Assembly: GCA_021323635.1 (NCBI GenBank)
Contig: JAJPKQ010000035.1
Span: forward strand, 1-42,718
DNA length: 42,718 nucleotides
Reading direction: 5' to 3'
Origin: a bacterium
GTDB lineage: Bacteria; Actinomycetota; Thermoleophilia; Solirubrobacterales; Solirubrobacteraceae
Below are positions 1 through 42,718 of this stretch, in pieces. Numbering within the stretch: the first letter of the stretch is position 1; the number at the start of each line of letters is the position of its first letter. The notes beneath the pieces were generated by a model. The model was not told the DNA's origin, made no database searches, and saw nothing but the letters and a program-made list of their open reading frames with translations. The position numbers were made by a program, and so were the translations under genes.

Positions 1-23
1 GGCAATCGACAAGGAGGAATCCG

Positions 24-326
24 ATGCCAAACAGCTATTCCGCCGAGGTCCGCAGGCAGGTCGTCGACCTGGCCCGATCGGGCACCAGGGTCGCGCAGCT
101 GGCCGATGCATTCGGCATGCGGCAGACCACCATCTACAACTGGTGCAAGCAGGAGCGCATCGACCGCGGCGAGGCGCCGGGGCTCAACACCGAGGGACAG
201 ATGGAGCTCGCTGCCGCCAAGCGGCGCATACGTCAGCTTGAGACCGAACTGGCCCTCTCGCGGAAAGTCAATGAAGTCTTTCTCGACCAGAATCTTGGCC
301 CAAAACCCGGTCTCCGTCGAACCTAG
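24..326 (+). CDS. IS3-family transposase OrfA, orphan
   Basis: A 100-residue protein with the layout of IS3-family OrfA: an N-terminal helix-turn-helix (about residues 8-45, with TTIYNWCKQ as recognition helix) that would bind transposon ends, then a coiled-coil-like segment (about 62-90, KRRIRQLETELALSRK). A strong Shine-Dalgarno, AAGGAGG at 11-17, sits 6 nt before the ATG. In intact IS3 elements OrfA is joined by a -1 frameshift to OrfB, which carries the DDE catalytic domain. No OrfB-like sequence follows in any frame after 326, so this is either an element remnant or a stand-alone OrfA. The left end of any element would lie outside the window. Transposition alone is unlikely. Confidence 0.8.
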   Translation: MPNSYSAEVRRQVVDLARSGTRVAQLADAFGMRQTTIYNWCKQERIDRGEAPGLNTEGQMELAAAKRRIRQLETELALSRKVNEVFLDQNLGPKPGLRRT

Positions 327-549
327 GGCAGTCCAGGGAGCTTCGGGGTCGTCAGCCGTCGGCAAGGATGGGCGATGGCAGCCGGCACCGGTTCCGCGAG
401 GAGAGGGGGCCGGGTGGGCACCGGACCGGCCGGCACGTGGGGTGGGGCACAAGTCGCCGCCAGGCGGATAGCAGCACTGTCTTGCGGGGCCACGCTGGCG
501 CCTACTCGCGTTCCATAGCGACACTACCGTGGCCGCCGCGAAGGCAATC
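327..549. other. gap without recognisable gene
   Basis: Between the OrfA remnant and the DUF998 gene. The frames open here show no family signature and I see no OrfB remnant, terminal inverted repeat or RNA structure. It is probably decayed mobile-element or intergenic DNA. Confidence 0.4.
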
Positions 550-1284
550 TCAGACTGCTCCTCTCCGCGATGGCGGTTGGGCCAGCGTGGCCTCGAGGAT
601 CAGCACGATCGCGCACGCGAGTGCCCACAGCTGGGCGACGAGCGCCCACAGACGCTCTTCGAGCCCCTGGTCGCCGACGAACGAGCTATGCAGTACAAAC
701 GTGACAATCCCAGCAACCGAGAGCACCAGAGCGCCGTTCAGCACGACTCGCGCCAGCCGGCTCGGCCACGCCGACCGGGCCAGCGCGAAGCCGCTCAGCA
801 GGAGGGACACCTTGATGCCGAGGCTCAGCCATATGTGGGCGTCGAAATGCCAGGAGATCGCGCCCGCGGCCGCGCGTGATCTGCACGCGGCGCTCGTGAT
901 CAGCGAGCAATCCATGCGCAAGGGCCCGACGAGAATCGCGCACATTCCGGCAAGCACGAAGCACAACGGCATCGCCAGCGGCCAGCTCCGCGTAAGCAGC
1001 GCCGGTAGGAGTGCGACGGCGAGGGCGATCAAGCCCAGTCCCCAGACCGCCATAAACGCCGTGAAGATCCAGGGGTGTGCTGCGCCTTGCCGACCGAGTT
1101 CGCTTATGTACTGGCGAACCACTGAGTAGTGAGGTTCGAGTGCGCCCGCGAGCGCCCATCCGCCGACGAACACGAGCTGTGCGAGGATCGAAGCCCACGC
1201 GAGCAACCACGTACGGCGGCGCGCAGCCTCGGGCAGCGGTGGCCACCCTGCCGGTCTGAGCCAGAGCGCGAGGTCGCGCAGCAC
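550..1284 (-). CDS. DUF998 family integral membrane protein
   Basis: About 244 residues with six predicted transmembrane helices: WLLAWASILAQLVFVGGWAL, then a helix after HPWIF, one at PLAMPLCFVLAG, one around HIWLSLGIKV, one at VLNGALVLSVAGIV, and one at LWALVAQLWALACAIV. The first extracytoplasmic loop holds the DUF998-like segment VRQYISELG. No enzymatic function is established for the family. The start is uncertain: the frame stays open upstream but reads as low-quality Arg/Pro-rich sequence, so I chose the GTG at 1284, just after a GGGGAG run. It lies on the same strand as the VOC gene, about 95 nt downstream of it. Confidence 0.6.
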   Translation of the reverse strand: MLRDLALWLRPAGWPPLPEAARRRTWLLAWASILAQLVFVGGWALAGALEPHYSVVRQYISELGRQGAAHPWIFTAFMAVWGLGLIALAVALLPALLTRSWPLAMPLCFVLAGMCAILVGPLRMDCSLITSAACRSRAAAGAISWHFDAHIWLSLGIKVSLLLSGFALARSAWPSRLARVVLNGALVLSVAGIVTFVLHSSFVGDQGLEERLWALVAQLWALACAIVLILEATLAQPPSRRGAV

Positions 1285-1379
1285 CTCCCCGGATCTAGCC
1301 GGGCGCTGCGCTGACGCGCGTGGGCCAGCCTTGGCGGGACTCTCGATACCACCCAGCGGCGGGGAACCGCCGCGAGACG

Positions 1380-1748
1380 CTAGCTCGATGTCATCAGCTC
1401 GACGCGGTTGCCCCATGGATCTTCCATGTAGAAGCGACGAGTCCCTGCCAGCGAGTCGTCCCACTGAACCTCGATGCCAGCAGCGCTCAGGCGCTCCGCG
1501 AGAGCGTCGAGCTCTCCCGCATCGATGCGGAACGCCGGATGGGCCTTGACCGCAGGGACGAAGTGCTCGCTGACGCCGAAGTGTAGCTGCTGTCGTCCGA
1601 CAGCGAACCACACCACACCGCGCTCGCGGAGCGGCTCCGGCTTCTCAATCTCGGCGAGCCCCAGCAGGTCACCGAAGAACCAGCGGGCCCTGTCCTCGCA
1701 GCCACGCGGGGCGGCCAGCTGGACGTGATCGAGCGCAACGACGCCCAT
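1380..1748 (-). CDS. VOC (glyoxalase/bleomycin-resistance fold) protein
   Basis: A 122-residue single-domain vicinal-oxygen-chelate protein. The opening LDHVQLA supplies the first metal ligand (His8), QLHFGV in the middle the second (His), and NRVEL near the end the acidic ligand, matching the usual H...H...E pattern of a beta-alpha-beta-beta-beta metal-binding fold. FYMEDPWGNRVEL is the typical C-terminal strand signature. The family includes glyoxalase I, fosfomycin and bleomycin resistance proteins and dioxygenases; the sequence does not say which reaction applies. The ATG follows GTGAGG; a TAACGT box lies 9 nt before it, so a leaderless start is also possible. Confidence 0.8.
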   Translation of the reverse strand: MGVVALDHVQLAAPRGCEDRARWFFGDLLGLAEIEKPEPLRERGVVWFAVGRQQLHFGVSEHFVPAVKAHPAFRIDAGELDALAERLSAAGIEVQWDDSLAGTRRFYMEDPWGNRVELMTSS

Positions 1749-1992
1749 GAAGACCTCACGTTACATGAGCCGGGCGGCGCGGCAACGACGCTGCCGCTCC
1801 CGCCGCGCACTTCCACCGAGCCGAGACCAGCTTGCGGCCGTTTCTCCTGCCCGCATAGGGTCCATCGCGGTGGCCCGTCAACGAACGCCACGCGACACAT
1901 CACCTCAGCGCTGAGAGCGCCAGCGCGGGCACGCACACGACCGGAAGGAAGTTGCAACGGCGGGCAGAGGAGCTCGGCTCTCTGGGTAGCGA

Positions 1993-2502
1993 TCAGAACG
2001 GCTCCTCTGGGAGCTCGACCCTGCCCTCGGGCCAGTCCGCTCCCGCTGTGAGCGGCTTCCACATTGCGAGCATGGGCATCTCGATCACGCCCGAGGGCTG
2101 CTGCGCGAAGACAGGCCCCTCGATGAGCTTGAAGCCGAACTTGGCGTACAGGCGGACGTTTGCCGGCGAGCAGAAGAGCGTTGCTCGCTCGGCGCCAAGC
2201 TCATTGGCAACTTGGAGCACACGCTCGATCAACAAGCGCGCAAGACCACGTCCACGAGCAGCACGAGTAACGATCACCCCGCCGATCCCGGCCACCTGGA
2301 GCAGTGAGTCACCAACCCGCACATCGGCGAGAAGGAGTCCAGCCAGTGCAACCAGAGTCCCTGCCTCATCGCGCAGTCCGAGCCTGTGGGTGCTCGTTCG
2401 CCAGTGCAGAGTTTCGCCGACCCCGCCCCATGGTTCTGGCTCTCCCGCGATGACCTGCCGCCAGTCCCGGTCGGTCACCTTCGCCAGCTCGACCAAGCGC
2501 AT
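1993..2502 (-). CDS. GNAT-family N-acetyltransferase
   Basis: 169 residues from the ATG at 2502. The acetyl-CoA pyrophosphate-binding motif A is clear: GIGGVIVTRAARGRGLARLLIERVL (the R-x-x-G-x-G/A loop and following helix, about residues 73-97), preceded by the beta-4 strand. Later FCSPANVRLYAKFGFKLIEG matches motif B, where the Tyr commonly acts as general acid. The substrate cannot be told from sequence. It is divergently oriented from the GrpB-family gene with about 190 nt between them, presumably holding both promoters. The frame is open further upstream, but that sequence does not resemble a GNAT domain; a GTG two codons upstream is an alternative start. Confidence 0.8.
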   Translation of the reverse strand: MRLVELAKVTDRDWRQVIAGEPEPWGGVGETLHWRTSTHRLGLRDEAGTLVALAGLLLADVRVGDSLLQVAGIGGVIVTRAARGRGLARLLIERVLQVANELGAERATLFCSPANVRLYAKFGFKLIEGPVFAQQPSGVIEMPMLAMWKPLTAGADWPEGRVELPEEPF

Positions 2503-2691
2503 CGACACACGGTAGCGGTTGGCCACCGGGGGTCCGGTGCGGCGTTGGCGTGACTCCGGGAGGGGCCGCGCTGGACGCCGAGCAAGTGATCGCGTTGCGC
2601 GATTCGATGCCGTCGAGGACCCCGAGTCGGCCCTCCGCGCCTGGTTGATCCCAGCCGGGGTCCCGACCAGCTCAGACGTCGGCGACGGTTC

Positions 2692-3264
2692 GTGTACAAC
2701 AATGGCGCCGTGGACGACTCCGGCAGCGATAGCCTGGATGAGCCAATCGAGGTCGTGCCGCACGACCTCGGGTGGATCGAAGACGCGCGACGGGCCGCCG
2801 ACCAGTTGCGTGCGGTTGTCGGTCACCTCGCCAGCGGCGTCGAGCACATCGGCAGCACGGCCGTACCCGGGCTCGCGGCGAAGCCGATCGTGGATCTCGC
2901 GGTGGCGGTAGAGCCCGCCCATCGCGAGGAGGCCGTCGATGCTCTGCAGCGACTCGGCTACGTGGATCTCGGTGAGGCGGGCGTTTCCGGACGACGCTAC
3001 CTGCGCTGGCGCCGCTCGCCGCCGGCGGTCAACGTGCACCTCATGGCGCCGGGCAGCGCGCTTTGGATCGAGAACCTCCTGCTGCGCGACTACCTGCGCT
3101 CGCACCCCGACGCGGCTGCTGACTATGCGGGGGCCAAACTGTCGGCGGCCAGTCTGCACCCGACGCTGCTTGCCTACTCGGAGGCCAAAGCCGACCATGT
3201 CCAGCACCTCCTGATCGCCGCCCGGGAATGGGCCGCCGGCGCTGGCTCACCGCGCTCGTCGTAG
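2692..3264 (+). CDS. GrpB/UPF0157 nucleotidyltransferase-fold protein
   Basis: 190 residues with the GrpB signature HIGSTAVPGLAAKPIVDLAV (about residues 52-71), which corresponds to the nucleotidyltransferase-fold GS...D-x-D-like motif; many GrpB proteins have HxGSTAVPGLxAKPIIDI. The conserved later segments are also present: NVHLMAPGSALWIENLLLRDYLRSHP and the C-terminal helix with YSEAKADHVQHLL. The reaction is unknown; some relatives are fused to dephospho-CoA kinase. The GTG at 2692 gives the longest sensible N-terminus; a second GTG at 2710 is equally possible, and neither has a clear Shine-Dalgarno. Its 3' end overlaps the convergent GNAT remnant by 18 nt. Confidence 0.8.
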   Translation: MYNNGAVDDSGSDSLDEPIEVVPHDLGWIEDARRAADQLRAVVGHLASGVEHIGSTAVPGLAAKPIVDLAVAVEPAHREEAVDALQRLGYVDLGEAGVSGRRYLRWRRSPPAVNVHLMAPGSALWIENLLLRDYLRSHPDAAADYAGAKLSAASLHPTLLAYSEAKADHVQHLLIAAREWAAGAGSPRSS

Positions 3265-3654
3265 ATAGTTCGCTGGTCTCCACTCGTGTTTGATCATCCG
3301 CCACAGCCACTCGATCCCGGCCTCCGCGGGAGCATCGCGCCCGTCCGGTCTCTCGCCCACGAAGCTATATCCGAGCTTCGCCGGGATTCCGGCGCTGGCC
3401 TCGCTTGCCTTGTCGTGGTGGATCTCGACACGCTCGATGCCGGGCAGAGCGAACGCGGCGTCCGTGAGCATCCACGCCACCCGCGTGGCGAGGCCCCGGC
3501 GCGTGAAGGCGGGGTGAATCCAGTAGCCGAGCTCGAGCCTGCAAGGCCCGATCCGGCGATGAAGCCCGCAGCTTCCGGCTACGCGATCAGCGACGAACAC
3601 GCCGAGCATCACATCTCCACCTCCGAGCCATTCGCGCTCGCGCCCGGCGAGCAT
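3247..3654 (-). pseudogene. N-terminally truncated RimJ/RimL-type GNAT acetyltransferase
   Basis: 135 residues that align only with the C-terminal two thirds of RimJ/RimL-like acetyltransferases: VAGSCGLHRRIGPCRLELGYWIHPAF (beta-4), RRGLATRVAWMLTDAAF (acetyl-CoA loop and helix) and AGIPAKLGYSFVGE (the usual N-x-xS-x-xV-xEKLGF segment). A full-length member is about 170-190 residues and begins with a TERLxLR strand. Reading upstream in frame gives about 28 more codons, then a TGA near 3730, with no such strand. The upstream DNA in other frames shows no matching N-terminus either. I therefore infer a deletion or truncation. A functional short protein is possible but unlikely. It overlaps the GrpB gene tail to tail. 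Confidence 0.6.
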
Positions 3655-3934
3655 CGCCTCTCGCTGCCCTGGCGGCGCTTTGGCACGCGCAGCTCGATGC
3701 TTCAGGCCCTGGTGTCCCAGGGGCGCTCACGGTAGCCGTTGCGGGAGCCCTTGCGCTCGGTGCTGACCTCTCCATATCCGGCGTGCCGTAGGGCTTGGGC
3801 ATCTGCGGACATCAGCGCTCAGCAGATGAGTCTTGAGCAGCGAGCGCAAGGTGCCGGGGTCAGCTTGCTGGCGCTTGAGCGCTCAGGAGCTCGGAAAGGC
3901 TCATGCTGTGGAGCGCCGGCCAAGAGTGGTCATC

Positions 3935-3967
3935 TCCTTCGTGTGGTTTGACTTGATCCACGAAGGA
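3935..3967. repeat. 9-bp inverted repeat
   Basis: TCCTTCGTG at 3935-3943 and its perfect complement CACGAAGGA at 3959-3967, separated by 15 nt that are AT-richer than the surroundings. It could be an operator or a weak terminator in front of the glyA unit; there is no T-run after it. Confidence 0.4.
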
Positions 3968-4053
3968 TCCCGAGATGGCCGCGCTGAGTGCCGGCCGCTG
4001 CGCGAGGGTCGGGTCGTACACCACCTGCGTGGGCGCTAACCACGGGCGCGCCC

Positions 4054-4062
4054 TGCTAGCCT
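4054..4062 (+). promoter_or_regulatory. probable glyA promoter, extended -10
   Basis: TGC-TAGCCT gives an extended -10 hexamer at 4057-4062. Initiation about 7 nt later (near 4069) would start the transcript exactly at the 5' end of the ZTP aptamer. No convincing -35 is seen. Confidence 0.45.
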
Positions 4063-4067
4063 CGAAG

Positions 4068-4156
4068 GGCGCTCGCGACTGGCGCAGTCAAGGTGGGTGC
4101 AACCACCGGGGAGCGGGCGTGCCTCATGGCTTCGACAGCAGCCGCGCGCCTGGGCA
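4068..4156 (+). promoter_or_regulatory. ZTP (pfl) riboswitch controlling glyA
   Basis: The sequence holds the conserved blocks of the ZTP/ZMP riboswitch in order: GACTGGCG (4077-4084), a GGTGG/CCACC hairpin directly followed by CGGGGAGCG, and the 3' block GCGCGCCTGGGCA (4144-4156). GGCG at 4081-4084 and CGCC at 4147-4150 can form the ligand-site pseudoknot. The class senses the purine intermediates ZTP/ZMP (AICAR phosphates) that build up when 10-formyl-THF is short, and glyA is one of its typical targets, because SHMT restores one-carbon units. The aptamer ends 28 nt before the ATG with no intrinsic terminator, so translational control is likely. GGCGCTC at 4068-4074 is complementary to GAGCGCC at 4177-4183, which overlaps the Shine-Dalgarno. 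Confidence 0.9.
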
Positions 4157-4184
4157 CAAGCAACGACCAAGCCAAGGAGCGCCG

Positions 4185-5516
4185 ATGTCCAGCAACGCAT
4201 CCACGACCCTTCCCGAGGACTTCTTCAACCGGCCGCTTGCCGAGGTTGACCCCGAGATCGCAGCCGTCCTGCGCGGCGAGCTCACGCGCCAGCAGCAGAC
4301 GCTCGAGATGATCGCCTCGGAGAACTTTGTGCCGCTCTCGGTACTCGAATGCCAGGGCTCGGTGCTGACCAACAAGTACGCCGAGGGCTACCCTGCTCGC
4401 CGCTACTACGGTGGCTGCGAGTGGGTGGACATCTCCGAGCAGCTTGCGATCGACCGCGCCAAGGCGCTCTTCGGCGCCGAGCACGCCAATGTCCAGCCGC
4501 ACGCCGGCGCGCAGGCCAACGCCGCCGTCTACCACGCGCTGCTGGAGCCGGGCGATCGCATCATGGGCCTCTCGCTCGCCCATGGCGGCCATCTGACTCA
4601 CGGCATGAAGATCAACGTCTCCGGACGGCTCTACGAGCCGGTTCCCTATGAGGTCGACCGCGAGAGCTCGCTGATCGACATGGATGCGCTTGCCGAGCTT
4701 GCGCGCGAGCGCCGCCCGAGGCTCCTGCTGGCGGGATGGTCAGCCTATCCGCGCGTGCTCGACTTTGCCCGCTTCCGGGAGATCGCCGATGAGGTCGGGG
4801 CATACCTGATGGTCGACATGGCCCACTTTGCCGGTCTGGTGGCGGCCGGGCTGCACCCGAGCCCGGTTCCCTACGCCGACGTCGTGACCACCACCACCCA
4901 CAAGACGATCGGCGGTCCGCGCGCGGGGCTGATCCTCTGCCGCGAGGAGCTCGCCAAGCGGATCGACTCGGCGGTCTTCCCCGGCCAGCAGGGCGGGCCG
5001 CTGCAGCATGTGATCGCCGCCAAGGCGGTGGCGCTCAGGATTGCCGCCAGCGAGCAGTTCGCAGAGCGCCAGCGCCGAACGCTCGCGGGCGCGCAGATCC
5101 TGGCCGAGCGGCTGCAGGCTGGCGCCGATCAGCACGGCGGGCGGCTGAAGGTGCTGAGCGGCGGCACCGACGTCCACCTCGTGCTCGTCGACCTGCGCGA
5201 GCTCTCTCACGAGCTCACCGGCCGCCAGGCCGAGGATCGCCTGCACTCGATCGGGATCACCGTCAACCGCAACGCGGTGCCCTTCGACCCGCGCCCGCCG
5301 ATGCAGGCTTCAGGGCTTCGCATCGGCACCCCCGCGCTTGCCACGCGCGGCTTCGGCCCCGCGGAGTTCGAGGAGGTGGGCGAGCTGATCGCCGAGATGC
5401 TGCTCAGCGCCGACGAGGAGGCGCTCGCTCCGCGCCTGACCGAGCGCGTGCGTGCGCTAGCCGAGCGGTTCCCGCTCTACGAGACCCTTGCGCAGGGCGC
5501 TGCCGTGGCCGGATAG
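4185..5516 (+). CDS. glyA: serine hydroxymethyltransferase
   Basis: 443 residues, normal length for bacterial SHMT, a PLP enzyme converting serine and tetrahydrofolate to glycine and 5,10-methylene-THF. Clear landmarks are LEMIASENF near the N-terminus, [15 protein letters not shown] (substrate and PLP phosphate contacts), [11 protein letters not shown], and the Schiff-base segment [16 protein letters not shown] with the PLP lysine at about K240. The usual THKTLRGPRGG reads [11 protein letters not shown] here, a small variation next to the active-site lysine. The frame is open 70 codons further upstream, but that part contains the riboswitch. The ATG at 4185 is preceded by AAGGAG (4174-4179) and starts at the usual family N-terminus. 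Expression is expected to rise when ZTP binds the leader. Confidence 0.97.
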
Positions 5517-5600
5517 GGCGCAGCGTGGCGCTCCTGCAGGCTCCGGCCGGCAAGCGCAGCGCCGATCGCCGCCGCTCCTGCGATCCTGTAGGCGAGCGTT

Positions 5601-6995
5601 ATGCACCCGACCGAGCTTGACGCGCTCTTTGCCTTCCTTGCCGCCGCCGCGCTGACGGCGCTGCTGACGCCGCTGACGATGCGCCTGGCGCGCGCGCTGC
5701 GTGCGGTCGACCATCCGCGCGAGCGCGGCCTCTCGGATCGTCCCGTGCCGTTGCTCGGAGGTCTGGCGATCTTCGCCGGCGTGTTGGTGGCCGGGCTGAT
5801 CTGGCTGCCAGCGCGCGAAAGCGACGGGCCGCACTGGTATGGCGTGCTGCTGGCGGCCGCAGTGATCACGCTGGTGGGCGCGCTCGACGACCGCTTTGAC
5901 CTGCACCCTGCGCTCAAGCTTGCCGGCCAGATCCTCGCTGCGATCGTCGCGGTCCACTACGGCGTCGTGGTCAAGGACATCTCGGTCCCCTTCGTCGGGC
6001 TTCTGCAGTTCCCCCACGAGGGGCCTGCGATCACGGTTGTGGGGCTTGTTGCGCTGATGAACGTCGTGAACTTCTCCGACGGCGTGGACGGCCTGGCCGC
6101 GGGCGTCTCCGCGATCGTCGCCGCTGCGCTGGCGCTGATCGCGATCAGCCTCTTCTACGAAGGCCACCATCTGCCAAGCCTTGCACCGGCTGTCTTTGCG
6201 GCGCTGATCGCCGGCTCCTCGCTCGGCTTTCTGGTGCACAACTTCCCGCCCGCGTCGAGCTTCATGGGAGACTGTGGCGCAAACCTGCTCGGCCTGCTGA
6301 TGGGCTGCCTGGCGGTCGAGGCGACGGTGAAGACGGAAGTCGTGATCTCCTTTGTGCTGCCGCTGATCCTGCTCACGGTGCCGTTTCTCGACACGACCTT
6401 TGTCGTGCTCAAGCGGCTGAAGTACCGACGCCCGATCTACGCCTCCGACAGCGAGCACTTCCACCACCGCATGGCGCGGATCGGCTTCTCGCCGCGCAAG
6501 ACGATCGCCTACCTCTATGCGTGGACGTTGATGCTCGCGGGTCTGGCGCTGGCGCTGCGCTTCATCCCCTACAGCAACCATCACGGGCAGTTCCGCACAG
6601 GGTGGACGCTGCTGCTGGCGGCGATCGGCGCGATCGTGTTCGCGGCCTCGATCTATCTCGTCTATCTGCTTGAGATCCTCAAGTTCCGGCGCCTGGACGC
6701 GCTGCGCCTGCGCCTGCTGCGACCGAGTGCGAGCGAGGGCGAGATCGAGCGCGACCTGCAGCGCGACCTGGAAACCGGCGAAATGGCGGTGGTGCGGCCG
6801 GAGCTGCTCAGGCGAGCTCCGCCGGGACGGCGTCCAGCGCCGGCGTCCGGCGAGCGGGCCGACGGCGCCCCTGAGCCGATTGCCGAGCAGTGCGCGCAGC
6901 CGGCCGGGCAGGGCGTGCGCTCTGCCGCTGTCCCTGCGTCCGGGCGGCCCTCCGTCGGTCCCGCAAGCCGGGTCGGCCCGCAGCAGCGCCGCTGA
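5601..6995 (+). CDS. polyprenyl-phosphate GlcNAc-1-phosphate transferase (WecA/TagO/MraY family)
   Basis: A 464-residue polytopic membrane enzyme. It would transfer a sugar-1-phosphate, probably GlcNAc-1-P, from its UDP-sugar to undecaprenyl (or decaprenyl) phosphate on the cytoplasmic face, starting a cell-wall polymer. Motifs in order: GALDDRFDL (Mg-binding DD), NVVNFSDGVDGLAAG (catalytic DGxDGL), FMGDCGANLLG where most relatives have GDxGS, and SEHFHHRMARIG (the HxHH-like loop that distinguishes WecA/TagO types from MraY). About ten hydrophobic segments precede a charged helix and a low-complexity Pro/Ala/Arg tail of about 75 residues. That tail (6808-6995) lies antisense to the 3' end of the desaturase gene. 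The gene follows glyA by 84 nt. Confidence 0.88.
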   Translation: MHPTELDALFAFLAAAALTALLTPLTMRLARALRAVDHPRERGLSDRPVPLLGGLAIFAGVLVAGLIWLPARESDGPHWYGVLLAAAVITLVGALDDRFDLHPALKLAGQILAAIVAVHYGVVVKDISVPFVGLLQFPHEGPAITVVGLVALMNVVNFSDGVDGLAAGVSAIVAAALALIAISLFYEGHHLPSLAPAVFAALIAGSSLGFLVHNFPPASSFMGDCGANLLGLLMGCLAVEATVKTEVVISFVLPLILLTVPFLDTTFVVLKRLKYRRPIYASDSEHFHHRMARIGFSPRKTIAYLYAWTLMLAGLALALRFIPYSNHHGQFRTGWTLLLAAIGAIVFAASIYLVYLLEILKFRRLDALRLRLLRPSASEGEIERDLQRDLETGEMAVVRPELLRRAPPGRRPAPASGERADGAPEPIAEQCAQPAGQGVRSAAVPASGRPSVGPASRVGPQQRR

Positions 6996-8277
6996 GCAGC
7001 CCTCTGCCCACCAGCCTGCCGGCTCCGAGCAGCGTTCTGCGCGTCAGCGTCAGCGGCGCCTTCGAGAGTCGCAGCCCCGACCCGATCAGGCGCGCGGGCG
7101 GCTCTGCGCTGTGGGCAAGCTTTCTCGCCAGGCCCTGCAGTGGCATCTGGTCGGGCAGGGAGAGGCGCGCCAGGCGCCGTGCGACCGTCCCCAGCTGCCG
7201 GTGCAGCGGCCCGCTGTTGTAGGGGACGCCGTAGCGCTCCAGGATCGCGCGCACCTCGACGGCGATGTCCGCGTAGCGGTGGGCCGGCAGCTCGGGGAAG
7301 AGGTGGTGCTCGATTTGGTGGCTGAGGTTTCCGGAGAGAACGTGCAGCAGCGGGCCGCCGCTGATGTTCGCCGAGCCGAGCACCTGGCGCAGGTACCACT
7401 CCCCGCGGCTCTCCCGCGCGCTCTGCTCGATGCCGAAGGCCTGCGTGCCGTCGGGAAAATGGCCGCAGAAGATGATCGCAAACGCCCAGACGTTGCGGGT
7501 GAGGTTGGCGCTCAGGTTGCCCGCAAACACCGCCGGGGCAAGCGGGCCCGCAAGCGCCGGATAGAGCACGTAGTCCTTGAGCAGCTGGGCGCGTGCCTTG
7601 GCGAAGATGGCGCGCGCGAGCGGCAGCTTCTCGCGTGCGGAGGCCTCGCCCGCAAGCACGCGCTCGACTTCAAGGTCGTGGAAGGCGACGCCCCACTGGA
7701 AGAGCAGCGCGAGCAGGGTTGCGTAGAGGGGATTGCCGAGGTAGTAGGGGCGCCATGGCTGGCGCTCTGAGACGCGCAGGATGCCATAGCCCAGATCGCG
7801 GTCCTTGCCGACGATGTTGGTGAAGGTGTGGTGGATGTAGTTGTGGGAGTGGCGCCACTGGTCGGCCGGGCAGACGGTGTCCCACTCGAAGCGCTCGCCG
7901 ATCAGACGCGGGTCGCCCATCCAGTCGTACTGCCCATGCATCACGTTGTGGCCGATCTCCATGTTGTCGAGGATCTTTGCCAGCGAGAGCGCCGCCGTTC
8001 CGGCAAGCCACGCCGGCGGCAAGAGCGATGCGTAGAGCATGCCCCGACCGCCCAGCTCCAGCGTGCGCTGGAGCGCGATCATGCGCCGTATGTAGTTGGC
8101 GTCACGCTCGCCCAGGTCGGCGCGTACCCGCTCACGCAGGGCGTCAAGCTCACGGCCGAAGCGCTCGATCTGGGCGGGCGTGAGATTCGGGAGGCCGGCC
8201 CTCGGCGCTGCGGACGCCTCAGCGCCGCCCCGCACGCCGGCGCCCCCATCGCTGCGCTTTGCACTTGTCTTGGTCAT
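6808..8277 (-). CDS. membrane fatty-acid desaturase (DesA3-like)
   Basis: 489 residues with the three histidine boxes of acyl-lipid/acyl-CoA desaturases: HNVMH at 110-114, HSHNYIHH at 143-150 and QIEHH at 321-325, with hydrophobic spans between them. These bind the di-iron centre that inserts a double bond into a fatty acyl chain, probably at C9 as in mycobacterial DesA3. The reductase gene 18 nt upstream on the same strand would supply electrons (as Rv3230c does for DesA3). GGAGG stands 4 nt before the ATG. After about residue 400 the protein becomes a long Arg/Ala-rich tail that is antisense to the wecA-like gene for 188 nt; the domain itself ends before that. Confidence 0.9.
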   Translation of the reverse strand: MTKTSAKRSDGGAGVRGGAEASAAPRAGLPNLTPAQIERFGRELDALRERVRADLGERDANYIRRMIALQRTLELGGRGMLYASLLPPAWLAGTAALSLAKILDNMEIGHNVMHGQYDWMGDPRLIGERFEWDTVCPADQWRHSHNYIHHTFTNIVGKDRDLGYGILRVSERQPWRPYYLGNPLYATLLALLFQWGVAFHDLEVERVLAGEASAREKLPLARAIFAKARAQLLKDYVLYPALAGPLAPAVFAGNLSANLTRNVWAFAIIFCGHFPDGTQAFGIEQSARESRGEWYLRQVLGSANISGGPLLHVLSGNLSHQIEHHLFPELPAHRYADIAVEVRAILERYGVPYNSGPLHRQLGTVARRLARLSLPDQMPLQGLARKLAHSAEPPARLIGSGLRLSKAPLTLTRRTLLGAGRLVGRGLLSGAAAGRPGLRDRRRAARTQGQRQSARPARPAARTARQSAQGRRRPARRTPALDAVPAELA

Positions 8278-8295
8278 CGAACCTCCGTTCCTTCT

Positions 8296-9378
8296 CTACA
8301 GGTCAAGCTCCAGATCGCCCTCGGGCGCGCTCACGCACAGGCGTACCAGCTCCTCCTCGGAGCCGGAGCGGGCGCCGGTGACGATGTTGCGCACAACGCC
8401 CGCACGCTTGCGCGTGGCACAGGTGTTGCAGATTCCCATGCGGCATCCGAAGGGCGGCCTCAATCCGGCGTCTTCAAGCTGCTCCAGCAGCGGCATGCTG
8501 CGCGCGCGAAGCTCGCGACCGCTGCGGCGCAGCGTGATCGTCGCGCGCAGCGCGCGGTGCCGATGCTCGCCCTCTGCGCGGGGGCGGCCGAGCGCGGCGA
8601 AGCTCTCGCACCTGGGCGGCGCGAGCCCCATCCTTCTGCAGGCGTCCTGCACCGCTGCGATCAGCGCCGGCGGGCCGCACACAAAGCACTGCGGCGATCG
8701 CAGCGCCGGCAGCACCGCGCGCATGTGCGCCGGGCAGAAGCGCCCCTCGAGCCTGCCGCCGCGACCACGCGTGTAGCCGCGCGCCACGGTCAGGTTGGGG
8801 TTGGAGCGCTCGAGCTCTGCGAGCTCTGCGCGGTAGAGCGCATAGGCGGGCGAGCGCGCGTAGCTGATGAAGGCGAGCTGCCCGTCGTAGCGGCGCTCGC
8901 AGAGCGTCCGCAGCAGCGCCAGCGCCGGCGTTATACCGCTGCCCCCGCTCACCAGCACGATCTGGTCCGGCAGCGCTGCGGGCAGGGTGAAGTCACCCTG
9001 GGGCTCGCTGAGCGTGAGGACCATTCCCGGCCGCAGCTGCTCACGCAGATAGCGTGAGACGCGTCCGAAGGGATGGGTTGAGACGGTCAGCTCCAGCTGA
9101 TCGCGCGCGCGGCGCTCCGAGCAGCAGGGCGAGTAGGGGCGGGTCAGGCGAACGCCGTCGATCTCGACGCTGAGGTTGATGTACTGCCCGGCGCGCATTC
9201 CGCTCCAGCGCGCATTTGGCGAAAGCACGAAAGTGACCGAGCGTCGCGTCTGATGCCAGACGTCAGTGACACGCGCGCGGATCTCGTCGCGCACCGAGAG
9301 CGCATCGATCAGCTCGCTGTAGCGATCGACGCCGTAGGGGTAGGTGAGCGCCGCCGCAAGCGGGTTGCGCAGCAGCAC
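8296..9378 (-). CDS. ferredoxin reductase with C-terminal 2Fe-2S domain (desaturase partner)
   Basis: 360 residues combining an FAD domain (RPYSPCCSE is the RxYS flavin-binding motif, preceded by AGQYINL), an NAD(P)H domain (VLVSGGSGITPALALLRTL, then CFVCGPPALIAAV) and a C-terminal plant-type [2Fe-2S] ferredoxin with ligands Cys312, Cys317, Cys320 and Cys348 (GCRMGICNTC...RLC). This is the layout of Rv3230c, the oxidoreductase of stearoyl-CoA desaturase DesA3, and the desaturase gene follows directly, so it most likely passes electrons from NADPH to that enzyme. The start is a GTG; the frame continues upstream without a better start codon. About 155 nt separate it from the lipoprotein gene upstream. 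Confidence 0.9.
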   Translation of the reverse strand: MLLRNPLAAALTYPYGVDRYSELIDALSVRDEIRARVTDVWHQTRRSVTFVLSPNARWSGMRAGQYINLSVEIDGVRLTRPYSPCCSERRARDQLELTVSTHPFGRVSRYLREQLRPGMVLTLSEPQGDFTLPAALPDQIVLVSGGSGITPALALLRTLCERRYDGQLAFISYARSPAYALYRAELAELERSNPNLTVARGYTRGRGGRLEGRFCPAHMRAVLPALRSPQCFVCGPPALIAAVQDACRRMGLAPPRCESFAALGRPRAEGEHRHRALRATITLRRSGRELRARSMPLLEQLEDAGLRPPFGCRMGICNTCATRKRAGVVRNIVTGARSGSEEELVRLCVSAPEGDLELDL

Positions 9379-9534
9379 CTGCCCGAGCGCTCGCAGCGAT
9401 GTCTTGGGAGCTTCTGTGATCGACGTCGCGATCGGCCTTTCCGATGGCGGGTTTCCTGGCGCACGGCGTGGCGCTCCCTCTCAGCGTATCCGCTCACGGC
9501 GCGCCCGCGGCTGGAGGCGCTCTCGGTGTGGGCC

Positions 9535-11373
9535 TCAGAGGCTCAGCATGCGTCGATATCGCTCCAGCGAGGGACGCAGGCCGTGCGCAGGGTCCGCACG
9601 CGGCTCTTCCCGGCTGGGGTCGGCAGGCTCGGTGAATGAGAAGGGCTGATAGAGCGTTGCGCACTGCGCAGCACGTGCGGGCAGTCGCTCCAGCGCCCGC
9701 CAGGCCCCATCGAAGCGCTGCAGGTGAAAGCGCATCGCGCCGCGGTCGAAGCGCCCGCCGAGCTCGCCCTCGACGCCCTTGAGCATCACCACCCAGCCAT
9801 GCGCGATCGCGGCGTAGAGCAGCGCGCCGTAGCGGGCGGAGGTTGCCACATAGGCGGCGTCTGCGCGTGAGCGAGGCGCGATCGCGCCGGCGAGGCCGTC
9901 GGCCAGGTCGACGATCCGCCGCCAGAGCTCGGCCGCCTGGAGCTTCTCCGCCGCGACCGGCTCCGCCTGGCGCGCGGCGATGATCTGCCTGAAGTCTTCC
10001 GCCAGCTCCAGGTCGCAGCCGCCCAGGTATTCGTCGCGGGTCCAGGCCAGCGCACCGAGCCGGTGAACGGTGCTGTAGTGGCCGTGCAGCACGCCTTGCG
10101 AGGAGAGCAGCGCCAGCTCACGAAAGCGCTGCTGTGCCGGTGCGCTCAGCCCGAGCTGGGCGGCAAACGCAAAGAACAGCTCACGCTCGGGGCCGTGCGC
10201 GGCCGCAAAGCGGGCGAGCACATAGGTGTTCAGCGCGCACCAGAGCTCGTTGGCGATGTAAGGGCCGTTCCAGCCACCGCCCCGGGCCCAGGTGAAGATG
10301 CCTTTGAGCTGGGGTCTGCCGATCAGGTCCGCGATCCCGATCGGCGGCGGATCTGAGCGCAGCTCGGAGAAGCCCTCGATGACGCCGTGGGAGATGTAGT
10401 TGGGATATGCGCCCTTGCCCTCGTACTCACGGGCGCACTCCACTTCGACGACCTGCTGCTGAGGGCCGATCCCAAGTGTCGGGTTGAAGGGGACCGTGCG
10501 CCAGAAGTCCCCGTCGGTGTGCTTGATCGCAAAGGCAAGCAGCGGGTGAGGGGCTATGTGCTCGGCAACCGCCAGGTAGTAGGAGGGGCTGGTGGCGAAG
10601 CCGTCGAAGGCCCATGTGCGATACACGATCAGCTTTCCGCGCTTAACGCAGGCCTCCTCGCGCAGCAGCGCAAGCAGCGCCAGATGGCTCGCGGGCCCCT
10701 TTGTGATCGGATCGGAGCCGCTGTGGTAGGGCAGGTCCTGGAGATAGACCTCGCCGGTGCGGATGACCAGCCCGTCCAGGTCCGGGAAGCGCTCGAAGCA
10801 TTCCGCGAGCGCGATCCTGATCAGCTCCCGGGTGAGCGGCGCTTCCAGGTCGATCACCCCGCCCGGGCCGAGCAGCTCTGAGCGGTGTCGCTCCAGCAGC
10901 GCGGTCGGCAGCAGGACCATTTCGGTGTGGTAGAGCGCCTTCAGGCCGGCTGCGTGGATCGCGGCCGTGCGCTGCGCGATCCGCTCTGCCGCGCGCTCCA
11001 CCCACGAGCGCGCTTGCGAGCCGGCCGGAAAGGCTGCGGGGCCGGGAAGCTGCGCGTAGGTGATAGCCGCGGTCGGCGGACGCCAGTCGGCGACAACCTG
11101 GTGGGTGAAACCCAGGCGCGCAAGCGTGCGCGGGTCCTGGAAGGCGCTCTGCAGCGCGCCCTGGCCGGGGTTGTCGAAGACCGCGTTCAGGCGCAGCGGC
11201 AAGGGCCGCTGCAGCGCCCGCCCGCCCGCGCCTTGGCCCTGCGGAGCAAGCGCGCGCTGCGCCCCGCACCCGGCCACCGCCAGCGCGCCCGCGCCGGCGG
11301 CCAGCCTGCCGCCTCGCTGCAGCAGCTCGCGGCGGGTGTAGCGCGCGCTGCGCTGAGGGACAACCCTGCTCAT
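9535..11373 (-). CDS. Tat-exported lipoprotein, possible TIM-barrel glycosidase-like protein
   Basis: 612 residues. The N-terminus has twin arginines (RR at 14-15 in YTRRELLQ), a hydrophobic stretch and a lipobox AVAGC with Cys36, so it should be exported folded by Tat and lipid-anchored outside the membrane. The mature part alternates strand-like and helix-like segments: LGFTHQVVADW, LKALYHTEMVLLP, then FPDLDGLVIRTGEVYLQDLPYH, then KLIVYRTWAFDGF, then KGIFTWARGGGWNG. This resembles a TIM-barrel hydrolase such as alpha-glucuronidase or GH20-like enzymes, with Glu in RTGEVY as a candidate catalytic residue. I cannot assign a family. Its ATG overlaps the stop of the mannosyltransferase gene (ATGA), implying coupled translation and an envelope glycan role. 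Confidence 0.75.
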   Translation of the reverse strand: MSRVVPQRSARYTRRELLQRGGRLAAGAGALAVAGCGAQRALAPQGQGAGGRALQRPLPLRLNAVFDNPGQGALQSAFQDPRTLARLGFTHQVVADWRPPTAAITYAQLPGPAAFPAGSQARSWVERAAERIAQRTAAIHAAGLKALYHTEMVLLPTALLERHRSELLGPGGVIDLEAPLTRELIRIALAECFERFPDLDGLVIRTGEVYLQDLPYHSGSDPITKGPASHLALLALLREEACVKRGKLIVYRTWAFDGFATSPSYYLAVAEHIAPHPLLAFAIKHTDGDFWRTVPFNPTLGIGPQQQVVEVECAREYEGKGAYPNYISHGVIEGFSELRSDPPPIGIADLIGRPQLKGIFTWARGGGWNGPYIANELWCALNTYVLARFAAAHGPERELFFAFAAQLGLSAPAQQRFRELALLSSQGVLHGHYSTVHRLGALAWTRDEYLGGCDLELAEDFRQIIAARQAEPVAAEKLQAAELWRRIVDLADGLAGAIAPRSRADAAYVATSARYGALLYAAIAHGWVVMLKGVEGELGGRFDRGAMRFHLQRFDGAWRALERLPARAAQCATLYQPFSFTEPADPSREEPRADPAHGLRPSLERYRRMLSL

Positions 11374-12806
11374 CGTCCGAGCGCGATCGCCACAAAGCCG
11401 GGCAGCGAGCGCACAGCGTGGGCGTGGGAGGTGGCAAGGATGCCGGCTGCTGCGGGCAGGTGGAAGGCAAGCGCATAGGCGCAGAGCGCGAGCGTTGCCG
11501 CTCGCAGCGCACGGCTGTCGGAGAGCGCGGCAAAGGGGAGCGCCCACGATGCATACCAGGGCAGGAACCATGCGCTGGCAAGACACATTGCGATCGTCGC
11601 AAAGCCCGCGCAGGTCACCCAGTCGCTGCCGCGCGCGGTGCGCAGCAGCAGCGTCGCGGCGCAGATCGCGAAGGCTGCCAGAAAGAGCGCGCGCCACCAG
11701 GGCGGCGTTCCGTGCAGGCCGAGCGCGGAGGCAAGCTCGGCAGGGAGCGAGTGCGGCGAGACAAAGGACTGCTCGGCGCCGAGCGCGCCGAGGAAGCCGA
11801 AGGCGTGCGCGCCGAAGGCGGGCAGGGCGAGGATCGCGCCGGCGAGCAGCGCCAGCAGGCTGAAGCCGATCAAGGCGATGCGCTCGCGTCGATCCAGGCG
11901 GCGGCCGGCCGGCGCCGGCGCGAGCACCAGGAAGGGCAGCGCGGCAGCCGCCGAGAGCTTCAGCGCGGCCGTCCCGACCAGCGCCCCGGCGCCGCCACGC
12001 AGGCGAGCGCGCCGGGCAAAGACCAGCGCCAGCGCAAGCGCGTCGCCTGCCAGCAGCAGCGTGTCGTTGTGGTCGCCTGCGAGCGTCACCTCGAGCAGGG
12101 CGGGGTTCAGTCCCACGAAGGCGGCGATCGAGCGTCCGGACTGGCCGCGTGCGGGCGCAGCGTGCGCGAGCAGCGCGACTGCGGCAAGCGCGGCGGCAGC
12201 TGCAAGCGCCTTGAAGGCCCACAGCGCCGCCTGCGGCGCCAACAGCGCAAGCGGATAGGAGAGCAGCGTGAAGAGCGGCCCGTAAGGGGTGTGCTGCCCG
12301 GGCCATCCGACAAGCGCGAACAGCGGGTCGCCAGCTGCGCCGGTCAGTGCATGGGAGTAGGGGTCGAGACCGTGCACGGAGCCCAAGCGCCCGTAGGCGA
12401 TGTAGCCGATCACATCGCGCGAGAGCAGCGGCGGCCCCAGCGCCAGCAGCCCGTAGCAGGCGCATATCGTCGCCCAGACCGCACGGGCGGGCAGCGTGCG
12501 GCGGCCGACGAGCACCAGCGCGTAGGATGCCCCCAGCGCGAGCGTGAGCGTCTGGAAGCTGCCGGCGCCGATGCGCACACCGAGCGCCTGCAGGGGGCTG
12601 GCGAGCCATTTTGGCCACAGCCCCGCATCGCCGGGCAGGAAGACGCCATTGCCCGCCCCCGCCGCCCCCGCTGCCAGGCCCACGCAGCAGATCAGCACGC
12701 CAAGCAGCCCGGCGCTGCCGGCAAGGGCGCCGGCCGGCGTGCGCAGGGGCGCCCGCTTCGAGCGCAGGGGGCCGCCCGTGGGCGCCCTTCGCGCCTCGCC
12801 TGGCAT
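11370..12806 (-). CDS. GT87-type polyprenol-phosphate-mannose mannosyltransferase (MptA/MptB-like)
   Basis: 478 residues with about 12 hydrophobic helices. The first large loop carries SRDVIGYIAYGRLGSVHGLDPYSH, the catalytic Asp region (DV-x-x-Y-x-AYGR-x-x-x-HGLNPY) typical of actinobacterial alpha-1,6-mannosyltransferases MptA/MptB, which use polyprenyl-phospho-mannose outside the membrane to extend lipomannan or lipoarabinomannan. NPALLEVTLAGDHNDTLLLA matches a second conserved block of these enzymes. The sugar transferred cannot be proven from sequence. It heads a minus-strand unit with the Tat lipoprotein, and the roughly 250-nt region upstream is shared with the divergent glycosyltransferase gene. 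Confidence 0.82.
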   Translation of the reverse strand: MPGEARRAPTGGPLRSKRAPLRTPAGALAGSAGLLGVLICCVGLAAGAAGAGNGVFLPGDAGLWPKWLASPLQALGVRIGAGSFQTLTLALGASYALVLVGRRTLPARAVWATICACYGLLALGPPLLSRDVIGYIAYGRLGSVHGLDPYSHALTGAAGDPLFALVGWPGQHTPYGPLFTLLSYPLALLAPQAALWAFKALAAAAALAAVALLAHAAPARGQSGRSIAAFVGLNPALLEVTLAGDHNDTLLLAGDALALALVFARRARLRGGAGALVGTAALKLSAAAALPFLVLAPAPAGRRLDRRERIALIGFSLLALLAGAILALPAFGAHAFGFLGALGAEQSFVSPHSLPAELASALGLHGTPPWWRALFLAAFAICAATLLLRTARGSDWVTCAGFATIAMCLASAWFLPWYASWALPFAALSDSRALRAATLALCAYALAFHLPAAAGILATSHAHAVRSLPGFVAIALGR

Positions 12807-13014
12807 GGTCGCGGCCGGCGCCCGCGCCAGGGTCCGATCGACGAGGATGCTCTTGCTCTCGGGTGCGATGGCACCATTCTTACCGCCCCACCCGATACGC
12901 TTTGCAAGTACTCAATGGCCGGCAGGCGGGTCACCGGGCGCGCTGCCGTACGCTTGCGCGTGCGGTGCGCTCGATCGCCTGCGCCACAAGAAGCCGATGC
13001 CGAGGTCATGACCT

Positions 13015-13020
13015 TAATGT
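13015..13020 (+). promoter_or_regulatory. -10 box for the MGDG-synthase-like gene
   Basis: TAATGT fits the actinobacterial TANNNT -10 and would place the start of transcription near 13027, about 28 nt before the GTG at 13055. This supports that start over the GTG at 13025, which would fall at or before the transcript end. Confidence 0.4.
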
Positions 13021-13054
13021 TCACGTGCAGGTCGAGCGCGACGGAGCGCAGGGC

Positions 13055-15085
13055 GTGAGCGCGCTGCTTGCGGCGCTCGGGCGCGCGCGTCGCCGGAGCG
13101 CTCCCTCCGGAGCGGATCGACAGGGCGCGCGCAGGGTGCTGATCCTCTCAGCAGACGTCGGCGAGGGCCACGCGGCAGCAGCGCGGGCGCTCAAGGAGCA
13201 GCTCGAGCGCTCCGGCGAGCCCGTCGAGGTCAAGATCGTCGACGGCCTGGCGGCGATGGGACGACCGCTGCAGATGGTCGTCGAGGATGGCTATCGCGCC
13301 CAGCTGCGCTTCGCCCCCTGGACCTACACGCTCGTCTACAACATGCTCGAGCGCGTGGCCCCGGTGCGCTGGATCTCACGCGAGCTGCTCTATCTGGTCG
13401 GCTCGCGGCCGCTCAGGCGCTGCATCGAGGAGCACGATCCGGACGTGGTCGTCTCCACCTATCCAGTCGTGACCGTCGTGCTGGGGCGATTGCGCCGGCT
13501 CGGCGTCGTCAACGTTCCCGCAGTTGCAACGATCACCGACCTGACGGGCCTGTTCTTCTGGGCGCAGCCTGGCATCGACGTTCACCTCGTCTGCTATGCC
13601 GAGTCCCTGCCCGCGGTGGAGCGCATCGCCGGGCGCGGCAGCGCCCGCGTCGTGGCGCCGCTGATCTCGGCGGAGTTCCTGCGCCCCCGCTGCCCGATCC
13701 GCACGCGCGCGGCGCTCGAGCTGCCGACCGAGGGTCGCATCGTGGTCGTCTCAGGCGGCGGCTGGGGAGTGGGGGACATCGAGGGCGCGGTGCGCGAGCT
13801 CTGCCGCGTCTCGGAGATCTCGGCGATCGTCTGCCTGGCGGGCCGCAACGAGGAGCTGCGCGAGCGGCTGCAGAGCCTCTTCGCGGCCGACAGTCGCATC
13901 CATGTCTACGGCTTCACCGATCGCATGCCGGAGCTGCTTGCGGCGGCCGATGCGCTTGTGCACTCGACGGGCGGGGTGACCTGCCTGGAGGCGCGGGCGA
14001 CGGCGCTGCCGATCGTCTCCTACGGCCTTCCCGTCGGTCATGCGAGCCTGAACACGCGCGAGATGGCGAAGCTGAAGCTGCTGCGGCTGGCGAAGGACAT
14101 CGGCGAGCTGCGCGCACACGTGCAGGAGGCCTTAGCCGCTGCGCTGCCGCTCGGGGCGCGCCTACGCAGCGGGCAGGATCAGGCTGGGCTGGCGGGGGAG
14201 CATGCGGCAAGCGTCGTGCTGCACCCACCCCGTCGGGTCCGATCGATCCCGGCGTGGCGCCTGCGCGCCGCCACGCTCGGCGCCCAGTCGGCGCTGCTGC
14301 TCGCCGGCGGCTTCGGGCTGATGTCGACCGATGACGTCAACGCGGTGGCCGCGCTGCTGCTGCGCGTGCACGGGCTGACACGGGTGAGCACGCCCACCAG
14401 CGATGTCGGCGTCGTCGTGCGCGTCTCTCAGCGCGAGCTGCTGCCGATCGCCGAAAGGCTGGCGGCGGACGGCGAGCACGTGACGCTTGCCGACGGCGCA
14501 AAGCCTGGGCCGGCGCTGCTCGCGCGCCTGCGGGCGCTCGGCGAGCAGCTGCTGCCGGCGGTGCCCGAATCGCGCGCGCCGCTGCGCTGGGTCGGAACCG
14601 ACGGGCTTCTGCACGCCCAGGCGCGGGCGCTGGGCATACGGGGGAAGATCAGATTCCTTGCACCGCCGGGCGGCCTGATCCTCGGCCAGCTGGTTGAGGT
14701 GCGAAGCGCGGGCGATACGCCGGTCTACGGCACGCTGCGATGGCGCGCAAGCGGTCCGCTGCCCTCGCGCCTGCCGCTCTCCGGCGACATCGTCGTCGTC
14801 GAATCGCCGCCCTCGGCCGGCTCGCAGGCCGCCGGCGTTGTGCGCCTCCTCACCTGGCTTGAGCGCGGGGGTCGCAGCGCCGTCAGCCTCTCCTCTCTGC
14901 TGGCGGTGAGCAGCTCCGGCGAGTCGCCCTCGACGAGCGCGAGCAGCAGCGGCGAGCGCGCCAGTGCGCCGGCGGCGATCACAAGCACTGCCAGGCAGAA
15001 TGCAAGCGGCGCTCCGGCGGCGGCGGTGGTCGGGAAGCGCTCACCCAGCAGCAGCGGCGCAACCACCACCGGCACGACGGTCTGA
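13055..15085 (+). CDS. MGDG-synthase-like glycosyltransferase fused to a degenerate deacetylase-like domain
   Basis: 676 residues in two parts. Residues about 28-390 are a GT28/MGDG-synthase-type glycosyltransferase: VLILSADVGEGHAAAARAL (the DxGxGHxxAA signature), DVVVSTYPVVTVVLGRL, VVVSGGGWGVGDIEGAV, and the nucleotide-sugar site GGVTCLEARATALPIVSYGLPVGHASLN. Such enzymes glycosylate diacylglycerol. Residues about 410-610 resemble the order of a NodB deacetylase with its catalytic residues lost (STDDVNAV in place of TFDDGP, ADGEHVTLADG for the His motif, GDIVVVESP for the last strand). The final 60 residues are Ser/Ala-rich and antisense to the neighbouring transporter gene. GGAG at 13043 supports the GTG start. 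An intact deacetylase gene lies just downstream. Confidence 0.8.
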   Translation: MSALLAALGRARRRSAPSGADRQGARRVLILSADVGEGHAAAARALKEQLERSGEPVEVKIVDGLAAMGRPLQMVVEDGYRAQLRFAPWTYTLVYNMLERVAPVRWISRELLYLVGSRPLRRCIEEHDPDVVVSTYPVVTVVLGRLRRLGVVNVPAVATITDLTGLFFWAQPGIDVHLVCYAESLPAVERIAGRGSARVVAPLISAEFLRPRCPIRTRAALELPTEGRIVVVSGGGWGVGDIEGAVRELCRVSEISAIVCLAGRNEELRERLQSLFAADSRIHVYGFTDRMPELLAAADALVHSTGGVTCLEARATALPIVSYGLPVGHASLNTREMAKLKLLRLAKDIGELRAHVQEALAAALPLGARLRSGQDQAGLAGEHAASVVLHPPRRVRSIPAWRLRAATLGAQSALLLAGGFGLMSTDDVNAVAALLLRVHGLTRVSTPTSDVGVVVRVSQRELLPIAERLAADGEHVTLADGAKPGPALLARLRALGEQLLPAVPESRAPLRWVGTDGLLHAQARALGIRGKIRFLAPPGGLILGQLVEVRSAGDTPVYGTLRWRASGPLPSRLPLSGDIVVVESPPSAGSQAAGVVRLLTWLERGGRSAVSLSSLLAVSSSGESPSTSASSSGERASAPAAITSTARQNASGAPAAAVVGKRSPSSSGATTTGTTV

Positions 15086-15777
15086 GTGACGAAGACCACC
15101 GGCGCGACCTGGATCGCCGGGCGCGCCTGCAGCGCGCTGGTCTCGCTGAGCGCGCCGACCACGGAGGCGGCGGCGGTCGAGAGCGCCCACAGCAGGGCGG
15201 GCAGCAGGTGGCCGCTGCGCAGATCGTCCTCTGCGAGCTTCGTTGCGATGCCGCTCCAGGCGAACCCGAGCCCGGCGCCGAGCATCGTGATCGTCGCGCT
15301 GGTGCGCCCGAAGGCAAGCAGCACGTAAGGGATGACCGCGATTGCCGCCAAGACGCCGAGGACGATCGTCAGCGTGAGCACATCCGCGTGCCCGCTCGAG
15401 CGCGAAGGCGCGGTCAACGCGATCCCCGCCACGGAGAGGATGATCGCGCCCATCGCAAGGTGCTCGCGCCGCCCTGCGCGCTCGTGGAGCATGCGTTCGG
15501 CGGCAAGCACGAGCACCAGCAGCCCGGTCGCAAGCGCCGGCTGCACCACGATCAGCGGCGCAAAGACGAGCGCGAGCACCTGCAGCGGCCAGCCGAGCAT
15601 CGACAGCGTCACTCCGAGCAGCCAGCGCGCGCGTCGCACCAGCCCGCGGAAGAGGGTCGGGCGCAGGTGATGGTGGGCAGGGGCGTTGCGGGCCTCGGTC
15701 GCCTGGAAGGCGACGCCTAGGCTGTAGAAGGTGGAGGCAACGAAGGCGCAGACGATGCCGAGAAGCAGATCAGGCAT
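14725..15777 (-). CDS. NIPA/DMT-superfamily membrane transporter
   Basis: 350 residues with about nine transmembrane helices in the drug/metabolite transporter fold. The segment WLLGVTLSMLGWPLQVLALVFAPLIVVQPALATGLL resembles the core of NIPA-like magnesium transporters and related DMT proteins of actinobacteria, with a second repeat around VVGALSETSALQARPAIQVAPVVFVTQTVVP. The substrate is unknown. The last helix ends near 14960; the remaining 75 residues are hydrophilic and lie antisense to the 3' end of the glycosyltransferase gene (361-nt overlap). Its ATG is only 14 nt from that of the divergent deacetylase, so each promoter must lie inside the other gene. Confidence 0.75.
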   Translation of the reverse strand: MPDLLLGIVCAFVASTFYSLGVAFQATEARNAPAHHHLRPTLFRGLVRRARWLLGVTLSMLGWPLQVLALVFAPLIVVQPALATGLLVLVLAAERMLHERAGRREHLAMGAIILSVAGIALTAPSRSSGHADVLTLTIVLGVLAAIAVIPYVLLAFGRTSATITMLGAGLGFAWSGIATKLAEDDLRSGHLLPALLWALSTAAASVVGALSETSALQARPAIQVAPVVFVTQTVVPVVVAPLLLGERFPTTAAAGAPLAFCLAVLVIAAGALARSPLLLALVEGDSPELLTASREERLTALRPPRSSQVRRRTTPAACEPAEGGDSTTTMSPESGRREGSGPLARHRSVP

Positions 15778-15791
15778 GTGCAGGGACGATC

Positions 15792-16553
15792 ATGGCAGCC
15801 GCTGAGCAGGGTGCCAAGTGTGGGCCTGCAGGAGCGCTGCTGACGATGGGCGCCGCGGCCGCGGCGGGTGCCCATCTGCTCCCGGCGCTCGCCTCCTGCC
15901 ATCCCCGCTCGGGGCGGCCGCTTGTGCCCGCGCTGCGCGGGGCGCTCGGCGTCCGCGATCGGGTCACCAGCAGCGGCGCATTTGCGCTGACCTTCGATGA
16001 CGGGCCCCATCCGCTGGGCACGCCGGCGGTGCTTGAGATCCTCGCTGAGGCCGATGTCAAGGCGACGTTCTTCCTCGTCGGTGAGCAGGTGCGCAGGCAT
16101 CGGACGCTGGCGGAGGAGATCATTGCGGCCGGCCACTCGGTGGGCATCCACTGCGACCGCCACAGGAACCTGCTGGCGCTGCCGCCGTGGGCGGTCCGTG
16201 CCGACCTGGAGCGTGCCGCGGCCACGATCGAGGAGCACACGCAGCTGCCGCTGCGCCTCTACCGGCCTCCATACGGCGTTCTCAGCGGCGCGGCGCTGCG
16301 CATCGCCCGCGCCCGCGGCTGGACCACATATCTCTGGAGCGCTTGGGGCAAGGACTGGCAGGCGCGCGCCACAGCCGAGACGATCGCGGCGCTGCTGCTT
16401 GGTGCCGCCGAGCCCGGCGGCGTCGGCCTGCTCCACGATGCGGATCACTACAGCGCCCCGTGCTCGCATCGGCGCACGGCGGCGGCGCTGCCGCTGATCC
16501 TCGCCGGTCTGGCCGAGCGCGGCCTTCAGCCGGTTGCGCTCGGCGATCGGTGA
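15792..16553 (+). CDS. polysaccharide deacetylase (NodB domain)
   Basis: 253 residues with the five NodB motifs: FALTFDDGPHPLGTP (catalytic Asp and metal Asp), AGHSVGIHCDRHRNL (two metal His), RPPYG, LWSAWGKDW, and VGLLHDADHY (Leu-His motif). It would remove N- or O-acetyl groups from a glycan. The first 20-30 residues hold a weakly hydrophobic stretch that might anchor it, though this is not a clean signal peptide; the ATG at 15846 is an alternative start. It lies between an MGDG-synthase-like gene and a PAP2 gene, fitting a lipid-linked glycan pathway. Related actinobacterial proteins have the same N-terminal layout before the NodB domain. Confidence 0.9.
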   Translation: MAAAEQGAKCGPAGALLTMGAAAAAGAHLLPALASCHPRSGRPLVPALRGALGVRDRVTSSGAFALTFDDGPHPLGTPAVLEILAEADVKATFFLVGEQVRRHRTLAEEIIAAGHSVGIHCDRHRNLLALPPWAVRADLERAAATIEEHTQLPLRLYRPPYGVLSGAALRIARARGWTTYLWSAWGKDWQARATAETIAALLLGAAEPGGVGLLHDADHYSAPCSHRRTAAALPLILAGLAERGLQPVALGDR

Positions 16554-16559
16554 GCGCTG

Positions 16560-16565
16560 TACGAT
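16560..16565 (+). promoter_or_regulatory. -10 box, leaderless start of PAP2 gene
   Basis: TACGAT ends 8 nt before the ATG at 16574, so transcription would begin at the start codon. There is no Shine-Dalgarno between them. Confidence 0.4.
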
Positions 16566-16573
16566 CTCGGTCG

Positions 16574-17548
16574 ATGCCCGCCACCGCGCCTGAAGCAGCG
16601 CTGAAGCCGGAGGCCGAGCCGCAAGAGCGCTTCAGAGCGGGCGGGCGCCGCCTCCTTCGCCTGCGCGCGGATGCGCCCGAGCGTGGACGTCCGCGCATCC
16701 TTGGCGAGGCGCTGATGATCGCCTGGCTTGCCTGGATCTACGATCTGCTCTCCAACTACGCGCCGCTGCGCGCTCACGAGGCGATCGCCAACGCCTGGGG
16801 CATCTGGCACGCCGAGCGAGCCCTTGGCATCGACCCCGAGCTGATCCTCAACCGCTGGCTCTCCGCCCATCACACGCTCGGACAGATCGCCTCCTTCTAC
16901 TACGACAACGCCCACTTCATCGTGACCTTCGGGCTGCTCGGCTATCTCTACCTGCGTCGCGCCGAGCTCTACCGGCCGCTGCGCAGCGCGCTTGCGCTGG
17001 TCAACGTGATCGGCTTTGCGGTCTTCTGGCTCTATCCGCTGGCGCCGCCGCGGATGCTGAGTGCGCCCGGCTTCTACGACATCGTCGGGCACTCCGACAC
17101 CTTCGGCCAATGGCATACCGGAGCGCTCGCCCACGTCGCCGACCAGTTCGCCGCGATGCCCTCGCTGCACGTCGCTTGGGCGCTGTGGTGCGCAGTTGCG
17201 ATCTGGCGCAGCTGGCGGCGCCCGCTGGGCCGCTGCCTCGCCGTCCTCTATCCCGCGCTCACGACCCTGGTGATCCTTGCAACCGGAAATCACTTCGTGC
17301 TCGACGGGCTCGGCGGCGTGGGCGCGCTCGCGCTCGCATTCGCGCTCGAGAAAGCGCCGGCGGCCCTCTCTCCGATAGGATCCAGGCTGTCTCTGCGCCG
17401 AGCGCATGCGCCTGGCGCAATGGGCGCCGTCTTCACGCGGCCCGCAGGGCGCGCGCACGACGGCCCATGGGCTACGATTGCGCGCCCCAAGGAACGGCTC
17501 CTGGGCAGCGCGAGCAGCCGCGATGAGAGCACCGACGACAGGACATAG
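16574..17548 (+). CDS. PAP2-superfamily integral membrane phosphatase/phosphotransferase
   Basis: 324 residues, about six transmembrane helices. The two late PAP2 motifs are clear: QFAAMPSLHVAWA (PSxH motif) and GNHFVLDGLGG (SRxxxxxHxxxD-type motif, with His nucleophile and Asp). This form belongs to the Aur1/Ipt1-like branch common in actinobacteria, which acts on lipid-linked phosphates or moves phosphoinositol-type head groups on the outer membrane face. The first lysine-rich PAP2 motif is not evident, as is usual in that branch. The 70-residue C-terminus is polar and probably disordered. The frame is open upstream inside the deacetylase gene, but MPATAPEAAL at 16574 directly follows a -10 box. 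Confidence 0.82.
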   Translation: MPATAPEAALKPEAEPQERFRAGGRRLLRLRADAPERGRPRILGEALMIAWLAWIYDLLSNYAPLRAHEAIANAWGIWHAERALGIDPELILNRWLSAHHTLGQIASFYYDNAHFIVTFGLLGYLYLRRAELYRPLRSALALVNVIGFAVFWLYPLAPPRMLSAPGFYDIVGHSDTFGQWHTGALAHVADQFAAMPSLHVAWALWCAVAIWRSWRRPLGRCLAVLYPALTTLVILATGNHFVLDGLGGVGALALAFALEKAPAALSPIGSRLSLRRAHAPGAMGAVFTRPAGRAHDGPWATIARPKERLLGSASSRDESTDDRT

Positions 17549-17629
17549 CGACATCTGGATGCCCTCGGCAGAGCGCCGAGCCGCAACAGCGGCGGGGCCA
17601 CACGTGCCGCCCGGCCGCAGGGAGCGCCG

Positions 17630-18037
17630 GTGTCGATAGGCGCACAGAGGCTGCGCACAGGTCGCAGCAGCGGGCCGGCGGGCTATCTCGATGTCCTGGC
17701 GGCCTCGCTTGGCCTGGTGCTTGGCCTAGCGATTGGCGCGCCGACGCTGGGAGTCGCCGTGGGGGCGGGCGCATGGCTGTTGCAGCGGGTGCTCGCGCAC
17801 GTCGACCGCGGGGTCGTGATGCGCGCACAGGAGCCCCGCAACCGCCTCGGGCTTCATCTGGCGGAGGGCTTCGGACGCATCTGGCTGCTTGCCGGGGCGA
17901 TCGTCGCGGCGGGCGTGATCGGAGGACGTCCGGATGGGCTTGCTGCCGCAGTGCTGATCTGCGCCTGCTACTCGGTAGCTTTCGCGGTCAAGGTGATCTA
18001 CGGGCCGCCGAGCACGCGCGCGAGGGGGCAGGCATGA
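17630..18037 (+). CDS. atpI: AtpI-like small membrane protein of the ATP synthase operon
   Basis: 135 residues with four hydrophobic helices in two pairs (about 19-55 and 83-125), ending AVKVIYGPP. Position and topology fit the poorly conserved AtpI protein, which in other bacteria helps c-ring assembly. The GTG start has AGGGAG 5 nt upstream. Its stop overlaps the atpB start (ATGA), so the two are translationally coupled. It follows the PAP2 gene by 81 nt; no strong promoter for the atp operon is obvious in that gap. The identification rests mainly on context. Confidence 0.65.
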   Translation: MSIGAQRLRTGRSSGPAGYLDVLAASLGLVLGLAIGAPTLGVAVGAGAWLLQRVLAHVDRGVVMRAQEPRNRLGLHLAEGFGRIWLLAGAIVAAGVIGGRPDGLAAAVLICACYSVAFAVKVIYGPPSTRARGQA

Positions 18038-18942
18038 GCCGCATTGCGCGCATGAGCAAGACGCGCAAGGTTCTCTATGGGATCCTGCTCGTCTACGTGC
18101 TCGGGCTGGTCGTCTTCGGGGTGGCCTTCGGCGTGCACGGTCACAAGAACGAATCGTTCAACGTCATTGACGCCTACCACCTGGTCACCTGGTTCAAGAT
18201 CGTCGGCCCGATCGAATTCAACAAGGGCGTCCTCTACCTGCTGATCGCCGCCGCGCTGACGGTAGGCACGATCACGTGGGCCGCCTATCGGATGGAGTCG
18301 CGACCCGGCCGTCTGCAGACGGCGGTCGAGTGGGCCTACGACCTGACCACCCGGATGACGCGCGAGAACATGGATGAGCAGATGGCGTTGCGCTGGTTCC
18401 CCGTCGTCGCCACGCTCTTTCTCTTCATCCTCTTCACGAACCTGATCGGCTACATCCCGTTGCCGGTCGACACCGTTGACACGTTCAACCTCTTCGGCCT
18501 GCACGTCCCCGCCTTCCAGATCTACGCGGCGGACACCAACGTGGCGGTTCCGCTGCTGCTGGCGCTGGGCGTCTTCATCGCCTACAACTTCGAAGGGATT
18601 CGCCACCAGGGCCCGATCGGCTACCTCAAGAGCCTGATCCCGCAGGGCGTGCGCGGCGCGATGCTGGCGCTCATCTTCCCGCTCGAGATCGTCTCCAACT
18701 TCCTGCGCCTGCTCTCGCTGACGATCAGGCTCTGGGCCAACCTTTTGGCCGGTCACCTGCTGATCGACTTCATGTCCGGTGCGCTTGCGGTGCTGCTGGG
18801 CTTGCAGATCCTCGGCTGGTTCACGCTGCCGATCGGGGTGCTGATCTACATGTTCGAGGCAGTCTTGATCGCCGGTCTGCAGGCGTTCATATTTGCGATC
18901 CTTGCCGCCATCTATCTGGGCGGCGCGGTCACCAGGCACTGA
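18034..18942 (+). CDS. atpB: F0F1 ATP synthase subunit a
   Basis: 302 residues, membrane subunit a, forming the two half-channels that guide protons to and from the c-ring. The essential Arg lies in SLTIRLWANLLAGHL, and the last helices carry QAFIFAILAAIYLGGAV, both standard. The N-terminus has an extra helix (KVLYGILLVYVLGLVVFGVAF) preceding a periplasmic stretch with HGHKNE. It overlaps atpI by 4 nt and is followed by a 76-nt leader before atpE. Confidence 0.97.
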   Translation: MSRIARMSKTRKVLYGILLVYVLGLVVFGVAFGVHGHKNESFNVIDAYHLVTWFKIVGPIEFNKGVLYLLIAAALTVGTITWAAYRMESRPGRLQTAVEWAYDLTTRMTRENMDEQMALRWFPVVATLFLFILFTNLIGYIPLPVDTVDTFNLFGLHVPAFQIYAADTNVAVPLLLALGVFIAYNFEGIRHQGPIGYLKSLIPQGVRGAMLALIFPLEIVSNFLRLLSLTIRLWANLLAGHLLIDFMSGALAVLLGLQILGWFTLPIGVLIYMFEAVLIAGLQAFIFAILAAIYLGGAVTRH

Positions 18943-19018
18943 CAGCGAGACCACTTATATGCAGCGAAGAACAACAACAAACGATGCGCAAGCACGATCA
19001 ATGAAGGAGAGCGAATAG
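18943..19018 (+). promoter_or_regulatory. A-rich unstructured leader before atpE
   Basis: This intercistronic stretch is AT-rich in an otherwise very GC-rich operon, with a run of AAC/CAA repeats (about 18968-18981) and GAAGGAGA (19003-19010) nine nt before the atpE ATG. Such open leaders favour strong translation initiation; in E. coli a similar region boosts atpE, whose product is needed in about ten copies per complex. The function here is inferred. Confidence 0.55.
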
Positions 19019-19324
19019 ATGGTGACTCATGTTCTGCAGGCGACGCTCGTGGGTGTCCTCCACCCGCTGCTCGCGGCTACCGGCGGTGTTGCCGAAACCG
19101 CCAAGGAAGGGCTGCGCTCGGTGGCGCTCGGCGTTGGCGCCGGCGGTGGGGCGGCGGGCGCCGGCGCGGGCATCGGCATGCTCTTCGGCAAGGTCATCGA
19201 GGCGATCAGCCGCCAGCCGGAGATGCGCGACGAAATCACCTCGATCCAGTGGCTGGGCTTCGCGCTGACCGAGGCGACCTTCTTCTACGGGCTCGTCGGC
19301 GGCTTCATCGCCTTCTTCCTCTAG
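19019..19324 (+). CDS. atpE: F0F1 ATP synthase subunit c
   Basis: 101 residues, two transmembrane helices. Helix 1 has the glycine-rich packing motif (GVGAGGGAAGAGAGIGMLFG), the polar loop is SRQPEMRDE, and helix 2 carries the ion-binding Glu in FALTEATFFYGL. There is no Gln in helix 1 and no Glu-Ser-Thr ligand set, so the ring should carry H+ rather than Na+. The N-terminus is about 25 residues longer than E. coli c and includes a hydrophobic stretch (VTHVLQATLVGVLHPLLAAT) that could be a targeting segment. It is preceded by an A-rich leader with a good Shine-Dalgarno. Confidence 0.96.
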   Translation: MVTHVLQATLVGVLHPLLAATGGVAETAKEGLRSVALGVGAGGGAAGAGAGIGMLFGKVIEAISRQPEMRDEITSIQWLGFALTEATFFYGLVGGFIAFFL

Positions 19325-19328
19325 GGCG

Positions 19329-19901
19329 ATGGCGTCCTCCGCTCACATGCTGCTTGCGACCAAGAACAACTCGTGGCTGATCACCCCCAACGTCGGGCTC
19401 ACGATCTGGACCCTGGTCGTCTTTGCGATATCGCTGTTCATCCTCAGCAAGCTCGCCTTCCCACGCATCCGCGAGGCGCTCGATCGCCGCGCGGCGATCA
19501 TCAGCGAGTCGCTCGAGGCCGCTCAGCGCACACGCGAAGAGGCAGAGGCGCTGCTGGCCGAGTATCGCGCCCGCATCCACGATGCGCGTGATCAGGCCGA
19601 GGAGATCGTCAAGCGCGCCCGCGAGACCGCCGACGCGCACGAGGCACGCGCCCGCGAGGCGGCCCAGAAGCTTGCCGAGGAGGGGCGGGTGCGAGCCGCG
19701 CGCGAAATCGAGGAGGCCACGCGCCGAGCGCTTGCGGAGCTGCGCAAGGAGGTCGCCGACCTCACCGTGGTCGCAGCGGAGAAGGTCACGCGCAAGGCGC
19801 TCGACAGCGGCGACCAGCGCCGGTTGGTGGAAGAAGCGCTCTCCGAGCTGGACTTCGGCGCGCTCGCGGGCAGCTCGGCGGCGGAGGCGGCGAACAACTG
19901 A
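19329..19901 (+). CDS. atpF: F0F1 ATP synthase subunit b
   Basis: 190 residues: one N-terminal membrane helix (LTIWTLVVFAISLFILSKLAF, about 24-44), then a long charged coiled coil rich in Ala/Arg/Glu (about 50-170), the peripheral stalk that holds F1 against rotation. AFPRIREALDRRAAII after the helix is the usual b-subunit start of the tether. It begins 4 nt after atpE stops, and its TGA shares one base with the atpH ATG. Confidence 0.95.
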   Translation: MASSAHMLLATKNNSWLITPNVGLTIWTLVVFAISLFILSKLAFPRIREALDRRAAIISESLEAAQRTREEAEALLAEYRARIHDARDQAEEIVKRARETADAHEARAREAAQKLAEEGRVRAAREIEEATRRALAELRKEVADLTVVAAEKVTRKALDSGDQRRLVEEALSELDFGALAGSSAAEAANN

Positions 19902-20434
19902 TGGAGGAGCTTGCGCGCATCTACTCGCGCTCCCTCTTCGAGGTGGCCGATCAGGCAGGCAAGCGCGAGCTCATCCGCGAGCAGCTCGGCGAGCTTGCCG
20001 ACACGCTTGCGGGAAGCCGCGACATGCGGCTGTTTCTATTCTCGCCGCACTTCTCCACCGAGCAGAAGAAGGCCGGGCTGGAAGATGCGCTGGAGGGCGC
20101 GGACCCCGACTTCCTGCGCTTTCTGCTGCTGCTGATCGAGCGGCACCGCATGCCCGTGCTGGGACGCATCCGCGAGGAGTATGAGCGTCTCTGCGCCCAG
20201 GCCGAAGAGCGGCTGTCGGTGGAGATCACAAGCGCTGTCGAGCTTGACGCGCAGCTGGCACAGAGCCTGGCGGCGCAGATCGGGCGCCACACGGGCATGC
20301 GCGTGGATCTCAAGAGCCGGGTTGACCCCGCGATCATCGGCGGCCTGGTGCTGCGCGTTGGCAACTCGATACTTGACAACTCCATTCGCACACGGCTTGA
20401 GCGCTTGCGGCGCGAGGTGGCAAGAGCCGCCTGA
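19901..20434 (+). CDS. atpH: F1 ATP synthase subunit delta
   Basis: 177 residues, typical delta/OSCP. It has the N-terminal helical bundle (ARIYSRSLFEVADQAGKRELI; LFLFSPHFSTEQKKAGLEDAL) and the C-terminal signature VDPAIIGGLVLRVGNSILDNSIRTRLERLRREV. It links the b-stalk to the top of the alpha3beta3 head. Standard length and operon position, not the fused b-delta protein of mycobacteria. The start overlaps the atpF stop. Confidence 0.96.
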   Translation: MEELARIYSRSLFEVADQAGKRELIREQLGELADTLAGSRDMRLFLFSPHFSTEQKKAGLEDALEGADPDFLRFLLLLIERHRMPVLGRIREEYERLCAQAEERLSVEITSAVELDAQLAQSLAAQIGRHTGMRVDLKSRVDPAIIGGLVLRVGNSILDNSIRTRLERLRREVARAA

Positions 20435-20497
20435 GAGCGCGCGCTTCGGCGCGACGCACACTAATCTCATGTAGAAGTCCATCGACCCAGGAGCAAC

Positions 20498-22171
<1,674 letters not shown>

Positions 22172-22192
22172 TCGAAGAGCGAGGGCGCCTCG

Positions 22193-23104
22193 ATGCCGCA
22201 ATCGCAGCGTGACGTGCGCAACCGGATCGCATCGGTGCGCAACATCCAGAAGATCACCCGCGCGATGGAGATGGTTGCCGCCGCGCGTCTGCGCCGCGCC
22301 GAGCAGCGGATCACCGCGCTGCGCCCCTACGCGAACGCGATCGCAAGGATGACCAGAAAGGCTGCGCAGGCGAGCGGCGCGGGCACCGCGACACTGCCGC
22401 TGCTTGCGGAGCGCGACCCCTGCGAGCGTGTTGCAGTGCTGCTGGTCACCGGCGACCGCGGCCTTGCTGGAGCGTTCAACTCGCAGGTGCTGCGCGCCGG
22501 CCTGCGCACCGCCGAGGAGCACCGCAGCCTGGGACGCTCGGTCTCCTTCTACGCGAGCGGCCGACGCGGGGTCTCCTCGCTTGCGTTTCGCGGCACAGAG
22601 CCCGAGGGTGCCTATGTCGGCTTCTCCGATCGCCCCAGCTTCTCGGATGCGCGTCGCATCGCCCAGGACCTGATCGTCGCCTACAGCGATCGCGCGGTGG
22701 ACCTTGTCGAGATTGTCTACAACCGCTACGTCTCGCCGCTGGTGCAGGAAGTGCGCCGCGAAGTGCTGCTGCCGGTCGCTGCGGCGGCGGTCCTCGACCA
22801 GGCGCCGGGTGGGCTGAGGGAGGAGGAGCACCAGCAGGATGGTCGCCCGACGCCCGTCGACTATGAGCCCGACCCCGCCGTGATTCTGGCGCGCCTGGTT
22901 CCCGACTATGTCGAGGTCTCCGTCTTCCGCTCCCTGCTTGAGTCGACGGCCTCCGAGCACGGCGCGCGAATGACGGCGATGCGCAATGCGTCTGAGAATG
23001 CCGGCGAGCTGATCGGCGATCTGACGCTGCAGATGAACCGCGCTCGCCAGGCGGAGATCACCCAGGAGATCCTCGAGGTCGTGGCCGGCGCGGAGGGACT
23101 CTAG
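22193..23104 (+). CDS. atpG: F1 ATP synthase subunit gamma
   Basis: 303 residues, the central rotor shaft. The N-terminal coiled-coil helix (RNRIASVRNIQKITRAMEMVAAARLRRAEQRI) and C-terminal helix (EHGARMTAMRNASENAGELIGDLTLQMNRARQAEITQEILEVVAGA) are both standard. The middle Rossmann-like domain includes LLVTGDRGLAGAFNSQV. A charged loop, LREEEHQQDGRPTPVDYEPDP, sits where E. coli also has a variable acidic loop. A 121-nt leader with a hairpin separates it from atpD. Confidence 0.96.
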   Translation: MPQSQRDVRNRIASVRNIQKITRAMEMVAAARLRRAEQRITALRPYANAIARMTRKAAQASGAGTATLPLLAERDPCERVAVLLVTGDRGLAGAFNSQVLRAGLRTAEEHRSLGRSVSFYASGRRGVSSLAFRGTEPEGAYVGFSDRPSFSDARRIAQDLIVAYSDRAVDLVEIVYNRYVSPLVQEVRREVLLPVAAAAVLDQAPGGLREEEHQQDGRPTPVDYEPDPAVILARLVPDYVEVSVFRSLLESTASEHGARMTAMRNASENAGELIGDLTLQMNRARQAEITQEILEVVAGAEGL

Positions 23105-24722
<1,618 letters not shown>

Positions 24723-24730
24723 GGACGGCG

Positions 24731-25138
24731 ATGGCCCACGCGCGCTTCCCCGTCGAGGTCGTGACGCCCGAAGGCGAGGCCTTCGCCGAGGAGGTCGAGA
24801 TGGTCTCGACGCGCACAGCTGTCGGCACCATCGGCATCCTCGCGCGGCATGAGCCGCTGCTGGGGCTGCTCGAGCCTACCGAGCTGCGTCTGTACCGCTC
24901 TGAGGAGGAGATCGTGCGCTTCGCGCAGGCCGAGGGCTACATCCAATTCCAGGACAACCGCGCGCTGCTGTTGGTCGAGGAGGCGATCGCGCCCGAGGCG
25001 CTCGATCGAGATGAGCTGCAGAGCCGGCTCACCGAGGCCAGGTCTGCGCTTGAGCGCGCGCCGGAGGGCAGCGAGCAGCAGGCGCGCGCGCGGCGTGAGA
25101 TCCGCCGCTGCGAGGCGTTTCTGGCGATCGAGCCCTGA
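24731..25138 (+). CDS. atpC: F1 ATP synthase subunit epsilon
   Basis: 135 residues: N-terminal beta sandwich (FPVEVVTPEGEAFAEEVEMVSTRTAVGTIGILARHEPLL) and a C-terminal two-helix arm (DELQSRLTEARSALERAPEGSEQQARARREIRRCEAFL) that can regulate rotation. It starts 8 nt after atpD and ends the operon. Confidence 0.95.
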   Translation: MAHARFPVEVVTPEGEAFAEEVEMVSTRTAVGTIGILARHEPLLGLLEPTELRLYRSEEEIVRFAQAEGYIQFQDNRALLLVEEAIAPEALDRDELQSRLTEARSALERAPEGSEQQARARREIRRCEAFLAIEP

Positions 25139-25191
25139 GCGGGCCTCTCTTGAGCACCGGCGAGCACAGCGCGCGGCAGCGCGCAACCATC

Positions 25192-25197
25192 TAGCCT
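25192..25197 (+). promoter_or_regulatory. possible -10 box for ugd
   Basis: TAGCCT in the 70-nt gap after atpC, 11 nt before the ugd ATG. The same hexamer, again followed by TCGA-like sequence, stands before glyA. It would allow ugd to be expressed separately from the ATP synthase operon. Confidence 0.35.
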
Positions 25198-25208
25198 TCG
25201 AGCAGCAG

Positions 25209-26630
25209 ATGGCAGAGCGCGCACCGATAGCCGTGGTCGGGGCCGGGTATGTCGGCCTTGTGACTGCCGCAGGCTTCGCCGAGCTGGGCAGCGCCGTGCA
25301 CTGCGTGGACATCGATCACGAGAAGGTCGCGCTGCTGCAGGCCGGTCAGGTGCCGATCTACGAGCCAGGACTACAGGAGCTGCTGGCGCGCAACCGCGAG
25401 CGGCTGCGCTTCTCTTCCGAGCTTGGCGATGCGCTGGCAGGCGCGCAGCTGGTCTTTGTCGCCGTGGGGACGCCGCCGACGCACTCCGGCGACGCCGACC
25501 TCTCCGCGGTGCATGCGGTCGTCGAGTCTGTGTGCTCCGCGCAGGGGCCCTCGGCGCAGGGTCGCCACGCGCTGGTGATGAAGTCCACCGTCCCCTGCGG
25601 CACGGGCGCGGCGATCGGACGTCTGCTCGGTGATCGGCGCAATGGCTCGATCGCCTACGTCTCCTGCCCGGAGTTCCTGCGCGAGGGCAGCGCGGTGGAG
25701 GATTTCATGCATCCCGATCGCGTTGTGATCGGCGACGCGGGCGATTGGGCGGGCGATGCGGTGCTCGAGCTCTACCGGCCGTTGCTGGAGCGTGCCGGCG
25801 CACGCGGCGGGCGGACGCTCGTGCGCACCGATGTCGCCAGCGCAGAGATGATCAAGCTGGCTGCAAACGCCTTCCTTGCAACGAAGATCTCCTTCATCAA
25901 CGAGATCGCAAACGTCTGCGAGGAGACCGGCGCCGACGTGCTGGAGGTTGCGCGCGGAATGGGGCTTGATCGGCGCATCGGGGCGGACTTTCTGAGCGCT
26001 GGCATCGGCTACGGCGGCTCCTGCTTCACCAAGGACGTGAGCGCGCTGAAGCTGCTTGCGGGCAACTCCGGCTACCACTTCCAGCTGCTCTCGGCGGTGA
26101 TCGAGGTCAATGAGCTGCAGAAGCGGCGCGTGGTGACAAAGATCGAACGCCACCTGGGCGCTCTTGCGGGCAGCAGGATCGCGCTCTTGGGCCTCGCGTT
26201 CAAGCCCAACACCGACGACATGCGCGGCGCTGCCTCCGTTGTGCTGGCATCCCGCCTGCTCTCCGAAGGCGCGCATGTCAGCGCCTACGACCCCGTCGCC
26301 AGCACGCACGCGCGCGAGCTGCTGCCGGCGGTCACCTACGCGCCGAGCGCGCTTGACGCCCTTGAGGGCGCGGAGGCGGCGATCCTGGTGACCGAGTGGC
26401 CCGAGCTGGTCGCGCTCGATTGGCACGCCGCCGCCGAGCGGATGCGCGGGCGACTGGTGATCGATGGGCGCAACGCGCTCGATCCGCAGCGGGTGCAGGC
26501 GGCGGGTCTGACCTATGAGGGCATCGGCCGTGGTGGCAGCGCAGCAGCACAGCGAGCTGGAGCGAGCGCTTCAGCTGCGACCGGAGCCGCGCGGGCGACG
26601 TCGCTTGCCCACGCGGCGGCGAGGCGCTAG
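25209..26630 (+). CDS. UDP-glucose 6-dehydrogenase family protein
   Basis: 473 residues. It has the Rossmann GAGYVGLVTAAGFAELG at the N-terminus, KSTVPCGTG, PEFLREGSAVEDFMHPDRVVIG, the catalytic Lys region LAANAFLATKISFINEIANVCE and the nucleophile loop GYGGSCFTKD with Cys272. It would oxidise UDP-glucose to UDP-glucuronate with two NAD+. Related dehydrogenases act on UDP-ManNAc or GDP-mannose, but the motifs fit the UDP-Glc type best. The last 30 residues are an Ala/Arg-rich tail. The ATG at 25209 begins directly at the family N-terminus. Its TAG abuts the next ATG without spacing, so the two genes form an operon. Confidence 0.92.
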   Translation: MAERAPIAVVGAGYVGLVTAAGFAELGSAVHCVDIDHEKVALLQAGQVPIYEPGLQELLARNRERLRFSSELGDALAGAQLVFVAVGTPPTHSGDADLSAVHAVVESVCSAQGPSAQGRHALVMKSTVPCGTGAAIGRLLGDRRNGSIAYVSCPEFLREGSAVEDFMHPDRVVIGDAGDWAGDAVLELYRPLLERAGARGGRTLVRTDVASAEMIKLAANAFLATKISFINEIANVCEETGADVLEVARGMGLDRRIGADFLSAGIGYGGSCFTKDVSALKLLAGNSGYHFQLLSAVIEVNELQKRRVVTKIERHLGALAGSRIALLGLAFKPNTDDMRGAASVVLASRLLSEGAHVSAYDPVASTHARELLPAVTYAPSALDALEGAEAAILVTEWPELVALDWHAAAERMRGRLVIDGRNALDPQRVQAAGLTYEGIGRGGSAAAQRAGASASAATGAARATSLAHAAARR

Positions 26631-27755
26631 ATGCAGGCGCTGATACTTGCCGGCGGGGAGGGCACGCGGCTGCGGCCGCTCACCTCGACCGTGCCCAAGC
26701 CGGTTGTCCCGCTGCTCGATCGACCGCTGATCGCCTACATGCTCGACTGGCTGGCGCGACACGGGATCGACGATGTGATCATGTCCTGCGGCTTCCTGGC
26801 CACGAGCGTGCGCAACGTCCTCGGCGACGGCTCCGCCTACGGCCTGCGACTGCGCTTCGTCGAGGAGCCCGAGCCGCTCGGCACCGCAGGCGCGCTAAAG
26901 CTTGCCGAGCCGCTGCTTGCCGATCGCTTCCTGATGCTCAACGGCGACATCCTGACCGACATCGACCTCTCCGCCCAGATCGCGCAGCACGAGCGCAGCG
27001 GCGCGCGCGCCACGCTCGCGCTGGTCGCGGTGCCCGACCCGACCAACTACGGGCTCGTGCGTCTGGCCGCGGATCGCTCGGTTGCGGAGTTCGTCGAGAA
27101 GCCGAGCTCGGACAAGGTGGTGGAGGGCTCTGCGCAGGCGGGCGAGGACAACCTGATCAGCGCCGGCGCTTACGTCCTGGAGCGCGAGATCCTCGACCTC
27201 GTGCCCGCCGGGCGCAATGTCTCGATCGAGCGCGAGATCTGGCCGCAGCTGGTCGGCAACGGGCTGTTTGGCTATCCCGGCGCAGGCTATTGGCTGGACA
27301 TCGGCACGCCCTCGCGCTACCTGCAGGCGACCTTTGACATCCTCGAGCGCAATGTTCAGACGCCTGTCGCCGAGCGTCTCGGCAGCGACTTCCTGGCACT
27401 TGCCGACGGCGTCGAGCTTGCTGGGCGGGCGATCCCGCCGGCGCTGCTCGAGCGTGGCGTGCGCGTCTGCGAGGGAGCGCATGTGGGCGCGCTCGCCTAT
27501 CTGGGCTGCGACGTCACGATCGGCCCCGGGAGCGCCGTCGAACGCGCGGTCGTGCTCAACGGGTCGAGCATCGGCGCCGGCTGTCGCATCGCCGACTGCA
27601 TAGTCGCCGCAGGCTGCCGGGTCGGCGACGGCGCGAGCGTCGGCGGCGAAGCTGTGCTCGGCGAGGGTGTGACGATCGGCGCCGACAACGTAATTGCGGC
27701 GGGCGCGCGAATCTTCCCGGGCGTCAGCCTCCCCGATGGCGCCATGCGCTTCTGA
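26631..27755 (+). CDS. mannose-1-phosphate guanylyltransferase-like nucleotidyltransferase
   Basis: 374 residues. The N-terminal nucleotidyltransferase domain has the signature LILAGGEGTRLRPLTSTVPKPVVPLLDRP, EPLGTAGALKLAE, LNGDILTDIDL (Mg-binding Asp) and VEKPSSD. The C-terminal third is a left-handed beta-helix with hexapeptide-like repeats (VTIGPGSAVERAVVLNGSSIGAGCRIADCIVAAGCRVGDGASVGG). This is the layout of bacterial GDP-mannose pyrophosphorylase, but glucose- or other sugar-phosphate substrates cannot be excluded. It starts right after ugd, and a phosphomannose isomerase-like gene follows, supporting the mannose assignment. Confidence 0.82.
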   Translation: MQALILAGGEGTRLRPLTSTVPKPVVPLLDRPLIAYMLDWLARHGIDDVIMSCGFLATSVRNVLGDGSAYGLRLRFVEEPEPLGTAGALKLAEPLLADRFLMLNGDILTDIDLSAQIAQHERSGARATLALVAVPDPTNYGLVRLAADRSVAEFVEKPSSDKVVEGSAQAGEDNLISAGAYVLEREILDLVPAGRNVSIEREIWPQLVGNGLFGYPGAGYWLDIGTPSRYLQATFDILERNVQTPVAERLGSDFLALADGVELAGRAIPPALLERGVRVCEGAHVGALAYLGCDVTIGPGSAVERAVVLNGSSIGAGCRIADCIVAAGCRVGDGASVGGEAVLGEGVTIGADNVIAAGARIFPGVSLPDGAMRF

Positions 27756-27790
27756 GGGCGCCCGCCAGGCATCCACCGGCCGCCAGGCCA

Positions 27791-27796
27791 TATGAT
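27791..27796 (+). promoter_or_regulatory. possible -10 box before the isomerase gene
   Basis: TATGAT, about 41 nt before the ATG at 27838, in the 82-nt gap after the nucleotidyltransferase gene. A leader with GGAGAGG would follow, making this a conventional start. Confidence 0.4.
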
Positions 27797-27837
27797 GCCT
27801 CGCCACGAAGGCGCAAGAGCGGAGAGGTGCAACGTTG

Positions 27838-28953
27838 ATGAGCGAGGCAAGCGGAGTTGAAGCATCCGGGCGCGGCGGCGATCCCCCGGCCGTCCTGCAT
27901 GCGCCCTCAGCGCTCAGCCGCAAGGACATCGAGGGCGTCGACAGCAGCCGTCAGCTCGACGACGTCCTCGCGCTGCCCGACCAGCTGCGCGATGCGCTCT
28001 GGCGCGTGGAGGCGGCGCAGGTTCCTGAGCAGGACACCGCAGCGGGCATGGTTGTCGCGGGGATGGGCGGCTCGGGCATCGGCGGGGCGCTCGCGCGTGC
28101 TGCGCTCGCCGACCAGGCATCGCGCCCGATCTTCGTGACGCGCGTCTACGGCCTGCCCACGTGGACCACGCCTGAGACCACCGTGCTCTGCTCCTCCTAC
28201 TCGGGCAACACGGAGGAGACCCTAGCCTGCTACGAGTCCGCCGGCGCGCTCGGCGCACGGCGGGTCGTCGCCACCACGGGCGGGCGCCTTGCCGAGCTGG
28301 CGCGCGCCGATGGCGTGCCGGTGATCCCGCTGCCAGGCGGGCTGCAGCCGCGCGCTGCGGTCGCCTACATGATCGTCTGCTCGCTCGAGGTCGCGGCGCT
28401 ATGCGGCGTGGGTCCGCGCCTGACTGCCGAGATCGACGTCGCCGCCTCGCACTGCGAGACGCTTGTTGCCGCCTGGGGGCCAGATGCGCCCGAGGACTCG
28501 GAGGCCAAGGCGCTGGCGCGCGCGATCGCAGGGACGATCCCGGTGATCGCAGGCGCCGGCCTGACGGCGCCGATCGCCTATCGCTGGAAGACCCAGATCA
28601 ACGAGAATGCCAAGCAGCCGGCCTTCTCCCACGAGCTGCCCGAGCTCGACCACAACGAGCTGGAGGGATGGGCCGGCGCTCGTGCGCTCGGGCGCTTCTG
28701 CGCGGTCTTTCTTGACGACTCCGATGCGCACCCGCGCATCAAGCAGCGTCTGGAGCTGACCGCGGCGCTGATCGGCGAGAGCGCCGAGCGCTCGCTGCGC
28801 GTGCAGACGCGCGGCGAGAGCGCGCTTGAGCGCGTGATCTCGCTGGTGCTGCTCGGCGATCTGGTCTCGCTCTACCTGGCTGTGCTGCGCGGCGTCGATC
28901 CCGGGCCGGTCGCGATGATCGAGCGGCTGAAGGCCGGTCTCTCCTCGGAGTGA
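27838..28953 (+). CDS. bifunctional phosphoglucose/phosphomannose isomerase (SIS domains)
   Basis: 371 residues with two SIS domains. VVAGMGGSGIGGALARAAL and VLCSSYSGNTEETLACYESA are the sugar-phosphate binding loops; the C-terminal half has WKTQINENAKQPAFSHELPELDHNELEGW, the hallmark of the PGI/PMI family, with catalytic Glu and His. It interconverts glucose-6-P, fructose-6-P and mannose-6-P, feeding the GDP-mannose route encoded upstream. GGAGAGG (27821-27827) serves either the ATG at 27838 or the TTG one codon before it. Confidence 0.92.
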   Translation: MSEASGVEASGRGGDPPAVLHAPSALSRKDIEGVDSSRQLDDVLALPDQLRDALWRVEAAQVPEQDTAAGMVVAGMGGSGIGGALARAALADQASRPIFVTRVYGLPTWTTPETTVLCSSYSGNTEETLACYESAGALGARRVVATTGGRLAELARADGVPVIPLPGGLQPRAAVAYMIVCSLEVAALCGVGPRLTAEIDVAASHCETLVAAWGPDAPEDSEAKALARAIAGTIPVIAGAGLTAPIAYRWKTQINENAKQPAFSHELPELDHNELEGWAGARALGRFCAVFLDDSDAHPRIKQRLELTAALIGESAERSLRVQTRGESALERVISLVLLGDLVSLYLAVLRGVDPGPVAMIERLKAGLSSE

Positions 28954-28970
28954 GGCTGCCGGGAGCGGCG

Positions 28971-28996
28971 TAAGGTTGACACTCACGTGCTAAGGT
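28971..28996 (+). repeat. direct repeat TAAGGT in the MerR-gene promoter region
   Basis: TAAGGT occurs at 28971-28976 and 28991-28996, two helical turns apart, with TTGACA (28976-28981) between. The second copy fits a -10 box 8 nt before the ATG at 29005. The repeat may be an operator for the MerR-type protein, but this is unproven. Confidence 0.4.
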
Positions 28997-29004
28997 AGCC
29001 GCTC

Positions 29005-29469
29005 ATGGCAGAGGTCGCACGCGAGGCGCTGCAGATCAACGACGCCGCCCGCTCGACGGGCTGGTCGGCCCGCATGCTTCGCTATATCGAGCAGCTCGGC
29101 CTGGTTGCCCCCCCGCGCTCCGCAGGCGGCTACCGACTCTACCGCGCACAGGAGCTTGCGCGGCTGCGCGAGCTTCGCGAGCTGATCGGGTCCTTTGACC
29201 TCGAGCTTGCCGATGTCGGCTTTGCGCTGCGGCTGCGGCGCGATCGGCGGCTGCGAGCGGCGCTTGAGGCCTTCTTCGGCGGCCGACCAAAGCCGCCGGG
29301 AGCGCTTGGCGGCGAAAGCTGGCTGGACTATGAGCAGCGCCGCCATGAGCAGCTTCTCAAGCGGCTCGGGCGGCCGCCCGGGCGCAGGGAGAGCGGCGGC
29401 GGCGCCGTGCGCAGCCAGCGGGCTTCGATATCGATCGGAGAAATCTCAACCACAAAGGAGCATCTATGA
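29005..29469 (+). CDS. MerR-family transcriptional regulator
   Basis: 154 residues. The N-terminus is a MerR winged helix: [45 protein letters not shown], where RMLRYIE and GYRLY are the diagnostic DNA-contact segments. A short helical linker follows, then a basic tail without the cysteines of metal-sensing MerR proteins. The effector is unknown. Its stop overlaps the ahcY start (ATGA), so the regulator and SAH hydrolase are made from one transcript; control of methyl-cycle genes, including its own operon, is a reasonable guess. Confidence 0.85.
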
Positions 29470-30950
29470 GCCAGAGCGCAACGCTGGCAGGGCAGCGCAT
29501 CGAATACCGTGTCAAGGACCTCGAGCTGGCGGAGCTGGGCCGGCGTGAAATCGCGCTCGCCGAGCACGAGATGCCCGGGCTGATGGCTATGCGCTCCGAG
29601 TACGCGCAGGCCCAGCCGCTCGCTGGCGCGCGCATCACCGGCTCCCTGCACATGACCGTTCAGACCGCGGTGCTGATCGAGACCCTGCGTGCGCTGGGCG
29701 CAGAGGTCCGCTGGTGCTCGTGCAACATCTTCTCCACCCAGGATCACGCCGCGGCTGCGGTTGTGGTCGGGCCGGAGGGCACGCCCGAGGAGCCACGCGG
29801 CGTGCCGGTGTTCGCCTGGAAGGGGGAGACGATCGAGGAGTACTGGTGGTGCACCGAGCAGGCTCTGCGCTGGCCTAGAGGCGCGGATGAGGGCGGCGGC
29901 ACCGCCGGCCCCAACATGATCCTTGACGATGGCGGGGACGCGACGCTGCTGGTGCACCGCGGGGTGGCCTATGAGCGCGCACGCGCGGTGCCCGACCCCG
30001 CGGACGCCGACTCTGAGGAGGCGCAGGCGCTGCTCGCCCTGCTCACAAGGACGCTGGCCGAGGATGCGGGCCTGTGGAGCGCCATCGCCGAGGGCATCCG
30101 CGGCGTGACCGAGGAGACGACAACGGGTGTGCACCGTCTCTACCAGATGACCGAGGCCGGCGAGCTGCTGTTCCCGGCGATCAACGTCAACGACTCGGTG
30201 ACGAAGTCCAAGTTCGACAACCGCTATGGCTGCCGTCACTCGCTGATCGACGGGATCAACCGCGCAACCGACGTGCTGATCGGCGGCAAGGTTGCCGTCG
30301 TCTGCGGCTACGGCGACGTCGGCAAGGGCTGCTGCGAGTCGCTGCGCGGGCAGGGGGCGCGGGTGATCGTGACCGAGATCGACCCGATCTGCGCCCTCCA
30401 GGCGGCGATGGACGGCTTTGCGGTGAGGCGCTTGGAGGAAGTCGTCGGGGAGGCGGACATCTTCATCACGGCGACCGGCAACCGCGACATCATCACCGCC
30501 CAGGACATGGCGGCGATGAAGCATCTCGCGATCGTCGGCAACATCGGTCACTTCGACAACGAGATCGACATGGCCGGGCTAGCCCGGGTGCCCGGCATCA
30601 GGCGGGTGGAGGTCAAGCCCCAGGTCGACCAATGGGTCTTCCCTGACGGCCACGCGGTGATCGTCCTCTCCGAGGGCAGGCTGCTCAACCTCGGCAACGC
30701 GACCGGCCATCCGAGCTTTGTGATGTCCAACTCGTTCACCAATCAGGTGATGGCGCAGATCGAGCTCTTCAACCATCCCGAGCGCTACGAGCGCAGGGTC
30801 TATACGCTGCCCAAGCACCTCGACGAGCGGGTGGCGCGACTGCACCTGCGTGCGCTGGGCGTGCGGCTGACCGAGCTGACCCCGGAGCAGGCCGCATACA
30901 TCGGCGTTCCGCCCGAGGGGCCCTACAAGCCCGACCACTACCGCTACTGA
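29466..30950 (+). CDS. ahcY: S-adenosylhomocysteine hydrolase
   Basis: 494 residues, NAD-dependent, splitting SAH into homocysteine and adenosine to relieve product inhibition of methyltransferases. Active-site segments are complete: SLHMTVQTA (His), [21 protein letters not shown] (Asp), GVTEETTTG (Glu), [15 protein letters not shown] with K247, D251, N252 and C256, and [10 protein letters not shown] and [13 protein letters not shown] (His). The NAD loop is GYGDVGKGC, and the C-terminus KPDHYRY contributes to the neighbouring subunit's cofactor site. It has the roughly 40-residue insert of the long bacterial form. AAAGGAG (29454-29460) precedes the ATG, inside the MerR gene. A divergent paralogue follows 13 nt downstream. 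Confidence 0.97.
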
Positions 30951-30963
30951 GGCGCCGCCCGCA

Positions 30964-32199
30964 GTGGCCGCAGGCGAGGTCGCCCGCGCCGGCGAGGAGC
31001 GCATTCGCTGGGCCGGCGCCCAGATGGAGGTGCTCGGGCGCGTCGCGGCGCGCCTGGCAGAGGAGCGTGCCCTCGCGGGCGTGCGGATCGGCGCCTGCCT
31101 GCACCTGACCGCCGAGACCGCGAACCTCGCGCGGGCGCTTGTCGGTGGCGGCGCCGAGGTCATGCTCTGCGCCGCCAACCCGCTCTCCACCCAGGACGAC
31201 GTCGTGCGCGCGCTCAACGCTGGCGGCGGCGTGCGCGCGAGCGGTCGGCGCGGCGAGAGCGCACGTGCGCGCCTGCGCGCCCTGCGCGCCGTGCTTGCCA
31301 GCGACCCCCAGTTGATCCTCGACGACGGCGCGGAGCTGATTGCCGGCGCAGCGCGCGCACGTGGGCGGCAGCGCTCGCTGCTTGCCGCCGCGGAGGAGAC
31401 CTCGGCAGGGCTGATCACCGCGCGGGCGCTGCATGGGGAGGGTCGCCTGCCCTGCCCCGTCTACGCGGTAAACGAGTCACGCGCGGAGCGCACCTTCAAC
31501 GACCGCTTCGGCACCGGCCAGTCGACGCTCGACGGCATCCTGCGCGCAACCAACCTGCTGCTTGCGGGCAGGACGGTGGTGGTGATCGGCTATGGTCCGA
31601 CCGGGCGCGGCGTGGCGCTGCGGGCGCGCGGAGCCGGCGCGGTGGTGATCGTATGCGAGGTCGACCCGATGCGCGCGCTGGAGGCGCGGATGGAGGGCTA
31701 TGAGGTCCTGCCGGCGCTGGTGGCGGCGGAGCGCGGCGACGTCTTCATCACGGTCACGGGCTCCCGCAACGTGCTGCGCGCCGAGCACTTCGCGCGCATG
31801 CACGACGGCGCGGTGCTCGCGAACGCCGGCCACTTCGATGTCGAGATATCGCTCTCGGATCTCGGCGCCGCCGCGCGCGAGCGCGAGAGCGTGCGTCCGC
31901 TTGTGGAGCGCTACACCCTCGCCGACGGCCGCCGGCTGAACCTGCTCGCGGAGGGGCGGGTCGTGAACCTCGCCGCTGGCGAGGGCCATCCGGCGGCGGT
32001 TATGGACATCTCCTTTGCGCTCCAGGCGCTGTGCGTCGAGCGTGCCGCAAGAGCGAGCGAGCCGCTTGCGATCGGCATCCACCCGGTGCCTGAGGAGATC
32101 GATCGCGCTGTCGCCGCGCTCAAGCTCGCCGCGCTGGGGGTCGAGATCGACGCTGAAAGCGACGAGCAGCAGCGCTACCGAACGCTCTGGGAACGTTAG
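30964..32199 (+). CDS. divergent SAH-hydrolase paralogue with altered active site
   Basis: 411 residues from a GTG. The overall match is to the short archaeal/Thermotoga-type SAH hydrolase: CLHLTAETA, NPLSTQDDVVRAL, LILDDGAELI, FGTGQSTLDGI, GYGPTGRGVALRARGAGA (NAD loop), NAGHFDVEI, LAEGRVVNLAAGEGHPAAVMDISFALQ and a C-terminus QRYRTLW. It keeps His, Asp, Glu and both later His residues. The core NDSxxK...FDN segment instead reads NESRAERTFNDRFG: the catalytic Lys is Glu175, and the Asp-Asn pair is swapped to Asn179-Asp180. It may be inactive, regulatory, or act on another adenosyl thioether such as S-inosylhomocysteine. It lies 13 nt after ahcY, so it is probably co-expressed. Confidence 0.85.
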   Translation: MAAGEVARAGEERIRWAGAQMEVLGRVAARLAEERALAGVRIGACLHLTAETANLARALVGGGAEVMLCAANPLSTQDDVVRALNAGGGVRASGRRGESARARLRALRAVLASDPQLILDDGAELIAGAARARGRQRSLLAAAEETSAGLITARALHGEGRLPCPVYAVNESRAERTFNDRFGTGQSTLDGILRATNLLLAGRTVVVIGYGPTGRGVALRARGAGAVVIVCEVDPMRALEARMEGYEVLPALVAAERGDVFITVTGSRNVLRAEHFARMHDGAVLANAGHFDVEISLSDLGAAARERESVRPLVERYTLADGRRLNLLAEGRVVNLAAGEGHPAAVMDISFALQALCVERAARASEPLAIGIHPVPEEIDRAVAALKLAALGVEIDAESDEQQRYRTLWER

Positions 32200-32202
32200 A
32201 TT
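32197..32202 (+). promoter_or_regulatory. -10 box, leaderless start of nucleotidyltransferase gene
   Basis: TAGATT, overlapping the stop of the SAH-hydrolase paralogue and 8 nt before the ATG at 32211, with no Shine-Dalgarno between. Confidence 0.4.
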
Positions 32203-32210
32203 TAGCGCCG

Positions 32211-33212
32211 ATGAGAGCGATGGTGCTGGCAGCCGGGCTGGGGACGCGCCTGCGCCCCCTGACCTACGCGATCTCCAAGCCGATGGTGCCGGTGCTCGAC
32301 CGCCCGGTGATGGCGCACATCCTCGACCTCCTTCAGGCGCACGGGATCGACGAGGTGATCGCAAACCTCCACTACTTCCCCGAGCCGATTCGCGCCTGCT
32401 TCGGCGAGCGCATCGCCTACAGCGAGGAGCCGGAGCTGCTCGGCACCGCAGGCGGCGTGCGCGCCGCTCGCGACTTCTTCGCGGAGGAGCCCTTCCTCGT
32501 GATCTCAGGCGACGCGCTCACCGACATCGACCTCTCCGCGCTGATCGCAAGCCACCGTGCCCACGGCGGCGTTGCCACGCTGGCGGTCAAGCGCGTTACG
32601 GACACGCGCGAGTACGGCGTCGTCCTGCACGATCAGGACGGTCGCATCACCGGCTTTGAAGAGAAGCCCGACCCCGAGCGGGCTCGCTCGGACCTCGGCA
32701 ACTGCGGTATCTACGTCTTCGAGCCGGAGATTTTCGACTACTTTCCCGAGAGCGCCTTCGCCGACTTCGCCCACGACGTCTTTCCCGCCCTGCTCGCCGC
32801 CGATGCGCCCTTCTTCATCCATGAGATCGGCGAGTACTGGAACGACATCGGCTCGCTTGCGGAGCTGCGGCGCGGCACCTTCGACGCGCTCTGCGGCGCG
32901 CTCAGGCTGCGCTGCGACGCCCGGGAGATCGCTCCCGGAGTGCGTGTCGGTGAGCGCTGCGTGCTGCCCGAGAGCGTGCAGATCGAGCCTCCGGCGCTGA
33001 TCGGCGCCGGCGCGAGCCTCGGCGAGGGGGTGCGCCTGAGCGGACCGGTGGTGGTGGGCGCCGGCGCGGAGGTCGGCGCCTGGTCCGCCCTGCGCGAGAC
33101 GATTCTGATGCCCGGCGTCCACCTGCCCGAGCAGGCGATCCTGATCGGCGCGATCGCCGCCGATGCGCCGACGCTCGCGCGGCCGCTGGACGTTCGGCCG
33201 ATCCGCCCCTGA
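32211..33212 (+). CDS. sugar-phosphate nucleotidyltransferase with beta-helix tail
   Basis: 333 residues. MVLAAGLGTRLRPLTYAISKPMVPVLDRP is the nucleotide-binding signature; EPELLGTAGGVRAAR, ISGDALTDIDL and FEEKPDPERA give the sugar- and Mg-binding sites, and IGEYWNDIGSLAELRRG is the typical domain end. A shorter left-handed beta-helix follows (IGAGASLGEGVRLSGPVVVGAGAEVGAWSALRETILMPG). It is paralogous to the gene at 26631 but quite different, so it probably makes another NDP-sugar (glucose- or mannose-1-P type). The exact substrate is unresolved. Confidence 0.85.
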   Translation: MRAMVLAAGLGTRLRPLTYAISKPMVPVLDRPVMAHILDLLQAHGIDEVIANLHYFPEPIRACFGERIAYSEEPELLGTAGGVRAARDFFAEEPFLVISGDALTDIDLSALIASHRAHGGVATLAVKRVTDTREYGVVLHDQDGRITGFEEKPDPERARSDLGNCGIYVFEPEIFDYFPESAFADFAHDVFPALLAADAPFFIHEIGEYWNDIGSLAELRRGTFDALCGALRLRCDAREIAPGVRVGERCVLPESVQIEPPALIGAGASLGEGVRLSGPVVVGAGAEVGAWSALRETILMPGVHLPEQAILIGAIAADAPTLARPLDVRPIRP

Positions 33213-33230
33213 GGCGGCGCGATGCCGTCC

Positions 33231-33236
33231 TAAAAT
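33231..33236 (+). promoter_or_regulatory. -10 box for the hibernation-factor gene
   Basis: TAAAAT, 40 nt before the ATG at 33277, followed by a leader with a purine-rich ribosome-binding site. The -35 region is weak, so an alternative sigma factor is possible. Confidence 0.4.
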
Positions 33237-33276
33237 GAGAGCGTCAATCCCTTCTATCCCAGGAAAGGGGGATGAA

Positions 33277-33663
33277 ATGCAGATTGAGCTCAAGGGTCGC
33301 AATGTCGCGCCTCCGGAGGAGCTGCGCAGCCATTTGGAGCGGCGTCTGCGCAAGGTCGCGCGGCAGGTATCCGATTTGGCGCGCCTCGAGGTCGAGGTTC
33401 ACGAGCAGCGCAACCGGCGCGTGGCTGACCGCTACGTCGTCGACGCAGTCCTCTATCTCAAGGGCGTGACGCTGCGCGCAAGCGATGCCTCCGCCGATCT
33501 GACCCACGCAGTCAACCTGGTCGTGGACGAGCTTGCCCGCCAGGTCAAGCGACGGCGTGAAAAGGTCCGCCGCCGCCGCGAGCGCGCGCTCACCGTCTCG
33601 AGCCTCGAGCCTGCGCCGATCGAGACACCGCGCCCCAGTCGCGGCGTTCTGCTTGCCTTCTAG
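33277..33663 (+). CDS. short HPF/RaiA-type ribosome hibernation factor
   Basis: 128 residues. The N-terminal 95 residues have the beta-alpha-beta-beta-beta-alpha fold of HPF/RaiA (MQIELKGRNVAPPEELRSHLERRLRKV; DRYVVDAVLYLKGVTLRASDASADLTHAVNLVVDELARQVKRRREKVR), which binds the 30S decoding region and silences ribosomes in stationary phase. Most actinobacterial HPFs are long forms with a C-terminal dimerisation domain; here only a basic stretch and a short Ser/Pro tail follow. A GGAAAGGGGG ribosome-binding site precedes the ATG at 33277. The gene has its own promoter and a strong hairpin after it, so it is monocistronic. Confidence 0.85.
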   Translation: MQIELKGRNVAPPEELRSHLERRLRKVARQVSDLARLEVEVHEQRNRRVADRYVVDAVLYLKGVTLRASDASADLTHAVNLVVDELARQVKRRREKVRRRRERALTVSSLEPAPIETPRPSRGVLLAF

Positions 33664-33673
33664 TCTCGCTGTA

Positions 33674-33715
33674 AGGCGCGCCCGGTGCGGTCGGCCGACC
33701 GCACAGGGCGCGCCT
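33674..33715 (+). terminator. strong hairpin between hpf and nadC
   Basis: AGGCGCGCCC (33674-33683) pairs with GGGCGCGCCT (33706-33715). Inside it, after one G/A mismatch, GTGCGGTC pairs with GACCGCAC around a GGCC loop. It is followed by CTCTCT rather than a T-run, as is common for high-GC terminators. Confidence 0.75.
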
Positions 33716-33718
33716 CTC

Positions 33719-33724
33719 TATGCT
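33719..33724 (+). promoter_or_regulatory. -10 box, leaderless start of nadC
   Basis: TATGCT, directly after the terminator hairpin and 8 nt before the GTG at 33733. There is no Shine-Dalgarno, so translation is probably leaderless. Confidence 0.5.
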
Positions 33725-33732
33725 GCCACGGC

Positions 33733-34581
33733 GTGAGCACAAGCGAGCTGGAGGGGGCGATTGCTGCGGTCGTGCGCGCCGCGCTCGCCGAGGATGTGGG
33801 CGCTGGGGACGCCACGACGCAGGCGACCGTGCCAGCGACGCTGCGCGGCAGCGCGCTGATCGTGCAGCGCGAGCCGGGTGTGATCTTCGGCCTTGCCGCC
33901 GCAGAGGCCGTCTTTGCAGAGCTCTCTGAGGAGGTTCGCTGCGAGCGGCAAGTGAGCGAGGGCAGCTGGCAGGAGGAGGGCGCCACTGTGCTCGCGCTCG
34001 AGGGCCCTGTGCGAGCGCTGCTGACCGGCGAGCGCACCGCGCTCAACCTGCTTGGGCATCTCTCGGGCGTTGCCACAGCGGCGGCGCGCGCGATGCGCGC
34101 GGTGGCGGGCACTCGGGCTCTGATCGTCGACACGCGCAAGACGACGCCCGGGCTGCGGGTGCTGGAGAAGGCGGCGGTGCGTGCGGGTGGTGCGGGCAAT
34201 CATCGCCGTGGTCTCGACGACGCGGTCCTGATCAAGGACAACCACATCGCAGCCGCCGGCTCGATCACGAACGCGATCGCGCTCGTGCGCGAGCGGCGGC
34301 CGGATCTTGCCGCGACGCTGGAGGTCGAGGTGAGCAGCGCTGCGGAGCTCGAGGAGGCCCTTGCCTGCAAGGCGCCGCGCATCCTGCTCGACAACATGAG
34401 CGATGCCGAAGTGCGCGCGGCGGTGCTCCGCACCGAGGGGCGGGCGCTGCTTGAGGCAAGCGGCGGGGTGACATACGAGCGGCTGCGGTCGCTTGCTGAG
34501 ACCGGGGTAGACTGGATCTCGATGGGTTATCTGACCCACTCCGCTCCCTCCCTTGACCTCTCGATGAAGCTGGCCGGCTGA
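33733..34581 (+). CDS. nadC: nicotinate-nucleotide pyrophosphorylase (carboxylating)
   Basis: 282 residues. QPRTase converts quinolinate and PRPP to nicotinate mononucleotide, releasing CO2. Diagnostic segments are LTGERTALNLLGHLSGVAT, DTRKTTPGLRVLEKAAVRAGGAGNHR (phosphoribosyl and quinolinate binding Arg/Lys/His), LIKDNHIAAAGS, LEVEV and the final SGGVTYERL...WISMGYLTHS. The GTG at 33733 is chosen because a -10 box lies just before it and upstream codons fall in the terminator. The nadA gene follows 2 nt later; no nadB lies between or beside them. Confidence 0.95.
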   Translation: MSTSELEGAIAAVVRAALAEDVGAGDATTQATVPATLRGSALIVQREPGVIFGLAAAEAVFAELSEEVRCERQVSEGSWQEEGATVLALEGPVRALLTGERTALNLLGHLSGVATAAARAMRAVAGTRALIVDTRKTTPGLRVLEKAAVRAGGAGNHRRGLDDAVLIKDNHIAAAGSITNAIALVRERRPDLAATLEVEVSSAAELEEALACKAPRILLDNMSDAEVRAAVLRTEGRALLEASGGVTYERLRSLAETGVDWISMGYLTHSAPSLDLSMKLAG

Positions 34582-34583
34582 AG

Positions 34584-35723
34584 ATGGCGCGCGTGATCGC
34601 AAGCGAGCAGGCGCCTGCGCCCGGCCGGCTGGAGCTTGCCCAGATCGAGGCGCTGCCCGCCCCTCGTGCGCTCGGGGAGCAGGAGCGCCGGGCGATGCAG
34701 GAGGAGGTGCGCGCGCTTGCCCGTGAGCATAAGGCGCTGATTCTTGCCCACAACTATCAGCTTCCGGAGGTTCAGGAGGTCGCGGACTTCGTCGGCGACT
34801 CGCTTGCGCTCTCGCGGCAGGCCGCACGCGCCAGCGAGGAGCTGATCGTCTTCTGCGGGGTGCACTTCATGGCCGAGACGGCATCGGTGCTGTGTCCGCA
34901 GAAGACGGTGCTGCTGCCCGATCCGCGCGCGGGCTGCTCGCTTGCCTCCTCGATCGACGAGCATCAGCTCGAGGCCTGGCGTCAGGAGCACCCGCGGGCG
35001 ATCGTCGTGATGTATGTGAACACGAGCGCGGCCGTGAAGGCGCTGACCGACTACTGCTGCACATCGGCGAACGCGGTCGATGTCGTCCGCCATGTGCTTG
35101 CTGAGCACGGCGAGGACGTGGAGATCCTCTTTGGGCCGGACATGTGGCTTGGCGCCTACGTCGAACGAGAGATCGGCAGGCCCCTGCACGTCTGGGACGG
35201 CGAGTGTCATGTGCACGCCGGCATCCGACCCGACCAGATCGAGTCGCTGCGGGCCAGCCATCCTGGGGCCGAGCTGCTTGTGCATCCCGAGTGCGGATGC
35301 ACGACAAGCGTGATGGAGTACCTGGCGGCGGGGGACATCGATGGGGAGGGCGTCCACATGCTCTCCACAGGCGGGATGCTTCGCTTTGCAAGGCACGCAG
35401 CCGCCCGCAGCGACCAGGAGCTGGTCGGGATCGCCGCAAGCGGGGATCCCTCAGCGCCGCGGCCGGTCGGCGCAGGGGGGAGCGAGAGCGGCGCGGAGGT
35501 GATCGTTGCAACGGAGGTCGGCATGCTCTACGGGCTCCAGCAGGCGGCTCCCGGAATGCGCTTCATCCCCGCCAACCCGCGCGCGGCGTGCGCCTTCATG
35601 AAGGTTGTGACGCTGCCGCGCCTGCTCGCGAGCCTGCGTAAGCTCCGCTATGAGGTGCGCGTGCCCGCCGACGTTGCAGCACGTGCGCGCATTCCGATCG
35701 AGCGCATGGTCGCGATCGGCTGA
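34584..35723 (+). CDS. nadA: quinolinate synthase A
   Basis: 379 residues. NadA condenses iminoaspartate with DHAP to quinolinate using a [4Fe-4S] cluster. The three cluster cysteines can be placed at Cys91 (FCGVHFMAE), Cys159 (CCTSANAVD) and Cys237 (HPECGCTTS); the extra adjacent cysteines at 158 and 239 are not expected ligands. ILAHNYQLPEVQEVADFVGDSLALSR and MYVNTSAAVKALTD are typical substrate-binding segments. The first 40 residues are a variable leader. Partner nadB or an aspartate dehydrogenase must be encoded elsewhere. Confidence 0.95.
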   Translation: MARVIASEQAPAPGRLELAQIEALPAPRALGEQERRAMQEEVRALAREHKALILAHNYQLPEVQEVADFVGDSLALSRQAARASEELIVFCGVHFMAETASVLCPQKTVLLPDPRAGCSLASSIDEHQLEAWRQEHPRAIVVMYVNTSAAVKALTDYCCTSANAVDVVRHVLAEHGEDVEILFGPDMWLGAYVEREIGRPLHVWDGECHVHAGIRPDQIESLRASHPGAELLVHPECGCTTSVMEYLAAGDIDGEGVHMLSTGGMLRFARHAAARSDQELVGIAASGDPSAPRPVGAGGSESGAEVIVATEVGMLYGLQQAAPGMRFIPANPRAACAFMKVVTLPRLLASLRKLRYEVRVPADVAARARIPIERMVAIG

Positions 35724-35730
35724 GCGGCGC

Positions 35731-36987
35731 TCAGAAGTCGCTTGCGGAATGCGGCCCGACGCAGGCGACCGCCGGCTCGAGGATCAGCGAGCTTCCGATC
35801 GCGCGCAGCGCGTGCGCGTCGACGGCGTCGACCGCCGCGATCATTGCCTCCGGATCGGGCTCTTCCCCGTGCACGATCACTTCTTCGGCTGCGCCTCTGG
35901 CCATCGCCGAGCTGTTCTCGAAGGCAAGCGCCAGGCGCCCGGCGGTGTAGGCGCGCGCCCGCGCCACCTCCTCCTCGCTCGGCCCCTGGTCGGCCAGCTC
36001 GCTGACGATCTGGCGGATCAGGGCGTAAGCCTCGATGCACTGCTCCGACTTGAGCCCGGAGCCGATCTGCAAGATCGGCACGTCGGCGTAGCTGTGGGCA
36101 AGCGCATAGACCGAGTAGCAGAGGCCGCGGCGCTCGCGCAGCTCTTCGAAGAGGCGTGAGGACATCGAGCCGCCGAGAATCGTCGCGAAGACCGCCGCTG
36201 CCGCCCGCTCTGCGCGGGTGCCTGGTGGCTGGGCGCTGCGATAGATCAATCGCAGGTGCGACTGGTTGGTGTCGCGCTCGCACACCAGCTTCTCAAAGCG
36301 CGGCGCAGGCGCCGGCGGGAAGGGCTCGCTGAGCGGCAGGTCGGGAAGGCGACCGAGCAGCTCATCGAGCTGCTCGGGGGCTGGCAGGTGCTCCAGGTTG
36401 CCCGCCAGGAAGGCGCCGCCGCGGCGTCCTGACCAGCGCCGCTGCCTGAAGGCGATCACCTGATCGCGCGAGAAGCTCGCGATGTGCTCCACCGGGCCGA
36501 GCACGGTGCGCCCCAGCGGGTGCTCGCCGAAGGCCGCCTGATCGATCAGATTCTCGGCGATCACCGCCGGCTGGTCGTTGGCGCGGTTGATCTCCTGGAT
36601 CACGACGCCGCGCTCGCGCTCGAGGTCCTCCGCGGCGATCCGCGGCCTGCCGACAAAGTCGCTCAACAGATCGATCGCGCCGATCGCCGACTGCGCGCGG
36701 ACGGTGATGTGGAAGGCAACCAGGTCTTGGCTTGTATAGGCGTTGAGCACACCGCCCATGCCCTCGGCTGTGCGATTGATCGCCTGGTGGGTGCCATACC
36801 GCTCGCCTCCCTTGAACACCAGGTGCTCGAGAAAGTGCGCGATGCCGTTCTCCTCCGCGCGCTCGCAGCGCGCTCCGGCATCGAAGGCGAGCAGCACGCT
36901 GAGCGCGCTTGTGCCGGGCACGGGCAGTGGGAAGATGCGCAGGCCGTTGCTCTGCAGCTCGCGGACGCTCTGCTGTGCGGTGCTCAT
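35731..36987 (-). CDS. M16-family zinc peptidase
   Basis: 418 residues in two M16 halves. The inverted zinc motif HFLEH at 51-55 (His51, Glu54 catalytic, His55) and the third ligand Glu132 (RGVVIQEI), 77 residues later, match the HxxEH-x76-E pattern. The second half (TNQSHLRLIYRSAQPPG; GGSMSSRLFEELRERRGLCYSVYA) carries the R/Y substrate pair of pitrilysin/mitochondrial processing-peptidase homologues. No signal peptide is seen, so it is probably cytoplasmic. In many actinobacteria such a gene lies near rnpB/pnp; here it is convergent with nadA (7-nt gap) and divergent from the S41 protease. Confidence 0.92.
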   Translation of the reverse strand: MSTAQQSVRELQSNGLRIFPLPVPGTSALSVLLAFDAGARCERAEENGIAHFLEHLVFKGGERYGTHQAINRTAEGMGGVLNAYTSQDLVAFHITVRAQSAIGAIDLLSDFVGRPRIAAEDLERERGVVIQEINRANDQPAVIAENLIDQAAFGEHPLGRTVLGPVEHIASFSRDQVIAFRQRRWSGRRGGAFLAGNLEHLPAPEQLDELLGRLPDLPLSEPFPPAPAPRFEKLVCERDTNQSHLRLIYRSAQPPGTRAERAAAAVFATILGGSMSSRLFEELRERRGLCYSVYALAHSYADVPILQIGSGLKSEQCIEAYALIRQIVSELADQGPSEEEVARARAYTAGRLALAFENSSAMARGAAEEVIVHGEEPDPEAMIAAVDAVDAHALRAIGSSLILEPAVACVGPHSASDF

Positions 36988-37075
36988 GGGCGCTCCTCTC
37001 TGGATCGATCGTTAGGCTGCCTCGCCATCGCCTGGGGGCAGGGTTCCAGTGGGAGGGTAGCCAGCGGTCGACCAC

Positions 37076-37081
37076 TACCCT
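37076..37081 (+). promoter_or_regulatory. -10 box, leaderless start of S41 protease gene
   Basis: TACCCT, 7 nt before the ATG at 37089, with no Shine-Dalgarno between. Confidence 0.35.
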
Positions 37082-37088
37082 GGCAGAG

Positions 37089-38324
37089 ATGCAAGAACAA
37101 GGAGACCCGCGGCAGGGTGCTCGGGGCACGGCGGCCTCGGGCGCGCTGCGCTTTGTGCGCAGCTGGGCGGAGGCCCTGATCGTGCTGATGGCAGTGCTGC
37201 TTGGCGGCATCTATCTGGGCGGGCATCCCAACGATCTGCCGGGCTTCCTGCGTGAAGCGCTGGCGTCGGGCGGGGCCGGCAGCGCAAGCGCAGAAGCGAT
37301 CGCGACGATCGAGCACGACTACTACCGTCGCGTGAGCCCTTCCTCGCTCGTGAGCGCGTCGGTCGCGGGCGCGATCGCCAGCCTCAACGACCCCTTCTCG
37401 CACTACCTGAGCGCTGCCGAATACCGCTCCTTCGCCACCCCGAGCAACTTCTCCGGGGTGGGGCTGGAGGCTGCGGGCGGTCGTGAAGGGCTGCTGATCG
37501 AGCGCGTCTTCAATCCCTCGCCGGCTCAGCGGGCGGGTCTGCGGGCGGGCGAAGAAATCATCGCGGTCAACGGTCGCGCGCTGCGCGGCATTCCGGCAGA
37601 ATCGGCGCGCAACATGATTCGCGGGCCGGCCGGCACCTCGGTGCGGTTGACGTTGCGATCGGCCGGGCGCTCCCACACGCTGACGCTCACGCGTGCGGAG
37701 ATAGCCGAGCCGGTCGTGGCCTCCGGCATGCAGAGATACCGGGGCAAGAAGATCGGCATCGTCTATCTGGCGAGCTTCAGCGCCGGCGCGCACGGCGAAG
37801 TCCGCGAAGCGGTCGAAAGGCTGCTGCATCAGGGTGCACAGGGGCTGGTGCTCGATCTTCGTCACAATGGCGGCGGCCTGGTGGCTGAAGCGCAGCAGAT
37901 CGCAAGCATCTTCATACCCCATGGCGAGATCGTCTCGATGCGCGGGCGCGTGGTGCGCCCCGTGACCCTCTATGCGCTGGGCGACGCTATCCCCACCCGG
38001 ATACCGATGGCGGTTCTCGTTGATCACGATACGGCCTCGGCGGCGGAGATAACGACCGCGGCGCTCCAGGACGATCATCGCGCGACTGTCGTCGGCACCC
38101 ACACCTTCGGCAAGGGCGTGTTCCAGGAGCTGCTGCCGCTGGCCAACGGGGGCGCGCTTGACCTGACGGTCGGCGAGTACTTCACCCCGGACGGGCGCAA
38201 CCTCGGCGGCGGCGGCGTCAGGGAGGGCGCGGGGATCACCCCGGAAGTGCGTCTGCCCGACTCTGAGGTCGACACCGAAGCTGGGCTTGCGGCGGCCCTG
38301 AAGGTGGTTACGGCGAAGCTGTGA
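37089..38324 (+). CDS. S41-family C-terminal processing peptidase
   Basis: 411 residues. A membrane helix near residues 27-42 (ALIVLMAVLLGGIYLGG) anchors it with the protease outside. A PDZ domain follows (FSGVGLEAAGGREGLLIERVFNPSPAQRAGLRAGEEIIAVNG), then the S41 core (GLVLDLRHNGGGLVAEA) with nucleophile Ser317 (DTASAAEI) and general-base Lys342 (HTFGKGVFQ), spaced 25 residues apart as in CtpA/CtpB. It would trim or degrade C-termini of exported proteins. Its TGA overlaps the next GTG, coupling it to the exoribonuclease gene. Confidence 0.93.
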   Translation: MQEQGDPRQGARGTAASGALRFVRSWAEALIVLMAVLLGGIYLGGHPNDLPGFLREALASGGAGSASAEAIATIEHDYYRRVSPSSLVSASVAGAIASLNDPFSHYLSAAEYRSFATPSNFSGVGLEAAGGREGLLIERVFNPSPAQRAGLRAGEEIIAVNGRALRGIPAESARNMIRGPAGTSVRLTLRSAGRSHTLTLTRAEIAEPVVASGMQRYRGKKIGIVYLASFSAGAHGEVREAVERLLHQGAQGLVLDLRHNGGGLVAEAQQIASIFIPHGEIVSMRGRVVRPVTLYALGDAIPTRIPMAVLVDHDTASAAEITTAALQDDHRATVVGTHTFGKGVFQELLPLANGGALDLTVGEYFTPDGRNLGGGGVREGAGITPEVRLPDSEVDTEAGLAAALKVVTAKL

Positions 38325-40417
38325 GCGAGGCAGGCAGGCCTCTGCGCTACGGCTCCGAGCTGGTCTGCGCGCTGCAGCGCCGCGGCCGCTTCCTGGTCGG
38401 CAGCCCGGCATTTGCGGCGCGCGACGCCGATTGGCGCGCTCGCAACGCCAACGCTCAGCTGAGCATCGGCCCGGCTCGAGCGCTGCGCGGCCATGCGCTC
38501 GAGGATGGCGACCTTGCGCTGGTGCGGGTCGAGCGCGCTGCGCACGCGAGCGTGATCGAGCGCATCGGGAGCGCGGAGGACGCGGCGGCGGCGATCCGGG
38601 CACTGGCGCTCGATGCCGGGCTGGGCCGACCCTTCGATGCGGCCGCTGAGCGCGAAGCAGCGGAGCTGCGGCGGCGGCCGCCTGGCGCTGTCGCTCACGG
38701 TGCGAGGGTCGACCTGCGCGCGCTGCCGACCTTCACGATCGACCCGAGCGATGCGCGCGACTTCGACGACGCGATCTCGGCGACGCAGCTTGAGGGCGGC
38801 GGGACGCTGATCTGGGTGCACATCGCCGATGTCGCGGCGTATGTGCGGCCGGGCGGCGCAATCGACCGTGCCGCGCAGGCCCGGGCGTGCAGCGTCTACC
38901 TCCCCGGCGCAGTCGAGCCGATGCTCCCGGAGGTGCTCTCCGCAGACCTCTGCTCGCTGCGGCCCGGGGTGGAGCGCCCCGCGATCAGCGTGGAGCTTGA
39001 GGTCCGCGAGGGGATGGTCGTCCGCAGCTCATTCAAGCGCTCGCTGATCCGCTCCGATGCGCGCCTCGAGTATGAGCAGGTCGACCGCGTCCTCGGCGGG
39101 AGAGAGCGCCTTGAGGGGCCGTTGGCGCCGGCGCTCGCACTCGCGCACCGCGTGGCCTGCGCTATGGCAGGGCGCCGCAGGGAGCGCGGCGCGCTGACGC
39201 TCTGCTCCTTCGAGCCGGAGGTACGAATTGATCGAGCCGGCGCGGTGACGATTGCGATGCGTCGCAGCGGCGGCTCGCCGGCCCACGGGCGCGGCGAGGT
39301 CGACGCGCGCGGCCTGATCGAGCAACTGATGATCGCTGCCAACGAGGCCGTTGCCGGACACCTCGCGCGTGCGCGCGTGCCCGCGCTCTACCGGGTGCAC
39401 GAGCATCCCGAGCCTCCTCGCGTGGAGCTGCTGCGCGATCAGCTGGCGAGCCTCGAGCTGCCGACGCCGCCGCTCGCGGAGGTGATGACGCCCGCTGACG
39501 CCGGGCACGCGCTGGCGGAGATCGCCCGGCTCACCGACGGACACCTGCGCGCCTTGGCAGGGCGCAGCGCGGGCGCTCCCGCGCTCGCCGCCGGGCGCAC
39601 CACGGCAGCGCTGCAGCTGGCGCTCGGCGCCCTGATCCTGCGCAGCCTCAGCCAGGCCTTCTATTCGCCGCGCAACATCGGCCACGCTGCGCTGCGCTCG
39701 GAGGCATATTGTCATTTCACTTCCCCGATTCGCCGCTATCCCGATCTGATCTGCCACCGAGCGCTGCTGGCAAGTCTCGCGGGAGCTGAGCTTCCGCAGG
39801 CGGCCGGGCTCGCGGACCTTGGCGCCTGGTGCTCGGAGCGCGAGCGCGCCGCGATGGCGCTCGAACGCGAAGCCGACGCGATGGCACGTTGCTTTGCGCT
39901 CGAGCAGGCGCTCGCCGGCGGCGAGCGCGAGCGCCCCCTGCAAGGAGTCGTTGTCGGGGTGATCAGTGCGGGCGCCTTCGTCGCTTTCGGGCTGCCGGAG
40001 AATCGCGCCTTGAGGCCCACCGCCGAAGCGGATGCGCCACCCTTTGAAGGCCTGCTTGCGCTGCGCCAGCTGCGCGCCGCGCAGCGTTCGGAGGCGGGCC
40101 CAGGCAGGCCCGCAGCGGCGGCCCGCAAGCTGCGTGGCGCCGGCGTGCGAGCTCACTACGAATGCAACGCGCAGGGCACGATCCTGCATGCAAGCGGCGC
40201 CGGCCGATCCGTTCGCATCGGCGATCCGTTGGCGGTGCGCGTGGGGCGCATAGAGACGCTGCGCGGACGCGTCGAGCTGCTTGCTGTGGGCGATCGAGAG
40301 GACGCCGAGCGCGGGCGCTCAATGTCGTCGGTGCCTGCCGGCGCCCCTGGCGCACGGCGAGCGGCCGGCAGGCGGGGAGCGCCGCGGCGGCGCGCCCGCG
40401 CCGGTGGCGGGCGTTAG
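38321..40417 (+). CDS. RNase II/RNase R family 3'-5' exoribonuclease
   Basis: 698 residues. The RNB catalytic domain begins TIDPSDARDFDDAIS, with the four metal-binding Asp at 141, 144/147, 149 and 150, and ends with FTSPIRRYPDLICHRALL. The N-terminus is short: at most one degraded cold-shock domain instead of the two of E. coli RNase R. After the catalytic domain comes an S1-like region (LQGVVVGVISAGAFVAFG) with an insertion, then a basic tail (RRAAGRRGAPRRRAR) that may bind RNA. It lies just before smpB, as rnr does in Firmicutes, and RNase R degrades nonstop mRNA during trans-translation, which fits. The start is GTG. Confidence 0.9.
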   Translation: MSEAGRPLRYGSELVCALQRRGRFLVGSPAFAARDADWRARNANAQLSIGPARALRGHALEDGDLALVRVERAAHASVIERIGSAEDAAAAIRALALDAGLGRPFDAAAEREAAELRRRPPGAVAHGARVDLRALPTFTIDPSDARDFDDAISATQLEGGGTLIWVHIADVAAYVRPGGAIDRAAQARACSVYLPGAVEPMLPEVLSADLCSLRPGVERPAISVELEVREGMVVRSSFKRSLIRSDARLEYEQVDRVLGGRERLEGPLAPALALAHRVACAMAGRRRERGALTLCSFEPEVRIDRAGAVTIAMRRSGGSPAHGRGEVDARGLIEQLMIAANEAVAGHLARARVPALYRVHEHPEPPRVELLRDQLASLELPTPPLAEVMTPADAGHALAEIARLTDGHLRALAGRSAGAPALAAGRTTAALQLALGALILRSLSQAFYSPRNIGHAALRSEAYCHFTSPIRRYPDLICHRALLASLAGAELPQAAGLADLGAWCSERERAAMALEREADAMARCFALEQALAGGERERPLQGVVVGVISAGAFVAFGLPENRALRPTAEADAPPFEGLLALRQLRAAQRSEAGPGRPAAAARKLRGAGVRAHYECNAQGTILHASGAGRSVRIGDPLAVRVGRIETLRGRVELLAVGDREDAERGRSMSSVPAGAPGARRAAGRRGAPRRRARAGGGR

Positions 40418-40420
40418 TGT
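40415..40420 (+). promoter_or_regulatory. -10 box, leaderless start of smpB
   Basis: TAGTGT overlaps the stop of the exoribonuclease gene and ends 7 nt before the smpB ATG at 40428. It could allow smpB expression independent of the upstream operon. Confidence 0.4.
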
Positions 40421-40427
40421 CCAGGCG

Positions 40428-40904
40428 ATGACCAAGCGGCACAGCAGCGCGCGCGGGGGCAACGTGGCGACCAACCGCTCAGCGGGCTTTCGCTACGAGC
40501 TGCTCGACCGCTTCGAGTGCGGGATCGTGCTCGTGGGCAGCGAGGTCAAGTCGCTGCGCACCGGTGGCGCCCAGCTGAAGGACTCCTATGCGGTGATCAG
40601 CGACGGCGAGCTCTGGCTGCACGGCGTTCACATACCGCCCTATGCTCCGGCTGCGCGCGACAACCACGATCCGGAGCGCCCGCGCAAGCTGCTGCTGCAC
40701 CGCTACGAGCTCGAGCGCATAGCGGTCCGCGTGAAGGAGCGGGGGCTGACGCTCGTGCCAACCAGGATCTACTTTGCCGGCAACCGCGCAAAGGTCGAGA
40801 TTGCGCTTGCCCGGGGCAAGGCCGCCCACGATAAGCGCGAGGCGATCCGCGAGCGCGAGATGCGGCGCGACATCGAGCGCGGCCTGCGCGAAGCAAGGCG
40901 CTGA
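40428..40904 (+). CDS. smpB: SsrA-binding protein SmpB
   Basis: 158 residues, full length. Characteristic segments: NRSAGFRYELLDRFECGIVLVGSEVKSLRTGGAQLKDSYA (oligonucleotide-binding barrel that grips the tmRNA elbow), HIPPYAPAARDNHDPERPRKLLLHRYEL, and a C-terminal basic helix DKREAIREREMRRDIERGL that mimics mRNA in the empty A-site channel. It carries tmRNA into stalled ribosomes. The frame is open upstream inside the exoribonuclease gene, but MTKRHSSARGGNVATNR at 40428 is the family start. ssrA itself is 1.3 kb downstream, beyond an opposing M50 gene. Confidence 0.96.
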   Translation: MTKRHSSARGGNVATNRSAGFRYELLDRFECGIVLVGSEVKSLRTGGAQLKDSYAVISDGELWLHGVHIPPYAPAARDNHDPERPRKLLLHRYELERIAVRVKERGLTLVPTRIYFAGNRAKVEIALARGKAAHDKREAIREREMRRDIERGLREARR

Positions 40905-40933
40905 GCGACGCCGGCTGCAGCGCCCTCTCGTCG

Positions 40934-40959
40934 CTGTAGGCGCCTTCAGGCGCCTACAG
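40934..40959. terminator. bidirectional terminator hairpin between smpB and M50 gene
   Basis: A perfect 11-bp stem, CTGTAGGCGCC / GGCGCCTACAG, with loop TTCA. The TAG of the M50 gene (40954-40956) lies inside its right arm, so the same hairpin can stop transcription from both sides. There is no T-run. Confidence 0.7.
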
Positions 40960-41907
40960 GCTGCTGAAGGAGTGCCCTTCGGCAAAGAGCACGTGCGTTG
41001 CGCCCATGCCGAGCACCAGCAGCACGAGCAATGCGATGTAGGTTGCGCCGATCAGCGTGCGCCCGCCCGGCGAGACGGCGTAGTAGGCGCGCACAGCCTC
41101 GCCACCCCGGGTGCGCTCGCGCCAGCGCCTGTAGAGGTCAAAGCCGGCGATGATCACGATCAGCAGCAGGATCGGGTTGGAGTCGGTGATCAGCAGCGCG
41201 ATCAGGATGCCAAAGCCCGCGAACCACATCCACGGCCACATCGCCGCTACCGCTCTGCCGCCGTCGAGCGGCGTGACCGGGATCAGGTTGAAGAGGTTGA
41301 TCAAGAAGCCGAGATAGGCGGCGGCAAGCAGCAGCGGGCTGTGCAAGAGGGAGCCTGCGAGCGCGACCGCGCCGGCGCCCAGTGAGCCGAGGATCGGCCC
41401 CGCCAGGCCCACGCGGGCCTCTGCCGCGGCGTCCTCGCCAAGCGAGCGGGCGGCGATGAAGGCGCCGAGAAAGGGGACGAACATGGGCGCGCTGGCGTGC
41501 AGCCCCTCGCGGCGCAGCTGGATGACGTGGCCGATCTCGTGGATGAAGAGCAGCGCCACGAAGAGCGCCGCAAGCGGCCAGCCGAAGAAGAGAGCGTATG
41601 CCGCCACTGAGACCAGCGCGGTCCCGGCCGTGGCAAGCAGCTTGAGGTTGGGCAGCGCGATCAGCAGCGCCTTGATCGCCGCAAAGAACTTCGCCGCCAC
41701 CGCTGCGAGCGCCGCGAGCGCGCTTGCCGGGCCTCTGCGCACGCCGCGACGTGGCGGCGCCTGATCGCCGGCCACAGCGTCGATCGGCGCGAGCGCCGGC
41801 TGGCGATCGGCGATGGGATGCGCGCCGATCGCAAGCCCGTTGCTCTCTGTGAGCTCCTGGGGCCTGGCCAGCGGGGGGCTGTAGAGGTTGGGGCGATGGT
41901 CGTCCAT
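40954..41907 (-). CDS. M50 site-2-protease-like membrane metalloprotease
   Basis: 317 residues with about seven hydrophobic segments. The zinc motif HEIGH (His123, Glu124, His127) lies in a helix, and the third-ligand motif NLIPVTPLDGGRAVAA (N-x-x-P-x-x-P-LDGG) lies in a later one, so it should cut substrates within the membrane. There is no PDZ or CBS domain. The substrate is unknown; relatives cut anti-sigma factors or other membrane proteins. The frame stays open upstream to 42240, but that region holds a structured RNA and the tmRNA promoter, so I chose the ATG at 41907, preceded by TGAGG. Confidence 0.88.
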   Translation of the reverse strand: MDDHRPNLYSPPLARPQELTESNGLAIGAHPIADRQPALAPIDAVAGDQAPPRRGVRRGPASALAALAAVAAKFFAAIKALLIALPNLKLLATAGTALVSVAAYALFFGWPLAALFVALLFIHEIGHVIQLRREGLHASAPMFVPFLGAFIAARSLGEDAAAEARVGLAGPILGSLGAGAVALAGSLLHSPLLLAAAYLGFLINLFNLIPVTPLDGGRAVAAMWPWMWFAGFGILIALLITDSNPILLLIVIIAGFDLYRRWRERTRGGEAVRAYYAVSPGGRTLIGATYIALLVLLVLGMGATHVLFAEGHSFSSL

Positions 41908-42010
41908 GGCCTCATTCTCGCACGCGCCATTAGCGCTCTCTAAGGATCGCTCCCGCTTGCGCAGCCTCCTGCATTTGTCGCAATCTGCGGGGTCGGGTCG
42001 GCGCGCGCCC

Positions 42011-42038
42011 TTGCAATCCGGATGCGAAGGCGTATGCT
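42011..42038 (+). promoter_or_regulatory. sigma-70-type promoter of the structured RNA
   Basis: TTGCAA (42011-42016) and TATGCT (42033-42038) separated by 16 nt, the best-matched promoter in the window. Initiation about 7 nt downstream (42045-42047) coincides with the first paired base of the RNA helix that follows. Confidence 0.6.
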
Positions 42039-42045
42039 GGATGAC

Positions 42046-42156
42046 AGACGCGGCAGGGGCCGCAGAAGAGCGAGGCCAAGAGGTGTAAGGCCGCGCCACC
42101 GGAGCGAAGGGCATCGCCCTTCCCGGTCCTCGCAGCGGTCCCGGTCGCGTCTTTAT
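42046..42156 (+). ncRNA. candidate structured non-coding RNA, no known family recognised
   Basis: The two ends pair into a long helix: 42047-42063 with 42135-42151, 17 positions with one A/G mismatch and two G-U pairs. An asymmetric internal loop (AGAAGA opposite A) leads to a second helix, 42070-42077 with 42125-42133, with one bulged U. Inside are two hairpins: GAAGGGC/GCCCTTC with an ATC loop (42106-42122) and a weaker GGTG/CACC one (42082-42100). TTTAT follows the last paired base, and a promoter precedes the first. The G-U pairs would be A-C mismatches on the other strand, so the RNA runs on the plus strand. It lacks the SRP RNA GGAA/AGCAG core and the 6S central bubble. It contains no convincing coding frame. 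Confidence 0.6.
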
Positions 42157-42228
42157 GCACCCCGGCAGTGCGTTGCGCGGTTGCCGTGCGGCAGCCGCTC
42201 TCTGCTCGCCGGCTCCACGGGCGCGTGC

Positions 42229-42234
42229 TACAAT
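42229..42234 (+). promoter_or_regulatory. extended -10 promoter element of ssrA
   Basis: TACAAT preceded by TGC (extended -10). Transcription would start near 42241, a few nt before the mature tmRNA 5' end at 42249, consistent with RNase P trimming. No strong -35 is visible. Confidence 0.55.
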
Positions 42235-42248
42235 GAGCACATATCCCT

Positions 42249-42606
42249 GGGGACGACAGGCTTCGACGGGGCCGGTTCGTGGGGATGGTTGCGAGTCGAG
42301 GTTCCGGGTGGCCTCGTAAAACCCCCGGAAAAGAACAAGTGCGAGCTCTCACGAGCACGCCCTCGCCGCCTAGCATCTAGGTAGAGCGAGGTCTCGGCCC
42401 CCGCAGGCCTGCGGCGGGGATCCGGGATCAGAAAGCAGGCTCGCCCGGTGAGGATTGCTCCCGCCGATCCGGGGACCTTCAGGGGAGCTGGTCCTTCGCA
42501 ACCCGGCCGGCGAGGCGAGCGGGGGACGAGATCAGAGCGCCGGCTACGCTCGTAGAAGCCATCACTCATGCGGCCTCGGACGCGGGTTCGACTCCCGCCG
42601 TCTCCA
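42249..42606 (+). ncRNA. ssrA: transfer-messenger RNA (tmRNA)
   Basis: The 5' GGGGACG pairs with CGTCTCC at the 3' end (7 bp, one G-U) to make the acceptor stem, with A as discriminator. GCGGG-TTCGACT-CCCGC is the T arm. The resume region GGCCTCGTAAAA...AACAAGT leads into the tag frame GCG AGC TCT CAC GAG CAC GCC CTC GCC GCC TAG (42341-42373), giving ASSHEHALAA, which ends in the protease-recognised ALAA. Several pseudoknot-length complementary stretches fill 42374-42560. The genome reads CCT after the discriminator, so the CCA end must be added enzymatically. It rescues stalled ribosomes with SmpB. One-piece form. Confidence 0.95.
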
Positions 42607-42611
42607 CCTCG

Positions 42612-42642
42612 AGAGGTCTTCACGTTTCAACACGGGACCTCT
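42612..42642 (+). terminator. hairpin after ssrA
   Basis: AGAGGTC (42612-42618) pairs with GACCTCT (42636-42642) around a 17-nt loop, starting 6 nt after the tmRNA discriminator base. TTCACGTTT follows, giving a modest T-run. It is a likely part of the tmRNA terminator. Confidence 0.5.
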
Positions 42643-42650
42643 TCACGTTT
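42617..42650. repeat. 11-nt direct repeat flanking the ssrA terminator
   Basis: TCTTCACGTTT occurs at 42617-42627 and 42640-42650. It overlaps the hairpin at 42612-42642. Direct repeats at tmRNA 3' ends can mark integration events, but this pair is short and very close, so slippage or chance is also possible. Confidence 0.45.
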
Positions 42651-42651
42651 G

Positions 42652-42677
42652 GGCCGCCGGTGCTCGCGCCGGCGGCC
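42652..42677 (+). terminator. second GC-rich hairpin after ssrA
   Basis: GGCCGCCGG (42652-42660) and CCGGCGGCC (42669-42677) form a perfect 9-bp stem with an 8-nt loop. There is no T-run, but the stem is strong; it may back up the first terminator. Confidence 0.55.
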
Positions 42678-42718
42678 TGCTCGTCCGAGCTTGGGTCTCG
42701 ATCGGCAACCTCTGCTGA

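What the first reader, a model, noticed from the sequence alone, without database searches (positions are those of the whole stretch)
42046..42156. Unrecognised structured RNA with its own promoter beside ssrA
A 105-nt region whose ends pair over 17 positions (16 pairs counting two G-U), followed by a second 8-bp helix with a bulged U and two inner hairpins. It is bracketed by a TTGCAA-N16-TATGCT promoter whose predicted start falls on the first helix base, and by TTTAT right after the last. The G-U pairs only work on the plus strand. I cannot fit it to SRP RNA, 6S, RNase P, Y-like RNA or any riboswitch I know. It sits among smpB, an RNase R-like gene and ssrA, so a role in ribosome rescue or RNA quality control is conceivable.
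Basis: partly seen in the sequence, partly recalled or inferred. Interest (0 to 1): 0.78.

Follow-up and report, generated by a model that had tools for sequence, protein, structure and literature searches.

The report
New pseudoknotted RNA family beside ssrA
The stretch next to the ssrA gene encodes a small non-coding RNA of unknown function, a folded, knotted molecule made from its own promoter, which belongs to a previously undescribed RNA family confined to one order of soil actinobacteria (Solirubrobacterales).

Summary
Window 42046-42151 (+) encodes a stand-alone structured RNA. It matches no Rfam 15 family, even at E<=10. It is one member of a conserved family: 79 homologues were aligned, 105-138 nt long, usually 1-3 copies per genome, found only in the order Solirubrobacterales (68 of 232 genomes). 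A tree-based covariation test supports ten pairs at E<0.05: six in P1, one in P2, one in P3 and two in a pseudoknot. The pseudoknot joins the P2 loop (GRGR) to the P3/P1 junction (YCYC) and is the strongest signal among all column pairs. An alignment-free test finds it in 64 of 64 sequences, against 0 of 20,000 permutations. Every copy has its own sigma-70-like promoter, and nearly all carry a conserved ~20-nt element upstream. In family f1 the RNA keeps its place between smpB and ssrA, but extra copies and f2 copies do not. Most likely it is a regulated, trans-acting, protein-binding RNA. The partner is unknown and expression is unproven.

The parts
42046..42151 (+). The structured RNA (106 nt): P1, P2, P3 three-way junction with a pseudoknot
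   Evidence: Homologues, covariance model hits 77-78 bits, E 1e-13, covariation; no Rfam family
42046..42063 (+). P1 5' strand AGACGCGGCAGGGGCCGC
   Evidence: Six P1 pairs covary at E<0.05; the outer five pairs GACGC/GCGUC show only single A-U to G-U or C-G to U-G changes in 75 distinct sequences
42135..42152 (+). P1 3' strand GCGGTCCCGGTCGCGTC(T)
   Evidence: sequence
42067..42073 (+). Invariant junction AGAGCGA: J1/2, the 5' GCG of P2 and the bulged A
   Evidence: AGAGCG invariant in 75 of 75 distinct sequences, bulged A in 74 of 75
42070..42077 (+). P2 5' strand GCGaGGCC
   Evidence: P2 7/7 pairs in 73 of 78 homologues; G-C/A-U covariation E=0.023; also AGCC/GGCU, GAUC/GAUC, GACC/GGUC versions
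42089..42096 (+). P2 3' strand GGCCgCGC
42080..42083 (+). Pseudoknot 5' strand GAGG (P2 loop)
   Evidence: Pairs with 42128-42131; GAGG/CCUC, GGGG/CCCC, GGGA/UCCC, GAGA/UCUC, AGGG/CCCU in homologues; top covarying pair
42084..42088 (+). UGUAA; consensus UGNRA in 73 of 79 homologues, T-loop-like (name from general knowledge)
42099..42126 (+). P3 hairpin, variable in length and sequence
   Evidence: Single-sequence fold; base pair of P3 covaries, E=0.028
42128..42131 (+). Pseudoknot 3' strand CCUC (J3/1)
42152..42156 (+). TTTAT after P1: T-rich stretch, possible intrinsic terminator together with P1
   Evidence: T-rich stretch follows P1 in most homologues listed; termination itself is inferred
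42011..42038 (+). Promoter TTGCAA-N16-TATGCT; homologues mostly TTGMNN-N17/18-TANNTT at the same distance
   Evidence: a TTG-type -35 and a -10-like box found upstream of all 74 distinct copies
41972..41994 (+). Dedicated upstream element (consensus TTTTCnCGCARAATGCGGGATC), probable regulator or activator site near -63
   Evidence: 61 of 63 high-scoring sites in 2.08 Mb of strand sequence precede this RNA; 16 pattern hits against 1 in the reversed control over 13 genomes
42249..42609 (+). ssrA (tmRNA), neighbour with its own -10 element; probably a separate unit
40428..40904 (+). smpB, neighbour conserved upstream of the RNA in family f1
   Evidence: ORF (named by inspection); SmpB (PF01668) in relatives

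Best explanation
This is a new family of stand-alone, structured non-coding RNAs of the order Solirubrobacterales. Shown by computation: a promoter directly in front, a compact three-way-junction fold (P1-P2-P3) locked by a pseudoknot between the P2 loop and the P3/P1 junction, a stable inherited position with some duplication, and a conserved element upstream of the promoter. Inferred: the RNA acts in trans as a folded protein-binding RNA. The invariant junction (AGAGCGA, the bulged A, the UGNRA loop) would be the recognition surface, and a dedicated DNA-binding regulator would control its amount. It would work in the manner of 6S/Ms1-type or other RNP-forming RNAs rather than by antisense pairing or as a riboswitch. 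The protein partner is not identified.
For: Family and fold. Stand-alone transcription unit: promoter at fixed distance in all copies; upstream element; nearest downstream feature is an ORF on the opposite strand in 26 of 75 copies, and ssrA with its own -10 in 21. Not a messenger: length varies 105-138 nt in steps that are not multiples of three. Actinobacteria generally lack Hfq (general knowledge).
Against: No transcript has been seen. No partner protein is linked by neighbourhood. The distribution is patchy: 68 of 232 genomes in the order have it, and several complete relatives lack it, so it is not a universal housekeeping RNA. The T-tracts are short, so termination at P1 is uncertain. 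17 of 75 copies have a same-strand ORF as nearest downstream feature, so a cis effect in some copies is not excluded.
Confidence: 0.6

Rival explanations
1. The RNA works with trans-translation: it binds SmpB, tmRNA or stalled ribosomes and tunes ribosome rescue, which explains its place between smpB and ssrA.
For: 27 of 27 copies with a tmRNA in view have it downstream on the same strand, 33-136 nt away in the window's genus except one tandem copy at 422 nt; 20 of 21 resolvable f1 genomes have the RNA 0.1-8.1 kb downstream of smpB on the same strand while the genes in between change.
Against: Second and third copies in the same genomes are elsewhere; none of the eight f2 genomes has smpB on the same contig as the RNA, although smpB is present; ssrA occurs in many relatives without the RNA; ssrA has its own promoter. 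Slow decay of an inherited neighbourhood explains the linkage equally well.
Confidence: 0.15
2. A regulatory RNA that base-pairs with mRNAs or 16S rRNA, using the GAGGUG loop (complementary to the anti-Shine-Dalgarno CACCUC) or the UUCCUC strand (complementary to Shine-Dalgarno sequences).
For: In most copies the loop reads GAGGUG and the junction CCUC.
Against: Both strands change together to GGGG/CCCC, GGGA/UCCC, GAGA/UCUC, AGGG/CCCU and, in distant members, CGAG/CUCG and ACGG/CCGU. This keeps the internal pairing and weakens or breaks complementarity to rRNA, so the segments are conserved for the pseudoknot.
Confidence: 0.1
3. A cis-acting element (riboswitch or leader) for the downstream gene.
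For: Compact pseudoknotted junction with invariant bases, as in ligand-binding aptamers; in 17 of 75 copies the nearest downstream feature is a same-strand ORF.
Against: No conserved downstream gene; the downstream feature is on the opposite strand in 26 of 75 copies or is ssrA with its own -10; P1 closes the whole RNA and is followed by a T-rich stretch.
Confidence: 0.08
4. A divergent member of a known RNA family (SRP RNA, 6S, Y/YrlA RNA, RNase P, permuted tmRNA).
For: ARAGORN reports a permuted tmRNA starting at 42040; SRP and 6S models find nothing in this genome.
Against: No Rfam match at E<=10 in the window copy other than a meaningless antisense hit at E 7.4, nor at E<=1 over the RNA in six diverse relatives. 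SRP RNA is a separate gene in 54 of 61 relatives, including many with this RNA. The permuted-tmRNA call is not repeated in any other homologue locus and overlaps the real ssrA.
Confidence: 0.04

Closest known systems
6S RNA (RF00013) and mycobacterial Ms1
   Same: Stand-alone RNA from its own promoter, ends closed by a long helix (general knowledge)
   Different: Half to a third of the length; three-way junction with pseudoknot instead of a rod with a bubble; no 6S match in the genome, though that model also misses several control genomes
Bacterial small SRP RNA (RF00169)
   Same: About 100 nt, closed by its ends
   Different: Separate SRP RNA gene exists in 54 of 61 relatives; no hit of the SRP model to this RNA
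tmRNA (RF00023)
   Same: Genomic neighbour, often less than 140 nt away
   Different: Separate gene; the tmRNA model does not match this RNA
Junction riboswitches with loop-junction pseudoknots (for example THF or SAM-I class; recalled from general knowledge)
   Same: Helical junction locked by pairing of a loop with a junction strand, invariant junction bases
   Different: Stand-alone gene with own promoter and no conserved downstream gene; no Rfam match

Membership tests
Structured non-coding RNA gene | Compensatory base changes beyond phylogenetic expectation | tested here: met
   10 predicted pairs at E<0.05 under a tree-based null; top pair of all column pairs lies in the pseudoknot. The null and the anchoring were my own implementation, not R-scape.
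Structured non-coding RNA gene | Own promoter and end signal | tested here: met
   Promoter-like boxes at fixed distance in all distinct copies; T-rich stretch after P1. Sequence evidence only.
Structured non-coding RNA gene | Transcript of the expected size | not testable with these tools
   No expression data available
Any Rfam 15 family | Covariance-model match at gathering score | tested here: not met
Bacterial SRP RNA | Match to RF00169 | tested here: not met
   Separate SRP gene in relatives; no Rfam hit of the RNA
6S RNA | Match to RF00013 | tested here: not met
   no hit of the RNA. The 6S model rings in only 5 of 14 controls, so sensitivity is limited.
6S RNA / Ms1 | Binds RNA polymerase | not testable with these tools
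   Needs co-immunoprecipitation
Permuted tmRNA | tRNA-like domain conserved in homologues | tested here: not met
   Permuted call only in the window copy; Rfam reports the ordinary tmRNA
Riboswitch | Conserved position in front of related genes | tested here: not met
   Downstream features differ and are often on the opposite strand
Trans-translation component | Linked to smpB/ssrA wherever it occurs | tested here: not met
   Linked in f1, not in f2 or in extra copies

The most novel reading that the evidence does not exclude
The RNA is the core of a new ribonucleoprotein regulator of a central machine (RNA polymerase, or SmpB/ribosome rescue) that arose in Solirubrobacterales, is switched by a dedicated transcription factor through the conserved upstream element, and recognises its partner through a pseudoknotted junction not seen in other RNA families.
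Probability: 0.2. Interest if true: 0.85.

Novelty: new variant of a known kind. Interest (0 to 1): 0.62.

Why it matters
It adds an RNA family with clear compensatory evidence, including a covarying pseudoknot, to a class of soil bacteria for which a search of open-access literature found no described regulatory RNA. The alignment, model and conserved promoter element make the next step, finding its protein partner and regulator, directly testable in cultured Solirubrobacter strains that carry a copy.

Tried and rejected
Rfam at permissive thresholds on the window and on six relatives: nothing over the RNA. Candidate homologues outside the order (Kutzneria L053, an alphaproteobacterial MAG L046, a viral contig L172) score 24-25 bits, look like coding sequence by eye and lack the features, so I take them as chance matches. 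Plasmids and phages: no match. Search for divergent copies in the 8 kb in front of ssrA in 18 relatives without a hit, filters off: only noise. Anti-Shine-Dalgarno idea: rejected because both strands covary away from it. Co-transcription with ssrA: disfavoured, since ssrA keeps its own -10-like box even where the gap is only 31 nt. Regulon of the upstream element: a simplified pattern gave a few other sites without the same promoter spacing, so no regulon could be named. Literature searches for ncRNA in Solirubrobacter, Conexibacter or Thermoleophilia found nothing relevant, and two recent surveys of novel structured ncRNAs do not mention these taxa in their main text. A few rows of the first anchoring had a one-base phase error in the pseudoknot, which was corrected before the covariation test.

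Full report
What was checked. The window lies in a 2.6-Mb genome assembly of the order Solirubrobacterales. The order is inferred from the record titles of homologues; its lineage is Actinomycetota, Thermoleophilia. The stretch folds at -64.3 kcal/mol, z = -5.2, with 0 of 200 shuffles as stable. Rfam 15 reports only the neighbouring tmRNA and, far away, a ZTP riboswitch. A permissive scan of 41900-42250 gives one meaningless antisense hit at E = 7.4.

Homologues. A nucleotide search of 60 relatives found clear copies (E down to 3e-18) in most genomes of the genus, often two or three per genome, and weaker ones in other genera. An exact core pattern in 84,980 species genomes gave 52 stretches, almost all from Solirubrobacterales, Solirubrobacteraceae or Thermoleophilaceae records, including Solirubrobacter soli and S. 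phytolaccae. A covariance model from 36 sequences found 68 of 232 genomes in the order. A second model from 64 sequences found 53 of 399 genomes in the class, all in two families (f1, f2) of the order, and none outside the order in 396 genomes of the phylum. The three off-taxon pattern hits look like chance: they score 24-25 bits in what reads as coding sequence.

Structure. Aligned homologues (79 copies, A3) give a common fold. P1 closes the molecule. J1/2 and the start of P2 read AGAGCGA and are almost invariant. P2 is GCGaGGCC/GGCCgCGC, with versions AGCC/GGCU, GAUC/GAUC and GACC/GGUC. The P2 loop holds GRGR followed by UGNRA in 73 of 79 copies. P3 is a hairpin of variable length. The P3/P1 junction holds YCYC. 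The loop and junction strands pair. In 64 of 64 sequences a run of at least four Watson-Crick pairs exists between the P2 loop and the junction. Swapping junctions among sequences never reached the native mean in 20,000 permutations; that test ignores relatedness. Two still more distant members carry their own matched pair, CGAG/CUCG (L166) and ACGG/CCGU with a roughly 75-nt insertion in the P2 loop (L167; sequences, pairing read by eye).

Covariation with phylogeny. I placed the substitutions of each tree branch at random columns (FastTree, Fitch parsimony, 200-300 null alignments), a scheme modelled on R-scape's null but my own implementation. The best of all 3,486 column pairs is the pseudoknot pair A-U (59) / G-C (16), never reached in 200 nulls. 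Within the predicted structure ten pairs pass E<0.05: six in P1, one in P2, one in P3, two in the pseudoknot. Limits: the two pseudoknot strands were anchored by rule and in one row (L129) by hand; L166 was left out; the tree rests on the RNA itself; for the strongest pair parsimony counts only one branch with a double change, for the second pseudoknot pair four.

GCGAGG/CCUCGC is complete in 1 of 78 homologues, whereas P2 has all seven pairs in 73 of 78. The window's MFE therefore shows a lineage-specific alternative.

Gene organisation. All 74 distinct copies have a TTG-type -35 box, a 16-19 nt spacer and a -10-like box 5-8 nt before the RNA. Nearly all also share an element TTTTCnCGCARAATGCGGGATC at a nearly fixed distance in front of the -35 box (67 of 74 within one base), with a palindromic centre CGCA-n3-TGCG. 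In 2.08 Mb of strand sequence, 61 of 63 strong sites precede this RNA; the loci scanned were mostly collected because they hold the RNA, so this is not a genome-wide rate. A whole-genome scan of 13 genomes with a simplified pattern gave 16 sites against 1 for the reversed control, several of them at this RNA; the others lack the promoter spacing. I infer a dedicated regulator.

Neighbourhood. In the window the order is rnr-like gene, smpB, a zinc-protease-like gene on the other strand, the RNA, ssrA (protein gene names by inspection). In every one of 27 copies with a tmRNA in view, it lies downstream on the same strand, typically 33-136 nt away in the genus and 0.6-1.8 kb elsewhere in f1. Comparing the smpB coordinates with those of the RNA, 20 of 21 f1 genomes with both on one contig have the RNA 0.1-8.1 kb downstream of smpB on the same strand; the exception, G202, is 394 kb away. 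In the eight f2 genomes smpB is on another contig. Extra copies in f1 genomes lie elsewhere. ssrA keeps its own -10-like element. The link is therefore ancestral to f1 and may be mere inheritance; a role in ribosome rescue stays possible but unproven. Eighteen relatives without a hit show no diverged copy in the 8 kb in front of ssrA.

Mechanism. The data argue for a stand-alone gene acting in trans: own promoter, own upstream element, no conserved downstream gene, and the nearest downstream feature on the opposite strand in 26 of 75 copies (ORF prediction was crude). They argue against pairing with mRNA or rRNA, because the conserved purine and pyrimidine tracts covary with each other. Invariant junction bases and a UGNRA loop in a fixed pseudoknotted frame are what one expects of a protein- or ligand-binding surface. 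I commit to a protein-binding regulatory RNA (0.6 for the whole statement; the family and the fold themselves I hold at about 0.95). The partner, the expression and the phenotype are unknown.

Novelty. Nothing in Rfam 15, in the papers searched, or in the plasmid and phage collections describes it. Supplementary files of the surveys and most subscription papers were not searchable. As a kind, stand-alone structured bacterial RNAs are known; this family, with its knotted junction, is new among those tested. I label it a new variant of a known kind because a new mechanism has not been shown.

Noticed in passing
window 4065-4162 (+): ZMP/ZTP riboswitch (RF01750), 53.5 bits, above its gathering score.
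   Followed up: no
window 42040-42464 (+): ARAGORN reports a permuted tmRNA overlapping the new RNA and the real ssrA; it is not repeated in any other homologous locus and is an artefact.
   Followed up: yes
L167 (G183), about 2760-2951: A distant member carries a roughly 75-nt structured insertion inside the P2 loop, yet keeps a matched pseudoknot (ACGG/CCGU).
   Followed up: partly
L126 (G104), 1516-2797; L142 (G149), 2508-2856; L007 (G011), 1020-1480: Tandem two- or three-fold copies of the RNA, each with its own promoter and upstream element; the two L142 copies are nearly identical in the RNA but differ in the promoter region.
   Followed up: partly
family f2 loci L128, L129, L160-L162: In f2 the RNA seems to have its own recurring neighbourhood (HAD-like, FxsA-like and pyridoxamine-oxidase-like ORFs by eye), different from the smpB-ssrA site of f1.
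   Followed up: no
G000, whole genome: The small SRP RNA model finds nothing in the window's own assembly, although 54 of 61 genomes searched have it; probably an assembly gap or a divergent copy.
   Followed up: no
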